From NCBI GenBank assembly GCA_028279305.1, contig JANQOA010000023.1, positions 21,800 to 85,799 on the forward strand: a DNA stretch of 64,000 bases, given 5' to 3'. This stretch comes from Pseudomonadales bacterium. GTDB lineage: Bacteria > Pseudomonadota > Gammaproteobacteria > Pseudomonadales > Azotimanducaceae. Shown here one piece after another: positions 1 to 64,000 of this stretch (positions are counted from its first letter, which is position 1; each line of letters opens with the position of its first letter). A program made the translations under genes and the position numbers. Below the pieces are notes generated by a model. It saw nothing but the letters and a program-made list of their open reading frames with translations. It did no database searches and was not told where the DNA came from.

Positions 1-772
1 CCAGCAGAGGACCTTCCAGTGCTGGCATGTGGGAGATCAAGGTGTCCGAACCGATGGGGCACAAATCTGCATGGCGTCCAAGCGCCGCGGCCACCTGATT
101 CAGAATGTCATTCCAGGTGTGGGCATCGTCGCTGGTGATGTGGAAAACTTCATCAAATGCTGTTTTGTTACCGTGCAGTTGCGCAAAGGCGTTGGCAAAA
201 TCGTCAGCGTGGGTCAGGGTCCACAAAGATTCCCCATTGTCGTGGACAATCACGGGTTTACCGTGCGTTATGCGCCAAGCCAGATGGTTGCCGTCGATCA
301 CCGTACTGGGTATGCGGGTGTCATAAGTATGACTGGGCCTTACGATAGTTGATGTGATGGAGGCTTCCAGCAACAAATCTTCACACGCAGCTTTGGCCCG
401 GCTGTAAGCCCAGAACGGATTATCAAGCGGCGTGGATTCCGTAAGCCGGCGCCCGTCATCACCTTTCCGGTAAGCGGACGCGGTGGAAATAAAGACGTAC
501 TGGCCGCATCTGCCCGAGAAGAAGTCGAGATCACGCTGTATCGTTTCAGGCATGTAGGCTAAAAATTGGCAGACGACATCGAAGTGTTGTGTTCCAAGCG
601 GTTTATAGGGTGCCCGGTTACGCAGATCACCAGCTATATAAATGGCGTCTTCGTTTAGCTGCGCTTTCTTCGTGCCTCGATTAAAGACCGTTACCTCATG
701 ACCGCGCGCGACCGAAGCCCGCACACATGAAGTTGAAATTTCGCCGGTTCCGCCGATATAAAGCACTTTCAT
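1..772 (-). CDS. NAD-dependent epimerase/dehydratase family protein (3' end outside window)
   Basis: Open minus-strand frame from CAT at 770-772 to the window edge, absent from the ORF track because it has no stop in the window. Reads MKVLYIGGTGEISTSCVRASVARGHEVTVFNRG... with a Rossmann GGTGxIS motif. Confidence 0.85.
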   Translation of the reverse strand, partial: MKVLYIGGTGEISTSCVRASVARGHEVTVFNRGTKKAQLNEDAIYIAGDLRNRAPYKPLGTQHFDVVCQFLAYMPETIQRDLDFFSGRCGQYVFISTASAYRKGDDGRRLTESTPLDNPFWAYSRAKAACEDLLLEASITSTIVRPSHTYDTRIPSTVIDGNHLAWRITHGKPVIVHDNGESLWTLTHADDFANAFAQLHGNKTAFDEVFHITSDDAHTWNDILNQVAAALGRHADLCPIGSDTLISHMPALEGPLL

Positions 773-797
773 AAATTATGGCCCCGCTGAACTTCCA

Positions 798-1802
798 TCA
801 GCCGGCTGACTCTTCAAGTACCCGGGCCCCACCCACCAGGTGTGCGTCCACCGTGTGATCAAGCTTGCGGACAAAGCGGACGTTACGGCCAATGTCATGC
901 ATTGAGGGATGCCGGTCAAAAACTTCCCGGGCACTGTCCTCAAACACAAGCCGGCCATCACCCAGCTTGCCGTCATCCATCACCCGCAAGGATGAATCCT
1001 CCTTGCACCGGGCGACATCTTCAGGCGATAGATCTCTCACCAGCGTGCCGCGCCAGTGATTACCCAGCGCCGCATGAAACGTCATGGCAATCATAGGCCT
1101 GATGCGGTCCGACTTGTTGGGCATACCCCGGTGCCACATGCGCGGGTCCCTGAAACAAATGCCGCCGGCTGGAATTTCCATACGTGACGGCGGCCCCCAT
1201 TTCTCAAGCATTTCCGGATGGGTGCCGGGCCGTTCGCCTCTGGGCCACGCGGCTACCGCGGTTTCCCGGTGCGAGCCTGGATAGATTTCGGTAGCGGCAT
1301 TGCTCGCGGTGATTTCTTCGAGAGCAATCGAACAGGAAAGGGTCGTCGCCCGCGGCGGCCAGTGCTCACCATTGGCTTCAGCGTCTTCTTTTGTTTTCCA
1401 GGTGAACGGACGGTCAAAATGCAGCGGCTGGCTGGTGCTGCCCGGCATGTTAACGTTGCCGTTGTAGAAACCGAGCCAGGCATGCTCACCCAGCACACCG
1501 GCAACGATATGCTCGATCAGCGGATTAGTCAGCAGGTCCGCTCGAACGTAGGGTGCCCGGCGGCGCAGACCCAACTGCAGATGCCCTTCGCCGGTGTGTT
1601 TTTCATGTGGGGTCAACTCGTCAGCTGCATGAATGGCTTCCGCATCTTCGCGTACCGACTCCAGCAGCAGCTGCCGTGTTTCCGGGGATACAAGGTCGGC
1701 AACAACTGCGTAACCTGCTGTACCTATGTCGCTGACGATGCGGTTGAGTTTCTCAGTTTCCAGGCTGCCCGTGGATCTTTCTTCGTCTGTAATGGTGTAC
1801 AT
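798..1802 (-). CDS. Phytanoyl-CoA dioxygenase (PhyH)-family protein
   Basis: 334 aa; HFD (HxD) Fe motif, distal WHRGMPN His, PhyH-like organisation. Confidence 0.8.
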   Translation of the reverse strand: MYTITDEERSTGSLETEKLNRIVSDIGTAGYAVVADLVSPETRQLLLESVREDAEAIHAADELTPHEKHTGEGHLQLGLRRRAPYVRADLLTNPLIEHIVAGVLGEHAWLGFYNGNVNMPGSTSQPLHFDRPFTWKTKEDAEANGEHWPPRATTLSCSIALEEITASNAATEIYPGSHRETAVAAWPRGERPGTHPEMLEKWGPPSRMEIPAGGICFRDPRMWHRGMPNKSDRIRPMIAMTFHAALGNHWRGTLVRDLSPEDVARCKEDSSLRVMDDGKLGDGRLVFEDSAREVFDRHPSMHDIGRNVRFVRKLDHTVDAHLVGGARVLEESAG

Positions 1803-1810
1803 GCTGTTCT

Positions 1811-2281
1811 CTAATTATCCTGGCAGTTGTCCTGGCTGTTAGTAGTCTTGTTGTCCCGCCAGCGATGCGGGCGGTCTTCCGGCCACAGCTGGATCATCGG
1901 TGCGCCCGGGACTCCGGCTTCGACAAAGACGCGATCCGTACCTTCGCCGGTAACAGCCGCGCCGTTGGCCTTTAACGCTTCAGTCGCGGATGCGAGGTCT
2001 GTTACCTTCATGGCAAGCACGTAAAGGCCCTCACCCTGTCTTTCGATAACGCGTGCCACGGGAGACGAGATTTCTGTCGGCGCAAGCAATTCGATAAACG
2101 TGCCGTCCGGCAGAGGGAAAAAAGCCTGATCAATGCTGTGTTCTTTACTTGCGGTACGAAACTGCAGTTCAACACCCAGTTGTCCCTGCCAGAACTCAAT
2201 CGCCGGCTCCAGATCTGCAACAACAAAGACCTGATGATCAACGCCCGTAAACGGGCTGGCTGAGTTCACCTTGTTCACCAC
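1811..2281 (-). CDS. VOC/glyoxalase-family protein
   Basis: 156 aa; DHQVFVVADLEPAIEFWQGQLG... typical VOC start. Confidence 0.8.
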   Translation of the reverse strand: MVNKVNSASPFTGVDHQVFVVADLEPAIEFWQGQLGVELQFRTASKEHSIDQAFFPLPDGTFIELLAPTEISSPVARVIERQGEGLYVLAMKVTDLASATEALKANGAAVTGEGTDRVFVEAGVPGAPMIQLWPEDRPHRWRDNKTTNSQDNCQDN

Positions 2282-2363
2282 CGGTACACAGGCGGACGCT
2301 GAAACAAAGCCTTGTACCGGTTCGCAAGGCCCACTAAAAAAAGATTAGTCATCAGATAGCGTC

Positions 2364-2388
2364 TTTATTATAGTTAGACAATAATAAA
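2364..2388. promoter_or_regulatory. Perfect inverted repeat TTTATTAT-N9-ATAATAAA between divergent VOC and TetR genes (candidate TetR operator)
   Basis: 8-bp arms read directly at 2364-2371 and 2381-2388. Confidence 0.5.
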
Positions 2389-2506
2389 CGCATTGCAGAG
2401 CGCTCAGCAAGCGATAATTATTTGTCGTTAAACAGAGTGACAGGCGTCGAAGTTGGGAGAAGAAGGGCTATAGTGGTAGCCACGCAATCGAGGTATTTGC
2501 ACTGAT

Positions 2507-3118
2507 ATGGCTGCAAAAGAAAAAGAAGTCCGCACAAAAAGAACCAGGCTCTCCCCGGCAGCGCGGCGGGACCAGATTCTGGATTCAGCCAAGCAGTCGA
2601 TTCTTGAGCACGGGCTGCAGCAACTGTCACTGAAAAAACTCGCCGTTGAAGCCGGGGTGAGTGAACCCCTGTTGTTTCACTACTTTTCATCGCGCCTTGA
2701 GCTGTTGCAACAGCTGCTCGAACGGGACTTCAACCGTTCCATCGGTTCACTTAATGAGTCACTGGACGGGGCTGAATCCCTGGCGGAAATTCTCGAAATC
2801 TATGTGGCAAACAACTACGACCGGTGTGACGAAGAGAGTGTCATCGACATACTCCTCGCCGAAACGGACATCGCTAGCGCCATTAAAGAACAACGTGAGT
2901 TGAACGCCAGGTACCGGGAACAGATTCTTATAAACACAGTCTCCGAAGCTTTGGGTATCCGGCGTAAGAAGGCGGCAATGATCACCTTGATGGCGTCAGC
3001 GGCTTCGATGTCTGCCGCCAAGTTTGCCCACGACACCAAGGTGGGCCGGGAGGAGGCGATCCGGACGGTTCTTGAGTTTGTTACCGCGGGGTTCCAGTCT
3101 CAGGCGTCCAAGGGTTAA
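2507..3118 (+). CDS. TetR/AcrR family transcriptional regulator
   Basis: 203 aa; N-terminal HTH ...LKKLAVEAGVSEPLLFHYFSSRLELLQ. Confidence 0.9.
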   Translation: MAAKEKEVRTKRTRLSPAARRDQILDSAKQSILEHGLQQLSLKKLAVEAGVSEPLLFHYFSSRLELLQQLLERDFNRSIGSLNESLDGAESLAEILEIYVANNYDRCDEESVIDILLAETDIASAIKEQRELNARYREQILINTVSEALGIRRKKAAMITLMASAASMSAAKFAHDTKVGREEAIRTVLEFVTAGFQSQASKG

Positions 3119-3149
3119 CAGCCGCGGCCGGGTGCGTCCAACCCGGCGA

Positions 3150-3198
3150 TGGACAACGGTTTCAACCCGGCTCTATAATGGTTCCAATATGGAGCCAT
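3150..3198 (+). promoter_or_regulatory. Promoter (TGGACA-N18-TATAAT) with overlapping imperfect inverted repeat ATGGTTCC-AATAT-GGAGCCAT
   Basis: TATAAT at 3174-3179, TGGACA at 3150-3155, IR 3178-3198, antitoxin ATG at 3202. Confidence 0.55.
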
Positions 3199-3201
3199 CT
3201 A

Positions 3202-3486
3202 ATGCCTAATCTTTCCATCAAGAACGTACCTGAGTACGTCGTTGCCAAACTGCGCCAGCGGGCGGTAAATCACCGGCGCTCGTTGCAGGGTGAACTACTG
3301 GATATTGTCTGCCGCTCCAGCGAAGAGCATGACCGGGATCCCAACCCAACCGAGCAAGCAGCCGACTCATCCGGATGGTTATCGATAGAAGAGATTGCGG
3401 CAGAACTCAAATTGCCCCGGCGAAGGGCAAACACCAACCTACCGCTCGCGGTAGATATACTCCGACAGGACCGCGACACAAGATGA
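3202..3486 (+). CDS. FitA/VapB-like ribbon-helix-helix antitoxin
   Basis: MPNLSIKNVPEYVVAKLRQRAVNHRRSLQGELLDIV resembles FitA-type antitoxins; ATGA overlap with a PIN toxin. Confidence 0.8.
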   Translation: MPNLSIKNVPEYVVAKLRQRAVNHRRSLQGELLDIVCRSSEEHDRDPNPTEQAADSSGWLSIEEIAAELKLPRRRANTNLPLAVDILRQDRDTR

Positions 3487-3908
3487 GCCGTCAACTGTTT
3501 GTCGCTGAACCCGCGGAGGTTTACAACACGCTGCCGCCAATTGTCGTGGATTGCAGCCTGCTGGCAGCAATTCTGTTTAATGAGCCATCACAGAGAGAAG
3601 CGCTGCAGTTGCTTGCCGGCAAATCTCTACACGCACCGAATCTCATTGACCATGAAATCATCAGCGTTGCTGTCAGAAAATCCCATGCAAAAGCTGGGGA
3701 TGAGATTCAAAAGGGTCTCGAGGGTTTCAGAAAACTCCGGCTGGCCCGTCACAGCATCGACCACCAGGCCCAGTTCGAACTTGCTCTGCGGGAAAAAATC
3801 TCCGCCTACGACGCTGCTTACCTGCAGTTGGCCGTATCCATCAATGCCCCACTGGCAACTTATGATCGGGTGCTGGCTGCTGCGGCCAGGAAGGTGCTTG
3901 CCTCTTAA
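3483..3908 (+). CDS. PIN-domain toxin (VapC/FitB type)
   Basis: Acidic residues in VVDCS, DHEI, AYDAAYLQLA, TYDRVL; start ATG at 3483 overlaps antitoxin stop. Confidence 0.85.
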   Translation: MSRQLFVAEPAEVYNTLPPIVVDCSLLAAILFNEPSQREALQLLAGKSLHAPNLIDHEIISVAVRKSHAKAGDEIQKGLEGFRKLRLARHSIDHQAQFELALREKISAYDAAYLQLAVSINAPLATYDRVLAAAARKVLAS

Positions 3909-4354
3909 ACCGGCCGGTAGGGTTTCGGATTACTGATGACCGGATCAAGCAATGTCATGTCGCCGTCAGCCACATCGTTACCCCGCGGAAAAGGCGGCCC
4001 TTCACCACTGCCGATGCCGCGCAACACAGCATCCTGCCGGTAGTACACGGCTAACGCCTGCAGGTATATCTGGGAAAATGCCTCGGGGTGGCTGGCGCTG
4101 AACGCGCTGACGCGTTCTTCCTGCTGCGCCGGGCCGGCCTCAGCAAAATCTTCACCGAGGCTCGCGAGCGCCTCCTGCACAACACGCCCGAACTCCGGCT
4201 TCAGGACGTTGTCCATAAACGCCCGCAGCTCCATGTCCCCGGCACCAGGCAGACGGCTATCCTCACTGGCTGGAATCAACGTATGCAGCAGCGCCACAAG
4301 CGTGACCTGCTCTGGTCCTGTGAGCGGATGATCAGTGCTGATGATCTCGGACAT
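3905..4354 (-). CDS. Gluconate 2-dehydrogenase subunit 3-like protein
   Basis: 149 aa; LTGPEQVTLVALLHTLIPASEDSRLPGAGD typical of the family; next to a GMC oxidoreductase. Confidence 0.7.
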   Translation of the reverse strand: MSEIISTDHPLTGPEQVTLVALLHTLIPASEDSRLPGAGDMELRAFMDNVLKPEFGRVVQEALASLGEDFAEAGPAQQEERVSAFSASHPEAFSQIYLQALAVYYRQDAVLRGIGSGEGPPFPRGNDVADGDMTLLDPVISNPKPYRPV

Positions 4355-4364
4355 GCGCGCCTCT

Positions 4365-5990
4365 TTAGTCGAACAGATTTGCCAGATTCTTTTTCATGGT
4401 ATCAGCCACGTACAATGCCAGCGCCTGAATGGTACTGGTTGGATTAACGCCGCCGGAGGTGACAAACACACTACCGTCAATCACAAACAGGTTGCGCACA
4501 TCGTGGGATCGCCCCCAGGCGTTGACCACTGAACTGTTCGGGTTGTTACCCATGCGCGCTGTACCCAGGTTGTGCCAACCGGATTGCTGCAACAGGCCGC
4601 TGCGGTGCATCTCGATGGCGCCGGCGGCTTGCATGACTTCTTCAGCCCTATCCAGGCCATGTTCCAGCATCCGCCGGCTGTTCTCGCTGAGGGTGTAGCT
4701 GATTTTTGGCGCCGGGATGCCGTCAGAATCCACCAGCTGCGGATCAAGGGTGACGGTGTTGTGCTCCTCGGGCAGGTCTTCGCAGAGGATGCCGATGCTG
4801 GCCACGTGATCAAAGTAGCGGGCAAAGGCTGCGTGATGATCTTTGCCCCAGGGAATGCGCCCTGTTGCGAACCCCTGTGCCGCTGTGTTGAACGGCCCGC
4901 TGCCGCGGGTAATCTGCATGTTGTAGCCGCGTACAAAGCCCCTCGATTTATCTGTCTCGTAAAACTCTTTGCTGAGAATACAGCAACCTGCCGGCCCCTT
5001 GTGGCTGTCGAGCTGTTCTTCGAACACACCCTGCACAAAGCCGACCGGGTGGAACATGAGATTCTTGCCCACCAGTCCGGAGCTGTTTGCCAGACCATCG
5101 GGGAAGGCTGTGGAGCGCGAGTTCAAGAGTATGCGGGGGGTACCTATGCCGTTGCAGGCAAGCACCACCACTTCGGCCCGCTGGCGGCATTCGTTGCCGT
5201 CCGCATCGTAATAGATGGCGCCGTCTGCCATACCTTCAGCGTTGACGGTGATTTCGCGCACCCTGCAGCGGGTACGCAACTCCACCCCGGCGCGGATTGC
5301 TGCAGGCCAATAGGTGATGTCGGTACTCGACTTGCCGCCCTGAGAACACCCGGACATACACGGCCCCAGATTCAGACAGCGGTCACGTCCTTCGTAGGGC
5401 CGCGAGATGATGGCACTGTCTGATGGCCACCAGTGCCAGCCGAGGCGGTTGTAGCCGCGGGCAACTGCTTCGCCGACGCGGCCCATGGGAATTGGCGGCA
5501 GCGGCGGCTGCTTGGGCGGATACATGGGATCACCGGCCAGACCCGACACGCCCATCATCTGATCGTTCTGGGCAAAAAAAGGATCCAGGGTGTTGTAGTC
5601 GATGGGCCAGTCCGCGGCAACCCCGTCCAGACTGTGTACGCGGAAGTCGGAAGGGTGCAGGCGGGGAAAGTGTGCAGCATACATAACGGTGCCGCCGCCA
5701 ACCCCGTTAAAATTCACAACGGAAATCGGCGAGTTGCTGTTGTTGATCGGGTAGTCCGTGTCGCGGCCCCGTACGTTGGGATCAATGCTGAACGGGCCGT
5801 GTCCCAGCAATTCCCAGTCGGAACGGTTGCTCGGGTACTCCGACGGGCTCATCCAGTCGCCCTGCTCCAGACAGACGATGTGCATGCGTGTATCCGCCAT
5901 GGACCAGGCAAAAGCACCACCGGCAGCACCGGCGCCGATGATCAGAACATCAACCACCTCGTCAGTTGTACTGGCATCCGTCATAGGCAA
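4365..5990 (-). CDS. GMC-family oxidoreductase
   Basis: 541 aa; VLIIGAGAAGGAFAWSMA FAD motif, C-terminal GVNPTSTIQALALYVADTM. Confidence 0.9.
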   Translation of the reverse strand: MPMTDASTTDEVVDVLIIGAGAAGGAFAWSMADTRMHIVCLEQGDWMSPSEYPSNRSDWELLGHGPFSIDPNVRGRDTDYPINNSNSPISVVNFNGVGGGTVMYAAHFPRLHPSDFRVHSLDGVAADWPIDYNTLDPFFAQNDQMMGVSGLAGDPMYPPKQPPLPPIPMGRVGEAVARGYNRLGWHWWPSDSAIISRPYEGRDRCLNLGPCMSGCSQGGKSSTDITYWPAAIRAGVELRTRCRVREITVNAEGMADGAIYYDADGNECRQRAEVVVLACNGIGTPRILLNSRSTAFPDGLANSSGLVGKNLMFHPVGFVQGVFEEQLDSHKGPAGCCILSKEFYETDKSRGFVRGYNMQITRGSGPFNTAAQGFATGRIPWGKDHHAAFARYFDHVASIGILCEDLPEEHNTVTLDPQLVDSDGIPAPKISYTLSENSRRMLEHGLDRAEEVMQAAGAIEMHRSGLLQQSGWHNLGTARMGNNPNSSVVNAWGRSHDVRNLFVIDGSVFVTSGGVNPTSTIQALALYVADTMKKNLANLFD

Positions 5991-6016
5991 TTCCTCACCT
6001 GCTTATTATTTGGCAA

Positions 6017-7171
6017 CTAGCTGCCGCTTTCGCTCAACTCGACACTCACAATCCGGTCACCGTGGGCTGTCCCCAGATACAAACGGTTGCCAACTTTGAG
6101 GGCAACCGTGGCGTAACCCATGGGTGGGCCATTGTGATTGATGACAACGTCAGATGAAAAAGTTTCGGCATTGGTCCTCACCACCTGGAACGGCAGCAGG
6201 CAGGGTCCCGCGGTCACCTGAGTGCAGGCCTGCCCAATGGCGTCATGTTGGTGAGAGGCAATCCACAACGTCCCGTCTGCGTCGATGCTGACGTTGTCGG
6301 GTTGGCGCAGCTCAATTTCCGCAATTCGTGTCTGCTTCTCGAGATCCAGGGCAAAGGTCTTGTTGCCGATATAAGCGTTGACGTACAGCACGGTGTTGTC
6401 AGCGTTAAGTGCAATGCCGTTGGGCATCAGATCGTCCGTTTCCGCCAGACGCTTAAACCCGGATGCGGGCGACCAGGCCCACACCCAGCCGGTAGCTTGC
6501 CCGTCAAGCAGCTTCGCCACCGTGTCTTCAAAGCTGCCGGACTTGTCCCACATGTGGGTGACATAGAATCCGCCATCGCCGCGCGCCGCCACGTCATTGA
6601 TAAACGGGTCTCCGGGCGGCAGGGCGCAGCCCCGCCAGGTCAGCTCACCGCTGGCTGCAACCGCAAAAAATTCCACCGATTCGCGCTTGCCGTGATTCAC
6701 AACCAGCAGCGACACCTCTCCGTCATCGCGGGTGATCAAATCTATGCCGTGGGGACTCAGCGCCGAGGCATCAGGTGGCGGGCAGCCTTCCTCACCCCAG
6801 CGGGCGCCGGTTGACGACCAGTTAATGGTCAGCGTCTCCCGGCCACCGGTTGCTGTATTCAGCAGTGACAGATTGCCGGGAGAATCAGCCATGAACTCAC
6901 CCATTTCGCTGACAATCAGCAAGTCAGTGCCGGGGATCGGTACCAGATCTTCCGGGTTCCGGTAACCACAGTGGGGTGTCATCCCAGCCATCGGCTCGCA
7001 GCTGAGCAGTGCCGTTTCAGTGACCGGTTGCGGCAGTTCTGACGCGGCGGCCAGGCCTGCACGTTCATCCGCGTTCGCTGCGTCAGCCGCATTTGCGGCA
7101 TCAGCCGGTTGGCGCTGATTACCGCAACCCGCCATCAAACAACCCATTACAAACAGTAGCAGTGCGCGCAC
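6017..7171 (-). CDS. SMP-30/gluconolactonase-like beta-propeller lipoprotein
   Basis: 384 aa; lipobox LMAGC; LMPNGIALNADNTVLYV and QPDNVSIDADGTLWIA propeller motifs. Confidence 0.75.
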   Translation of the reverse strand: MRALLLFVMGCLMAGCGNQRQPADAANAADAANADERAGLAAASELPQPVTETALLSCEPMAGMTPHCGYRNPEDLVPIPGTDLLIVSEMGEFMADSPGNLSLLNTATGGRETLTINWSSTGARWGEEGCPPPDASALSPHGIDLITRDDGEVSLLVVNHGKRESVEFFAVAASGELTWRGCALPPGDPFINDVAARGDGGFYVTHMWDKSGSFEDTVAKLLDGQATGWVWAWSPASGFKRLAETDDLMPNGIALNADNTVLYVNAYIGNKTFALDLEKQTRIAEIELRQPDNVSIDADGTLWIASHQHDAIGQACTQVTAGPCLLPFQVVRTNAETFSSDVVINHNGPPMGYATVALKVGNRLYLGTAHGDRIVSVELSESGS

Positions 7172-7321
7172 GATGCATCCCTTGTCTCTGCAATCTCAGC
7201 CACTAAACCACCAATTCCCCTGCCAACTCAAGAGACTGTGCACAGAATCTGCGTGAAGAGGGGTCGATTCAGATCCTTGATGCTGTCAAACTCTCGTGAG
7301 ACATCAGACAGGGGAAGAAAC

Positions 7322-8071
7322 ATGGCAGGACCAATCAACGTTTATTTCGTATGTGGCGGTAAGTACCACGATATGGACTTTGTCCGGTTGGAGATGTTGA
7401 AGCTCTTCGCTGAAGAACAGCGCTTCCGCGTCAACGTTGGCGAAGACTACTCCAAAATTGACGAGATCACCGCAGCCGACATCCTGGTCACGTATACGGT
7501 GGACGTTGTGCCCACGGAAGAAGAGACGGACCGGTTGGAAGAATGGTTGAAGTCGGGGCACAAGTGGTTTGCGTTGCATGCAACCAATTCGATTCTCGAA
7601 TTCACCGACAAGGGTGTGACGTGTCCGCGCACTGCGCCAAAATTCATGCACATGCTCGGCAGTCAGTTTGTCGGCCACCCCGCCATCGAGTATTACCCGG
7701 TGAACATCGAGCCGGGCAAAGAGGATCACCCCCTGGTTGCCGGTATCGATCCCATGCTGGTTGAAGACGAGCTCTATGTATCGGAGTTTTACGACGACGT
7801 AGAGGTCCTGCTGACCACACGCTGGGGCGGCGAATGCCCCGGTTATGTGGAGACCCCGGTAGAAGAACGGGATCATCCGATCATGTACCTGCGTCAATTC
7901 GGCGAGGGTGAAGTGTTGTTTCTGACCCTTGGCCATGCCCGCTCCAAGTACGATATGCAGCCCATGGTGGAGGTATATCCGAAGATGGAGCGTGGTGCCT
8001 GGACCGTACCGGACTTCTACGAGTTGCTGCGCCGCGGCCTCAAGTGGAGTGTGGGTGAACTCGCGGCATAA
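7322..8071 (+). CDS. ThuA-domain (trehalose-utilization-like) protein
   Basis: MAGPINVYFVCGGKYHDMDFVRLEML; ATG at 7322 preferred over the ORF-track start at 7238. Confidence 0.75.
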   Translation: MAGPINVYFVCGGKYHDMDFVRLEMLKLFAEEQRFRVNVGEDYSKIDEITAADILVTYTVDVVPTEEETDRLEEWLKSGHKWFALHATNSILEFTDKGVTCPRTAPKFMHMLGSQFVGHPAIEYYPVNIEPGKEDHPLVAGIDPMLVEDELYVSEFYDDVEVLLTTRWGGECPGYVETPVEERDHPIMYLRQFGEGEVLFLTLGHARSKYDMQPMVEVYPKMERGAWTVPDFYELLRRGLKWSVGELAA

Positions 8072-8104
8072 GAAGCGCGGCAAACGATATAACATATCAT
8101 CCTG

Positions 8105-8116
8105 GCTTTGCAAAGC
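8105..8116. repeat. 12-bp perfect palindrome GCTTTGCAAAGC
   Basis: Direct reading in the ThuA/Fe-ADH intergenic gap. Confidence 0.8.
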
Positions 8117-8117
8117 G

Positions 8118-8141
8118 GCACGGAGCCCGTATGCTCCGTGC
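8118..8141. promoter_or_regulatory. Intergenic hairpin GCACGGAGC-CCGTAT-GCTCCGTGC
   Basis: 9-bp perfect stem, 6-nt loop, between ThuA and Fe-ADH genes; no T-tract follows. Confidence 0.6.
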
Positions 8142-8172
8142 ACCGTCAAATACATCAAGCTAAGGAGTCACC

Positions 8173-9315
8173 GTGCTTTCAGACGAGAATTTTGTTGTTC
8201 GCCCTCTGCCGACAATTGTCTTCAACAGAGGCGCCAGCCAGCAACTCAGTAATCACATTCAATCACTCGGCTTAAACGCAGCGCTGATCGTCACGGACAA
8301 GAACCTGGCTGAGAGCGGCGTTTTGGAACCTGTTCTGGATGCCCTGAAGGCATCCAATCTTCGCGTTGAGGTATTTGACGGTGTTGAGCCGAATCCAACG
8401 GATCAGAACGTCGAAGCGGGTGCCGAGAAGCTGCGCGAACTTGAAGGTGCCTGTGTCATCCCCATTGGGGGCGGCTCCTCCATGGATTGTGGTAAGTCCA
8501 TTGCGCTGCTGGCGGCAAATGGCGGTACCGTTGAAGAGCTGCAGGCGTCCACGCCGATCAATGCCACGGCACCGGTTATTGCGGTCCCCACCACGGCGGG
8601 AACCGGTTCGGAAACCAACAGCGCATGTGTCATCACCAACACCAAGCTGGGACGCAAAACGTATGTGATGCACCCAAGCATCGTGCCGGCGTTTGCAGTA
8701 CTCGACCCGGACCTTACGGTTGGGCTGCCTACCTATCCAACTTCAACCTGCGGCTTCGACGTGCTGACCCATGCGGTTGAAGCATTTGTATCCGTGGGAG
8801 CCAGCGCCTATTCAGATGCGATTGCCCTTGAAGCCATCTCCAAGGTTGCCGGGAACTTGCGTAAGGTTGTTCAGGACGGCACGGATATAGAAGCCCGATC
8901 CCAAATGCTGCTGGCGTCCGCAATGGCTGCCATGGCGTTTAACGTCTCCGGGCTGGGCTCTGTACACGGCACCGGCCACGCCATTTCAGCCAGGCTCAAC
9001 GCCGCGCATGGACAGACCCTGGCTACCATGCTGCCCCATGTCATGGAGTACAACATGCCGGAACGGGGTGGGAAATATGCTGAAGTGGCGCGCATACTGG
9101 CGCCGTCGGGACCGGCTACGGGTACCGGGGCCATCGATGCCGTGCTGCAACTGCGCAGCGACATTGATATCGACCGTTCGATTTCGGACCTGGGTGGTGA
9201 AGACGATCTGCTGGCGGTGCTGGTTGAAGATGCAACCGCAGATCCGGTGAACTTCACCAACCCGCGCCCGGTTGACTCGGACGCCCTTGAAGCTTTGTAC
9301 CGCGCTGCCTGGTAG
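8173..9315 (+). CDS. Iron-containing alcohol dehydrogenase
   Basis: 380 aa; GGGSSMDCGK, DVLTHAVEAFVS, VHGTGHAISARLNAAHGQ; GTG start with upstream AAGGAG. Confidence 0.92.
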   Translation: MLSDENFVVRPLPTIVFNRGASQQLSNHIQSLGLNAALIVTDKNLAESGVLEPVLDALKASNLRVEVFDGVEPNPTDQNVEAGAEKLRELEGACVIPIGGGSSMDCGKSIALLAANGGTVEELQASTPINATAPVIAVPTTAGTGSETNSACVITNTKLGRKTYVMHPSIVPAFAVLDPDLTVGLPTYPTSTCGFDVLTHAVEAFVSVGASAYSDAIALEAISKVAGNLRKVVQDGTDIEARSQMLLASAMAAMAFNVSGLGSVHGTGHAISARLNAAHGQTLATMLPHVMEYNMPERGGKYAEVARILAPSGPATGTGAIDAVLQLRSDIDIDRSISDLGGEDDLLAVLVEDATADPVNFTNPRPVDSDALEALYRAAW

Positions 9316-9345
9316 GTCAAAAGTTCAATGTACATCAGCGGCCTG

Positions 9346-9372
9346 CCCTGGCGTGCGGAAAGCGCGCCAGGG
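9346..9372. terminator. Hairpin between convergent genes (11-bp stem, one G-U, GGAAA loop)
   Basis: CCCTGGCGTGC-GGAAA-GCGCGCCAGGG between genes ending at 9315 (+) and 9403 (-). Confidence 0.6.
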
Positions 9373-9402
9373 TCCGGCGCATAACAGTTGGCTTCTTAAA
9401 CC

Positions 9403-10257
9403 TTACTGTCCGGGCAAGGCCACCTGCCCCATCTGTAAAGCAGCGTTGTAACCACCATCAACCAGCAGGTTTACGCCGTTTACATAACCTGCCAGATCTG
9501 AACCGAGGAACAACAGCGCCCGCGCCTGGTCTTCCGCGGTTGCCACACGTCCCGCCCCGGCCTCAATGGCCCAGTCAATGATCTCATCGGTCATGGTTTC
9601 GCGAAATGCAGGCAACAGAGGCGTATCCACCGGCGAGGGACAGACGCTATTGATGCGCAGTGCGTGCGCGGTAGCGGTCTTGGCAGCCTGCATGGTGTAC
9701 ACCTGCACACACTCTTTCGAGAAGAAATACCCGTCCGCCACCAGCGCTTCGTTGTCACCAATCCAGGCAACCCCCTCATCCCAACTGTCTATACTCAGCA
9801 GCGCGCTGATTTGCGGCAGGTGCTCCGGCCAGCGATTACCCGCAACAGAAGCGGTGTTGACGATCGCACCGCCTGACTGCATGTTCGGCAACAGCCTGTT
9901 GGTCAAACGTTTGAGACCAAGAATGTTGACGCGCATGACGGTGTCCGCCGGCAGCGTTGCCGCTACGCCGGCGTTGTTAAACAACACATCAACCTTACGA
10001 TCAGCGGCAGCAATTGCTGCCAGCGCTGCATCAATGGACAGCGGATTACCCATGTCGGTCTCAATAAATTCATCAACCGCTGATTCGGGTTCTTTGATAT
10101 CCAGAACAGTAATCTGCTCCGCCCCGGACTGCCGGAGCAATTCCACTAAGGCTGCGCCAATGCCCGAGTAAGCGCCCGTGACAACAATTTTTTTCCCTTC
10201 GAAGCTCAAAAGCGGTTGCATAACTTGCCTGGTCCCCTGTTTAACTGAACGAGACAT
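9403..10257 (-). CDS. SDR family oxidoreductase (3-alpha-hydroxysteroid/coniferyl-alcohol dehydrogenase-like)
   Basis: TGAYSGIGAAL cofactor motif, NNAGVA, YFFSK catalytic motif. Confidence 0.85.
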   Translation of the reverse strand: MSRSVKQGTRQVMQPLLSFEGKKIVVTGAYSGIGAALVELLRQSGAEQITVLDIKEPESAVDEFIETDMGNPLSIDAALAAIAAADRKVDVLFNNAGVAATLPADTVMRVNILGLKRLTNRLLPNMQSGGAIVNTASVAGNRWPEHLPQISALLSIDSWDEGVAWIGDNEALVADGYFFSKECVQVYTMQAAKTATAHALRINSVCPSPVDTPLLPAFRETMTDEIIDWAIEAGAGRVATAEDQARALLFLGSDLAGYVNGVNLLVDGGYNAALQMGQVALPGQ

Positions 10258-10269
10258 GGTACTCGAAAC

Positions 10270-12189
10270 TTACTGCAAGCTGCTCACATTCTGCTCTACG
10301 CGGGCAATAATATCGTCAACAGACATAACACCCAGGTCCTCGCCGCTCTGGGTGCGCACCGCCAGTTCGCCGTTGGCCACCTCCCGATCACCCACCACTA
10401 ACAAGTAGGGTATCGCCTGCAGGGTATGCTCACGGATCTTGAAACCTACCTTTTCATTTCTAAGATCTGAAATCACCCGGATGCCCCGCTCCTTCAGACG
10501 TTTTTCGACACTGGTGACGTACTCATCCTGCTTGTCAGTGATGGTCAACAGAGCAGCCTGCACAGGGGACAGCCAGACGGGGAATTTACCTTCGTAGTGT
10601 TCAACCAGAATCCCGATAAAACGCTCCAGAGACCCGAACAACGCCCGGTGCAACATCACCGGACGCTGGTCGCGGCCACCGCTTTCGTCCACATAAGAAA
10701 TATCAAAACGTTCCGGCAGGTTCATATCAACCTGCAGGGTGCCGCACTGCCAATCCCGGCCGATGGCATCCCGTAGCACAAACTCAAGCTTTGGCCCGTA
10801 GAAAGCACCCTCCCCGGGATACAACACGTAGTCCAATCCCATCACTTCCAGAGCGTTGCTTAATGCACCTTCGAGCTTGTCCCAGATTTCGTCGCTGCCG
10901 ATGCGCTTTTCGGGTCTGGTTGAGAGTTTGATCACCACGTCTTCAAAGCCAAAATCCCTGTAGATATCCAGAACAAGCGCCACCACGTCGATGCACTCCT
11001 GTTCCATCTGCTGCTCGGTGCAATAGATGTGTGCATCGTCCTGGGTAAAGTGCCGCACCCGCATCAACCCATGCAACGCACCGGAGGGTTCGTAACGGTG
11101 TACCTTGCCGAATTCAGCCATGCGCAAAGGCAGGTCGCGATAGCTTTTGAGACCCTGGGCAAACATGGAAACCGAACCGGGACAGTTCATGGGCTTTAAG
11201 GCAAACACGCGCTCGTCTTCAGTCTGCGTTGAAAACATGTGCTCGCGATAGTTGAACCAGTGTCCCGACGTTTCCCACAAGCTGCGGTCCATGACGTCCG
11301 GGGTATTTACCTCTACGTAATCGGCTTGTTCCTGCCGCTTACGCATGTATTCCAGCAGTTGCAGGAATAAGGTCCACCCTTTTGGGTGCCAGAATACGGA
11401 ACCCGGTGCCTCATCACTGAAGTGAAACAGATCAAGTCTGCGGCCCAGCTTGCGGTGATCCCGTTTTTCAGCCTCTTCCAATCGATGCAGATAAGCCTTG
11501 AGCTCCTTTTTGTCCCGCCAGGCGGTGCCGTATATACGCTGTAGCATTTCGTTGTCCGAATTACCGCGCCAGTACGCGCCGGCGAGTTTCATCAATTTGA
11601 ACGCCTTGGGCAGCTTGCCTGTACTGGGGAGGTGCGGACCACGGCAAACGTCGAACCACTCACCCTGGCGATAGACCGAAACTTCCTCACCCTCGGGTAT
11701 GATGTCTTCTATAATTTCGACTTTATAACTTTCACCGATCCGGCCAAACGTACCTATGGCCTGGTCACGATCCCAGACTTCCCGTTCAATCGGCAGATCG
11801 CGGCCAACAATTTCCTGCATGCGCTTTTCGATTTTTTCCAGATCATCAGGAGAGAACGGCTCTGGTCGTGCAAAGTCATAGTAGAAACCGTCTTCAATTG
11901 CCGGGCCGATGGTCACCTGCGTGCCGGGAAACAGCTCTTGCACGGCCTGCGCCATGACGTGCGCTGCATCGTGTCGAATCAGTTCCAGCGCCTCATCACT
12001 TTTTGCCGTGATGATGGCCACTTCGGCATCCTGGTTGATCAAGTATGAGGTATCAACCATCTGGCCATCCACCTTACCGGCCAGGGCGGCTTTAGCCAGC
12101 CCCGGGCCAATATCTGCGGCAACGTCGTGCACAGTGACTGCCTGCTCAAATTGACGTGAAGAACCATCAGGGAGGGTGATTTGCGGCAT
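10270..12189 (-). CDS. thrS: Threonyl-tRNA synthetase
   Basis: 639 aa full-length; TGS and class II motifs, [17 protein letters not shown]-terminal anticodon-binding domain. Confidence 0.96.
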
Positions 12190-12382
12190 ATAGCACCTCA
12201 GTCAGTGGCGGCCCTTACCAGAGGCCGCGTGGTTAGCTACCGTAAGATGTCAAAACGGCGCGCAGTATAGGGGGATTTACGCGGAAACGCATGCCCAAGC
12301 ACCAACAACAGCCGGTATATTGATATGTTATAACGCAAAGCTTGAATGAGAAGGACTTTCACTTAACCGGAATTGATTGAAT

Positions 12383-13468
12383 ATGGACCTGGAGCATTAC
12401 TTTTCTGCGAACTATCCACAGGCGCGCGGCAAATTCCTGCAACTCTGCCAGGACCGGGGATTTGCCATCCAGTCCTATCAGAATGAACGGGCGCAGGCGC
12501 CGGACGGCAGCAACCTATATATGGACCTGGCCACCCTGGGCCGCAAAGACGCCCGCCGGTTGCTGGTTCTGTTCAGCGGCACCCACGGCGTGGAAGGATA
12601 TTGTGGATCCGGCATCCAGGCTGCGCTGGTAGGTGAGTCTGTTTTTGCTGACTGCGATCCGGATCTGCGCGTTGCCCTGGTACACGCGGTGAATCCTTAT
12701 GGATTTGCCCATGACCGGCGGGTTAACGAAGACAACATCGATCTGAACCGTAACTTCCTCGATTTTGCCAATGAAGTACCCACCGACAATGGCTACGGTG
12801 ATATTCATGCTTACCTGGTACCCCAGGCGTGGGAAGGCGAGTTGCGGACACAGGCGGATGCGGCGCTTAAGCAGTATGCAAAAGACAATGGCCCCGCCGC
12901 TTTGCAACATGCTGCATCCGGTGGTCAGTACACACACAATGACGGTGTTTTCTATGGCGGTGCGGCGCCAAGCTGGTCGGCACAAACCGTGCTTGCGCTG
13001 GTAAAAGAACTGGCGGCAGGAGCCAGCCGAGCCTGTTTCATTGATTTCCATACCGGTCTAGGACCTTACGGTTACGGTGAGATGATTGCTGCCGGGACCA
13101 GTGCGCAGGTGGCAAGAACGTTTGAGTTTTACGCAGGTTATGAGGTGACCGACCCGGATGCGGGAACTTCCGCGTCAGCACCGATTCAGGGCACCATGGC
13201 CCACGGCGTGGAGCGCGTGCTGCCCGCCGTCAAAACGCAGTTCCTGGCACTGGAATATGGCACGGTATCTTTGCAGGAAGTGATGACCGCGGTCAGGGCT
13301 GACAACTGGTTATACCAGGCAGGTACGGTGGACAGCGTATTAGGCAAAAAGATCAAGCGCCAGATCAGGGATGCGTTCTATTGCGACGAGACAAAGTGGA
13401 AAGACATGGTCTACGAGCGAGCGCTTGATGTGGTACAAGCAACAATGCGAAATCTTGAACAGGTCTGA
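12383..13468 (+). CDS. DUF2817 / M14-like metallopeptidase family protein
   Basis: HGVEGYCGSGIQ, NEDNIDLNRNF, DFHTGLGPYG motifs; ATG at 12383. Confidence 0.8.
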   Translation: MDLEHYFSANYPQARGKFLQLCQDRGFAIQSYQNERAQAPDGSNLYMDLATLGRKDARRLLVLFSGTHGVEGYCGSGIQAALVGESVFADCDPDLRVALVHAVNPYGFAHDRRVNEDNIDLNRNFLDFANEVPTDNGYGDIHAYLVPQAWEGELRTQADAALKQYAKDNGPAALQHAASGGQYTHNDGVFYGGAAPSWSAQTVLALVKELAAGASRACFIDFHTGLGPYGYGEMIAAGTSAQVARTFEFYAGYEVTDPDAGTSASAPIQGTMAHGVERVLPAVKTQFLALEYGTVSLQEVMTAVRADNWLYQAGTVDSVLGKKIKRQIRDAFYCDETKWKDMVYERALDVVQATMRNLEQV

Positions 13469-13482
13469 GGAGAAGTATCAAA

Positions 13483-14736
13483 ATGAAGCAGTCTTGGCTT
13501 GCGTTAGCGTCACTTGGGGTAGTACTCGCCGCTTACGGCGGACAGGTTCACGCCGACTCGCATGGGCAGAATGCTGCTGACTTCCACCAATCGCTGCTGA
13601 CGCTGGACGCGCACCTGGATACCCCGGCTTTGTTTCACCGGCCAGGTTATGACTTCTCCGCGCGCGGCTCGTTTGCCGAAAACGGTACAAACGTAGACTT
13701 GCCGCGCCTGCGGGAAGGTGGGCTGGACGGTGGCTTCTGGGTCATTTTTACCGCCCAGGGTGAACTGGACGAAGCCTCCTACATCAAAGCGCGCACGTCT
13801 GCACTGCTCCGCCAGATGGCCATACGGGAGCTGGCCGCCAAGTACTCTGACGAGGTGGAACTTGCATTCTCGGCTGACGATGCCCAGCGTATTCATGACA
13901 AAGGCAAGATTGTCGTCTTCCAGAGCATGGAAAACGCGTACCCGTTGGGATTGGACATATCACTGCTGGAAACGTTTTATACCGGCGGCCTGCGCATGCT
14001 GGGACCGGTACATTTCAGCAACAACCAGTTTGCCGACAGCTCCACCGATAGTGTTGTGTTGTACGAAGGGCTCAGCCCGATCGGCGAGGCGCTGGTGCGG
14101 GAAGCAAACCGCTTAGGCATCATTGTGGATGCCTCGCACGCTTCGGACGACGCGCTGCGAGACATGATGAGAATATCGTCAACACCGGTTATTTTGTCAC
14201 ACAGCGGACCGGACGGCGTTTATGAGCATGCGCGCAATGTGCCGGACAACTTGTTAAGACAACTGGCTGCAGCGGGCGGCGTTGTGCACGTTAATGCCTT
14301 CGGGGGATATCTCGAAGAACTGGTGCCCAGCCCCGAACACAAAGCCGCCATGGATGAGCTGCAAACAAAATACGGCGCGGATCTCGCATCTCTCTCCGAC
14401 AAGGAGCTTGAGGCATACCGGGGCGCCCGTGCCGAAGTTCACAAACGCTACCCGCCACCCAGGTCAAGCTTTGAGAAATACGTTGAACACCTGCTGTACG
14501 TGCTCGAGTTGGTCGGCCCGAATCACGTTGGTATCGGCGCGGATTGGGATGGCGGCGGCGGCGTTAACGGGATGGAAGACGCCGCTGCGGTACCAAAAAT
14601 CACTGAAGCACTGCTGCGGGCCGGGTACAGCCAGCAGGATATTGCTAAAATCTGGTCGGGCAACTTGTTGCGCTTGATGCGCGAGGTTGAAGCTGCAAGG
14701 GCAACGTCGCTTGAATCGCCCGATATTTTGAGATAA
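13483..14736 (+). CDS. Membrane dipeptidase (peptidase M19) with signal peptide
   Basis: LDAHLDTP, VDASHASDDALRDMM, HVGIGADWDGGG. Confidence 0.88.
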   Translation: MKQSWLALASLGVVLAAYGGQVHADSHGQNAADFHQSLLTLDAHLDTPALFHRPGYDFSARGSFAENGTNVDLPRLREGGLDGGFWVIFTAQGELDEASYIKARTSALLRQMAIRELAAKYSDEVELAFSADDAQRIHDKGKIVVFQSMENAYPLGLDISLLETFYTGGLRMLGPVHFSNNQFADSSTDSVVLYEGLSPIGEALVREANRLGIIVDASHASDDALRDMMRISSTPVILSHSGPDGVYEHARNVPDNLLRQLAAAGGVVHVNAFGGYLEELVPSPEHKAAMDELQTKYGADLASLSDKELEAYRGARAEVHKRYPPPRSSFEKYVEHLLYVLELVGPNHVGIGADWDGGGGVNGMEDAAAVPKITEALLRAGYSQQDIAKIWSGNLLRLMREVEAARATSLESPDILR

Positions 14737-14784
14737 AAGGGCCCGCTGCTGGTCTCCACAAGAATAATTCAGCCGGAGTAGCCT

Positions 14785-15285
14785 ATGCCGCGAATGCAGA
14801 ACGATACCGCCGCAGAGTTTCTGCAACAGCCCCACATTGGTGTTATCAGCACGCTGCGTAAAAACGGCATGCCCTATACGGTGCCAATCTGGTGGCTGCA
14901 CGAACAGGGCAGCTTCTGGATTACGGGTACCACCAACCGGGTATGGTGCAAGCAGCTGAAACTGGACACCCGCTGTTCACTGTGTATCGAGGCGCTGGCA
15001 CCCGTGCCTGGTTTTATCGCCGTGGATGGCCATGCTGAAGCCTTTGAACTGCCTGAATTTGACATCTGGCCCATCTCGCGGCGCCTGGCGGAAAAGTACG
15101 TAGGCAGCCGAAATCCTGAAGATCCTGCGGCCGTAGACCGGTTTTTCGACAACATGCGCACAGAGCCGCGTTTACTGTTTAAGATCCAGCCAACTGCTTG
15201 GCGCGCCATCGACATGCGGGTTTATCGCGGCAAGCGGGCAGACCGCGAATACCAGGAAAATCAATCGGCTAACGATTCGAAATAA
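14785..15285 (+). CDS. Pyridoxamine 5'-phosphate oxidase-fold (FMN/F420-binding-like) protein
   Basis: HIGVISTLRKNGMPYTVPIWWLHEQGSFWITG. Confidence 0.78.
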   Translation: MPRMQNDTAAEFLQQPHIGVISTLRKNGMPYTVPIWWLHEQGSFWITGTTNRVWCKQLKLDTRCSLCIEALAPVPGFIAVDGHAEAFELPEFDIWPISRRLAEKYVGSRNPEDPAAVDRFFDNMRTEPRLLFKIQPTAWRAIDMRVYRGKRADREYQENQSANDSK

Positions 15286-15330
15286 GTCCACACGTTGCTG
15301 TTTCCTAACAGCGAACCGGGACTCCGACAC

Positions 15331-16023
15331 CTAACGTTTTTGTCGCAGGTTGCCCAGCACCTGCTGTTGCACCTCGGGGATCAATCTGCTCACATCAATT
15401 GAGCGGCGATCCGCCAGGATTTCCATAGTCAGGCCCCGCATTAGTCCCACGATCATGTAGCTGCTTATGTCTGCATCAATATCGCTTCGAAACTCCCCAA
15501 GCGCAATGCCACGTTCTATTCGATCAGCCATGCGGCCACGTACACTCCGATTCAATTCTGCTATCTGTGGCCTTATTTCGGGTACTGCACTTAGTGATTC
15601 TCCCATGATGACGTACAGTGTATGTAACTGGCTTCCCCGCCTGGTCACCTCTTGCAGGTAGACATCAACGTAGTTGCGGATCGAGTCTTCCCCGCTTTCA
15701 CTTTCTGCCAGCGGATACAACTGCTCATCCACAAATCGTCTGGCAATGTCCTCTACAAGGGCCTTAAGCAAACCCTCTTTGGAATCAAACCGCTGGCCCA
15801 CAAGGCTGCCTGTATACCCCGCCTCCTTGCCGATCTGATTCAGCGTAGTGTCGCGGTATCCGTACTTGGAAAACAGTTTCTGGGCAGCCTTCAGGATCTT
15901 CCGTCGAGCTATAGCCTTACGCTCTTCATGCGTGCGCGGGGTTCGTTCCTTTGTCACGGCGCCCAATTTTAAATAGTTAATGCCCAACAAGTATAAAGAA
16001 CGGAAGCGCAGCGGCATAGCCAT
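15331..16023 (-). CDS. TetR/AcrR family transcriptional regulator
   Basis: HTH ...KILKAAQKLFSKYGYRDTTLNQIGKEAGYTG; exact start uncertain. Confidence 0.88.
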   Translation of the reverse strand: MAMPLRFRSLYLLGINYLKLGAVTKERTPRTHEERKAIARRKILKAAQKLFSKYGYRDTTLNQIGKEAGYTGSLVGQRFDSKEGLLKALVEDIARRFVDEQLYPLAESESGEDSIRNYVDVYLQEVTRRGSQLHTLYVIMGESLSAVPEIRPQIAELNRSVRGRMADRIERGIALGEFRSDIDADISSYMIVGLMRGLTMEILADRRSIDVSRLIPEVQQQVLGNLRQKR

Positions 16024-16123
16024 CAGCTGAAGATAACTATTGATAACGCTGCTTCATGTTAATATATTTGTTTACCGTAAAGTATTATTTTCAGCGGAAG
16101 CGCCGCTTAGCGAGGATGAACAG

Positions 16124-17065
16124 ATGGCACTGGCAGTCGATAGAGAAGCAAAATTTGGTTTCATTACCGGTATGCGCAGCTCCAGCGAAACGCGCGCCAA
16201 CGTTGATCTGGCCGAAAAGTGGGGATACCACTCGATCTGGGTGGGGGATCACATCGAGTTTCCGCTGCCGCTCCTCGACCCATTTGTCCAATTGGCACAC
16301 GCTGCGGCACTTAACAGCACGCTTACATTCGGTACCGCCGTTTACTTGTTGCCTCTGCGACATATCGTACCGGTGGCCAAACAAGTCGCCAGTCTCGACC
16401 TGCTCTCCGACGGCAGATTCATATTGGGTGCCGGTGTGGGCGGAGAATTTGCAAACGAGTGGAAAGCGTGCGGCGTACCGCGCAACGAACGCGGAGCGCG
16501 GATGTCGGAAGGCATTCCGCTGCTTAAAAAACTGATGTCGGGAGAGACGGTTGAGAATCCGCACGGCAAGTTTTATCCATTCGATGAATTGACCATGAAG
16601 CCCGCAGCCTCTACGCCTTCAGGCCCGCCGGTGTGGACAGGCGGCCGCTCCGCCGCGGCGCTGAAGCGTGCCGGGTTGATGGCAGACGGATGGATCGGCT
16701 ACTCCGTTACCCCGGGCATGTATGCTGATGCACTCTCCCAGATTGAGCGCGCCGCGAATGACGCCGGGCGCGAGATTGGACCTTTTGGTACCGGGGATCT
16801 CTTGTTCACGCAAATTGGCGACACCTATGAAGAAGCCTACGAGAAAGCCAACGCACATCTGAGTATGCGTTACGCGATGGATTTCTCCAATGCAACAAAG
16901 AAGTACTGTGCGTTAGGCCGGCCGGAAGATGTGGCTGAACGTTATAACGAATACTACCAGGCGGGCTGCAGACATTTTGTTTTGGATCTCACCAGTACGG
17001 GGCAAGACCTGAAGGTACAGATAGAACGGTTTGGCCGGGAAGTTCGGCCTCTGCTGTCGTTTTAG
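16124..17065 (+). CDS. Luciferase-like (LLM) class oxidoreductase
   Basis: TRANVDLAEKWGYHSIWVGDHIEFP, LSDGRFILGAGVG; ATG 16124 preceded by GCGAGGA. Confidence 0.85.
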   Translation: MALAVDREAKFGFITGMRSSSETRANVDLAEKWGYHSIWVGDHIEFPLPLLDPFVQLAHAAALNSTLTFGTAVYLLPLRHIVPVAKQVASLDLLSDGRFILGAGVGGEFANEWKACGVPRNERGARMSEGIPLLKKLMSGETVENPHGKFYPFDELTMKPAASTPSGPPVWTGGRSAAALKRAGLMADGWIGYSVTPGMYADALSQIERAANDAGREIGPFGTGDLLFTQIGDTYEEAYEKANAHLSMRYAMDFSNATKKYCALGRPEDVAERYNEYYQAGCRHFVLDLTSTGQDLKVQIERFGREVRPLLSF

Positions 17066-17068
17066 CCG

Positions 17069-17779
17069 TTAGACCAACCTGAACTGAAACCCGCAGATGT
17101 CTAAAGTCTCACCCGCTCTGTTGCGATTTGTCGCGACCAGATCAGCAGCGGCTAACCCGTCGCCTCGACCGTCAGCCGCAGATACAAAGCGGATGCGGGC
17201 GTCATCCAACTCGATCTCCCTGCCGTTCACCGGCCTGTCAATTGCTTTTGCCCAGCGCGCGGACATCTCATCAGGATCAGCAGCCTGCAGATCAATCGCC
17301 ACGACTTTGGAAACGACGCCGTCGAGTGAGTGGTACTGCCAGTCTTGACCAGCCCACAACCAGCTTTCCGGCGGGTCTGCCTCATCAAGTGACAAGATCG
17401 CGCCGCCGACATCCTTCGGATGCAGATGGATGCCGTGTATTGAAGCGCCGCGCTCATTCACCTCACCGTCATGTACGATGCGGATGCCGGCGCTTTCAAC
17501 TCTAGCCTTATGTTGTTCAAGCTCACTGGTCTGCAGCAGCACCATGTAGCCGCCTTCGCCGCCGCGGTGTTCGAGAAAGCGCCCCGCGGTTGTGCCCGGC
17601 TGCTTCGGAGCAACAACTTCAAGCAGCTGATCACCGATCGCATACAGACCATGCCGCAGCCCGAAGTAAGACAGTCCCGGGTCCCGGTAACAGACTTCCA
17701 GACCCAGCTGTTTGCAGATCTCCTGTTCAACGCCACGCAGTTCCGGGGTTACCAAGGCAATTTGTCGCAGTCGCATCAT
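17069..17779 (-). CDS. VOC/glyoxalase-like protein
   Basis: MMRLRQIALVTPELRGVEQEICKQLGLEVCYRDPGLSYFGLRHGLYAIGDQLLEVV; the longer ORF to 18076 overlaps the upstream gene and is likely over-extended. Confidence 0.75.
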   Translation of the reverse strand: MMRLRQIALVTPELRGVEQEICKQLGLEVCYRDPGLSYFGLRHGLYAIGDQLLEVVAPKQPGTTAGRFLEHRGGEGGYMVLLQTSELEQHKARVESAGIRIVHDGEVNERGASIHGIHLHPKDVGGAILSLDEADPPESWLWAGQDWQYHSLDGVVSKVVAIDLQAADPDEMSARWAKAIDRPVNGREIELDDARIRFVSAADGRGDGLAAADLVATNRNRAGETLDICGFQFRLV

Positions 17780-17843
17780 AACGCCGGCCTTTGTGCTGGT
17801 AGGTTTAAACGAGTCTACCCAATCATCAGCAGCGGATGCCAGT

Positions 17844-19598
17844 TTACGGCAGATACCAGATGGGTGACGTCCAGCCGCGTTCCCGTATCCAACGCTCAGC
17901 CTCCGGATAACTGTCACACACGCCGGCACGCTGACATTGATATGCGCTCCAGCGCGGGGTTGGTACCTGTTTGACCCGGGCATACCAGAAAGCCGGGACA
18001 TACGGATCAAATGCAGGATCCTGGTATACCGTGCAGACATCGTAGGCACCTTCACCGTCCTGCCACGCGGTGACAACCTTCTCTTTCATTCCTCCCTGTT
18101 CGATAGAGCCCTTGATGATTTCGACCTGATTCAGCGGCGCATGATCAGCCTGCGCCTGGATGCGGATGTAGATCGCGTCACCATTGTTTGTGTCATCATT
18201 TTTCGTGCCATCACTACTCAAAGTGCCGCCCATTGCTACACCTTGGGCCACACCTCGGGAGAGGTTTGAGGAACTGCAGTTCACCGGACTTTGGCTTGCC
18301 TGCACACGCAACCGCATGCGCGGGCCGCTGGTGGCGTACACCTCGCGGCGCTTCAATGCGGCAAAAATGCTGGCACGCGTATTCTGCTCCGCCCATACAG
18401 CCACCAGACCGCCCGGGTTAAAGTTGATTCGAGTCATGGCGCGCTCAATATTGCCTAGTCCGAACACGGTACCGGGCCAGCGTTGCTCGTCGACAAAGCC
18501 GCCGGTGGCGCTATGGTTGTCCGTGGAGCCGATAATGCCGAGCTGTAACGGATTGAGCTTTTCAGCAGACGACTCATACGCCCGCAGACCACGCAACAAC
18601 AGGCGCCGCACGTAACCGTGACGCAAACGTGTCCATTGCTCCGCAGTGAAATCCTGCTCCGCGGTAGGCCGTGAATTCAACGTCAGATAACGCTCGAATG
18701 CGCAATCTTCGTCCGTCATGCCAAACTCCGGCAGGCACTCGCTATTGCCTTTTTCCTGGTGTATCTCTACCAGCCGCTCATAACGCGCGCGCAGTGCCAG
18801 CACTGCAGGGGGTTCAGTCTCGACGTCGAAACTTTTGCCATCACCCATATTGGTGTTGTGAGGAATGGCAATGGCTTCGCAACCGTCTTCCGCAACACAC
18901 TGCCGGTCGAGTGCCTGCCACAACGCAATTGGCGTTGGATAGCGCATGTAGTCCGCTGGATCGTCCATGACCGAGTCGCCGGCAAAAATGATATTGCGGT
19001 GGTTATGACTGAAGTCGGGGGTTGCCGACCATTCATAGCCGATAAAAGCAGTAAAGCGGCACGGCTGATTAGCTTCGTTAGCCTGCTGCTGGATCCGCTG
19101 CCACTGGGACACTACCGCGTCATCGCACAGGCCGGGTTGCGCCTTACACAGCGGGGTTGGCTGCGGGGCTGCTTTGGTAATTGTCGGCAATACATAGTTG
19201 CTGAAAACCTCGGTACCGGTCGCAGGCGAATTTTTTTCGGTCAATATGTCACAGTAGGGATCATCGCTGGCTAACGGATCGGTGCACACGTACATCAGGT
19301 TGAACCATTCCGCATGATCGGTAACCGCCATGAAGTCCAACGGCCGTTTCAGTTGCACAGCCCGGCCGTTCGCCAGGGTGAGCGGTTTTCCTTTCGCGAA
19401 GTCATACGCCCGGGCTGGAGTGGCATGAGTACCGTAACCCCAACCGTCTAAGGAATATCCCGAGTGTACGTGCAGGTCACCCCAGTACACCTGTTTGTCT
19501 GAATTCGCCTGATCGCAGGAGACTTGCGCCGCCTGCACGCCGGTACATACAACTAAAACAAGCGGGAGCAGACAGCGTAAGGTCAAGCTACTGCTCAC
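17844..19598 (-). CDS. DUF3604 domain-containing secreted protein
   Basis: VYWGDLHVHSGYSLDGWGYGTHATPARAYDFAKG, DHAEWFN; GTG start overlaps the TBDR stop by 11 bp. Confidence 0.88.
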   Translation of the reverse strand: MSSSLTLRCLLPLVLVVCTGVQAAQVSCDQANSDKQVYWGDLHVHSGYSLDGWGYGTHATPARAYDFAKGKPLTLANGRAVQLKRPLDFMAVTDHAEWFNLMYVCTDPLASDDPYCDILTEKNSPATGTEVFSNYVLPTITKAAPQPTPLCKAQPGLCDDAVVSQWQRIQQQANEANQPCRFTAFIGYEWSATPDFSHNHRNIIFAGDSVMDDPADYMRYPTPIALWQALDRQCVAEDGCEAIAIPHNTNMGDGKSFDVETEPPAVLALRARYERLVEIHQEKGNSECLPEFGMTDEDCAFERYLTLNSRPTAEQDFTAEQWTRLRHGYVRRLLLRGLRAYESSAEKLNPLQLGIIGSTDNHSATGGFVDEQRWPGTVFGLGNIERAMTRINFNPGGLVAVWAEQNTRASIFAALKRREVYATSGPRMRLRVQASQSPVNCSSSNLSRGVAQGVAMGGTLSSDGTKNDDTNNGDAIYIRIQAQADHAPLNQVEIIKGSIEQGGMKEKVVTAWQDGEGAYDVCTVYQDPAFDPYVPAFWYARVKQVPTPRWSAYQCQRAGVCDSYPEAERWIRERGWTSPIWYLP

Positions 19599-21948
19599 CG
19601 AAGCTGTACTTCAGAGATGCATACCAGGTACGCGGACGCACGGGTTGCCCGAACACCAGGCCAAACGTGGCAAAAGGTGTAGCCGACTGGTAATACTCCT
19701 CATCCGTTGCATTTCGCACACCCAACCCCAATTCCCAGTTGCGGTCCGGAAACAGATAGGTACCGCTGATGTTCAGATTGCGGTAGTCATCGATCTCCAG
19801 TTCGGGAATGTTCTCCGCACGGCTGAAGTACTCGTCTTTCAACGCGTAATCGGCACGCAACGACAACGTGCCGCCGTTTTGCAGAGTACGCTCATATTTG
19901 GCCAGCAATGACAGAGTCCAATCCGGGGTATTCGGCAAATCATTGGATTCGGTGATGACAATAGTGTTTGAAACCAGCGTACCCCGTAAACTGTCGATCT
20001 CGTCATCCAGCAAACCTATGTTCACACCCAGGGTAAGACCCGCTCCAAGCAGCGCTGAGGCTTCCAGCTCCAGACCACTGATGGTGGCATCACCCAGATT
20101 TTCTTTGGTGGAGGACGTGGTCACCTCGTCGCTGGACGCGTTGATCTGCATGTCCTCATAGTCCATCAGAAAGGCAGTTGCATTGAGCCGCATACGACCG
20201 TCCAGCAACGTGGACTTCATGCCGATTTCATAGTTGGTAACAAATTCGGGATCATAGTTCGGCAACGGCACCGGCACCGCTCCGGTGAAGCGGGCGGCGT
20301 AACTGCCGTCGCGGTAGCCTTCGGAATAGGTCGCATACAGCATCACGTCATCACTGACATCCCAGGCCAGCGATACCAGCGGCGTGAATTCTTCGGTACT
20401 CAGGTCACCAAATTGATTGGAAATTGGACCCACCCGGCGTTCCGTCACCAGTTCAAAGGATTTGTCGGTCTCGGTGTAGCGTGCTCCTACGGTCAGGGTC
20501 AGCGCGTCGGTCAGATCGTAATTAACCTGGCCAAATACAGCCTGGCTATCGTTGTCGATGAGACGATCAAGAAACTGAAAGAAGAAATCGGGCGGCCCGG
20601 ACAGCGGCGGCGGGAACGTAATCTGGTTGAAGATTGCTTCCTGACCCTCTTCTTCAAAGTAATACACGCCGACAACATAGTCCAACTTTCCGTCCATGGC
20701 CTCGCCGCTGAGCTGAATCTCCTGGGACCACTGCTCCTGGGTATACTCATCGTGATTGTTGGCGAACAGTATGAACGGCGAAAAATCAAGGTCGTTAAAC
20801 AGGCTGATGTCAAACTCCCGATACGACGTGATGGACTTCAGTTCTACCTCCCCAATCTGCCAGGTAGCCGTGACATTGCCGCCCCAGACTTCCACGTCCT
20901 GTTCCGGATCAATCTGATTGCCGGCGTTGTCCCGGTACACCGAGTTCGTCTGGTATGCATCGTTGGTGTTCCAGACCGGTCCATAACAGGCCGGGTTGGC
21001 CGCCTGGCCCGCAGCAGTGGTGCACGAAGCCGGGTCACCGCTGTAGATGACATTATGAAAGTTGGCAAAGGGCTGTGCCGGCGGTCCAAGGGTGATCACT
21101 TCACCGTTAAACCCGCCGATGCCCCCAATCGGAGTAATCGCTCCAGGGGTTTCCTCAGCCTTTGAGTAATCCAGCGCGATATCCAGGCTGAATGCATCGG
21201 TCAGTTCCGCGCGTACCGCCCCGCGTATTCCCCAGATGTCGTCACTGCCCAGGTCCAAACTATCGTGCTGCAGCGCCTCGACATACCCGTCGCGTTCCCG
21301 CGCAAACACACTCAGACGCCCTGCCGCCCGCTCCCCGAGGGGTGCATTCAGGGTGGCGCGCGCCTCGAAATAGCCGTCCTCGCCGCCGGAAAACTGAATC
21401 GATCCGCCCAGCGCATCACCCGGGGTTTTGGAAATGATATTAACGGCACCGCCAATCGTATTGCGGCCGAACAGCGTGCCTTGAGGGCCGCGCAGAACTT
21501 CCACACGTTCAATATCAATCAAATCGAAAACACTGCCGATATTGCGCCCCATGTAAATACCATCCAGGTATATTCCCACCGCGGGGTCTTCCACGGGGAT
21601 AAAATCGTTCTGCCCCATGCCGCGAATGAACAGAACCGGGGATTTAACCCCACTGGTGCCCCCCGCCGCCTCAAAGTGCACATTGGGAACGGTCTTGCCG
21701 ATCGCATCTATCTTCAAACCGCCCTGTTCAAGGAGTTCTTCCCCGGTTAACACCGAAACTGCCACGGGTATCGACTGCAGACTTTCCTCACGCCTGCGCG
21801 CAGTCACCACAATTTCTTCAAGCGTCATCGCGGGTTCCTGGTCTTGCGCCTGTACCTTTTGACCGCCGGGTGCCAGGCTTGCAACTGCGATCAGTAAGGC
21901 GCCCCCCTTAACTGCATTGTCTGACCATTTTTTGATCCCAATACTCAT
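19588..21948 (-). CDS. TonB-dependent receptor (TBDR1)
   Basis: TLEEIVVTARRREESLQSIPVAVS, RGPQGTLFGRNTIGGAVNIISKTP; ATG 21948 preceded by AAAGGAGAGG. Confidence 0.93.
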   Translation of the reverse strand: MSIGIKKWSDNAVKGGALLIAVASLAPGGQKVQAQDQEPAMTLEEIVVTARRREESLQSIPVAVSVLTGEELLEQGGLKIDAIGKTVPNVHFEAAGGTSGVKSPVLFIRGMGQNDFIPVEDPAVGIYLDGIYMGRNIGSVFDLIDIERVEVLRGPQGTLFGRNTIGGAVNIISKTPGDALGGSIQFSGGEDGYFEARATLNAPLGERAAGRLSVFARERDGYVEALQHDSLDLGSDDIWGIRGAVRAELTDAFSLDIALDYSKAEETPGAITPIGGIGGFNGEVITLGPPAQPFANFHNVIYSGDPASCTTAAGQAANPACYGPVWNTNDAYQTNSVYRDNAGNQIDPEQDVEVWGGNVTATWQIGEVELKSITSYREFDISLFNDLDFSPFILFANNHDEYTQEQWSQEIQLSGEAMDGKLDYVVGVYYFEEEGQEAIFNQITFPPPLSGPPDFFFQFLDRLIDNDSQAVFGQVNYDLTDALTLTVGARYTETDKSFELVTERRVGPISNQFGDLSTEEFTPLVSLAWDVSDDVMLYATYSEGYRDGSYAARFTGAVPVPLPNYDPEFVTNYEIGMKSTLLDGRMRLNATAFLMDYEDMQINASSDEVTTSSTKENLGDATISGLELEASALLGAGLTLGVNIGLLDDEIDSLRGTLVSNTIVITESNDLPNTPDWTLSLLAKYERTLQNGGTLSLRADYALKDEYFSRAENIPELEIDDYRNLNISGTYLFPDRNWELGLGVRNATDEEYYQSATPFATFGLVFGQPVRPRTWYASLKYSFGEQ

Positions 21949-22029
21949 TTCCTCTCCTTTCACAGGTACATCCTGTGAGTTTTCACGTCATAGTTAGCAA
22001 TTTATTTGCCGACGTGCGCACCGGATACC

Positions 22030-22085
22030 GCAATTCATTCTAATTGCTTCCTCCGCGAGTTCAAGATACTTTGGATACTAAGTAT
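22030..22085. promoter_or_regulatory. Two inverted repeats upstream of MarR gene: GCAATT-N6-AATTGC and ATACTT-N8-AAGTAT
   Basis: 22030-22047 and 22066-22085, in the divergent TBDR1/MarR interval. Confidence 0.5.
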
Positions 22086-22172
22086 TTTTCATTTTCCGGA
22101 TCAGCCCGATGGCGCTGGCGCACAAATTACGGATATGCTGGCGGATTAGTTGATAAGCGAGATTGCTGCCCC

Positions 22173-22673
22173 ATGACCCATCCAGCGAAGAACGACAAAG
22201 CCAATCCCTATCTGGACCCCATGCACAGCCTGGGCTATCTGTCCCGTATTAATTTCCGCATGCTGTCTCGTGCCCTGGAACAGTTGACCCTCCCCCATGG
22301 GGTGAGCGCCGGACAGTGGCGCTTGCTGCGCGTGTTGTGGGAAAGCGACAATATTACCCAGCGGGAACTGGCCACCGAAGCCGGCCTGACCGAAGCCACT
22401 ACCACGCTGGCCGTGCGCAGTCTGGTAAATGCCGGCATGGCACGCCGGGTGCGCAGTACAGAAGACAAGCGCAAGTACTACGTTCGGTTAACGCCCAAGG
22501 CTAAACGCCTGCAAGCGAAACTCATTCCGATGATTATCGCGGTGAACGATATCGCGCTTGAAGGCATTGACCCCGAGGAGGTTGCCATCACGCGCAAGGT
22601 GATGGCGCAGAGCTATGCCAATCTTTGCCGGCACATGGACGAACCATGCAAGGTGTCCAATCCGGCGCCGTGA
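22173..22673 (+). CDS. MarR family transcriptional regulator
   Basis: VSAGQWRLLRVLWESDNITQRELATEAGLTEATTTLAVRSLVNAGMARRVRSTEDKRKYYVRLTPKAK. Confidence 0.9.
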   Translation: MTHPAKNDKANPYLDPMHSLGYLSRINFRMLSRALEQLTLPHGVSAGQWRLLRVLWESDNITQRELATEAGLTEATTTLAVRSLVNAGMARRVRSTEDKRKYYVRLTPKAKRLQAKLIPMIIAVNDIALEGIDPEEVAITRKVMAQSYANLCRHMDEPCKVSNPAP

Positions 22674-22751
22674 CCACCTATCAAAGTCGCGTCATTTTTG
22701 TACTGCCGCTGGCTGCACCGTCTCACTCCGGGAAGATAAACTACGACTAAC

Positions 22752-23251
22752 CTACTCCGTTAGCTTTGCAAGCTTTTTAAAGGCAGATTTCGCTTTCCCG
22801 CGAATCCAGCTATCAGGATGCTCTACGTACCCACGGACAGCGTCTAGAACCGAAGGGTCTTTTGTTTTCCCCAACGCTACTAACGTTTCACCAGCAACGG
22901 AATTGTCGTCGAGCTGAGATAACAGTGCTTTCGAACACCCGGCACGCTCCAACCGTACTAACCCATGTGCAAGCATCATCCTGGCCCCACCATATTCGCG
23001 ATTCAATCCATGTTTACCAGATCCCAAACATCGCGAACGCTGATTCCAATTTGTTTAAGCTCTGCCACCAACGCCTGTTGCTCTTGTCTGATCTTCTGAG
23101 CGTGTTTTGCACTTTCCTCACGGCGCTTCTTGATTAACGCCTTCCCTTCCTCCGTTAACCCACTGGACACAATAGCCTTCTCCAACTTAAGGATTACATG
23201 CAACAGTGGTGCTAATGGTACATCGAATAATCTTTTGGAATGCCGCATCAA
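22752..23251 (-). pseudogene. Probable HEAT-repeat protein gene remnant split into two overlapping small ORFs (23003-23251 and 22752-23027)
   Basis: N-part ends ...ELKQIGISVRDVWDLVNMD*, C-part ...VAGETLVALGKTKDPSVLDAVRGYVEHPDSWIRGKAKSAFKKL; frames overlap by 25 bp. Confidence 0.5.
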
Positions 23252-23271
23252 CCAAGCACGTCTATTGCAAT

Positions 23272-24345
23272 TTATCTGGCACTTACACTTACGCTGGATG
23301 CCGACAGAAAATCCAGGACGATACGGGTGACCTCATCAGGCGCATCCTCAGGGCTGTAGTGGCCTGCGCCTGCCAGAAGATGAACCGGTGCGCTTGGAAA
23401 AAGCTGAGTGAATAGAGGAACAAACTCATCAGCATGCAAGGTCTTGTCCTGCTCACCCCAGATCGCAATAGCAGGCTTGTTCATGATGGCGTTTTTACCG
23501 GCTGCATCGGGTACCTCAAACTGGTGTTTACCTTCGGCAAACCCTTTGGCCCAGCCGATACCGCCAACCGCATGAGCGGGTGTGGGAAATGGCGCTGCAT
23601 AGGCTCGAATCCAGGTGTCGGTGGCAATCTCGTTGCGGACAAAACCGTTCAACTTCAGGGTCGAAAGAATGTTGTAGCCCAGGTGTTCCAACACGTTATC
23701 CAGCACACCTTGCTTGTGCGCGTTTGTGATCCACTGAAACCAAGGTGATTTGGCGCCGTTTGCCATCAAGCGCTCAACAAGATCGGGCTGGCCAAACGGC
23801 GTCGGACCATTAACCGATACAATCCGGGCAATGCGGTCAGGATGCCGGGCCGCCAGGCCCATTCCCGTCGGACCGCCAAAATCGTGCATCACCAGGGTGA
23901 TGTTGCGCAGGTCCAGGGCCAGCACAAAAGCCTCGAGGTTATCGATATGATCGCCAAGCCAATAGGTTCGGTTCTGTGGTGCTTCGCTTTTGCCGAACCC
24001 CATGTGATCCGGCGCGACAACCCGCGCATGCTTTGACCACTCGGAAATCTGATGCCGGTATAGGTACCCCCAGGTGGGTTCACCGTGCAGCAGCAGCAGA
24101 ACTTCGTCGCCTGCGCCTTCGTCTACATAGTGCATCTTGAAACCGGGGGCGCTGGTGTAGTGCGCCTTGAACGGCCAGGTTCCGTCAAAAGTTTCTGCTG
24201 CCGGAACTGCAGTTTTCAGCTTTTCAGCGGGTGCTTCAGCAAAACAAGCTGACGCCCCCAAGGTGAGCGCGAACATCAGGTATTTTGTAACTGTTGCCTT
24301 TGTAACTGTCGCCTTTGTAACTGCCGCCTTTGTCACTGCTGCCAT
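23272..24345 (-). CDS. Secreted haloalkane-dehalogenase-like alpha/beta hydrolase
   Basis: HGEPTWGYLYRHQ, VMHDFGGPTG; hydrophobic signal segment; ATG 24345 with GAGGAGA upstream. Confidence 0.85.
   Translation of the reverse strand: MAAVTKAAVTKATVTKATVTKYLMFALTLGASACFAEAPAEKLKTAVPAAETFDGTWPFKAHYTSAPGFKMHYVDEGAGDEVLLLLHGEPTWGYLYRHQISEWSKHARVVAPDHMGFGKSEAPQNRTYWLGDHIDNLEAFVLALDLRNITLVMHDFGGPTGMGLAARHPDRIARIVSVNGPTPFGQPDLVERLMANGAKSPWFQWITNAHKQGVLDNVLEHLGYNILSTLKLNGFVRNEIATDTWIRAYAAPFPTPAHAVGGIGWAKGFAEGKHQFEVPDAAGKNAIMNKPAIAIWGEQDKTLHADEFVPLFTQLFPSAPVHLLAGAGHYSPEDAPDEVTRIVLDFLSASSVSVSAR
24284..24343 (-). repeat. 15-bp x 4 in-frame tandem repeat encoding (V/A)TKA(A/T) in the signal-peptide n-region
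   Basis: TTTGTAACTGTTGCC/TTTGTAACTGTCGCC/TTTGTAACTGCCGCC/TTTGTCACTGCTGCC. Confidence 0.9.
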
Positions 24346-24476
24346 AACTCTTCTCCTCACTCGTTATTCAGGACTGCCTGCTTTGCCGAACTGCATCGGC
24401 TGGATGCGTTCGCTGCCGCAGGGGGAGCCAATTTAGACCCGGCAGCTTCTCTGATAAACTGGGTAATATAAAAAAC

Positions 24477-24499
24477 ATCTATGCGTATTTCGCAAAGAT
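24477..24499. promoter_or_regulatory. Candidate LysR box ATCTATGCGTATTTCGCAAAGAT
   Basis: TGCG-N5-CGCA (T-N11-A) inside a longer near-perfect dyad, directly upstream of the LysR gene. Confidence 0.45.
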
Positions 24500-24511
24500 A
24501 GGAGTTTCATG

Positions 24512-25432
24512 ATGGACAGTTTTGCGGGCATGCGGATATTTGTCCGGGTTGCGGATTCGGGAAGTTTTTCAGCAGCGGCAAGGCACCTCGGAGTTGCCCC
24601 GTCATCGGTGTCGCGTCAAATCAACGACCTCGAAGAGGAATTGGGTACCGTCCTGCTTACGCGCACAACCCGCAAACTGAGTCTTACCGAGGCAGGAGAA
24701 ATCTTTTGTGAGCGGGCGCGCAACATCCTTAACGAAGTGGATGAAGCAAAACTCGCGCTGTCGCAGCTTGGTTCACCCAGCGGCATTCTACGTGTGACGG
24801 TGCCAAGCGGTATCGGCCGCGAGATGGTTGCATCAGCCATTCCCGGTTTTCTGGATCAATACCCTGGAATTAAGGTTGTCATGTCGTTGACCGACCAGAT
24901 GGTCGACATTGTCGATGCGGCAATTGATGTTGCGATCAGAGCGGGCCGGCAACAGGATTCAAGTCTCAGGGCACGGAAAATCGGTGAGAGTCAACGGATC
25001 GTTTGTGCCAGCCCCGCATACCTGAAAAGGGCCGGCGTGCCAAAAACACCCGCTGATCTGGAGCACCATAACTGCATCACCTGGCGGGACCATCCCGGAC
25101 ATAATATCTGGACTTTTCGTGGACCTGGCGGGATTTCCAAGGTGCGCGCGTCCGGGAGCTTTTTTTCGCAAAATGCCGACGCTTTGGTTGCCGCCAGTGC
25201 AGCCGGTGTGGGGGTTTGCTTGTTGCCCAGCTGGAACATGGGCATTGAACTGAGGCAAAAGCAGCTGCGCGCGGTGCTCGCGGACTATGAAGCCGCGCCG
25301 GCAGCGGTACCCATTTACGCGGTGCACGCGCATCGTCGGCATGTGCCGCCCAAAATCCGCGTCTTTATTGACTATCTGATCGGGCAGTTTGAAGCTGATA
25401 CGTCCGGCGCGCTGACTCGCAACGCGTTTTAA
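24512..25432 (+). CDS. LysR family transcriptional regulator
   Basis: MDSFAGMRIFVRVADSGSFSAAARHLGVAPSSVSRQINDLEEELG. Confidence 0.93.
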   Translation: MDSFAGMRIFVRVADSGSFSAAARHLGVAPSSVSRQINDLEEELGTVLLTRTTRKLSLTEAGEIFCERARNILNEVDEAKLALSQLGSPSGILRVTVPSGIGREMVASAIPGFLDQYPGIKVVMSLTDQMVDIVDAAIDVAIRAGRQQDSSLRARKIGESQRIVCASPAYLKRAGVPKTPADLEHHNCITWRDHPGHNIWTFRGPGGISKVRASGSFFSQNADALVAASAAGVGVCLLPSWNMGIELRQKQLRAVLADYEAAPAAVPIYAVHAHRRHVPPKIRVFIDYLIGQFEADTSGALTRNAF

Positions 25433-25465
25433 TCAGATCGCGAACGTGAATGAATCCGGGCCTTA

Positions 25466-26455
25466 TCAGCCACCGGCGGAGAGCGTCAGCACTTCGTTCA
25501 AATCACTTGTCCCGCTGCCACCCGGGCTGGTAGCACCGCCAACAACATAAATACGCCCCCCGATCATACCCGCACCAAGCCCGTGTCTGGGTGTGGGCAT
25601 ATCGGGAAGCGCTTCCCAATGATCGGCGGCCAAGTTATACCGCCATACATTCGGAAACACTTTGGCTTCGGGGGAAAAAATTTCACCGCCAAACACAACG
25701 AGCGATTGGTCTACAACAACACTGGCGGTGCCGGCTTGAGGGAGCGGCATCGGCGCCGCGGTATGCCATGCGTCCGTTTTAGCATCATATATTTCGGTGA
25801 CGGAAAGATTGCCTTGCGCCGTGCGACCACCGGCCACAACAAGCAGGTTATCTATCCAGCCGCCGGTGGCACTGTTCCGCGCAGTGGGTATCGGCGCCAG
25901 ATCCCGCCATGTGTTGCCGTCCCAAGCCCAGTGTAGATGACCTTCGATGTGATCACTCCTGGCAGAATTGGCTTCGCCCTCAGGTTGTTGCCCGGTCACA
26001 ATATGGATCAAATCATTGTGATGGCTCACCACGCCCTCTGCTTGCCTGGTTGGAAGCACCGCAACTTGTATCCATCTATCGTCTTGCAACCGGTAGACTG
26101 CATCGCGCATGCGCCAGACATGGGAGTACCCGCCATTAAATCCACCCATGCCGTAAAGATTGCCGCCGTCGCTGACCAGTGCAACGTGATGCAGATCTTC
26201 GGGCAGATCGGGAACATCTTCCCAGACATCTTTGCCCGGGTCGTACGCAGCTACTTTGTTGGTGAAGTACGGCACCCCCAGACGTGCGCCGATACCGCCC
26301 GCCACGTAAAGTTTCTGCTGGTGCACAGCGGTGTAAATCTCCTGTACCCGGCGCGGCAAAGGCTCAGCCCGGGTCCAGGTTGCGGTGTTCGCGCGCGCCA
26401 ACCCCCGCAGACCAAAAAGCACTGGGAACAAGTGGATGAGACTACGTCGCTTCAT
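25466..26455 (-). CDS. Secreted kelch-repeat protein
   Basis: Repeated (L/I)YVxGG/VVAGG blades; signal peptide-like N-terminus. Confidence 0.82.
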   Translation of the reverse strand: MKRRSLIHLFPVLFGLRGLARANTATWTRAEPLPRRVQEIYTAVHQQKLYVAGGIGARLGVPYFTNKVAAYDPGKDVWEDVPDLPEDLHHVALVSDGGNLYGMGGFNGGYSHVWRMRDAVYRLQDDRWIQVAVLPTRQAEGVVSHHNDLIHIVTGQQPEGEANSARSDHIEGHLHWAWDGNTWRDLAPIPTARNSATGGWIDNLLVVAGGRTAQGNLSVTEIYDAKTDAWHTAAPMPLPQAGTASVVVDQSLVVFGGEIFSPEAKVFPNVWRYNLAADHWEALPDMPTPRHGLGAGMIGGRIYVVGGATSPGGSGTSDLNEVLTLSAGG

Positions 26456-26512
26456 CTGATTTTGTGATTGTTACCCGAGAGGCCGGCACGTAGATAGGTC
26501 CGCCTGCTTTAA

Positions 26513-26962
26513 TCAGCGGGCTTGCAGACGGTACAACCAAATTTCTTCAAGACCGTTTGGGTCCCGCTGAAACGTTGAGCGGCTCACCCAAATGGCGGCA
26601 AACTTAACAATTTCGTCATCATTGTTCACTCGAACTGCGCGCGCAGGGTAGATAATGTTGTTCACTCGAATCCGCACAAGCGGGTTCTGTTCAATATGCT
26701 GCACCCAACTGGTTCTGGTATCACCTGCATAGATGTATAAACGGCCATCCATCTGAACATAGGCCAGGTTAATCGAGTACGGGTCTTGCGGGCGGGTTTC
26801 CAACTGTGCCAGACCGGATTCTTCTGCAAACTCCCAGGGGACGGGTACATCCGCAACCGTGCCGCTCAGCTCCCCACCCGCCATAAAATGAGGCGGGCCA
26901 TCGCAAGCCGAAACCACAAAGCAGCATGCCACTATTGAGAGCAACCTTGTTAACGCGCGCAT
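26513..26962 (-). CDS. Putative lipoprotein, PNPOx-fold-like
   Basis: VVSACDGPP lipobox-like; LAYVQMDGRLYIYAGDTRTSWVQHIEQNPLVRIRVN; ATG 26962 preferred over TTG 26968. Confidence 0.5.
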   Translation of the reverse strand: MRALTRLLSIVACCFVVSACDGPPHFMAGGELSGTVADVPVPWEFAEESGLAQLETRPQDPYSINLAYVQMDGRLYIYAGDTRTSWVQHIEQNPLVRIRVNNIIYPARAVRVNNDDEIVKFAAIWVSRSTFQRDPNGLEEIWLYRLQAR

Positions 26963-27019
26963 ATTCAACCGTGTCTGATTCGAAAAACTTAGTCGGACAC
27001 AAGGATAACGTAATCGTAT

Positions 27020-28219
27020 TCAACCCTCACCACCGCCAGCTAAACCACCTGGGGAGCACGACTTCAAGGGATTGGCCCGACCCATTCCCGGCCGCGTTGC
27101 GGCATACACGAGTCCAATCGCCGCAATCGCCAGCAGCACGGACGACCATCCCAGCACACGGTAGTTGCCGCCGAGAGCGAGTATGCCCGCACCCAGACCC
27201 GGCGCTATCGCGTTACCGATGGCAATGAAACCGCGCGCGGCGGCGGCAAGCGAGCCCGTGTCATCGAGTTTTGCCGCGAGTCCGAGCAGATAGATTGAGC
27301 AGAATCCAAGCACCGCGCTGGACAACACGATGCCCGCGGTAAAGCCAAAGGCATTTGCGGAGTGAGTAGTGAGCAGCGATGCAACAGCAAGCAGAACAAA
27401 GCCGGCACTCAGCGGCGCGAAATGGCCGAAGCGTGCGCCCATCAGATACGCGGCCACGGGAGCGACAAGCACAATAGCACTGACAAACACCAGGGCCTGC
27501 CCGACCTCAGCAAGGGTCATACCGATGTTGTGGCCGATACGCTCGATAAAATACCAGGGGGTATTCGCGCCCACATCCAACATCAATAGAGCTGCCAGCG
27601 TGCAGATGCCCGCTGCCGACCATGGTGTTCTGATTTGTTGTTTGCCTGTTGACCGGACAGACGTCGCAGGCAAGTGCCGCAACAACGGCGTGGCGGCAAG
27701 CGACAGCACGCCAATCGCCGTAAACGTGGCCGGCAAGCCAAGCTTGGCAAGCGCAGGCGGAATCGCCAGATAAGCGACAATACCAACGGATGCGATGGTG
27801 CCGGCCATCAGGGAGAAGATCTTCTCGGGCTTCTCGGCCCGGGCTGCCACCGCTGTGATCGCGGTAAGCGCCATGCCCTCGCCGATACCCAAAACTGTTC
27901 TGGCCAGCGTGTAGCCCACCGCCGACTCCGTAAGCCCGGTGAGCAGGTTGGTGATGCCGATCACAAGCATACCGAGCATGGCCAGCTTCCTGAGATCGAA
28001 GCGATGGATACTTTGTGCCAGTGCCAGTGACGTCAGCGCCAACGCAGACAGCCTGGTGAAGATGACAAAACCGACCTGCTCTTCGAGCATGCCGTAGCGC
28101 TCCATTACGTTCCCCACCAACAGCGGGACGATGAACAGGGTCAGTTCACCCACCGTCAGCCCAAGGCCCAGGGCAAGCACCGCGCCCGGCGGTTGCCCTG
28201 CAATCCTGAACCGGGTCAC
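27020..28219 (-). CDS. MFS transporter
   Basis: 399 aa, multiple TM segments, MFS-like; ATGA overlap with TBDR2. Confidence 0.8.
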   Translation of the reverse strand: MTRFRIAGQPPGAVLALGLGLTVGELTLFIVPLLVGNVMERYGMLEEQVGFVIFTRLSALALTSLALAQSIHRFDLRKLAMLGMLVIGITNLLTGLTESAVGYTLARTVLGIGEGMALTAITAVAARAEKPEKIFSLMAGTIASVGIVAYLAIPPALAKLGLPATFTAIGVLSLAATPLLRHLPATSVRSTGKQQIRTPWSAAGICTLAALLMLDVGANTPWYFIERIGHNIGMTLAEVGQALVFVSAIVLVAPVAAYLMGARFGHFAPLSAGFVLLAVASLLTTHSANAFGFTAGIVLSSAVLGFCSIYLLGLAAKLDDTGSLAAAARGFIAIGNAIAPGLGAGILALGGNYRVLGWSSVLLAIAAIGLVYAATRPGMGRANPLKSCSPGGLAGGGEG

Positions 28220-30399
28220 AGCGCGTAGCTGAGCCGGATTCCCGACCAGCGCGGCCGGCCCCAGATACTGATGTTCGTGTCACCGACGTTGCCGGAAAAC
28301 GAAAAGTAATCCTCGTCCGTGACGTTTTCGACAAATAGATCCACAGCGACGCGCGTCGATGGAGATGTCCACCCGGCGCGCAGGTTGACCAGCGTATAAG
28401 ACGCTTGAAATTCGATGGGGTTGTTGACCACGTGGAAGTAGTTGTCATCGACATAATTAAAATCCGCCTGCAGCGAAAACGTGCCGAAGCCGGAGGTAGG
28501 CAACGCGTAACGGACCAGACCGTTGACGGTAAATTCCGGCGCATTCGGCAGCTCGTTTCCGTCTATGGGCAGCCCTCCCACCGTTGTGCCCGGAGAATCG
28601 ATTTCAGTCTGCAGGTAACCGACACCCATCGACAGTAACAGGTTTTCCGACGCCTGCCAGGCCAGGTCGAATTCGGCGCCGTATATGTCCACTTCACCGG
28701 CGCTGATCAACGAAGAGCGCACCTCCCCCGGTAGCAGGGCCAGGGCCTGGAAGTCCTCGTAGTGGCTGCGGAATGCCGTCAGGTTTGCACGCAGACGCTC
28801 GTTGAGCCAACTCCCTTTCATACCGGCCTCCAGCGACAACACGGTTTCTTCCCCGACAGGACTGGCATCGAGACTGAGTATGGCGGCCGAGGAATTGTTG
28901 AACTGGGCGCTCTTGAAACCCGTCGCGTAGGTGAGATACACCATCACATCTTCCTGCAGCCGGTATTCAACACCCGCGCGGGCTGTTACCTTGCTGGTCG
29001 ATACGGAGTCATTGATGACACCGAGAGTTGGAGCAGACAGTGAATCAGAGAGCTGGTAGTCTTTGTCTTCGTCGGTAAAACGCAGCCCCAGGAACCCTGA
29101 CAGCGAATCATTGAGGGCGTAGTTGACATTGGCGAACAGGGCTTTCGATTCCGTTTCCTGGTTCGACTCCGACTGCAGGCCGAGGGTTGCGCCCAGAAGA
29201 TCGATCAATATGGGCAGGCGTAGGAAGATATCGTCCTTCTTGTCATCGTAGTAGTAGGCACCTACCAGCCAGTCGAGCCTGGTATCAAATGCCCTGCCGG
29301 ACAGACGCAGTTCCTGAGAAAACTGATTGGCATCCAACCCGGAATTAGTGGTGAGAAACGCAACCCCGGTTGCGTCTGCATCTTCTACGTATAGACGCTC
29401 CACCTCCTCATAAGCGGTCACCGAGACTAGCGACATTTCACCGATCTCCCAGTTAAACGTTACACTGCCGCCAAGCGTATCAATCTCGTTGGTGGCCTGG
29501 GATTCATCCTGCGCGACGGTTTCGGGATCCAGAGGCTGGCCGGGAACACCGAACGCGTTTGTACACTGCAAAGCGATAACCGCCGCCGGTTCACAAGGCG
29601 TCGGCACCGGGTCCAGCAAAGTCGCGGGATCAAGCAATCCGCGATAGGCATAGCCATGGTTTCTGCCGTCCGTGCGGCTGCCATGGATATTCAGCAACAC
29701 GGTGATGGCGTCCGAGAGATCAGCTTGCAACTGTCCGCGCAGCGCCCATACGTCGGTCTGGGTGAGATCCGGCCCGCCGGCGGTATTCTCCTGAAACCCG
29801 TCGTCTCTGTTACTCTTCAGCGAGAGCCGCCCGCGCACATGCTCTCCCATCGGTACGTTGACCATCCCCTCGAAAATGCGCTGGCCGTAGGAACCGGCCT
29901 GAAAGCTGGCAGACAGCTCAAACTCGTCTGCGGGTTTGTTGGATATGACGTGGACCAGGCCGCCGGTGGTGTTGCGGCCGAACAGGATCCCCTGAGGCCC
30001 CCGCATCACCTCGACCCTCTCCGCGTCGAAAAACTGAGCGAATTGTCCCGCAGCCGTGCCGTAGTAAACCTCGTCTACGTAAAAACCGACGGGCGCTTCA
30101 TTGGCATTGGTGAAATCGAAGAGCTGCACGCCCCGGATAGAGAAGGTGGGAATTCCGGTTCCGGGATCGGTATAGCTGACATTGGGTACCTGGGCGGCCA
30201 GCATCGGTCCATATTCGAAGTTGAAGGTGTCGATCGCATCCTCTCCGAAAGCGCTCATGGCGATCGGCACGTCCTGGATCGACTCGGCGCGTTTTTGCGC
30301 GGTCACGACTATCTCTTCGATGGTTGCGGTGTGCCCAATTTGCGTCAGCAGCAAAAAAGCGGCGGTGGCAAACAGACGCCCAACAGCATTCGTGCACAT
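28216..30399 (-). CDS. TonB-dependent receptor (TBDR2)
   Basis: TIEEIVVTAQKRAESIQDVPIAMSAF, RGPQGILFGRNTTGGLVHVIS; ATG 30399 with GGAGATTATCC upstream. Confidence 0.93.
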   Translation of the reverse strand: MCTNAVGRLFATAAFLLLTQIGHTATIEEIVVTAQKRAESIQDVPIAMSAFGEDAIDTFNFEYGPMLAAQVPNVSYTDPGTGIPTFSIRGVQLFDFTNANEAPVGFYVDEVYYGTAAGQFAQFFDAERVEVMRGPQGILFGRNTTGGLVHVISNKPADEFELSASFQAGSYGQRIFEGMVNVPMGEHVRGRLSLKSNRDDGFQENTAGGPDLTQTDVWALRGQLQADLSDAITVLLNIHGSRTDGRNHGYAYRGLLDPATLLDPVPTPCEPAAVIALQCTNAFGVPGQPLDPETVAQDESQATNEIDTLGGSVTFNWEIGEMSLVSVTAYEEVERLYVEDADATGVAFLTTNSGLDANQFSQELRLSGRAFDTRLDWLVGAYYYDDKKDDIFLRLPILIDLLGATLGLQSESNQETESKALFANVNYALNDSLSGFLGLRFTDEDKDYQLSDSLSAPTLGVINDSVSTSKVTARAGVEYRLQEDVMVYLTYATGFKSAQFNNSSAAILSLDASPVGEETVLSLEAGMKGSWLNERLRANLTAFRSHYEDFQALALLPGEVRSSLISAGEVDIYGAEFDLAWQASENLLLSMGVGYLQTEIDSPGTTVGGLPIDGNELPNAPEFTVNGLVRYALPTSGFGTFSLQADFNYVDDNYFHVVNNPIEFQASYTLVNLRAGWTSPSTRVAVDLFVENVTDEDYFSFSGNVGDTNISIWGRPRWSGIRLSYAL

Positions 30400-30478
30400 G
30401 GATAATCTCCCCAGTGGATGTCGACGAGGGAGTGTCTGTCTCAACGCGTGCGTTTGAAATCCAAATTCCGTGAAACTC

Positions 30479-30498
30479 AGTTCAGACTTGGCTGAACT
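30479..30498. promoter_or_regulatory. Inverted repeat AGTTCAG-ACTTGG-CTGAACT in the divergent TBDR2/hydrolase promoter region
   Basis: 7-bp perfect arms. Confidence 0.45.
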
Positions 30499-30557
30499 AA
30501 ACTTGCGGCGGGCTGTAGCAGAATTGTGGCCTCGCAATAAGCAAGCCACAGCCGCAA

Positions 30558-31475
30558 ATGCCCAAGATTCAATGCAGCAACATCGAAATCGACTACTTCG
30601 AACAACGAACTCCGGGACAACCCGTGGTGCTGGGGGTGCAGGGCCTGGCTGAAGGCTGGCGCTTCTGGCCGCAGTCGTTCTACGCGGCCTTGCAGGACGC
30701 GGGTTACGGTTTTGTCGCCCTAGACAACAGGGACATCGGCGGCTCGACCATCATGCACGCAGCCGGTGCCGCTGATATACCCGCCGCACTGGCGGCCCTT
30801 GCGGCGGGAGATCAACCCTCCGCCAGCTACACTGTGGAAACCCTGTGCGACGATCTCGTCGTTTTCATGGATGCCCTGCACATCGAAAAAGCGCACCTGA
30901 TCGGCTACTCGATGGGTGGAATCGTGTGTCAATGGGCGGCAATCAAGTACCCGCGCAGGGTGGAGAGCCTGATACCCCTGATGACCACCAGCGGCTATCC
31001 GCAGTTACCGCCGCCCAGTCAGGAAGCAACTGACATGGCCATGGGGCTGGCGGCGCCGCTGGCGGATCGGCACGACGCGGTGCAACGCTTGCGCCATATG
31101 TGGCGCGTTACCACAGGCAGCGGGTTTCCCGCCACCGGGGAAGAAGAAGCGGATTTCGTCTCCCTGATGCTGGAACATGGTTTCCGGCCGGAGGCGATCA
31201 GCAGGCAACTGCTGGCCGTCTATGCCGCTCCCGCCCACTACCCGCGTCTGACGGAAGTGCTGTGCCCCGCTACCGTGATTCATGGGTCGGACGATTGCTT
31301 TTTCCACGCAGAACACGGCGCCGATCTTGCCAATCGTCTGCCAAACGCACGCCTGGCAAAGATTGAAGGGGCTGGTCACAACTTTACCGAAAGTCTCATG
31401 CCAACCCTTGCCCGCACGGTGTTAGACCACCTGAGCGGATGTGCCCCACTTCAAAAAGCTCAAGCCAATTCATAA
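30558..31475 (+). CDS. Alpha/beta hydrolase
   Basis: LIGYSMGGIVCQWAAIKYP nucleophile elbow; DCFFHAEHG and EGAGHNF (Asp/His region). Confidence 0.85.
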   Translation: MPKIQCSNIEIDYFEQRTPGQPVVLGVQGLAEGWRFWPQSFYAALQDAGYGFVALDNRDIGGSTIMHAAGAADIPAALAALAAGDQPSASYTVETLCDDLVVFMDALHIEKAHLIGYSMGGIVCQWAAIKYPRRVESLIPLMTTSGYPQLPPPSQEATDMAMGLAAPLADRHDAVQRLRHMWRVTTGSGFPATGEEEADFVSLMLEHGFRPEAISRQLLAVYAAPAHYPRLTEVLCPATVIHGSDDCFFHAEHGADLANRLPNARLAKIEGAGHNFTESLMPTLARTVLDHLSGCAPLQKAQANS

Positions 31476-31485
31476 GGAGGATGCG

Positions 31486-32583
31486 TTGAACGCTGACAAT
31501 TTGTTATACGGACAAACTCTGCCGCGCGCGCTGGCGCCGAAGTACTACACCTCACCCGGTGTTGCTGAAGACGAAGTGGAGAAGATATTCAGACGCGAAT
31601 GGCTCTGTGTTGGACGCAGCACAGATTGGCCGGCACCTTACGACTACCGGGCGTTCGACCTTGCCGGCGAGCCCGTTGTTGTCTGGCGCTCACGCAACGG
31701 CGACCTGCAGGCATTTGAAAATGTCTGCCGTCACCGCATGGCCGTCATCGCGTCCGACGGCGGCAACGCCAGAACGCTTTCATGTCCGTATCACAAGTGG
31801 ACCTACGACAGCACGGGGGCCCTGCGCGGCGCACCCGGCGTAGCTGATGAACTGGAGGGCCTGAGCATCTGCCTGCCCAGGCTGGCGCTGGAACAATGGC
31901 AGGGATTTGTATTTGTTAACGTTGATGCAAACGCGAAACCTCTTGCACCACGCCTCACCGGGCTCGATGAGCTGCTGAATGTCTATCGGCTGGCCGAGTT
32001 CGAATGGAGCACGCAGAACACCACCCGCCAGTGCAAGGCCAACTGGAAAATAGTCGCGGAAAACGCCTACGAGGGGTACCACATCACCGCCGTGCATCCG
32101 GACACCCTGGCCCCCTATGTGTCGCGCCAGGCTTCACCGCCACCCGGTGAGTACTGGAGCGTGTCTTACGAACCCCGCAAGTCCGAATTTCCACCCTGCC
32201 CCGGCGACCCTCCCGGCCTAGGCACCAGGGAAAGAACCGATGCTTACACCATCGGCATTTTTCCCAGCACCATCATCAACGTTGACGGCGACACCATCAA
32301 CTGGTTCTCAACCCTCCCCCAGGGAGCGGATGCGAGCACGATGTTCGGCGGCATGAGCAAACGCTCCCCGGCCGGCCCGCGGCGCATCGGCGACACCGCT
32401 GAACTCAGCGAGGCCGAATTTCAGAGCTGGGCAGGTGAACTGGTGCTTGAAGACGTGCTGATATGCGAGTCGATCCAGCGGGGTATGCAGGGAGCCTACG
32501 CCAGCGGAGGACCGCTTATCGCGGAACAGGAAGGCAGCCTGGCCGCCTTTCACAGCTACATCAAAAATCAACTGGGATACTAG
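31486..32583 (+). CDS. Rieske non-heme iron oxygenase alpha subunit (intact; 'RHO1')
   Basis: ENVCRHRMAV...LSCPYHKW Rieske motif (CxH..CxxH), ENAYEGYHITAVH Fe motif; TTG 31486 preceded by AAGGAGG. Confidence 0.9.
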   Translation: MNADNLLYGQTLPRALAPKYYTSPGVAEDEVEKIFRREWLCVGRSTDWPAPYDYRAFDLAGEPVVVWRSRNGDLQAFENVCRHRMAVIASDGGNARTLSCPYHKWTYDSTGALRGAPGVADELEGLSICLPRLALEQWQGFVFVNVDANAKPLAPRLTGLDELLNVYRLAEFEWSTQNTTRQCKANWKIVAENAYEGYHITAVHPDTLAPYVSRQASPPPGEYWSVSYEPRKSEFPPCPGDPPGLGTRERTDAYTIGIFPSTIINVDGDTINWFSTLPQGADASTMFGGMSKRSPAGPRRIGDTAELSEAEFQSWAGELVLEDVLICESIQRGMQGAYASGGPLIAEQEGSLAAFHSYIKNQLGY

Positions 32584-32584
32584 G

Positions 32585-33793
32585 ATGAACGCAACCAACA
32601 TCTACGACATTCTCACACAAGCACAGATCGATGCTTGCTCAGCGCCAATCGAACAGGCTCGCACCCTTCCCCGCCAGGCTTTTACCAGCGACCGGTTTTT
32701 CGAACTCGAAGCTGAGAAAATATTTGCCCGCCAGTGGGCGGCTTTGTGCTTCGTGCAACAGGTGGAAAACCCGGGTGATGTCCTGCCGATAGACCTCTGC
32801 GGCATGCCGCTGCTGGTTGTGCGCGGCAACGACAAACAGGTGCGCGTGTTTCATAACATCGTTCCTTACGACGGTTGTCTGGCGGCCATCGACCCCGCCG
32901 GGGAAAGCAGCGAAATTGTCACCCCCTATCACGGCTGGCGCTACGACTTGCAGGGACGCCTCAAGGCAACCCCCATCTGGAACGGAACCTGGAGCGCCGA
33001 ACCGGCTGACCTGAATGGTCATGCGGGCAATCTGACCGAAATTCAATGCGAGATCTGGGGACCGGTGGTATTCGTCAACGTCACAGGCGGAGGCGGCTCG
33101 TTCGACGAGTACATCGACCCGTTGCGAAGGGGACTGGAACAGTGGCGGGTGGATGAGATGGACATCGCCCGCGATGCGCAGCGCAATCCACTGCTGGACC
33201 CGGAGGACCTGCAGACCAACTGGAAGACGCACTACGAGAACTGGGGCATAAACGTGCTGCATGAATCATTTGTGCACCACATCTATGACCAGTCACCCGA
33301 GGTGCCAAGGCTTGACACAGCTCATAACAAGACCTGCGAGGACCACATCGACGGCGACTTCATGGCGCTGCGATTCGAAGCGGCCAGCTTCCCCGAAACG
33401 TACTCGTTACCGGCTATTCCACATCTGGGCCTGACACCCGACGCGCCGCCCTCTCTGGGTTACTTCGGCTCGCTGTTTCCCAACCTGCACATCGGCGCCC
33501 TCGGGCCGATGATTCACCTGATCATCGGACAGCCGGTATCTCCAGGACGCACAAAAACGCTGAGGGCGCAGTTCTACGACGCTGAAGTTGCGTGCTCGGA
33601 AGATCTGCTGGAGATGCGCACGGAACTCATGGGTGGACTCAGGCAGGCCGGAGACGAAGACGCCCGCATCACCCAGGCCGTACAGAGAGCGCGCCGGTCA
33701 CCGGTGTTCGACAGCCAGTTTTACTCGCCGTTCTGGGACGCCATGCATCATCGCTTCACGCGGCAAATCATCAACACCCTGGCAATGGAATGA
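32585..33793 (+). CDS. Rieske-oxygenase alpha-subunit homologue with degenerate Rieske site ('RHO2')
   Basis: 402 aa; FHNIVPYDGCL...IVTPYHGWRYDLQG aligns to NVCxHRG..CxYHGW.YD with C->V, H->Y, C->T; NWKTHYENWGINVLHESFVH retains the His pair. Confidence 0.88.
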   Translation: MNATNIYDILTQAQIDACSAPIEQARTLPRQAFTSDRFFELEAEKIFARQWAALCFVQQVENPGDVLPIDLCGMPLLVVRGNDKQVRVFHNIVPYDGCLAAIDPAGESSEIVTPYHGWRYDLQGRLKATPIWNGTWSAEPADLNGHAGNLTEIQCEIWGPVVFVNVTGGGGSFDEYIDPLRRGLEQWRVDEMDIARDAQRNPLLDPEDLQTNWKTHYENWGINVLHESFVHHIYDQSPEVPRLDTAHNKTCEDHIDGDFMALRFEAASFPETYSLPAIPHLGLTPDAPPSLGYFGSLFPNLHIGALGPMIHLIIGQPVSPGRTKTLRAQFYDAEVACSEDLLEMRTELMGGLRQAGDEDARITQAVQRARRSPVFDSQFYSPFWDAMHHRFTRQIINTLAME

Positions 33794-33803
33794 AACGCGC
33801 TAT

Positions 33804-34730
33804 TTAAGCTTCGGGTTGTTCCCTGCACCGGGCGAGGATCTTGAGAAACGCATCGAGCACCGGTGAAGACGGGGAGACATCGCGTTTAAGCATGGCGCAG
33901 TCGCCGAACTGGTAGATCCGATCAGGCCAGATCGGGCGTATCGCGCCTTGTTGCTCGAACGATGCGGCGTAGTGCTCAGGAAGGTAACCGAGCGCAAACC
34001 CGGACAGCACGAAGTGCAGCATGCCTTCCGGATTCACCGCAAAGGCTCGATCGTTCGACCGGAATTTGGGCACAACCGGACCCGAAGCTATCTGATCGTG
34101 TTCGTAGATACCCCGATTGAGTACCGACGCCGCTTCGATGTCCGCCAGAGTGATGTCCGTGTCTTCACGTACAAAAAGCGGGTGCCTGACACCGCAGTAA
34201 AGTTGATGACGTTCTTCGAAGAACTGCTGATATTGCAGGCCCGCGATTTCGTGATAGAAGAAACCGAACCCCAGATCGAGGGTCCCCTCGAGCACGCGCT
34301 GTTCCAGATCAACAGCGGACACCACCTCGATACTCAACCGCACCGCGTGATCGAGTTGCGCGAAGCGGTATATCGCCTCCGGCAGACAGTTTCCCGGGCT
34401 GGACACCAGATTGTCCTGTGTGCCTATTCTGAATTCACCACTCAGATTGTCTGTCAGGTCCACGGCCAGAGTTCGGAACTCATCCAGACGGCTCAGCAGC
34501 TCAACAGCCTCGCGGTAAATCACTTCGCCGCGGGGGGTGACCCGGAAGCCGCTTCTGCCGCGTTCACAAAGCATGTATCCCAGTCTCACTTCCAGGTCAT
34601 TCATATACCCGCTGATCTGAGATGGGCTGATGTTGAGCTCGATACAAGCTTGCTTAAAGCCTCCGGACTCGACGATCTGCACGAACACCCGCAGCAGGCG
34701 AATGTCGAGATCGTTAACTCTCCCCAGCAC
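33804..34730 (-). CDS. LysR family transcriptional regulator
   Basis: NDLDIRLLRVFVQIVESGGFKQACIELNISPSQISGYMNDLEVRLG; GTG start. Confidence 0.9.
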   Translation of the reverse strand: MLGRVNDLDIRLLRVFVQIVESGGFKQACIELNISPSQISGYMNDLEVRLGYMLCERGRSGFRVTPRGEVIYREAVELLSRLDEFRTLAVDLTDNLSGEFRIGTQDNLVSSPGNCLPEAIYRFAQLDHAVRLSIEVVSAVDLEQRVLEGTLDLGFGFFYHEIAGLQYQQFFEERHQLYCGVRHPLFVREDTDITLADIEAASVLNRGIYEHDQIASGPVVPKFRSNDRAFAVNPEGMLHFVLSGFALGYLPEHYAASFEQQGAIRPIWPDRIYQFGDCAMLKRDVSPSSPVLDAFLKILARCREQPEA

Positions 34731-34788
34731 CAGAGTCCGCCATGGCGTTGTTGTGCGTGTACCGCATGCCGCGAGAATAACTTACGAA

Positions 34789-35832
34789 TCAATCCGACGG
34801 TAGCCTCGTAAGCGCCACACCGTCACGGTGCGTTTGAGGAGAAACCCCCGCAAGCGCTTTGAACGCAGATGTGAAGTTAGCCGGTTCAGTGTAACCGAGC
34901 GACCATGCGATCTGTTGTACCGACATCTCTGTTTCCTCCAACAACTCCAGCGCAAGCCGGTGACGCAATTTGTTTTTAACGTCACGGTAAGAGGTGCCGA
35001 GCAACCGCAGCCTCCGCTGCAGCGTTCGTGTGCTCATCATCAGACGTTCAGCCAGGACCTCAATGGACGGCATCTCCCTGCCCGACGTGAGCAGAATACC
35101 TTCAATATGATCCACCAGATCGGCGCGCCGTAAAAGTTTCTCGACAGAGTGCTGACACTGCCTGATCGCAACCGCGTAAACACTTGGGTCCGCGCTTCGC
35201 TGCGGCGTGTCGAGAACCTCGGGATCAAAAGTAATCTCATCGTGAGGTTGCCCGAATCGCACAGGACAGTCGAACGTTTGCGCATAAACTTCAGCGTGTA
35301 CGGGCGGCGGATAACTCAGACTGATTTGCTGAATCCGGTGCTGCAGATGTGCAACACGCAGCGCCAGATAGGTTGAGGAAAGCAGGGTTTCCACACCCCA
35401 AACGCGGTGCCAGGCTTCCGGATACTCCGCCTCGTGTTGAAGCCTGCCCAGGCGCAACCTGGCAAAACCTCTGAAACGCTCCAGGGTCATTGCAACCGGG
35501 GTAGCCACCAGATTCTGAAAACGGACGTATGTGCCGAGGCTATCACCAACTGTCGCGCTGGCGGCGGCGGCGCGCCCCACTGCGTCCGCGTTGAGCAGGT
35601 GCAGGCTTTCCTCTTGCACAAACCCAACTTCCGGCATGCCGAGGTCGATAACACAGTAGCGGATGAGCACGTAGTGCTGCTCGTAGCTCACAAACTTGCC
35701 GGGCGCTGCCAGACCTTCCCTGGTGAGCCCGATTTTTCGCAACAGCGGGCCGATCGAGAACCCCGCGCGCTCGACCTGGGTAACCGGATCGAGCAGATAA
35801 CTCGCCGGAGCGCGCTGCCATAGATCCTTCAT
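34789..35832 (-). CDS. AraC family regulator (arabinose-binding-like N-terminal domain)
   Basis: C-terminal HTH LAERLMMSTRTLQRRLRLLGTSYRDVKNKLR...AWSLGYTEPANFTSAFKALAGVSP. Confidence 0.92.
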   Translation of the reverse strand: MKDLWQRAPASYLLDPVTQVERAGFSIGPLLRKIGLTREGLAAPGKFVSYEQHYVLIRYCVIDLGMPEVGFVQEESLHLLNADAVGRAAAASATVGDSLGTYVRFQNLVATPVAMTLERFRGFARLRLGRLQHEAEYPEAWHRVWGVETLLSSTYLALRVAHLQHRIQQISLSYPPPVHAEVYAQTFDCPVRFGQPHDEITFDPEVLDTPQRSADPSVYAVAIRQCQHSVEKLLRRADLVDHIEGILLTSGREMPSIEVLAERLMMSTRTLQRRLRLLGTSYRDVKNKLRHRLALELLEETEMSVQQIAWSLGYTEPANFTSAFKALAGVSPQTHRDGVALTRLPSD

Positions 35833-35850
35833 CGTGAGTCACCCCCGTCA

Positions 35851-35890
35851 GATTGGCATAAAACCATAAGCGATTGGCGCAAAACCATAA
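35851..35890. promoter_or_regulatory. Direct repeat GATTGGC(AT/GC)AAAACCATAA x2, 21-bp period; candidate AraC operator
   Basis: 35851-35869 and 35872-35890, 17/19 identical, between divergent AraC and Rieske genes. Confidence 0.65.
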
Positions 35891-35942
35891 CCGAATCAGC
35901 ATGGAGTTGTCATACGCTATCGCAAAATGAATGGAGACAAAC

Positions 35943-37031
35943 ATGTTTGCCAAGCAGAACTGGTACTACGCGCTGCAATCCGAGGAGTTGGGTTCGGAAG
36001 TAACAGGCGCGCGCATCGTCGAAGAAGATGTGGTGCTGTACAGAGACGAGGCCGGCAGGGCGCACTGCCTGTCGGCAATGTGCGCACACCGCGGTGCCGA
36101 TCTTTCGCTTGGACGCGTGGTGCAGGGGCGCATCGAATGCCCATGGCACGGATGGCAATACTCGGGCGACGGGCAGTGCAAACTTATCCCTTCAATCGGC
36201 GCGTGCGGAAAGATCCCCGGCCTTGCACGGGTCACAAGTTACCCAACGGTTGAGCAGCAGGGTATCGTTTACGTCTGGATGGCGCCGGAAGTCGAGCCAG
36301 CATGGCAGCCGAAACTTCATCCTTTCTTAGATGCCGCAAGACAACTCCGCAGCCCGACCCGTGTCCAGAGGGGCAGCTATATCAATACTCTGGAGGGCGC
36401 CGTTGACGACAGCCATGTGCCGTTTCTGCACCGGAACAACATAGGACGGGGCGCGCCGCGCGAACTGCCGGCCATCACCAACCTCACCATTGACGAGGAC
36501 AACCGCGGCGTAGAAGGCAGCATGATCTGGCCCGAAGAGATGAAGCGGGAAGCTTCCGCGTTTAATGCCTGGTTGGACCGCGCCGTTTTTGGCATCAACG
36601 AACCGCTGTCCACCCATGACAAGACATTTCGCATAGAAACCACCGGACTGGTGGTTCACCGGTACAAGAAGACCAATGGTACGGAGTTTCTGGTCTACGC
36701 GTTTGTCACGCCAATCGATGCAAACAACAATCGGTTTATGGCAGCCGCCGCAGACACCGGTTCCGGTTACGGCAGGCTCAGTCAGATGATGTTCCGCCGG
36801 GTGCTCAACACGCTGACGGGTGAAGTGCTCGACGAAGACGAGTACATGATTCAGAGCGCGCTGACTGAGCGATTCGGCGGCAGTCATCCACGGCCGGTTT
36901 CCGTTACCGCGGACACTTTAGGCCTGGCATACAGACGCCTTTACGGAAACCTGGTCCAGGCCGAAGGCAAAGAACCGGCGTGGCCGGTGTCCAGCAAGGA
37001 GCAGAAGCAGGTTGTACTCGCATCGGGTTAA
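35943..37031 (+). CDS. Rieske oxygenase alpha subunit, phthalate-dioxygenase-like (RHO3)
   Basis: MCAHRGADL...ECPWHGWQY; LEGAVDDSHVPFLH; ATG 35943 has GGAG 7 bp upstream (35931 is the alternative). Confidence 0.9.
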   Translation: MFAKQNWYYALQSEELGSEVTGARIVEEDVVLYRDEAGRAHCLSAMCAHRGADLSLGRVVQGRIECPWHGWQYSGDGQCKLIPSIGACGKIPGLARVTSYPTVEQQGIVYVWMAPEVEPAWQPKLHPFLDAARQLRSPTRVQRGSYINTLEGAVDDSHVPFLHRNNIGRGAPRELPAITNLTIDEDNRGVEGSMIWPEEMKREASAFNAWLDRAVFGINEPLSTHDKTFRIETTGLVVHRYKKTNGTEFLVYAFVTPIDANNNRFMAAAADTGSGYGRLSQMMFRRVLNTLTGEVLDEDEYMIQSALTERFGGSHPRPVSVTADTLGLAYRRLYGNLVQAEGKEPAWPVSSKEQKQVVLASG

Positions 37032-37074
37032 CAGCCCCATCGGGATTTGCGTTTTTATCGAACAATTCGATATC

Positions 37075-38394
37075 TCAACCGCGCGCATAAATTGCCTGCA
37101 GAATCTCCCTGTGCCGTTTTTCGTTGATCTCATAGTAGTAAAGTGGCCACAAGGCCAACATACCCGTAATACCGGGTACAAGGGTGACCAGTACAAATAT
37201 CCATAGCAGCGTTTCGGGCTCCTGCACAGCGTTAGGTACATACCCGATCAGCGTTAGAGAGACGCCGCCGATAAACCCTCCAATCGCGGTGGAGATCTTC
37301 GCCATGAAAGTCTGCACTGAAAAAATCACACCCTCGGAGCGCTCACCGGTTTTCCACTGCATGTATTCGATTGTGTCGGCAATCATCGCGGTCACCAGCA
37401 CAGCCCGCGAACCAACCGTCAGCGCATTTAGCGCGGTCATCACGTAAATCCACATCAGACTCTCATAACCCACGAGGAAGTAAGCGACCGAGGCAGCGCC
37501 GCTGAACGCGATTAACAACCCCATGGACAGCTTTTTGCCGAACCGCCGTACCATGAGGGGTGTGGGTAGAATGCCCAACACCATTGCTGCTGCTGAAATT
37601 GTCGCGAGGATCGGCAGCTGGCCCCGGTCACCCAGATTGTAGGTCGCAAAATAAACAAGTAACGATTGCCCAACCAGGGCGAAGACACCCAGCAGATTAA
37701 ACAGAACAATGATCTGCAGGGGACGATTCGCGGCCAGCGCCACGTAACTCTGTTTCAGACTGGGCCGTTCGGTTTTGGGACTTACCCGCTCACGCGTGTT
37801 GAAAAACGCGAGCAACATCAACAGGCATGCCATGCCCGCAAGCACCATCGCCGTGGATTGATAGCCTACCGCATCATCACCTTCCCCGAAGTACTCCACC
37901 ATGGGTATGACAAAAATCGCCGGAACCATAATCCCAACCAGCGACAACAAACGCGCCAACGTAATCAACGAGGTGCGCTCGTCGGTGTTCTGGGTGATGG
38001 CTGAGCTAAGTGCCCAAAGCGGTACATCGTTGACCGTGTAGATCATACTCCAGCTTATGTAGGTGGCGTACGCCAGCACCAACCTGGTGGTTAAAGAGAC
38101 TTCAAAAGTGGTAAAGCAAAGTACCGTCGCCAGCGCGATTGGCACCGGCGTCCACAACAGATAGGGTCGGAACTTACCCCAACGGGTGCGGGTACGATCG
38201 ACAATCAAACCCATCAGCGGATCGTTAATTGCATCCCAGGTACGGGCTACCAGAAACAACGTGCCCACAGCGGCAGAGGATATACCGTAGACGTCCGTAT
38301 AGAAGATCAACAGGTAGTTAAAGAACAACCCGTAGATGAGGTTTTGACCCAGCAGCGCAAAGCCGAACGAGTAGCGTTCCTTACCCGGTATCAC
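37075..38394 (-). CDS. GPH-family (MelB-like) sugar:cation symporter, MFS
   Basis: ERYSFGFALLGQNLIYGLFFNYLLIFYTDVYG, RTWDAINDPLMGLIVDRTRTRWGKFRPYLLW. Confidence 0.9.
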   Translation of the reverse strand: MIPGKERYSFGFALLGQNLIYGLFFNYLLIFYTDVYGISSAAVGTLFLVARTWDAINDPLMGLIVDRTRTRWGKFRPYLLWTPVPIALATVLCFTTFEVSLTTRLVLAYATYISWSMIYTVNDVPLWALSSAITQNTDERTSLITLARLLSLVGIMVPAIFVIPMVEYFGEGDDAVGYQSTAMVLAGMACLLMLLAFFNTRERVSPKTERPSLKQSYVALAANRPLQIIVLFNLLGVFALVGQSLLVYFATYNLGDRGQLPILATISAAAMVLGILPTPLMVRRFGKKLSMGLLIAFSGAASVAYFLVGYESLMWIYVMTALNALTVGSRAVLVTAMIADTIEYMQWKTGERSEGVIFSVQTFMAKISTAIGGFIGGVSLTLIGYVPNAVQEPETLLWIFVLVTLVPGITGMLALWPLYYYEINEKRHREILQAIYARG

Positions 38395-38409
38395 GCCATC
38401 AGCCCAACG

Positions 38410-39915
38410 CTATCGCAGGTGATCGTATTGACGGTCAAAGAGGCTTTCGTTGCCGGTAAACGAGGCGCGGTGCGCTTCTATGTCTTTCAACATATCTTTG
38501 ACTACATCAGGATGTTGTGCAGCAACGTCAAAGCGCTCGCCTGGATCATGCAACAAGTGATTCAAGACGGGTTTATCGTGCACAACCCGATCAGGAGGAC
38601 GCTGGTAGGCTCCCTCGCTGATCAAATGCAGCTTAAACGGCCCTTTGCGGTACGCCCGAAGTTCACCGCTGCGATAGTAAAACAAACCATCGCGGGGGCT
38701 CTTTTCACGCCGCAACAAAACACCGCTTAGGTCCATACCATCCAATTCATCGGGTAAGTCGGCGCCTGCAAGAGTGAGTGAAGTTGTATAGATATCCATC
38801 GCAGAGCCGATCTCGCTGACAACCCCCGGCGCTATCCGGCCCGGCCACGAGAAAATCGCAGGCACCCGCATACCGCCTTCATAGGTAGTGCCTTTGCCGT
38901 TTCGTAACAAACCCGCGCTGCCGCCGTGATTGTCCATCAACAACCAGGGGCCGTTATCGCTGGTAAACACCAACAGCGTATTCTCCGCCAGGTTCAGTTC
39001 ACGCAATGTCCGGCTGATCGCACCCACACTCCAATCGAGTTCTTCTATTACGTCACCGTAAATGCCGCCCAGGCTGCTACCCTCAAATTCGGCACTCCGA
39101 AACAGCGGCGTATGAGGCATGGAGAAAGGCATATATAGAAAAAACGGCTTGTTCTTATTGCGTTGGATAAACGAAACAGCCTCTTTTGTGTGGTTCTTCG
39201 TTACATCATGCTGGTTCGCCGGCCGTTCGACCACTTCATCCTTGAACCCTGAAACTGTCTTTTGACTGCGAACAACCGGGACATTCCAATATTCAACCTT
39301 CGGCTCCAGGTACTTCCGCATTCTCTTCGCAAAGACCTGGCTGACAGCCTGCCGGCCTTCTCTGGCTACCAATGCAGCGAGTTCCACAAAGGTCGGCTCG
39401 TCCACCCAGTCCATATCGTTGGAGTAAGGGATGCCGTACCAGTAATCGAATCCGTGACGGGTGGGATAGAATTCGGGCGCATCACCCAAGTGCCATTTGC
39501 CGACGATGCCGGTCGCATAACCTTCTGCTTGCAGCGCCTCTGCAAGCGTGTGCTCGCTGTCCGGCAGACCGTTTGATGCATTGGGGAACATCACCGCAAT
39601 CTGGCGCCCATACATCCCTGTCCGGTTGGGCAACCGGCCCGTTAACAGCGCAGCGCGGCTGGGCGAGCAAACCGGCGCAGCGACATAGAAATCTGTCCAA
39701 CGTTGCCCCTGGGCCGCTAACTTATCCAGATTCGGCGTACGATTGTACGGATGACCGTAGCTGGTCAGGTCTCCGTATCCCAGATCGTCCGCGAACAATA
39801 GAATGACGTTCGGCGGCTGCTTGGCCCCCGGCACCTCAGCAGGTGCTGCATTCGAAAAACAGCCTGCACTGAATACGATCGAAGCCAGAAACAGTATAAG
39901 ATTACGTTTCAACAT
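38410..39915 (-). CDS. Exported sulfatase (arylsulfatase family)
   Basis: NVILLFADDLGYGDL and CSPSRAALLTGR (C-x-P-S-R formylglycine signature); signal/lipobox-like N-terminus. Confidence 0.94.
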   Translation of the reverse strand: MLKRNLILFLASIVFSAGCFSNAAPAEVPGAKQPPNVILLFADDLGYGDLTSYGHPYNRTPNLDKLAAQGQRWTDFYVAAPVCSPSRAALLTGRLPNRTGMYGRQIAVMFPNASNGLPDSEHTLAEALQAEGYATGIVGKWHLGDAPEFYPTRHGFDYWYGIPYSNDMDWVDEPTFVELAALVAREGRQAVSQVFAKRMRKYLEPKVEYWNVPVVRSQKTVSGFKDEVVERPANQHDVTKNHTKEAVSFIQRNKNKPFFLYMPFSMPHTPLFRSAEFEGSSLGGIYGDVIEELDWSVGAISRTLRELNLAENTLLVFTSDNGPWLLMDNHGGSAGLLRNGKGTTYEGGMRVPAIFSWPGRIAPGVVSEIGSAMDIYTTSLTLAGADLPDELDGMDLSGVLLRREKSPRDGLFYYRSGELRAYRKGPFKLHLISEGAYQRPPDRVVHDKPVLNHLLHDPGERFDVAAQHPDVVKDMLKDIEAHRASFTGNESLFDRQYDHLR

Positions 39916-39918
39916 TGC

Positions 39919-42408
39919 TCAAAGCCTCGCCTCCCTGTTTCTTTTCGCCTGTTTTAACAAGTAGCCCAGTGCACGTCCATACTGATGATTGAGAACGGCG
40001 ACCAGGGCATTAAGCTGATTAAAATCGACTTTGCCCTGACCGAACAACGCAAAGGCACGAATTGGCATGTCATCGATCATCGATTCAAACATGCGCAACA
40101 GCGTGGCATCCATTTTTGCTGCATCCAAATTCAGACTTCTCGTAAACTGCTGGAACGCACGGGCTCTAATACGTTTACCCAACCAGCTGTTTTGCGCCAG
40201 TTCCTGCAAACTGGAGTTGATATGAAAGGGCCGTGCCGACTCAGGCTCAGGCAGCTTGCGTCCCAGCATGCCCGCAAATTGTTCGTCCGATACCTGCATA
40301 CCATCAGAACCCAGACTGAAGTTAACAGCCCTTAACGCATCTGAAACCATGTCATCCGACTCAATGTTAAGGGTCTGCCTGAGCCGAATATCACGACTTG
40401 AGGACCCAATGCGCACCTCATATGCGCCAGCTTCGACAATCCAGCACTTCTCCTGAGGGTCGAATATCTCAAACCCCTGCCGGGAAAGCGTCAACTCTAC
40501 CCTTTCGGTTGCACCCGGATCGACAAACGTTTTGGTAAATGCTTTTAACTCCTGTGCCGGCCTGTGCACATCACTTGCCAAAGCACTGACGTAAAGCTGC
40601 ACAACTTCCGCTCCGGCGACGCCGCCGGTGTTGGTGATGTCCAGGGTTACCATGAGGTCGGACCCGCGCTTTTCGATGCCAAGGTTGCTGAATTCAAACT
40701 GGGTGTAACTCAGGCCGTGTCCAAAAGGAAAAAGCGTTGGCTTATCAGCAGTATCAAAATAGCGATAACCCACATATATTCCTTCCCGATACTGCACTTG
40801 CCGACCGGCGCCTGGAAACCAGGGGTCACTGGGCACATCGGACTGCTGCAGTGGAAACGTCTCCGCCAACTTGCCGCTTGGGTTAACCGCGCCAAACAGC
40901 AGATCAGCGGCAGCGCTGCCGCCCGCCTGGCCACCCAGGTAACATTCCAGGATAGCGCGCGGTTCGTTCACCCAAGGCATGGAGACAGGTGCGCCGTTGC
41001 ACAACACAACCACGGTGTTGGGGTTTACGCCGCACACTGACTGTATCAATCGATTGTGCTGATCAGGCAGATCCATATGCGGGCGGTCGAATCCCTCAGA
41101 CTCATAGGTTTCCGGCAACCCGGCAAACACAATTGCCAACGCCGAGTTCCGCGCTACCCGCACCGCCTCATCGATCAGGCGTTGATCCGGTTCGGAGTGT
41201 ACGGGCTCATATCCGGCTGCATAGGCGATCTGACCCGAACCGCCATGGTGCGCTGCGATGGCGTCAAAGGCACAATCAATTTGCGTGGTATTCACTCGTG
41301 AACTGCCTGTGCCCTGATAACGCGGCTGCTTCGCAAACGCGCCGATAACTGCAATATCCGCTTCACCGCTGATCGGCAGCATGCCCGCGTCGTTCTTGAG
41401 CAGCACCGCTGATTGCGCGGCCGCTTTGCGCGCCAGGCTATGATGAGCAACCTGGTCCACAGACACCGCCTGGTCAGCCAGATCACGCCCGCAAAGGCTG
41501 AGCGAGACATTACGCACAATGATCTCATCCAGCACGGATTCAGCCAGTTCGCCGGATTCAATAGCCCGCTCGATCAGCCTGTCGTTGATTCCGCCGCTCG
41601 CCGGCATCTCCAAATCAAGGCCGGCGGACACACCCTTTACCCGATCGTTGGTAGCACCCCAATCGGTCATGACCAGCCCTTTGAAACCCCACTCATCACG
41701 CAAGACCCGGTTCAGCAGCCAATCATGATCGCTGCAGTAGGTGCCGTTCACGCGGTTGTAGGCACACATGACGGTCCATGGTTGTGCTTCGCGTACCGCG
41801 ATCTCAAACCCTTTCAGGTAAATCTCGCGCAGGGCACGTTCATCTACTATGGCATCGATATACATGCGGCCTTGTTCCTGATTGTTTACCGCATAGTGTT
41901 TGATGCTGGCGCCCACGCCCTGCGACTGTATGCCCTTGATGATTGCGGCCGCCATCTTTCCCGACAGGAAAGGATCCTCGCTGAAATACTCGAAATTGCG
42001 GCCGCACAACGGATGGCGCTTGATATTCATGCCCGGCCCCAATAGGACAACAACATTTTCGGCAACACATTGTTCTCCAAGGGCAACACCAACTTCGGCG
42101 ATCAGGCGTTCATCCCAACTGGCTGCCAGGGCGCTGGCGGTAGGGAAGCAAGTCGCCGGTATCGCCTTGTCCGCACCTACGTGATCGCCCGCGGACGCTT
42201 GTTTGCGGAGGCCGTGCGGACCGTCTGTAATCATCACCGCGGGCAGGTCCAGGCGTTTGCAATCCTGCAGGTTCCAGAAACTCTTGCCTGAGGCGCATGC
42301 CGCCTTCTCCTGCAAGCTCATGCGCTGAACGAGTGCGGCTGCCTCATTGTGTTTGTTAATGAACGGCGCGGCGGGATCTTCCGGAACGTTGTGCATAGGT
42401 GTTCTCAT
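39919..42408 (-). CDS. GH3 beta-glucosidase-like glycoside hydrolase
   Basis: 829 aa; GFKGLVMTDWGATND nucleophile region, LGPGMNIKRHPLCGRNFEYFSEDP; no signal peptide evident. Confidence 0.93.
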   Translation of the reverse strand: MRTPMHNVPEDPAAPFINKHNEAAALVQRMSLQEKAACASGKSFWNLQDCKRLDLPAVMITDGPHGLRKQASAGDHVGADKAIPATCFPTASALAASWDERLIAEVGVALGEQCVAENVVVLLGPGMNIKRHPLCGRNFEYFSEDPFLSGKMAAAIIKGIQSQGVGASIKHYAVNNQEQGRMYIDAIVDERALREIYLKGFEIAVREAQPWTVMCAYNRVNGTYCSDHDWLLNRVLRDEWGFKGLVMTDWGATNDRVKGVSAGLDLEMPASGGINDRLIERAIESGELAESVLDEIIVRNVSLSLCGRDLADQAVSVDQVAHHSLARKAAAQSAVLLKNDAGMLPISGEADIAVIGAFAKQPRYQGTGSSRVNTTQIDCAFDAIAAHHGGSGQIAYAAGYEPVHSEPDQRLIDEAVRVARNSALAIVFAGLPETYESEGFDRPHMDLPDQHNRLIQSVCGVNPNTVVVLCNGAPVSMPWVNEPRAILECYLGGQAGGSAAADLLFGAVNPSGKLAETFPLQQSDVPSDPWFPGAGRQVQYREGIYVGYRYFDTADKPTLFPFGHGLSYTQFEFSNLGIEKRGSDLMVTLDITNTGGVAGAEVVQLYVSALASDVHRPAQELKAFTKTFVDPGATERVELTLSRQGFEIFDPQEKCWIVEAGAYEVRIGSSSRDIRLRQTLNIESDDMVSDALRAVNFSLGSDGMQVSDEQFAGMLGRKLPEPESARPFHINSSLQELAQNSWLGKRIRARAFQQFTRSLNLDAAKMDATLLRMFESMIDDMPIRAFALFGQGKVDFNQLNALVAVLNHQYGRALGYLLKQAKRNREARL

Positions 42409-42422
42409 GAGGCAAATAAAAT

Positions 42423-42446
42423 CCGTCCATCAAAGGTGATGGACGG
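42423..42446 (-). terminator. Rho-independent-type hairpin for TBDR3, just upstream of the GH3 start
   Basis: CCGTCCATCA-AAGG-TGATGGACGG, followed on the minus strand by ATTTTATTT. Confidence 0.75.
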
Positions 42447-42468
42447 CTTCGACCACAAGCCCAAAGGG

Positions 42469-44778
42469 CTAGTTGAACCGGTAAGTAAAGGTACCGCCAA
42501 CGTATCTCTGGTAGTCCCGATTCAGAAACTGGCTGGTGCCGTCCACCGCATCGAAAACAGATTCCAGAAGGACGTTCGTGTAGTCGTCATCAAGCGCATT
42601 TTTTGCAAACAGCGCCAGGTCCCATCTACCGTCGCGGTCTTCCACACCAATCGTCAAGTCGAGTACCGAGTAGCTATCGATGTCCAAACTGGGCCTCTGG
42701 TTCACCGCGCTGACGGCATCATCCTGCCAACGAAACGCACCGGACAAGTAGAAGTTGGCAGGACCGTCCGTGAAGAAGTCGTAACGCGCCTGCAACGTAA
42801 ACTTCAAATCCGGCGAATTTGGCACTTCCTCATCCGCCAGATCCTGAACTCCGCCGATGCAGCCTTGCGCAGCAGTTTGCCCGGTGAAGCACGGGCCGCT
42901 GTCAAATTCATCGTAGAACGCATCGGTGTATGAAACGCCGCCGTTGACCAACAGGTTAGCTGTTGGCTTGGCTGTGAAGTCGACTTCCACGCCGCGGGTT
43001 ATCACGCTGCCCGCGGAAGTGAGAACAAACGCGCCCTGGCCGGCATCAAACCCTTGACCCTGGAAGTCATCGTAAGTGGTGTGGAAAGCTGTCACGCCTA
43101 AACGAAGGCGCCGATCAAACATCTCCGTACGTAGACCAACTTCGAACGAATCCGAGGTTTCCGGATCAATCGGCTCCACTCGATTTGGCGTCAGCCCGAA
43201 TACGATATCGAACCCCTGGGATTTGTAACCGCGGGTGTACGAGACATAGGCTGATGTGTTTTCACCAAGCGCCCACTGCGCCGCTACCTTACCCGATAAG
43301 TCAGTGTCGTCATCACCACCGCTGGTGGCAAAGGCCGGAACTGCCGGAAACGCGATGGGATCGGTCGGGCGGTTAAAGTCAAAATCCAGATCGTCGTAAG
43401 TGAAACGCAGCCCGGCGGTCAAGGTTAATACCTCGGATGCGTGCCAATCCACCTGCCCGAACAGGGCGGCATTTTCGAACGTGACATCGGTATCAAAAAA
43501 GCCGAATTGTGTGAGGCCAAAGGCGCAGGGTGTATCCGGCGGCAGCGCTGGATCGAAACCCGGAACTGCGCAAATCTGAATCTCACGCTGGAAGTAGCGG
43601 GTTAGATCCTGACGCCACAGAAACAGTCCGGCAGTGACGTCAAAGTGGTCAAAACCGGTTGAAGTGAAACGAAACTCCTGGGAAAACTGCTCCTGATCCG
43701 TTGTGCCGCCGTTTGAAGTAATGAGCAACCGGGCATAAGTCGGCTCGGTGAAAGGCAGGTGATCAACGTCCTGTTCCGTCTCAATTGTCCATTCGCGGTA
43801 AGCGGTAATCGAGGTGAAGGTCCAATTCTCGAAGTCGATGGTTAACTCCGCGGACACGCCCCACTGATCGGTATCTGAGAGTACATCGGTGCCCAGCAGC
43901 ACTTCATTGTTGTCATCACCCACATCAACGCCGCCGGCGGCCAGATCGAATCCCAGCAAAGGCAAAATCTGCGGGACCGCGCCAACATTACGCACGGTAA
44001 AGGCACAGCAGTCCCGCTCCTGTTCGCTGTAGTCGGCGATCAACAGCAGATTGGCGTTCTCTGCAAGGTCGATATCCAGCTTGCCCCGAATGCCCTGACT
44101 ATCATCACCATTCAGCGTATCGCCGTTAAACTCGTTATCGATAAAACCATCAAATTGTTTCCAATAGACATTGAGACGGCCGCGTACGGACTCCGACAAG
44201 GGCCCGGATAAGGAACTTTCAACAATCTGCTGATCATCATCGGTTGCGGAGAGTCGAATCATGCCTTCAAACTCTTCTGTTGGCCGCCTGGTGATGACAT
44301 TAATCAGGCCACCCGAGGCATTTTTACCGAACAAGGTACCCTGCGGACCGCGCAGCACCTCCACCCGCTCAATGTCGACCAAGTCGTTCAGGAAACTTCC
44401 GGTGCGGCCCAGAACCACTCCGTCAACCACGGTGCTGACAGTTGGTTCCACGCCCGACTGGAACGCGGTTGTACCAATACCACGAATCAAAACACCATTT
44501 CCCCGTATCCCTCCGGATTGTGTGTGTGTGATGGACGCTGACACCTGGGTCAAATCTTGAAAGTTGTCCGCCTGAATGATGTCCAGGACCTCACCGGAAA
44601 CTGTCGAAACGGATACGGGAACGTCCAGATAATCCTGTTCACGCTTCTGCGCAGTCACCACAATTTCCTCCAACGCGGCTTGTTCCTGAGCATTCGCATC
44701 AACGTGTGCAACCGACAGCACGGCTACCAGGACCGCCGCTGGTACACCTGAACAAAAATCAATTATTTGCCTTTTCAC
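42469..44778 (-). CDS. TonB-dependent receptor (TBDR3)
   Basis: ALEEIVVTAQKREQDYLDVPVSVSTV, RGPQGTLFGKNASGGLINVITRRP. Confidence 0.94.
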   Translation of the reverse strand: MKRQIIDFCSGVPAAVLVAVLSVAHVDANAQEQAALEEIVVTAQKREQDYLDVPVSVSTVSGEVLDIIQADNFQDLTQVSASITHTQSGGIRGNGVLIRGIGTTAFQSGVEPTVSTVVDGVVLGRTGSFLNDLVDIERVEVLRGPQGTLFGKNASGGLINVITRRPTEEFEGMIRLSATDDDQQIVESSLSGPLSESVRGRLNVYWKQFDGFIDNEFNGDTLNGDDSQGIRGKLDIDLAENANLLLIADYSEQERDCCAFTVRNVGAVPQILPLLGFDLAAGGVDVGDDNNEVLLGTDVLSDTDQWGVSAELTIDFENWTFTSITAYREWTIETEQDVDHLPFTEPTYARLLITSNGGTTDQEQFSQEFRFTSTGFDHFDVTAGLFLWRQDLTRYFQREIQICAVPGFDPALPPDTPCAFGLTQFGFFDTDVTFENAALFGQVDWHASEVLTLTAGLRFTYDDLDFDFNRPTDPIAFPAVPAFATSGGDDDTDLSGKVAAQWALGENTSAYVSYTRGYKSQGFDIVFGLTPNRVEPIDPETSDSFEVGLRTEMFDRRLRLGVTAFHTTYDDFQGQGFDAGQGAFVLTSAGSVITRGVEVDFTAKPTANLLVNGGVSYTDAFYDEFDSGPCFTGQTAAQGCIGGVQDLADEEVPNSPDLKFTLQARYDFFTDGPANFYLSGAFRWQDDAVSAVNQRPSLDIDSYSVLDLTIGVEDRDGRWDLALFAKNALDDDYTNVLLESVFDAVDGTSQFLNRDYQRYVGGTFTYRFN

Positions 44779-44793
44779 AGGGCTTCCCCTCTA

Positions 44794-44811
44794 ATTAACC
44801 ATATGGTTAAT
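44794..44811. promoter_or_regulatory. 18-bp perfect palindrome ATTAACCATATGGTTAAT (candidate TetR operator)
   Basis: Direct reading, 15 bp upstream of the TBDR3 ATG, divergent TetR downstream. Confidence 0.7.
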
Positions 44812-44982
44812 AGCGAAATCTACCATTCAACGGCGCGCAGCGCAATTGGCTGTCAACCAGGATGGGATGAAGTCAGGTGCTGAGCTATATTGTTCCTGTT
44901 TTTACCAAGCTAGATCGGGTAGCTAGTCATCAACACAACCAGCAACAAGAAAACTCGAAAACGCGATGCGGCGGAGACGCGG

Positions 44983-45558
44983 GTGAAGATCCTGGATCAC
45001 GCTTTGAAGCACTTCGCGAACTACGGCTACCGCGGCGCACGTACCCGGGAGATCGCTGAATCCGCTGCGGTAAACCACGCGCTGATCAAGTACTACTTCC
45101 AAAACAAAGAAATGCTCTGGAAGCAGGCGGTAGATCACATGTTTGCGCACCTGGTCGCTGCAATGGCGTTAGTCGACAACACCAATGCACACGAGCCGGA
45201 CCCGGTCCAGAGGTTCAGGAACTTTATACAAGGCTATGTCCGGTACTGTGCCCTGCATCCGGAACACGGGCGTATCCTCATGCAGGAGAGCAGCACCGAC
45301 AACGAGCGGCTTAAGTGGATTGTTGACAATCATTTGAAACAAACCCTGCAGCCTCTGGAAGAAACGGTTGTGGAGCTGATCAAATTGGGCGCCATACCAA
45401 GCATGCCCGTTGAGTCATTCCGCTATCTTTTTGTGGGTGCTTGTCAGAACCTCTTTGTGCTGGGCTCCGAGGCCAAACTGCTCTACGGCATAGAGTCGAC
45501 TGACGCTGAGGTCATCGAAAAACACGCGAGCGCCGTGGCTGATTTGTTTATTCGTTGA
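44983..45558 (+). CDS. TetR family transcriptional regulator (true N-terminus uncertain)
   Basis: KILDHALKHFANYGYRGARTREIAESAAVNHALIKYYFQNKEMLW; the open frame extends upstream to 44923. Confidence 0.85.
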   Translation: MKILDHALKHFANYGYRGARTREIAESAAVNHALIKYYFQNKEMLWKQAVDHMFAHLVAAMALVDNTNAHEPDPVQRFRNFIQGYVRYCALHPEHGRILMQESSTDNERLKWIVDNHLKQTLQPLEETVVELIKLGAIPSMPVESFRYLFVGACQNLFVLGSEAKLLYGIESTDAEVIEKHASAVADLFIR

Positions 45559-45607
45559 CTTTCAGCCAAACCGGCGATCAACGTGCCCGTTCTAATCCGC
45601 CATCCAG

Positions 45608-46375
45608 CTATGAAGCAGCAGCCAGTCCCGCAGACTTTTTTCGCCGTGATAACAGGATGCTGGCAAGCAGCGGTATGACCGGGAAACTCATCATTAACCA
45701 CATCGGCGACTCAAGGAGCACGCACAAAGGCAGCAGGGCTACGTGCCCGAACGCAGCGTAAGCCACACCGGCAGCGACCAGCCAGGGACTGACGCCGAGT
45801 ACTCGATAAGCTCGTGCCAGGTACCAGACGGCCCCGGGCAGAAACATGACTATCGAAGTGGCCAAACCCGGCGTGTACTCAAGCAGCATCACGGAGTTGA
45901 TGATGTGCATGGTGCCGTTCGCCAACGGCAGGCTTGCAGCCGCGATCCCCGCGAAGCGGTAGCGATCTCCGCCCCAGATTCCGCAAAGGAAAAAAACGTA
46001 CATGGATACCGTGTTCATGCGCATGATCTCGCCGGCGCTCAGGTCGATACCGCGGGTTTCCAACACATGGGTTTGGAAATAGAACTCGCGGCCAAGCAAG
46101 TCGATACCGTCCACCTCGAATCCATGCAGGAGGTAGGCGGAAAACAGCAGCCAAAGCGCGGGCGCCATGGGATCGCGCCAGCTACGCCGCTGCTGGGAAG
46201 CGACAAAAATCCAGATGGCCACTGCCGCACCCAGACTCACCAGCGGCCAGCGATGCTCGAAGTAATGTGCAACGTCCGGGACAGTGTTCATGGCCACAAT
46301 CGTTGCGAGCGCCGCCAGCAGCCAAGTCGCCCGGGGTTGCAAATCCGGCGTTTCCGATAGCAGTTTTTCCGGCAT
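45608..46375 (-). CDS. Polytopic membrane protein, possibly HXXEE-family-like
   Basis: 255 aa, several TM segments; NGTMHIINSVMLLEYTPGLATSIVMFLP resembles HXXEE proteins, but the HxxEE motif itself is degenerate (HGFEV). Confidence 0.5.
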   Translation of the reverse strand: MPEKLLSETPDLQPRATWLLAALATIVAMNTVPDVAHYFEHRWPLVSLGAAVAIWIFVASQQRRSWRDPMAPALWLLFSAYLLHGFEVDGIDLLGREFYFQTHVLETRGIDLSAGEIMRMNTVSMYVFFLCGIWGGDRYRFAGIAAASLPLANGTMHIINSVMLLEYTPGLATSIVMFLPGAVWYLARAYRVLGVSPWLVAAGVAYAAFGHVALLPLCVLLESPMWLMMSFPVIPLLASILLSRRKKSAGLAAAS

Positions 46376-46399
46376 TTTTCTCTCCTTTACTGTCCCGGC

Positions 46400-47038
46400 T
46401 CAGGGCACCATAAGACTGGTAAGAAAATCAGCGTGCGCGTCGATTGCCGCTTGTTGGGACGCATCGATGCCCGTTAAACGGGAACAAGCGGGCGCAACAG
46501 CAAAAATAAGTGACGCGGCACCGGCCAGGGCGAAGAACGCGTGCCCCGCCATGCTGCTGTCCAGGCCTCTTATTTGAGCGACCCCCTCATTGATCATGAA
46601 ATCGAAACGCGGCTTGAGGTGTGTGTCTACCAGCCACTCCATCAGATCATCGGAGCGATTGCCCGCGTCCACTAGAAAGCGGAAGATTTCCGGGTGCTCA
46701 GCGAGACAACGCACGACTTCACGTAACCCGCCCCGCGCCCGTTCACGATGGGATAGATCCGCGAGCGGCTCGAGGGCTACGTTGATGCGTTCAGTGAGCT
46801 CGTTAAAGATCCTATCTGCGGCCGCAAACCATAGCGCTTGTTTGTTGGGAAAATGGTAAGTCAATAGACCCTGCTCGATACCCGCACGCCGGGCAATCTC
46901 CCGGGTGCTGGTGGCGTCGAAGCCATGCTCCGAAAAAGCTCCGATTGCAGCCTGCACAATCGCCTCGCGGCGCTCGGCGCCCCGGCGGTCTGTACCTGAT
47001 CTGGCTTTGCGTTGTTTTGTCTGCTGCATCCGTGTCAC
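46400..47038 (-). CDS. TetR family transcriptional regulator
   Basis: AIVQAAIGAFSEHGFDATSTREIARRAGIEQGLLTYHFPNKQALW. Confidence 0.9.
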   Translation of the reverse strand: MTRMQQTKQRKARSGTDRRGAERREAIVQAAIGAFSEHGFDATSTREIARRAGIEQGLLTYHFPNKQALWFAAADRIFNELTERINVALEPLADLSHRERARGGLREVVRCLAEHPEIFRFLVDAGNRSDDLMEWLVDTHLKPRFDFMINEGVAQIRGLDSSMAGHAFFALAGAASLIFAVAPACSRLTGIDASQQAAIDAHADFLTSLMVP

Positions 47039-48021
47039 GCGGCCAGCAGCGGTTCGTCGCGGGGCGGGACAGCCAATTTTTTGCGGACCTCTTCAATCGG
47101 CTGATCGATCACTTGCCAGAAATCCCAGCTTTCTCCCAGATCACGGTTAACCCGGTTGCCCCTGGCCAGGGCCTTGAAGACCTCCAGAGCCAGGCCGGGT
47201 TGTCCGATGCGGCCTGGTAAACGGGGCATGGGAAACGGTGCCAGATTGACGCCGGCCGTGTGTATCACCAAGGCAAACAGCAGAGTGAAGAAATCCCAAT
47301 CGCCCCGGGTATATCCTGCCTGAAAGGCGGCCGCCTTCATCTCACCTTCCGGCGATGTGTCGTAACCCGCTAACACATGGGTAAAGTCGTGGTATACCGC
47401 ACCTTCAGGAAACCCGCTTTTCTCGCCGGGGAAGGCGATTCCCGCCCCGGCGCAATGATCGTGGAAGCAGCGGCCGAGCGTATCAGAGGGCAACCCCCGG
47501 AGCCCATGGTATCGAGCCGACATTGCAGCATCCTGCAGTACCCCTCGAAAAACGAGAATGCCTTTTATCACCGCCTTCGCGCCCCCCAACCGATAGGTGT
47601 TAGCAAAGTAATTACGGATATGAGACCGGCGCATGAATCCCGCGCGAAAACGGAGATGCCGATTCCGGGAGAGCTGTTCGAGCACACCGACGGCTGGTTC
47701 ATCAACGCCGAGGCCCTGGGCTATGCGTTTCGTGAGCTGCATCTGCTCCTGACCCGGCAGCCCGTCGGCAATCGCCATGACGAGCATCAGGCGTACCAAC
47801 TGCCGCCCCTCTTCCGGCTTATCCCCGAGTGCGTCCAGACTTGGCATCGCTGCTGTCGATTCACATTCGAGATTGATTTTCACGCGGTATACGACTTTTT
47901 GCAGTGCATCCAGAATCGCCCGCTGGGGTGTTACCATCCCCGTGGTACCCGCCTGCGCGACCGCGGCCAGCAGTTTTAAGTGAGCGTCGGAGACCTCTGT
48001 GTTCGGCGAAACGATGTGCAT
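47035..48021 (-). CDS. COQ4-like protein with TerB-like N-terminal segment
   Basis: HDFTHVLAGYDTSPEGE = HDxxH(x11)E; RLMLVMAIADGLPGQEQMQLTKRIAQGLGV TerB-like; ATG 48021 preferred because the promoter/operator lies at 48040-48090. Confidence 0.65.
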   Translation of the reverse strand: MHIVSPNTEVSDAHLKLLAAVAQAGTTGMVTPQRAILDALQKVVYRVKINLECESTAAMPSLDALGDKPEEGRQLVRLMLVMAIADGLPGQEQMQLTKRIAQGLGVDEPAVGVLEQLSRNRHLRFRAGFMRRSHIRNYFANTYRLGGAKAVIKGILVFRGVLQDAAMSARYHGLRGLPSDTLGRCFHDHCAGAGIAFPGEKSGFPEGAVYHDFTHVLAGYDTSPEGEMKAAAFQAGYTRGDWDFFTLLFALVIHTAGVNLAPFPMPRLPGRIGQPGLALEVFKALARGNRVNRDLGESWDFWQVIDQPIEEVRKKLAVPPRDEPLLAA

Positions 48022-48045
48022 ACGGGAGCCCAATAATTCTAGGTC

Positions 48046-48089
48046 AGTTGACAAGTTACGCCTCTGCTGAGAGTTTGTCAAATGACAAA
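48046..48089 (-). promoter_or_regulatory. Promoter TTGACA-N17-TAACTT overlapped by palindrome TTTGTCA-AA-TGACAAA
   Basis: Palindrome 48074-48089; hexamers read on the minus strand upstream of ATG 48021. Confidence 0.65.
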
Positions 48090-48141
48090 GAACATTGGCA
48101 GGCCTCCGGTGCTCTGAATCGAGCATGACGGCAGTTCGAGG

Positions 48142-48696
48142 TTACTGCTGACGAATGCGCGGCGATGCAAGCAACACATGTACTCGATGGCCCGCCGCAT
48201 CCCGTGCGAAATTCTTACTCAAGTAGTTTCGATTCAACTCGAAGTCGTAAAAGGGCTGAACAAACCATCCATCCGATAGCTTGTCGTATTGGATCTCAAA
48301 AACGACCGTGTGTTCTTCGATATGAGACATGCTGACAAGCGCATCCGCTTCTATCTGGATAACCCCTGTCCCGGACGAAGCGTGCTCCGCGCTTGGCACC
48401 TTTATACGGGGCTCTCTCAACAGCAATGGCTGACCGTTCAGTGAAACCTTTGCACCTGCCAGAACCTCCCGAGCAAAACCGTTCGCTTCATCGACCGACA
48501 CAACGCCATCACTATCCCCGTCGATGTAATGGTGTATTTCCGCACCTTCGTCGTACGACGGAAGAATAAGAAGTTTGATGGCTATGCGCTCGAACCCTAT
48601 GGAGACCATAGCCTGCTGCTGTACATTGTCGTGGGGATGTGATGAAACAGCGCCACAGGCAAGACATGTCAGCAATACGAGTAAAACACGGAACAT
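48142..48696 (-). CDS. Secreted protein with a single EF-hand loop
   Basis: Signal peptide; DGDSDGVVSVDE EF-hand-type loop. Confidence 0.6.
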   Translation of the reverse strand: MFRVLLVLLTCLACGAVSSHPHDNVQQQAMVSIGFERIAIKLLILPSYDEGAEIHHYIDGDSDGVVSVDEANGFAREVLAGAKVSLNGQPLLLREPRIKVPSAEHASSGTGVIQIEADALVSMSHIEEHTVVFEIQYDKLSDGWFVQPFYDFELNRNYLSKNFARDAAGHRVHVLLASPRIRQQ

Positions 48697-49823
48697 TACG
48701 GAGCAACCCAGGCGCTGCCGTAGTCGTTCGTGGGATCTCTGTACATGCTATGGGCATGGTCCGTAACGCTCGGAGATTCATCCACGTCTTGCGGCGCATA
48801 CTCAAGCACCAAAGTAGGTCCCGTTACTCTGAAATAGGCAAATCCGAGCTTCGCCGTGGGTGAACCCCACCAGGCAAAGTAGGTTTCGTCGAGATCGGAA
48901 AGTACCCTCGCCATCGCCGCCGCATTGTCGTCTTCATTAATGAAATCCAGCCGCGAATCAATCAGTGCAACCAGCAGCGGTTTCTGATCCTCAGTCAATT
49001 GCGCGCCGGGTATCCCTTCAGGGGCGACAACCGTTCCAAACTCACCCGGGCCCAGCAAGAGATCAATGGGCTGCGGCCCCCGAATTGCAACGCTCTGTTG
49101 TTCGGGTGTCAGACTATCCAAGAGTCTTTGCGCAGCCCGCGTTTCTTCCTCCGTGATAAAAACGTTGTTTCCATCGAACTGAAAATTGAGCGGCTGACCA
49201 CCCGTTAACATCGGCGAGAAAGTTACGTCAGCCCCATAGACCGTCACATTAAGCGCCAGGTGATGTCCGCCAAATTGGAACATCCATGGCTGAGATTCTG
49301 AAGGTTCGCCCAGAAACGCAACATAGTAGAACTCTGTTCCGTACTTGGCGAAACCGCCAGGTGGTAACGTGTCTTCAGCAGCTAACTGGTAGGCCGTGTT
49401 CAGAAAGCCTTTTTCACTCATGATCTCAGCGAGCAGGTCATCGAGGTTGCCGCGTTGCGCTGCAGACAGTGTGCCAAGCATCAACCCGCCACGGGGAATC
49501 ATACCTTCAGGCAAATTGGACCAATTCGACCGCTGTGCATTGTCTGAGAATTCATAACTCGCGGCGTCGCGCTGCTCATTATCCAGAGAGCCGAGGAAAA
49601 CTTGTGCCCGCGAGACTATTGCCCTGGTCTTTGTATCCGCAGATCTCTGATCAAATCTCGCAGCAACACTCAATGGCACCGGACCGGTATTCACACCTAA
49701 AAAGAAGCTGGCTGCTGCACGCGGAAACTGGCTCCACGTAAAAACCATTGCGCCAAAGAGCACAGCTAGAATGACTGCAAGTGCGACTACCGCGATTAGA
49801 AGTTTAGATACTATCGGGTTCAT
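48696..49823 (-). CDS. DUF3500 domain-containing membrane-anchored protein
   Basis: YYVAFLGEPSESQPWMFQFGGHHLALNVTVYGADVTFSPMLTG; N-terminal TM segment. Confidence 0.82.
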   Translation of the reverse strand: MNPIVSKLLIAVVALAVILAVLFGAMVFTWSQFPRAAASFFLGVNTGPVPLSVAARFDQRSADTKTRAIVSRAQVFLGSLDNEQRDAASYEFSDNAQRSNWSNLPEGMIPRGGLMLGTLSAAQRGNLDDLLAEIMSEKGFLNTAYQLAAEDTLPPGGFAKYGTEFYYVAFLGEPSESQPWMFQFGGHHLALNVTVYGADVTFSPMLTGGQPLNFQFDGNNVFITEEETRAAQRLLDSLTPEQQSVAIRGPQPIDLLLGPGEFGTVVAPEGIPGAQLTEDQKPLLVALIDSRLDFINEDDNAAAMARVLSDLDETYFAWWGSPTAKLGFAYFRVTGPTLVLEYAPQDVDESPSVTDHAHSMYRDPTNDYGSAWVAP

Positions 49824-51223
49824 TAGATTATTCCGAATTGACCGATAAGGCGGTCAAGTAGTGTACGCGAGCGATGCATACCTTTCTCATCAAGCACATC
49901 CGCCAAGCGCATGAGTTTCGGGATACCGCCGGCACCAATCATGCGAACCGGCTCAGGTTCCCACCGGGGAGATTGATGATTCACCCAGGGCAGGTGCACC
50001 AGTGGTGTATCTTGTTTCAAGACCAGGTCACGGACGATGCGCGCGCCTAAATTTGTCGCCGCCACGCCTTCACCGAAATACCCTCCCGCCCACGCAAATC
50101 CCGTTGATTCATCGTATCCAACCGACGGCATGAAATCTCTCGGTAATCCCATCAGCCCACCCCATCGGCGCGCCACCTTAAACTCGCTGCACCAGGGAAA
50201 GAGCTGATGCAGCTTTTTCTCCAGCAACCGATGTGCAGGATGTTCGTTGAGCGTCTTGTGAGTAATCCTGGAGTTCCAATAGTACTGCACGGCCAGACCG
50301 CCTATCGCTATACGGTTGTCTTTGGTGCGCTGGGCGTAGAGCGGCATCATTGTGTAATCCGCAAACGCAGGGCGGTCATCCAGGCCCGCTCTATCCCAGA
50401 AGGCATCACTTAGCGGTTCAGTTGCAATCATGTAGGAATAGACCGGGGCCACACTCCGCTCGTAACCGGGCAACTGAACCGAGTAGCCTTCCGTGCACTT
50501 GATGATAACCGAAGCATCGACCCGATGAGCGCCAACTTCCACACAGTGCGGGCCAAACCCTGTTGCCCCGGAATGTTCAAAAATCTCCACACCTAGTTCC
50601 GCGGCTGCACGCGCAATACCAACAACCAGTTTGTAGGGATTAATGACTGCACCATGAGGCGTGTACAAAGCCCCGTGAGTTCCTTCTATGCGGAGATGCC
50701 GGGCCATCTCGTTGGGGTTTAAGGTATAGAAGTCTCGATCGGTAATGCCTGCATCCCGATACCCGGCAACTGTCTCGTTGATGGTGTTCATGGAGCGTTC
50801 GCTTGGCGCGTAGTACAGAATCCCACCTTTGTGGTAATCACAGTCGATGCCGAACTCGCCGCACATGCGCGCCACTTCATCAACCGTGTCGTACATTGTG
50901 TGTTCCATGCGCAGGCCGCCGCCCGGCTGAATCGCATCATAATCTGCGACTTCAGGGGTGCTGGCACCCATGCACCATCCACCATTGCGCCCGGACGCTC
51001 CGTAACCCAAATAGTCTTTCTCCAACACAACTACCGACAACTCCGGTTGCGCTCGTTTGATATACAGCGCGGACCACAGACCGCTGAATCCACCACCGAT
51101 AATGGCAACGTCGCATTGGCGATTGCCATCAAGAGGAAGAAAAGACGGAGCTGTGGATACCGTTTTGTGCCACCAGGAGGAGGTGGGATCGTTCTGACTC
51201 GTCAGAGTAGAGGTGTTACTCAT
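49823..51223 (-). CDS. FAD-dependent oxidoreductase (DAO superfamily)
   Basis: CDVAIIGGGFSGLWSALYIKRAQPELSVVVLEKDYLGYGASGRNGGW; ATG 51223 (MSNTST) preferred. Confidence 0.9.
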   Translation of the reverse strand: MSNTSTLTSQNDPTSSWWHKTVSTAPSFLPLDGNRQCDVAIIGGGFSGLWSALYIKRAQPELSVVVLEKDYLGYGASGRNGGWCMGASTPEVADYDAIQPGGGLRMEHTMYDTVDEVARMCGEFGIDCDYHKGGILYYAPSERSMNTINETVAGYRDAGITDRDFYTLNPNEMARHLRIEGTHGALYTPHGAVINPYKLVVGIARAAAELGVEIFEHSGATGFGPHCVEVGAHRVDASVIIKCTEGYSVQLPGYERSVAPVYSYMIATEPLSDAFWDRAGLDDRPAFADYTMMPLYAQRTKDNRIAIGGLAVQYYWNSRITHKTLNEHPAHRLLEKKLHQLFPWCSEFKVARRWGGLMGLPRDFMPSVGYDESTGFAWAGGYFGEGVAATNLGARIVRDLVLKQDTPLVHLPWVNHQSPRWEPEPVRMIGAGGIPKLMRLADVLDEKGMHRSRTLLDRLIGQFGII

Positions 51224-51374
51224 GCATGCGCACCTTGAAGCCATTAGCCGGCTATCACCCACGGGTTCGCCGATTGTACCACCCTGAGCGGCTTAGCTTT
51301 TGGTCGGGTGACAGGGGCGACATCACAGTGGTCATCCTCTAACTGACGTGCCCCAGGTTCCGTTTCTGTGCTGG

Positions 51375-51392
51375 GTTTTAACTTGTTAAAAC
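51375..51392. promoter_or_regulatory. Palindrome GTTTTAAC-TT-GTTAAAAC (candidate TetR operator)
   Basis: 8-bp perfect arms between the divergent FAD oxidoreductase and TetR genes. Confidence 0.65.
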
Positions 51393-51436
51393 AGTTTAAT
51401 AGTGCTAAAAAGCCTGAATCATCAAGAGAGCTCCCT

Positions 51437-52126
51437 ATGGGTTTAGTTGCCGAGCTACAAGTCACTAAACGAAATAGAATCCTGAGTGCCACCGTCGAAG
51501 CCGTTACTGAACTTGGCTACGAAGGCATTCGAATGAGGGAGTTGGCTGAACGCTGCGGCGTTACCGTGCCCACCCTCTACAATCAATTTGGGGGAAAGGA
51601 TCAGCTCATTGCCAGAGCCCTTGAAGACGCTATTGGCATAGAAAAACGCATGGTGTCCGCACGCGGCCTGGAGCCCGGTTATGATCGCCTGATCGAACTG
51701 ATCGAGCTGAATGCTGTTTCGCTCATCGAGGGCGGGGTTAGAGGCCGCAGAATTGTGCGCAGCTATACATCTCTAGCCTGGAACGAGCAAACCAGGAACA
51801 AAAACGCTGAGTACCTGACCACGCTACTTAAAGAGTGTCTTCTTGTCATGGTTGCCAAGCGGCAGCTGGCTAAGTGGCTTGATCCCGCGCTGTTAGCTGA
51901 GCAAATGACCGCGGCTAACATTCGAACCTCAATAGAGTGGAGCTTAGAGAACTTATCTACCCGACAGGCTTTGCCGCAAATGCGATATGCCATGGGTATT
52001 GTTGTTCTTGGCGGTGTTCGAGGTTTAACCGCTGACAAATTGATCGACTGGCTGAAAACCGCCCAGAGAGCAATCAGGGAACAGTCCAAAAAAAATAGTA
52101 AACCCAAACAGAAGGTTCGGTACTGA
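51437..52126 (+). CDS. TetR family transcriptional regulator
   Basis: NRILSATVEAVTELGYEGIRMRELAERCGVTVPTLYNQFGGKDQLI; ATG 51437 preferred because the upstream palindrome falls in the longer ORF. Confidence 0.88.
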   Translation: MGLVAELQVTKRNRILSATVEAVTELGYEGIRMRELAERCGVTVPTLYNQFGGKDQLIARALEDAIGIEKRMVSARGLEPGYDRLIELIELNAVSLIEGGVRGRRIVRSYTSLAWNEQTRNKNAEYLTTLLKECLLVMVAKRQLAKWLDPALLAEQMTAANIRTSIEWSLENLSTRQALPQMRYAMGIVVLGGVRGLTADKLIDWLKTAQRAIREQSKKNSKPKQKVRY

Positions 52127-52232
52127 TGAAACGTGCTAGGGAAGCATTATTCAGGACGATGGACCGGTCTTACGCCGTTCTGCGGAGATGTTAGTGCCGT
52201 AGTCGCAGAGCAGCAACAACTCGGAGAGAAAA

Positions 52233-54743
52233 TTGACACAATCAGATAACAAAGACTTTTTTGAGTCGTTAACGAGGTTACGGCTTGGATGGCTGCTTAC
52301 TGTCACGGCGGCAGTGATCATGTTTCTACCGTTCAGCGCCGAAACTCAGGCGGCAGAAACTGCTTCCGACGACTTCATCGAAGAGATCTTAGTCGTCGCT
52401 AGAAACGTGGAAGAATCCCTGCAGGAAGCGCCGGTAGCGGTTACAGCAATCAGCGAAGAGACTTTAGATATATTTCGCATCGACGAAGCCACAGATCTCT
52501 TGAGTCGTATACCGGCGATGAACATTTCGATTGGAGGATCGGGCGCCGGCGCGCAAATTACCCTGCGCGGTATCGGCTCGTCCTTTATTTCCAACGCCTT
52601 CGATTCAGCAGTTGCCCTCAACTACGATGGTGTTTCCGTGAGCACCCAGCGGCTTCTGCAGAGTGCGTTCTTCGACGTCGAGCAAGTTGCGGTGTTGAAG
52701 GGGCCGCAGTCTCTTTACTTTGGTAAGGCGGCATCCGCGGGCGTGCTATCACTGCGCTCCGCAAACCCCACCGAAGAATGGGAAGGCAGCATAAAAACTT
52801 CTTATGAGTTCGAAGAAGAGGGTACAACCTTCGGCGGTTATGTATCGGGTCCGCTGACGGATACCTTGGGCTTCAGATTGGCAGGCGAATACCAGGACAT
52901 CGACAAGTTTGTAGAAATCGCGGATGGCAACCCAACTATCGATCCCGACAGAGGTCTGACAAACCTGATTGCTCGAGGGACCCTGCTGTGGCAACCAACA
53001 GATCGTTTCAGCGCCAACTTAAAAGTCGACTACAACAAGCAACGGTCAGAAATCCTCAACAATGCCATCGACATCTTCTGCGGCGGCGATGGCGTACCTG
53101 ATCCGTCCGTATTGTTAGGCGGCCTTTTTGGCGCCACGCCGGGTATCGATCTTTTCTTACCTACTCATGATTGCGATATCGATGATGGCGAGTTCACCGG
53201 GCCCGACGCCAACGCTTTGATCGATACCGTACCGCCGGGTTCCCCTGGGGAAGGCCGGAATATTTTTCGGGCATATAACGACACCGACATCGTTTTTACT
53301 CGATTGCAGATGGATCTGAATCTGAATGAAAATTTCGACCTGACTTTCTTAGGCGGCTATGTAGATCTGGAAAACGAGTACAACGACACGTTTAACTCAA
53401 CCGGCCAGAACCCGGATGGCAGCGCTGCCGGCCTGTCTGCGCCGTTCGAAAACACACTTGAGCAAACCACCTTGGAATTGCGGCTGGTGAGTAACTTTGA
53501 CGGCCCGGTTAACTTCCAGATTGGCGGGTTCTGGGAAGACAGGGATATCGGTCACGAAACCTCGCAAAATGCTTTTAACCCTTCCTTGCTCGGTGTGTTC
53601 GGGCCTCCTTTCGGACCGGATCCTGTGACGGGTGCTACGTTTGATTGGCTTGCCGATAGACCCATCGAGGCAGAAGCACTTTCGTTTTTTGCAAGTGTTG
53701 ATGTACAACTCTCTGAAAAGTGGGAATTGTCCGGCGGTGTCCGCTGGACCGATGAGGAAAAAACCACGTCGGTTGCATTCCCGTTTGTGCACGCCGGGGT
53801 AGTGGCCATTTTCGGAACCGTGAGCTCAGGTTTCCAATCACCGGATATCAAGTTTGAGGATGACAACATTTCACCCGAAGTTGTCTTGCGCTATCTCGTC
53901 AATGACAACGTTTCTATTTACGGTGCTTACAAGACTGGTTTCAAATCAGGCGGACTGGACAACAACACTTTACCCACGGGATCGGTGGTCGGATTGGCCA
54001 GCCCGGATCCAGCGGTTGCTGCCGCGTCAGCAGAATTGTTGCGATTTGAATCAGAAGAATCTGAAGGCTTTGAAGTCGGCCTCAGATCGCAGCTGTTGGA
54101 ACGCGCGTTGACGTTAAACGTCACCGGCTATCGCTACGTCTATGAAGATCAACAGGTTCAGCTATTCGATGCGGGCGTTTTTGCATTCCGGACCTTCAAC
54201 GCCGGTGAGGTCACTACTCAAGGACTGGAAGTGGACTTTATGTGGTCCACCCCAGTGCCGGGACTGAGTCTCTCAGGATCCTGGGCGTTTCTGGATGCTG
54301 AAATTACCGGCGACTTTTTCCCGTCCGGCGTCACCGGCGTAGGTGAAAACACCAAGGGGCAAGACGCCGGATTCGCTCCGGATATATCCGGTAATTTGGC
54401 GATCAATTGGGAAATGGGCCTCAGTGATGGGGTCATGTTGCGCATCAGCCCCAATATCGCCTACAAAGACGAATACAGAGTCGGCGCCGGTTCGGTATTC
54501 GATCCGGTGACTAACCCGACCGGCGCTCTGGTTCAGGACAGCTACACCACTTTCGACTTGAATGTATCACTATATTCGCCCGATGAATCCTGGCGAGTAT
54601 CTTTGATAGGTAAAAACCTTGGTGACGAACAAATCTGGACCTTTGCGGGCAACGCACCGTTCCGTCCGCCCACTGGCGATGACCAATTGGTGGGTTTCAG
54701 CCGCGGCGAGCAGATTTTCTTAGAAGCAGCATTCAGGTTCTAG
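52233..54743 (+). CDS. TonB-dependent receptor (TBDR4)
   Basis: DFIEEILVVARNVEESLQEAPVAVTAI, KGPQSLYFGKAASAGVLSLRS; TTG start with GGAGAG upstream. Confidence 0.92.
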   Translation: MTQSDNKDFFESLTRLRLGWLLTVTAAVIMFLPFSAETQAAETASDDFIEEILVVARNVEESLQEAPVAVTAISEETLDIFRIDEATDLLSRIPAMNISIGGSGAGAQITLRGIGSSFISNAFDSAVALNYDGVSVSTQRLLQSAFFDVEQVAVLKGPQSLYFGKAASAGVLSLRSANPTEEWEGSIKTSYEFEEEGTTFGGYVSGPLTDTLGFRLAGEYQDIDKFVEIADGNPTIDPDRGLTNLIARGTLLWQPTDRFSANLKVDYNKQRSEILNNAIDIFCGGDGVPDPSVLLGGLFGATPGIDLFLPTHDCDIDDGEFTGPDANALIDTVPPGSPGEGRNIFRAYNDTDIVFTRLQMDLNLNENFDLTFLGGYVDLENEYNDTFNSTGQNPDGSAAGLSAPFENTLEQTTLELRLVSNFDGPVNFQIGGFWEDRDIGHETSQNAFNPSLLGVFGPPFGPDPVTGATFDWLADRPIEAEALSFFASVDVQLSEKWELSGGVRWTDEEKTTSVAFPFVHAGVVAIFGTVSSGFQSPDIKFEDDNISPEVVLRYLVNDNVSIYGAYKTGFKSGGLDNNTLPTGSVVGLASPDPAVAAASAELLRFESEESEGFEVGLRSQLLERALTLNVTGYRYVYEDQQVQLFDAGVFAFRTFNAGEVTTQGLEVDFMWSTPVPGLSLSGSWAFLDAEITGDFFPSGVTGVGENTKGQDAGFAPDISGNLAINWEMGLSDGVMLRISPNIAYKDEYRVGAGSVFDPVTNPTGALVQDSYTTFDLNVSLYSPDESWRVSLIGKNLGDEQIWTFAGNAPFRPPTGDDQLVGFSRGEQIFLEAAFRF

Positions 54744-54758
54744 ATCAATTGCGTTGAC

Positions 54759-54789
54759 GGGCTTGATGGCGTTTGCCCATCAAGCCCGC
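54759..54789. terminator. 12-bp perfect-stem hairpin between convergent genes
   Basis: CGGGCTTGATGG-CGTTTGC-CCATCAAGCCCG. Confidence 0.7.
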
Positions 54790-54818
54790 TTGCCGGGGAA
54801 TTTGCTGGTCCTGGCGGA

Positions 54819-56003
54819 TCAGGTCTTCCGGTATATCGTGACAACCGCGGCGCCGGGTACACCAATGTTGTGCTGGAGGGCAACTCTGGCGTTCTCGACC
54901 TGGCGGCTGCCCGCTTCCCCACGTAGCTGCGTCACCAGTTCAAAACACTGCGCCAGCCCCGTAGCACCAATGGGATGCCCTTTGGACATGAGACCACCCG
55001 ACGGATTCACCACCAGACGGCCGCCATAGGTGTTGTCGCCATCCTCAACAAACCGCGCAGCTTGGCCTTCGCCGCAGAGTCCCAGGCTTTCATAGGTGAT
55101 TACCTCATTAGGGGTGAAGCAATCGTGCAGCTCCACCACATCCAACTGCTCCGGTCCAAGCCCCGCCTGCTCATACGCGTCTTTTGCCGCACGAACGGTA
55201 TTGTCGCGGCCCACGGCATTGACGGTTCGCTCATAGATGACTTCAGTGTCGGTGGCCATACCCTGACCGGCAATCAACACGTCGGATCTTAAACCTTTCC
55301 TGCGGGCGAAATCTTCGCTGACAAAGACTGCAGCCGCGGCACCACAGGTTGGCGGGCAACACATCAACCGCGTCAGATAGCCGCCGAATACAACCTGCGC
55401 ACCTTCGACATCCGCCTGCGTAATTGGAGCCGTGAAGACCGCATGGGGATTCCTGGCGGCATGCGTGCGGCTTTTCACGGCCACCTTCGCAAAAAGATCA
55501 GGCTTGGCATCGTAAGTCTCCATGTATTCAGCACCAGCCAGGCCAAACATGATCGCCGCGGGCGGTGCATCCAGTTCGTTAGTCGGGCTCACCTGCATCA
55601 GCGCTTCAAATGTCTCCTTTGCCGGACTGGTTCTGTCGTCCCAGTGACTACCAAGGGCACCTGCCTGCATCTGCTCAAACCCGAAGGCGAGCGCACAATC
55701 GACAAGGTCCGATTCAACCGCCTGACGGGCAAGATAGATCGCCGATGAGCCGGACGAGCAGTTGTTATTGACGTTAAAGATGGGGAAGCCCGGCATGCCG
55801 AGCTCGTTGATCACCTTCTGTCCACAAGCGCTGTCTCCATAAACATAACTCGCGTAGGCCTGCTGTATGTCGGCAAGTTCCACACCCGCGTCCTCGAGCG
55901 CAAGCTGCACCGCGTTCCTGCCCATCAGCTCGTAGGGCTGCTTGTCGCTCGGTTTGGTGAATTTGCCCATGCCAACACCGCCAACAATGACTTTTCGGTT
56001 CAT
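54819..56003 (-). CDS. Thiolase family protein (SCP2/lipid-transfer type)
   Basis: NNNCSSGSSAIYLARQ nucleophile, VELHDCFTPNE, GGLMSKGHPIGATGLAQ. Confidence 0.9.
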   Translation of the reverse strand: MNRKVIVGGVGMGKFTKPSDKQPYELMGRNAVQLALEDAGVELADIQQAYASYVYGDSACGQKVINELGMPGFPIFNVNNNCSSGSSAIYLARQAVESDLVDCALAFGFEQMQAGALGSHWDDRTSPAKETFEALMQVSPTNELDAPPAAIMFGLAGAEYMETYDAKPDLFAKVAVKSRTHAARNPHAVFTAPITQADVEGAQVVFGGYLTRLMCCPPTCGAAAAVFVSEDFARRKGLRSDVLIAGQGMATDTEVIYERTVNAVGRDNTVRAAKDAYEQAGLGPEQLDVVELHDCFTPNEVITYESLGLCGEGQAARFVEDGDNTYGGRLVVNPSGGLMSKGHPIGATGLAQCFELVTQLRGEAGSRQVENARVALQHNIGVPGAAVVTIYRKT

Positions 56004-56012
56004 ACCGTTCTC

Positions 56013-57620
56013 CTAGGCCTTTTTCTCGATTGGCGGAAGCCGTTCTCTTAATATGGTCTTGGTAATCTTATTGAGCGTCGAGCGCGGCAGTTCATCAACT
56101 ACATATACGCTGCGGACCACCTTGAAATCGGGCAAATTTGCCCTGCAGTGCTCGATGATCAGTTTTTCGATCATTGCCGCATCCAGGCTTGCATCCGACG
56201 GGATAACAAACACCACCGGCACTTCGTCGAGCATGTAGTGTTTCTGCCCCACTACGGCAAGTTCAGAGACTAGCCCCGTCTGCATGATGACCGTTTCTAT
56301 TTCTGACGCGGCCACGTTTTCCGCACCCACCTTCAGCATGTCCTTGTCACGGTCGGAAAAGTAGAGCCAGCCATTTTCGTCGCGGCTGACAACGTCACCG
56401 GTATCGAACCAGCCGTTATCATCGAACGAAGACGCCATTGCATCGGGATTCTTGTAGTACTCCTTGAACATCGTCACGCCAGGGACACCGCGAAAGAAAA
56501 GCCGGCCCCGCTCGCCAGGTCTGCATAAATCTCCGCTGCCTTTTCGAACCTGAATCTGGTACTCCGGCGCACACCGGCCAATGTTCATCGATGGGCCCAG
56601 GTGGTCGTAATCAGCAATCGTCCCTTGCGTCACAGTTTCCGTCATGCCCCAGTAACCGATCGTTGCAACGCCAAAGTATTCTTCCACTTCCTGTGATCGC
56701 ACACCCAGCAGGAAAAAGCGTAATTGGTGCTCTGGTACGGGCTGGGTCGACATCGCCTTTAGCGAGAATCCGATCATGGTGGTCCACGTCACGTTGTGCT
56801 CGAGGATAACCTGCCAGTAGCGCGAAGATGAAAACCTCGGCTGCAGAACCAATGTGCCGCCCGTCCAATGGGTTGTCAGCATGGAATAAGACTGCGCGTT
56901 GGTATGAAACAGCGGGAAAGAGGTGGACGTGACGTCTTCGTGCCGAACCCGCAGATGTTGCGCGTTGGTTTTGGCGGCCCACACCCCGTTGCCGTGGGTC
57001 CAGAGCACCGCCTTGGGCCGTGACGTGGTGCCCGAGGTGAACTGGATGCTCAAGCTGTGAGCGGGATCCGGCGCGCGAAGTGTAATTGGCTGCGATTCGA
57101 ACAATTCATCAAACGCGACCCCCTCAATCGCTTTGATCGCCGCAGGGGCATCCTCATGAAACTCGCCGGCATCGTTGTCGGTGACCCCAATAAACGACAG
57201 ATCAGGACACGCTTCTTTGATCAACTTGGCGAACTTCGGCTGAGTCAGACTACAAACCGCCTCAGTCACTTCCGCAAAGTAACTCAGATCCCGCGCAACC
57301 GAGCGGGTGTTAGTCGAAACCGCCACGGCTCCGAGGATCGCGCAGGCATACCAGCTCACGATGAATTCAGGGGAGTTGTCCATATGCAGGATGACAAAGT
57401 CGTCGGGCTTCACACCCCGCGCGCTCAAACCCGCTGCGAGGCGTCGAGCCTGGGTAAAGAGCTCCGCATAGGTGACGTTCTGGTACTCGCCATCAAACGG
57501 ACACCAGATCAGTGCATTCTTGCCCGGCGCTCTTTCCGCCCACTGCTCAAGCATCCAGGGGATATCCAACCCTTCTACCGCGGCGGCATAGCTCTGCTCA
57601 ATCTGCGCACTCAGGCTCAT
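56013..57620 (-). CDS. AMP-dependent acyl-CoA synthetase/ligase
   Basis: IQFTSGTTSRPKAVLWTHGN, YWGMTETV, GWFDTGDVVSRDENGWLYFSDRDKDMLKVGAENV. Confidence 0.93.
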   Translation of the reverse strand: MSLSAQIEQSYAAAVEGLDIPWMLEQWAERAPGKNALIWCPFDGEYQNVTYAELFTQARRLAAGLSARGVKPDDFVILHMDNSPEFIVSWYACAILGAVAVSTNTRSVARDLSYFAEVTEAVCSLTQPKFAKLIKEACPDLSFIGVTDNDAGEFHEDAPAAIKAIEGVAFDELFESQPITLRAPDPAHSLSIQFTSGTTSRPKAVLWTHGNGVWAAKTNAQHLRVRHEDVTSTSFPLFHTNAQSYSMLTTHWTGGTLVLQPRFSSSRYWQVILEHNVTWTTMIGFSLKAMSTQPVPEHQLRFFLLGVRSQEVEEYFGVATIGYWGMTETVTQGTIADYDHLGPSMNIGRCAPEYQIQVRKGSGDLCRPGERGRLFFRGVPGVTMFKEYYKNPDAMASSFDDNGWFDTGDVVSRDENGWLYFSDRDKDMLKVGAENVAASEIETVIMQTGLVSELAVVGQKHYMLDEVPVVFVIPSDASLDAAMIEKLIIEHCRANLPDFKVVRSVYVVDELPRSTLNKITKTILRERLPPIEKKA

Positions 57621-57634
57621 CTCAGTCTATCCCA

Positions 57635-59206
57635 TTAGTCTTCGACACACGCGAAGTTCTCCGCCTTGTCAGGCGATCCGGATCCCTTGTATTGGGCATA
57701 CTGCGGATAGGGACACAGCGGCCGCGAGAATCGCTTTGCATCCGGGTTCGCCAGGTGCGCTTCCAGCACCACTTCTGCCCAGCTCACAACCTGATCGGGT
57801 GCGATGGCGGTGGCCTCAATAAAGGTCAGCGCGCCAGGGTGCTCGGCGATGATGCGGTCGGGTGCTTTGTCGTTTTCCACCCAGTCGACGATGGCCTGCA
57901 CGTAGTCCGCAGCCCAGGCGCCGGGGCCACCGGCGCAATGCACCATGCCTGGCACCATGAACGTGCGCAGAAACTCATCGGTCTTTTCTTTTCCGTTGAT
58001 GTCCTCGGTTTCGAAGTACCATTCTTCGAGAACTTTGGCGCGGCAGGGATGGTCGTTCCAACCGTTGTAGATGATCAGCTTGCCACCGTTGGCATGGAAC
58101 GCGGAGAAGTCAGGCGTCGGGATATCAACGGCGTGCATGACACGGCCGAGCTCTTCCAAATCGGCCACCGTGTCGAACGCTTCCAGCGAAAAACCGGGCT
58201 TTCTGTGCATGACGCTTTCGATCACCGTTGCCGTCAGGTCGTTGGCAGGCTCCAGCATGAACGACGGGTTCCCCGTCACCCAGAGCTCAAAGTCCCCGCC
58301 CAGCCCCGACCCTGGGTAGTTGCCCGGCACAACCACGTTGCCGGACTCGTCCGTGATGCCGGTATAGAAAAACCGTGCGGTTTCGATCTGACCTTCCGTG
58401 AGACAGTCGGCTGCCGGAGCGCCCTGGCAGGCCAACCTGTCCAGGTTCAATAAATCCATCGTGCACTTACGCGGGTCACCGATGATGCCGTCCGCCACCC
58501 CATCGAGCATGTCGCAGGCGCGCCGGGTATTTGCATCCAATAACGCCACCGAATCCGGCGTGAGCGGGTGTGCCCGTTGCATACGGGCGCCCTCCAGTGA
58601 GAACGCCAGGAGCCCGGTGCCGTAGTCGATGGCCGGATCTCCGGCAATGATGCCGTCGAAATCATCGGGATATCGCAGCGCTTCCATGAGTGCCGCGCGA
58701 CCACCGTTGGAACACCCCCACAGGTAGGCGTGCTCGACCTCCCGTCCGTAGAAGGTGGCGATAATGTGTTTGCTGAGCTTGGTGGTCAGGTGGTTGGCGC
58801 GAAACGCAAAGTTGAGCTTGCGCTCGTCATCGCGATAGAACGTGTGATCATTCTGGGTGGGGTTCGCCGCATCGGTGGTCGCCATCGCAAACCCTTCATC
58901 GAGCAGGCTGGTGGTGTCACCGATCACACCGGCAAGCCCACCTGGCGCGTGATACATCAGTCGACCGGTCCAGCGTTCGAGAGGCATGCTCACCTGAAAA
59001 CGGATTGTGCCATCGATGACGCCATTGACCTGACAATGCTCAGGGATTTGAGCCGATGCGGCGACCAGACGCCCAGGCTCAACCAAATGTGTACCGTCCG
59101 TCAGCTGATAAAGCGCTTCACACTTCTTCGCAGCCGCTCCGGCAACACCAGGTGGCAACAGGCAAGACAGAAAGACGCAACCTAAAAACAAGATCGTTCG
59201 CCGCAC
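57635..59206 (-). CDS. Secreted tannase/feruloyl esterase family protein
   Basis: GCSNGGRAALMEALRYPDDFDGIIAGDPA; signal peptide. Confidence 0.9.
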   Translation of the reverse strand: MRRTILFLGCVFLSCLLPPGVAGAAAKKCEALYQLTDGTHLVEPGRLVAASAQIPEHCQVNGVIDGTIRFQVSMPLERWTGRLMYHAPGGLAGVIGDTTSLLDEGFAMATTDAANPTQNDHTFYRDDERKLNFAFRANHLTTKLSKHIIATFYGREVEHAYLWGCSNGGRAALMEALRYPDDFDGIIAGDPAIDYGTGLLAFSLEGARMQRAHPLTPDSVALLDANTRRACDMLDGVADGIIGDPRKCTMDLLNLDRLACQGAPAADCLTEGQIETARFFYTGITDESGNVVVPGNYPGSGLGGDFELWVTGNPSFMLEPANDLTATVIESVMHRKPGFSLEAFDTVADLEELGRVMHAVDIPTPDFSAFHANGGKLIIYNGWNDHPCRAKVLEEWYFETEDINGKEKTDEFLRTFMVPGMVHCAGGPGAWAADYVQAIVDWVENDKAPDRIIAEHPGALTFIEATAIAPDQVVSWAEVVLEAHLANPDAKRFSRPLCPYPQYAQYKGSGSPDKAENFACVED

Positions 59207-59262
59207 AGTTTTCTCTCCCGGGAATACTTGGAGTGGGAATCCTCCACAACCGGAAGGGAAAG

Positions 59263-59312
59263 CGCACTATTGTGGCCCGCTCAATGCTATGCGATTGACA
59301 CTTTTTCTTATG
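59263..59312 (-). promoter_or_regulatory. Copy A of duplicated ~50-bp upstream element
   Basis: CGCACTATTGT-N14-TATGCGATTGACACTTTTTCTTATG; 57 bp upstream of the tannase ATG. Confidence 0.85.
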
Positions 59313-59328
59313 CTTAGTGGTCGAGCCG

Positions 59329-60414
59329 CTATTTTTCCGCTCTGACCTCCGACGGGCTCGCGCCGAAACGACGACGGAAGGCAATGGTGAAGTTGCTCGG
59401 ATGCTCATAGCCACACTCGATGGCGATCTCATGCACCGGGAGCGGACTTTCTTTAAGGAGCTGATAACCTTTGCGCATGCGCAGTTCCAATGCGTAGCCT
59501 GCAACGGATTCGCCAAACACCGCTTTAAATCCTTCGGTCAACTTACGGCGATTGAGCCCTACCATGGCGCTAAGATCCGTAATGGGGATAGATTCGCCGT
59601 CGCGCTCCTCAAGAATAATTCTGGCACGAGAGAGTTTTCTGACCTCCGACAACGGAATATCAGATTGAGTGTCTTGATTTTCATCTGGCCTGACGTCACT
59701 CAACAAACAGAATAACTCACCGACCTTTAACTTCAGGTACGTCGTTCGCGCGGCACCCGATGCTGGTAGGTACGATAATGAGGCGGAAAAGTGTCTGAAC
59801 GCGTCGGTGCTAGGCAGCGCAAACACTCGGTCCGCTGGGTCCTTCGCCGCTCTCACTTCCTGGAACAGTTTCAACGGTGCAATGCCAAGCCGATGCCAGA
59901 CCTCGCGTTCACCCTCCTCGGTAATCACAAACATCGTCACCCTGATTTTCTCGCCCGCTCTCAGCTGATACCCGCTACGCCCCTTTTCCGGTCTGAAAGA
60001 AAGCACCCCCGGGGTGACCTCACTGTCGATCACGTGGTCGCCGAACTTATAGACGATCTGGCCATACTGGAATAAGCGAACCATGATCTCTTCTTCTTCC
60101 TCGACAGCTTTTTCGGCGATCTGGTGGATGGTATCGACGTCTTTCGCCACAAAGCTAACCGTGCTGACACTCAGGCCCGGAAAAACGCGATAAATCTCGA
60201 GCTCGCCGTCCATGAGGTCAGGATTCAAGAGCGTGCGCACCGCGGTGCCGTCGGCCGTTAGCGCATCAGGCATTTGCCAAACCCCAGCTTTCCCAAATGG
60301 GGAATCTGGGAGTTCTTGCTGCATCCTCTTTAGCAGCGATTGGATATCACTGAAACTTTCCACGTCACCTGCGATGGCAGGTCGAATATCCGGCTTGTCG
60401 GTTGAGGAGCCCAT
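59329..60414 (-). CDS. AraC family transcriptional regulator
   Basis: C-terminal AraC HTH: LVHEIAIECGYEHPSNFTIAFRRRFGASPSEVR (LPVHEIAIECGYEHPSNF). Confidence 0.92.
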   Translation of the reverse strand: MGSSTDKPDIRPAIAGDVESFSDIQSLLKRMQQELPDSPFGKAGVWQMPDALTADGTAVRTLLNPDLMDGELEIYRVFPGLSVSTVSFVAKDVDTIHQIAEKAVEEEEEIMVRLFQYGQIVYKFGDHVIDSEVTPGVLSFRPEKGRSGYQLRAGEKIRVTMFVITEEGEREVWHRLGIAPLKLFQEVRAAKDPADRVFALPSTDAFRHFSASLSYLPASGAARTTYLKLKVGELFCLLSDVRPDENQDTQSDIPLSEVRKLSRARIILEERDGESIPITDLSAMVGLNRRKLTEGFKAVFGESVAGYALELRMRKGYQLLKESPLPVHEIAIECGYEHPSNFTIAFRRRFGASPSEVRAEK

Positions 60415-60574
60415 GAACCCTCTCCCGTTCAGTATGCTGGATCATTCTTACCTTATTGGTTACTAAAAGTGCAAGCGCGCTGCGTGCACGCGGATCGTCG
60501 AGCACCGAGCAATCTTCGACGAGTATTCGCATCGGCGTTGTGTTCGCACAGACAATTGGGAATTTAGAAGAACA

Positions 60575-60602
60575 GGATCCAGGACGACTCCGCCCTGGAT
60601 CC
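60575..60602 (-). terminator. Hairpin downstream of TBDR5
   Basis: GGATCCAGG-N10-CCTGGATCC followed on the minus strand by a T-rich stretch. Confidence 0.65.
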
Positions 60603-60612
60603 GAGAAGGGTT

Positions 60613-62787
60613 CTACATCTGGTAGGAAAGCTCGATGCCAAACTCACGCGGCGTGGGAATGGTCTTGAGATCTCCGGCATAAAGCGGACCTGACTGAACG
60701 AACAAACTGCCATCTTCATCCGTCAGGTTGTTACCAAAGAGCGACACCGCAAAATTCTCACCGAACAAGAGGCTGAACCGCATATTTAGGTAACTCTGCG
60801 TGTCCGCCTCATCTAACGAACCAACAGAGGCGCTGTAGCCGTCTTTATGACTGTAAGAGACCAGCAAGTCACCACCGATGGTATCGCTGATCTGCCAGCC
60901 GTAAAGTGCTGATATCGAAGCAGACCAAGGCGGCGTACCCGGTACGTCGTCGCCTTCAGAGAAGAACGGTCCCATCGCACTTTCGATCACCGGATCAAGC
61001 GAGCTGAATTCCAAGTTGTTCCAGTTGGCAGCCACAATGAGGTTTAGACCCGGCACTGCCTCGGGTCTCCAGGTGAGACCCAGGTCAATGCCGAAGCCAT
61101 CAACATCGCCCAGTTGGAACGATGTGGTAATCGTGCCAAGTCGTGCGGCACCCTGCACGTCCGTCCAGTCCTGATAGTAGAGGGACGCGTCCAGTATCAC
61201 CGCGCCATCGGCCAGAGTCTGCTTGGTGCCGATCTCATAACTCCAGAGCTCATCCGAATCTACGGTCGCAGGGCAGGCAGCAGCCAAAGGGCTCATTGCC
61301 GGAATACTTGCGCAGCTAGACACCCCGTTGAATATGCCTGACCGAAAGCCTTTTGCCGCATTGAAGTAGTAATGCCGGTTTTCGTCAGGCATGTACGACA
61401 GATTGAAGCGCGGATTCACGCTGTCAAAGGTATCTTCGCTAGTCGGATACGGGATCGGAAAACCTCCGATGTTGTCGTTTTCAGCCACCGTCCTATCGTC
61501 TTCAAACCAACGCAAACCCACCAGCGCAGTCCACTGGTCGTTCAGATCGTAGGTCACTTCGCCAAACACGGACTTCTGCTCAGACTCGATGGACGCGGTG
61601 CTCAGAATCCTCGGCACCATGAGAAGCGGAAACTCGGCAACATCAATTAACACTTCGACCTCAGCGTCGACATAATAAATGCCAGCGACAAACTGAAACG
61701 GACCATCGAAATTCGAGACGAGCCGCGTTTCGTTACTGAACGAATCTGCATCGTAGGCAACAGCCGATGGTAAACCGAAATTTGAAATGAATGAGCTTTG
61801 CCAGAGTTCCTCGTAGTCGAGCTGCGTGAAAACGGAGGTCACCGTCACGGATTCAAAGTCGTAGCTAATCTTTCCGGAATACAGATCGTAGTCCGTGTTG
61901 TCGAAAGTGAGGCTCGGGGTCGCGTCGGTTGAGGTCGGCGGATCATCGGTATCTATCCCAACAAAGCCTGTTGGAGACGTTTCGCTCTCGTTGTGCTGGA
62001 CCATAAATTCAAGAGACAGCTTGTCCGTCGGTTCCACCAGAAGCTGCACTCGGTAGTCCGTCACATCGTTCTCACCGAAGTCTTCTCGAGGCGGCCCGCT
62101 GGGTTCATAAGCAAACGTGGCAAAGTTAATCGCGTGCGGCTGCACATCGATCCAACCCCCGGTTTTTTCCATGCCAGCGGAAACTCTGAGCCCGGCTTTA
62201 CCTTCAACCAGTGGAATGCTGACTGAGGCGTCGCCGTAGTGACCATCCTCACCCTCCTCGATCGACGTGAAGCCCACATTAATCGCCGCATCAAACTCTT
62301 CGAGATCAGGCTGCTTTGGAATGACCCGTAAAACACCGCCCATGGCGCCATTGCCATACAGGGTGCTTTGAGGTCCCTTCACCACCTCGATGCGCTCAAG
62401 ACCCGAGGTGCGTACCACCGGCGCCCAGAGCATCAACGGAAAGTAGAATGGTGTATCGCCAATGTAGTAGCCAAGTGTTGGATCACCCACAATTTGTGGG
62501 ATGCCGCGCAGCTGAATTCGGGTTTGCTCAGTGCTGAGAGCCTCACCCTGAGCAGCACCGGGGATAAAATTCACCGCTTCGCGCAAACTCTTGATATTGT
62601 TTCGATCAAGGAAGTCACCGTCGGTGACCTGGATGGCGAGGGGCACGTCTTGCAGGGACTGCTCACGTTTCTGCGCCGTGACGACAACCTCCTCAATGAC
62701 GTTGTCATCCGCCGCAGCTGAACGTTGCCCGACCCCGCCAATCGTCAGAAGTGCAACCAGTACGCTTCCAATAAGTTGTTTTTTCAA
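60613..62787 (-). CDS. TonB-dependent receptor (TBDR5)
   Basis: NVIEEVVVTAQKREQSLQDVPLAIQVT, KGPQSTLYGNGAMGGVLRVIPKQP. Confidence 0.93.
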   Translation of the reverse strand: MKKQLIGSVLVALLTIGGVGQRSAAADDNVIEEVVVTAQKREQSLQDVPLAIQVTDGDFLDRNNIKSLREAVNFIPGAAQGEALSTEQTRIQLRGIPQIVGDPTLGYYIGDTPFYFPLMLWAPVVRTSGLERIEVVKGPQSTLYGNGAMGGVLRVIPKQPDLEEFDAAINVGFTSIEEGEDGHYGDASVSIPLVEGKAGLRVSAGMEKTGGWIDVQPHAINFATFAYEPSGPPREDFGENDVTDYRVQLLVEPTDKLSLEFMVQHNESETSPTGFVGIDTDDPPTSTDATPSLTFDNTDYDLYSGKISYDFESVTVTSVFTQLDYEELWQSSFISNFGLPSAVAYDADSFSNETRLVSNFDGPFQFVAGIYYVDAEVEVLIDVAEFPLLMVPRILSTASIESEQKSVFGEVTYDLNDQWTALVGLRWFEDDRTVAENDNIGGFPIPYPTSEDTFDSVNPRFNLSYMPDENRHYYFNAAKGFRSGIFNGVSSCASIPAMSPLAAACPATVDSDELWSYEIGTKQTLADGAVILDASLYYQDWTDVQGAARLGTITTSFQLGDVDGFGIDLGLTWRPEAVPGLNLIVAANWNNLEFSSLDPVIESAMGPFFSEGDDVPGTPPWSASISALYGWQISDTIGGDLLVSYSHKDGYSASVGSLDEADTQSYLNMRFSLLFGENFAVSLFGNNLTDEDGSLFVQSGPLYAGDLKTIPTPREFGIELSYQM

Positions 62788-62845
62788 CTATCTCTCCAAA
62801 TGGTGCAATGACACGGGCTGCATCGTCCCGCTGGTAGAGATAAAA

Positions 62846-62895
62846 CGCACTATTGTTGGGCGACAGAACTTATGCGACTGACACTTTTTCTTATG
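62846..62895 (-). promoter_or_regulatory. Copy B of duplicated ~50-bp upstream element
   Basis: CGCACTATTGT-N14-TATGCGACTGACACTTTTTCTTATG; 59 bp upstream of the TBDR5 ATG. Confidence 0.85.
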
Positions 62896-62920
62896 TTGAA
62901 CGGCTGCTTAGCGCACCGGC

Positions 62921-63541
62921 CTACAACTCTGTTGCCTCAGGTTCCTTATGGCCCAAGACTTTGTCCCACATGACAAGGTCCGCACCTGCACCAGCTTCAA
63001 CCATGTGCGCTCTCAATTCTTCATAGGTCTGGGGTGCTTCCGACAGCCTCAGCGTTCTTCTGAAGAACACAAAGATCCCCCACAGGTTAAAGAAAACGCA
63101 CAGCGCAAGGACTTCAAGCCTGATCAGGTCCGCAAAGAACATGAAAGAGATGTACTGCAAATGGAATTCAGGGGCAACCGGTAGCATCTTCCAGGCCAAT
63201 TGCTTACACGGCGGCGCCATGCACCAGATGCTCATGTTCAATAGCGCGAGACTGATGAAGATCAGTTCTATCTCAAAACGAAAAACTGCGCCTTCCAGCA
63301 CGCCGTTGAGCGCAATCAGCCCTAACACCATGGCCAGGGAGGCATGCATCTTGTGGTTCTTTTTGTCACGGAACCAGATGTATGTGTTAAGACGCTCGTT
63401 TACGAACACCCACTTCGGAGATTTGTAATAGTAGTCATCAAACGCTTCATAGAGCCCTGTGCCGAGATAGATCACCACCTCAACCCACAACACAATCCAG
63501 AGGGTGGTCGTGAGTGGATACAGTTCTGTTGCAGTAAGCAT
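62921..63541 (-). CDS. Polytopic membrane protein of unknown function
   Basis: 206 aa with several hydrophobic segments; no family recognised. Confidence 0.7.
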   Translation of the reverse strand: MLTATELYPLTTTLWIVLWVEVVIYLGTGLYEAFDDYYYKSPKWVFVNERLNTYIWFRDKKNHKMHASLAMVLGLIALNGVLEGAVFRFEIELIFISLALLNMSIWCMAPPCKQLAWKMLPVAPEFHLQYISFMFFADLIRLEVLALCVFFNLWGIFVFFRRTLRLSEAPQTYEELRAHMVEAGAGADLVMWDKVLGHKEPEATEL

Positions 63542-63575
63542 GCTTGTCCTCTACTTCTCTTGGATGGAGTGGGAT

Positions 63576-64000
63576 TTAAGCGGCCGCCGATTTAATAAAC
63601 GCCAAAATATCTGGGGCGATGCGCTTATCCATCGCCGCTTGCATGTGGCCCTGGCCTTCATAAAGCTTGAGTGTGCAATTCGGGATCAGGGAGGCAGTCT
63701 CCCTAGTCAACGCCTCCGGAAAGTAAGCGTCTTCATCGCCACCGATCAGCAATACCGGAACCGTGACGCGTGGCAACGCTTCCCGCGCATCAAACGTGCG
63801 TTCCGCTTCTGCCTCCACTACCACGTCATTGGCCATATGCTCATGGAAGCTACCGGCAAGGAGTTTTGTCATCGTGCCGAGCATCAGCCTGGGAAGAAAT
63901 GGAAACTTTGCGTCCGGATACAAGCTCCTAGACATAATCGCACCGGCCTCGAACAAACGACCGTCCGCAATCGCCCTGGCATACCGCTGATCAATACCCT
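63576..64000 (-). CDS. Alpha/beta hydrolase (5' end outside window)
   Basis: VTVPVLLIGGDEDAYFPEA...LYEGQGHMQAAM; frame open to the window edge. Confidence 0.8.
   Translation of the reverse strand, partial: GIDQRYARAIADGRLFEAGAIMSRSLYPDAKFPFLPRLMLGTMTKLLAGSFHEHMANDVVVEAEAERTFDAREALPRVTVPVLLIGGDEDAYFPEALTRETASLIPNCTLKLYEGQGHMQAAMDKRIAPDILAFIKSAAA

Follow-up and report, generated by a model that had tools for sequence, protein, structure and literature searches.

A Rieske oxygenase-derived family with replaced cluster ligands and bridging acid and conserved iron-triad residues

Described Rieske oxygenases and the pseudo-Rieske gene

Rieske oxygenases (RHOs) are defined by a Rieske cluster paired with a mononuclear iron across the subunit interface, and their electrons pass from the cluster of one subunit to the iron of the next via a bridging acid. 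In 2013, Kunugi et al. reportedly found the two centres of Micromonas chlorophyllide a oxygenase on separate chains, one with the Rieske cluster and the other with the iron. This eukaryotic enzyme is an RHO in two polypeptide chains (PMC9615114), which jointly make up one ordinary RHO. NdmC of the caffeine-degrading NdmCDE complex is a characterised RHO-family mononuclear iron protein that has no Rieske cluster and depends on NdmD, a reductase carrying an extra one, and on NdmE (PMC4408171); both systems still contain a Rieske cluster, on another chain. Activity of CntA is lost in the bridging variants E205A, E205D and E205Q (PMC7948474), no electron transfer takes place in naphthalene dioxygenase D205A (PMC5033481) and, in carbazole dioxygenase, the second Rieske His bonds to the bridging acid, the first His being without bridging contact (PMC5033481).

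The gene studied here occupies positions 32585-33793 on the forward strand of a 64,000-nucleotide stretch of a Pseudomonadales genome (assembly GCA_028279305.1, contig JANQOA010000023.1), the whole of which is called the window. It encodes an RHO alpha homologue of 402 aa, referred to as the pseudo-Rieske protein, in a full-length reading frame that is open throughout. Pfam domains were matched at residues 50-130 (PF00355, Rieske domain; E 4e-10) and 208-393 (PF00848, Ring_hydroxyl_A; E 1.5e-11), and an AlphaFold2 model calculated from a 25-member alignment displayed the RHO fold with a pLDDT of 92.9 and a pTM of 0.93, confidence being lower in the block around the Fe-ligand helix H226-H231 (pLDDT 71-79). 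The best PDB folds were those of stachydrine demethylase and CntA (TM 0.70-0.83), and the best sequence-profile match to solved structures was CntA (E 1e-29). A Rieske-type domain together with a helix-grip catalytic domain is thus indicated by Pfam, the model and the PDB folds alike, and the N-terminal domain is predicted still to fold despite the loss of three ligands. In NCBIfam, the best match of both this protein and its intact neighbour was the GbcA glycine betaine monooxygenase family (NF058607), although the pseudo-Rieske protein, with its missing ligands, scored only 79.8 bits, far under the cut-off of 670 bits.

The group V RHOs CntA and Stc2 (stachydrine demethylase) resemble the pseudo-Rieske protein in their alpha3-type fold and in the positions of the Fe triad, but carry C-x-H and C-x-x-H cluster ligands and an essential bridging Glu where it has Val/Tyr/Thr and Asn. 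In the profile alignment with CntA, V93, Y95, T113 and H116 face these ligands without a gap: the V93-D96 codons (32861-32872, forward strand) specify V-P-Y-D where intact relatives have C-x-H-R, and the T113-H116 codons (32921-32932, forward strand) specify T-P-Y-H where they have C-x-Y/F-H, Cys, His and Cys being replaced and the second Rieske His, the fourth ligand, retained. Residues 93 and 113 are separated by the same 20 residues in both proteins and misalignment is therefore not the cause of the missing ligands; an alignment artefact was ruled out by this spacing, the profile alignment and the 27 family members described below. In the catalytic domain, the N223-H231 codons (33251-33277, forward strand) close the motif N-W-K-T-H-Y-E-N-W-G-I-N-V-L-H-E-S-F-V-H and place Asn three residues before the first Fe-ligand His, at the position of the bridging Asp or Glu. 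N223 adjoins a one-residue insertion at the bridging Glu in the CntA alignment, and the insertion in this helix is accompanied by a new invariant Glu, E227, giving H-E-x-x-x-H, neither feature being mentioned in the preliminary description. Both His of the Fe site are kept as H226 and H231, and D359 (E358-D359 codons, 33656-33661, forward strand), in an E-D motif facing the E-D of CntA, aligns with the third, carboxylate ligand, leaving the triad intact. The preliminary description had reported this reading frame and its length, the codons at 32861, 32867, 32921 and 32930 (that of residue n starting at 32585+3(n-1)), the replacement of three cluster ligands with H116 kept, the Asn at the bridging position and the preserved mononuclear Fe site, all of which agree with the alignment and with the family. 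Judged from its sequence, the pseudo-Rieske protein is clearly an RHO by descent, yet fails two features that define the RHO mechanism.

Members, residue pattern and origin of the family

A search of 58 related genomes recovered full-length relatives with 51-54% identity in four same-genus genomes, one of which also holds a paralogue with 43% identity. A total of 85,462 species genomes were scanned with patterns representing the two cluster loops (FHNI.PY and [TA]PYHGW), one pattern sufficing per locus, and this retrieval, biased to these motifs, yielded 30 loci. They were found in Pseudomonadales, methanotrophs (Methylobacter, Crenothrix), Leucothrix, Pseudomaricurvus, a SAR92-clade bin, several alphaproteobacterial bins, a Nitrospinota bin and a Latescibacterota bin (the copy in the last being broken), the taxonomy of the bins being best treated with care. 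The 27 full-length members, mostly from Proteobacteria, were used for all family counts, and 22 intact relatives picked by their C-x-H / C-x-x-H motif served as the comparison set. In HMM searches of class, phylum and genus samples (369, 399 and 40 genomes), family proteins scored 580-608 bits and the next matches 214-241 bits, those with the motif read being intact CHCH/Glu proteins; no intermediates between the family and intact RHOs were seen in these samples. The family is rare, no member outside the genus being found in the class and phylum samples, and no relatives were found in the viral contigs searched. Among the matches listed from plasmid records, the best reached 27-28% identity, were mostly annotated as ordinary ring-hydroxylating dioxygenases and adjoin catabolic genes, e.g. 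for aldehyde dehydrogenases and a BCCT transporter. The window genome itself gave 24 matches to the query, similar to some large same-genus genomes (e.g. 25 in G010 and 22 in G008), with 0-5 in many smaller ones.

Residue 95 is Tyr, residue 96 Asp and residue 223 Asn in every member (27/27), as against His, Arg and Glu in every intact relative (22/22); Cys occupies residue 113 in none of the 27 and in all 22, and Glu occupies residue 227 in all 27 and in none of the 22. Neither set shows any variation at H116, H226, H231, E358 or D359. Because N223, D96, E227 and the Fe triad lie outside the scan patterns, their invariance is no retrieval artefact, and the ligand pattern is, on the aligned residues, far beyond chance given its 27/27 invariance. 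Residue 93 is still Cys in nine members and Val or Thr in the other 18, with at least three changes required on the tree. With the rest of the pattern invariant, it follows that the common ancestor already carried the replacements of the His, of the second Cys and of the bridging acid, the first Cys having most simply been lost repeatedly thereafter. The earlier proposal that ligands and bridge were lost together while the Fe site was kept thus holds for the losses and for the kept site, but not for their simultaneity.

At the four ligand positions, each family member has at most one Cys and one His. It could be argued that a rearranged ligand set (H90, Y95, D96, C98 and H116) holds some other metal or cluster in the N-terminal domain; of these residues, H90, Y95, D96 and H116 occur in all 27 members and C98 in 26, all within the two former cluster loops. 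However, H90 is also found in 9 of the 22 intact relatives, residue 98 is Ser in one member and a single Cys remains in most members, and we give this explanation only a very slight chance. A rearranged [2Fe-2S] cluster with C98, named in the preliminary description as a finding that would overturn it, is likewise unlikely since most members, that of the window included, would then have just a single Cys and a single His to offer from the two loops, besides H90. Binding of some other metal, or a hydrogen-bond site, in these loops is conceivable.

The 27 members formed one clade in trees built without the trait columns (SH-aLRT 100; in the more careful analysis, 100/100 support and recovery in 100% of bootstrap trees), the sister of which is an intact CntA-like clade with a bridging Glu. 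The intact RHO encoded upstream in the window was placed elsewhere, apart from the pseudo-Rieske clade, and a local tandem duplication of that gene was ruled out, as the tree joins the clade to CntA-like proteins. The family is small, ancient and previously unnamed, and is descended from Rieske oxygenases; no description of it, or of Rieske-less, degenerate or pseudo-Rieske oxygenases like it, was found in the open-access papers searched.

Random decay of a redundant RHO copy could be suspected from the broken or fragmentary copies that some loci carry (L045:2399-3688, L047:4943-6034, L056:6250-6900 and L057:4729-7118), the damaged copy of L047 directly preceding an intact family copy. Against this, the reading frames of the members are full-length, the triad is invariant across Gamma- and Alphaproteobacteria and dN/dS was 0.06-0.21 for close pairs (Nei-Gojobori method, pairs with estimable dS, those with dS >1 being near saturation). 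Neutral decay was ruled out by dN/dS and conservation across the clade, and random decay is accorded almost no probability. Purifying selection on the Fe site, and repurposing rather than decay as the preliminary description had it, are supported by these sequence comparisons and by conservation over the 27 members.

Gene neighbourhoods

A single base separates the start codon of the pseudo-Rieske gene from the stop codon of an intact RHO alpha homologue (31441-32583, forward strand; C-R-H-R / C-P-Y-H motifs and bridging Glu), orthologues of which are similarly placed in five further Pseudomonadales genomes. In these six genomes the pseudo-Rieske gene follows the intact RHO gene at a distance of at most 2 bases or with a 4-base overlap. 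The intact partner and its orthologues read C-R-H-R-M in all members examined, whereas most RHOs read C-x-H-R-G. The start of the partner gene is overlapped by an alpha/beta hydrolase gene (30558-31475, forward strand; assigned with Pfam), homologues of which (38-41% identity) lie between the two RHO genes in two relatives. Downstream and convergent with the pseudo-Rieske gene is a LysR-type regulator gene (33804-34730, reverse strand; assigned with Pfam), and LysR genes also adjoin family members in L022/L040 and L039. It is followed by an AraC-type regulator gene (34789-35832, reverse strand), conserved in the cluster and divergent from a second intact RHO gene (35931-37031, forward strand), which encodes a VanA-like C-terminal domain and is kept in five relatives. 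The genes for the AraC regulator, the VanA-like RHO, the intact RHO and the pseudo-Rieske protein are kept together in four genus relatives and one further Pseudomonadales bin.

Beyond the Pseudomonadales, an intact RHO lies near the family member of one gammaproteobacterial locus (L044). In 20 of the 27 loci the Rieske motif was absent from the fetched flanks, some of which are short because the contig ends. An obligate partnership with an intact RHO was ruled out by these solo loci, so that the suggestion that homologues always sit beside an intact RHO applies to the Pseudomonadales subset and one other locus, and not to the remaining 20.

These neighbourhoods bear on two readings in which the pseudo-Rieske protein would work with another RHO. 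In a split oxygenase of the NdmC type, NADH-driven oxygenation would draw its electrons from a Rieske cluster on another protein, either the neighbouring intact RHO or a reductase that has an additional Rieske centre. The existence of NdmC, which likewise has no cluster, and the coupling of the gene to an intact RHO in six Pseudomonadales genomes are consistent with such an arrangement, but the bridging acid is Asn throughout the family, at a position where even conservative changes inactivate CntA (PMC7948474), and 20 of the 27 loci show no Rieske motif in the flanks fetched. Neither a GST nor a Rieske-reductase was found among the Pfam-scanned sample of neighbours, such as would be expected of a linked NdmC-type system. 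Furthermore, NdmA and NdmB, the proteins used in this comparison, reached no better than E 0.4-0.5 against the family profile, which suggests that the family may not be a branch of the Ndm group, apparently a distant RHO branch. The split arrangement is considered unlikely. Unlike NdmC, the family keeps its Rieske-type domain as a cluster-free fold, and it differs from both NdmC and the split chlorophyllide a oxygenase in combining a domain without cluster, a lost bridge and solo occurrence in most genomes. Alternatively, the pseudo-Rieske protein might be a structural or regulatory pseudo-subunit that tunes or stabilises the adjacent intact RHO in mixed trimers, as the near-overlapping gene order conserved in the same six genomes would allow. 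This role is regarded as distinctly improbable: the gene is solo in most genomes, an invariant Fe triad would be superfluous in a pure scaffold, and the protein did not arise as a copy of the adjacent RHO, since its closest clade in the tree is the separate, CntA-like one. Of the three functions offered in the preliminary description, a non-Rieske Fe enzyme fits best, while the pseudo-subunit and the oxygenase fed by another subunit are weakened because most flanks lack a Rieske motif and the bridging replacement is expected to block transfer.

Solo members adjoin genes for FAD amine-oxidase-like proteins, alpha/beta hydrolases, metallo-beta-lactamase (MBL)-fold hydrolases and transporters. 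An MBL-fold hydrolase recurs near the family branch comprising L022, L039, L040, L046, L053 and L055, and several loci share the same MFS transporter type. Two conserved genes, for proteins of ~165 and ~425 aa, come after the pseudo-Rieske gene in Methylobacter, Crenothrix and Leucothrix (L030:1171-4229, L034:5974-9109 and L036:5971-8987), and the Leucothrix copies of these two matched nothing in Pfam or NCBIfam; the Leucothrix locus adds a heme-oxygenase-like iron protein (PF14518), and the gene set shared by the three looks like a conserved cassette.

Electron route and putative reaction

The second Rieske His, which the family retains as H116, corresponds to the one that couples with the bridging acid of carbazole dioxygenase; the acid with which it would pair is replaced by Asn. 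With the cluster ligands also lost, electrons are not expected to travel the canonical route, either within a homotrimer, which would lack a cluster, or from a foreign Rieske subunit, for which the bridge would be missing. Preservation of the triad points to a reaction at a putative metal, and the pseudo-Rieske protein is probably a cluster-free, Rieske-independent mononuclear iron enzyme on the RHO scaffold. Such an enzyme would form its own trimer and bind Fe(II) at H226, H231 and D359, as the conserved ligands suggest, with Tyr95, Asp96, His116 and Asn223 possibly serving as a structural or proton-relay network in place of cluster and bridge, and would carry out an O2-dependent, or other iron, reaction needing no NADH or Rieske electrons. 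Set against this reading are the moderate confidence of the model around the His pair from which, with D359, iron binding is deduced, the tight linkage to an intact RHO gene in the six Pseudomonadales genomes, an arrangement that would also fit a heteromeric partner, and unlinked Rieske or reductase genes elsewhere in the genomes that could serve the family protein.

In its simplest version the electrons would come from the substrate, as in extradiol or oxidase-type facial-triad enzymes, the likeness to extradiol dioxygenases lying in the proposed mechanism and no kinship being claimed. O2 chemistry driven by electrons from the substrate is proposed tentatively, its basis being the logic of the family and the adjoining FAD oxidoreductases, alpha/beta hydrolases and MBL hydrolases. 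Similarly tentative is the fuller proposal of an RHO lineage that, having no electron-transfer apparatus of its own, may have become a self-sufficient facial-triad enzyme, using substrate electrons or another iron reaction, with the old cluster and bridge sites reused as a Tyr-Asp-His-Asn network.

The retention of the triad after both electron-transfer elements had gone would also suit a non-redox or non-iron metalloenzyme (a hydrolase, lyase or isomerase with Zn, Mn or Fe bound by the former triad), in which Glu227 could act as general base; H-E-x-x-x-H is present in 27/27 members and absent from intact relatives, and several members adjoin metabolic hydrolases. However, nothing points to a non-redox reaction, the spacing differs from the HExxH of zinc peptidases and the neighbours with known domains are mostly of oxidative-catabolism types; we hold this alternative to be quite improbable. 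Because these neighbours are oxidative, substrate-supplied electrons are preferred over non-redox chemistry, with modest confidence.

A natural family without cluster and bridge in which the putative iron site is kept would mean that selection can maintain the catalytic domain without the cluster-iron pairing, and it offers a natural test of what a lone iron site is capable of. Domain-family annotation still labels the members Rieske dioxygenases and their real reactions are therefore mis-assigned; since members occur in named strains (Leucothrix arctica IMCC9719 and Pseudomaricurvus alkylphenolicus KCTC 32386), the question is open to experiment.

In the window, the cluster-free iron enzyme proposed here probably acts, beside the alpha/beta hydrolase and in one catabolic pathway, after the two intact RHOs have hydroxylated or demethylated a compound. 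Further along the window lie a sulfatase gene (38410-39915, checked with Pfam) and an open reading frame resembling family 3 glycoside hydrolases (39919-42408), and the region is flanked by two open reading frames which, by the look of their sequence, encode TonB-dependent-receptor-like proteins (28216-30549 and 42469-44778).
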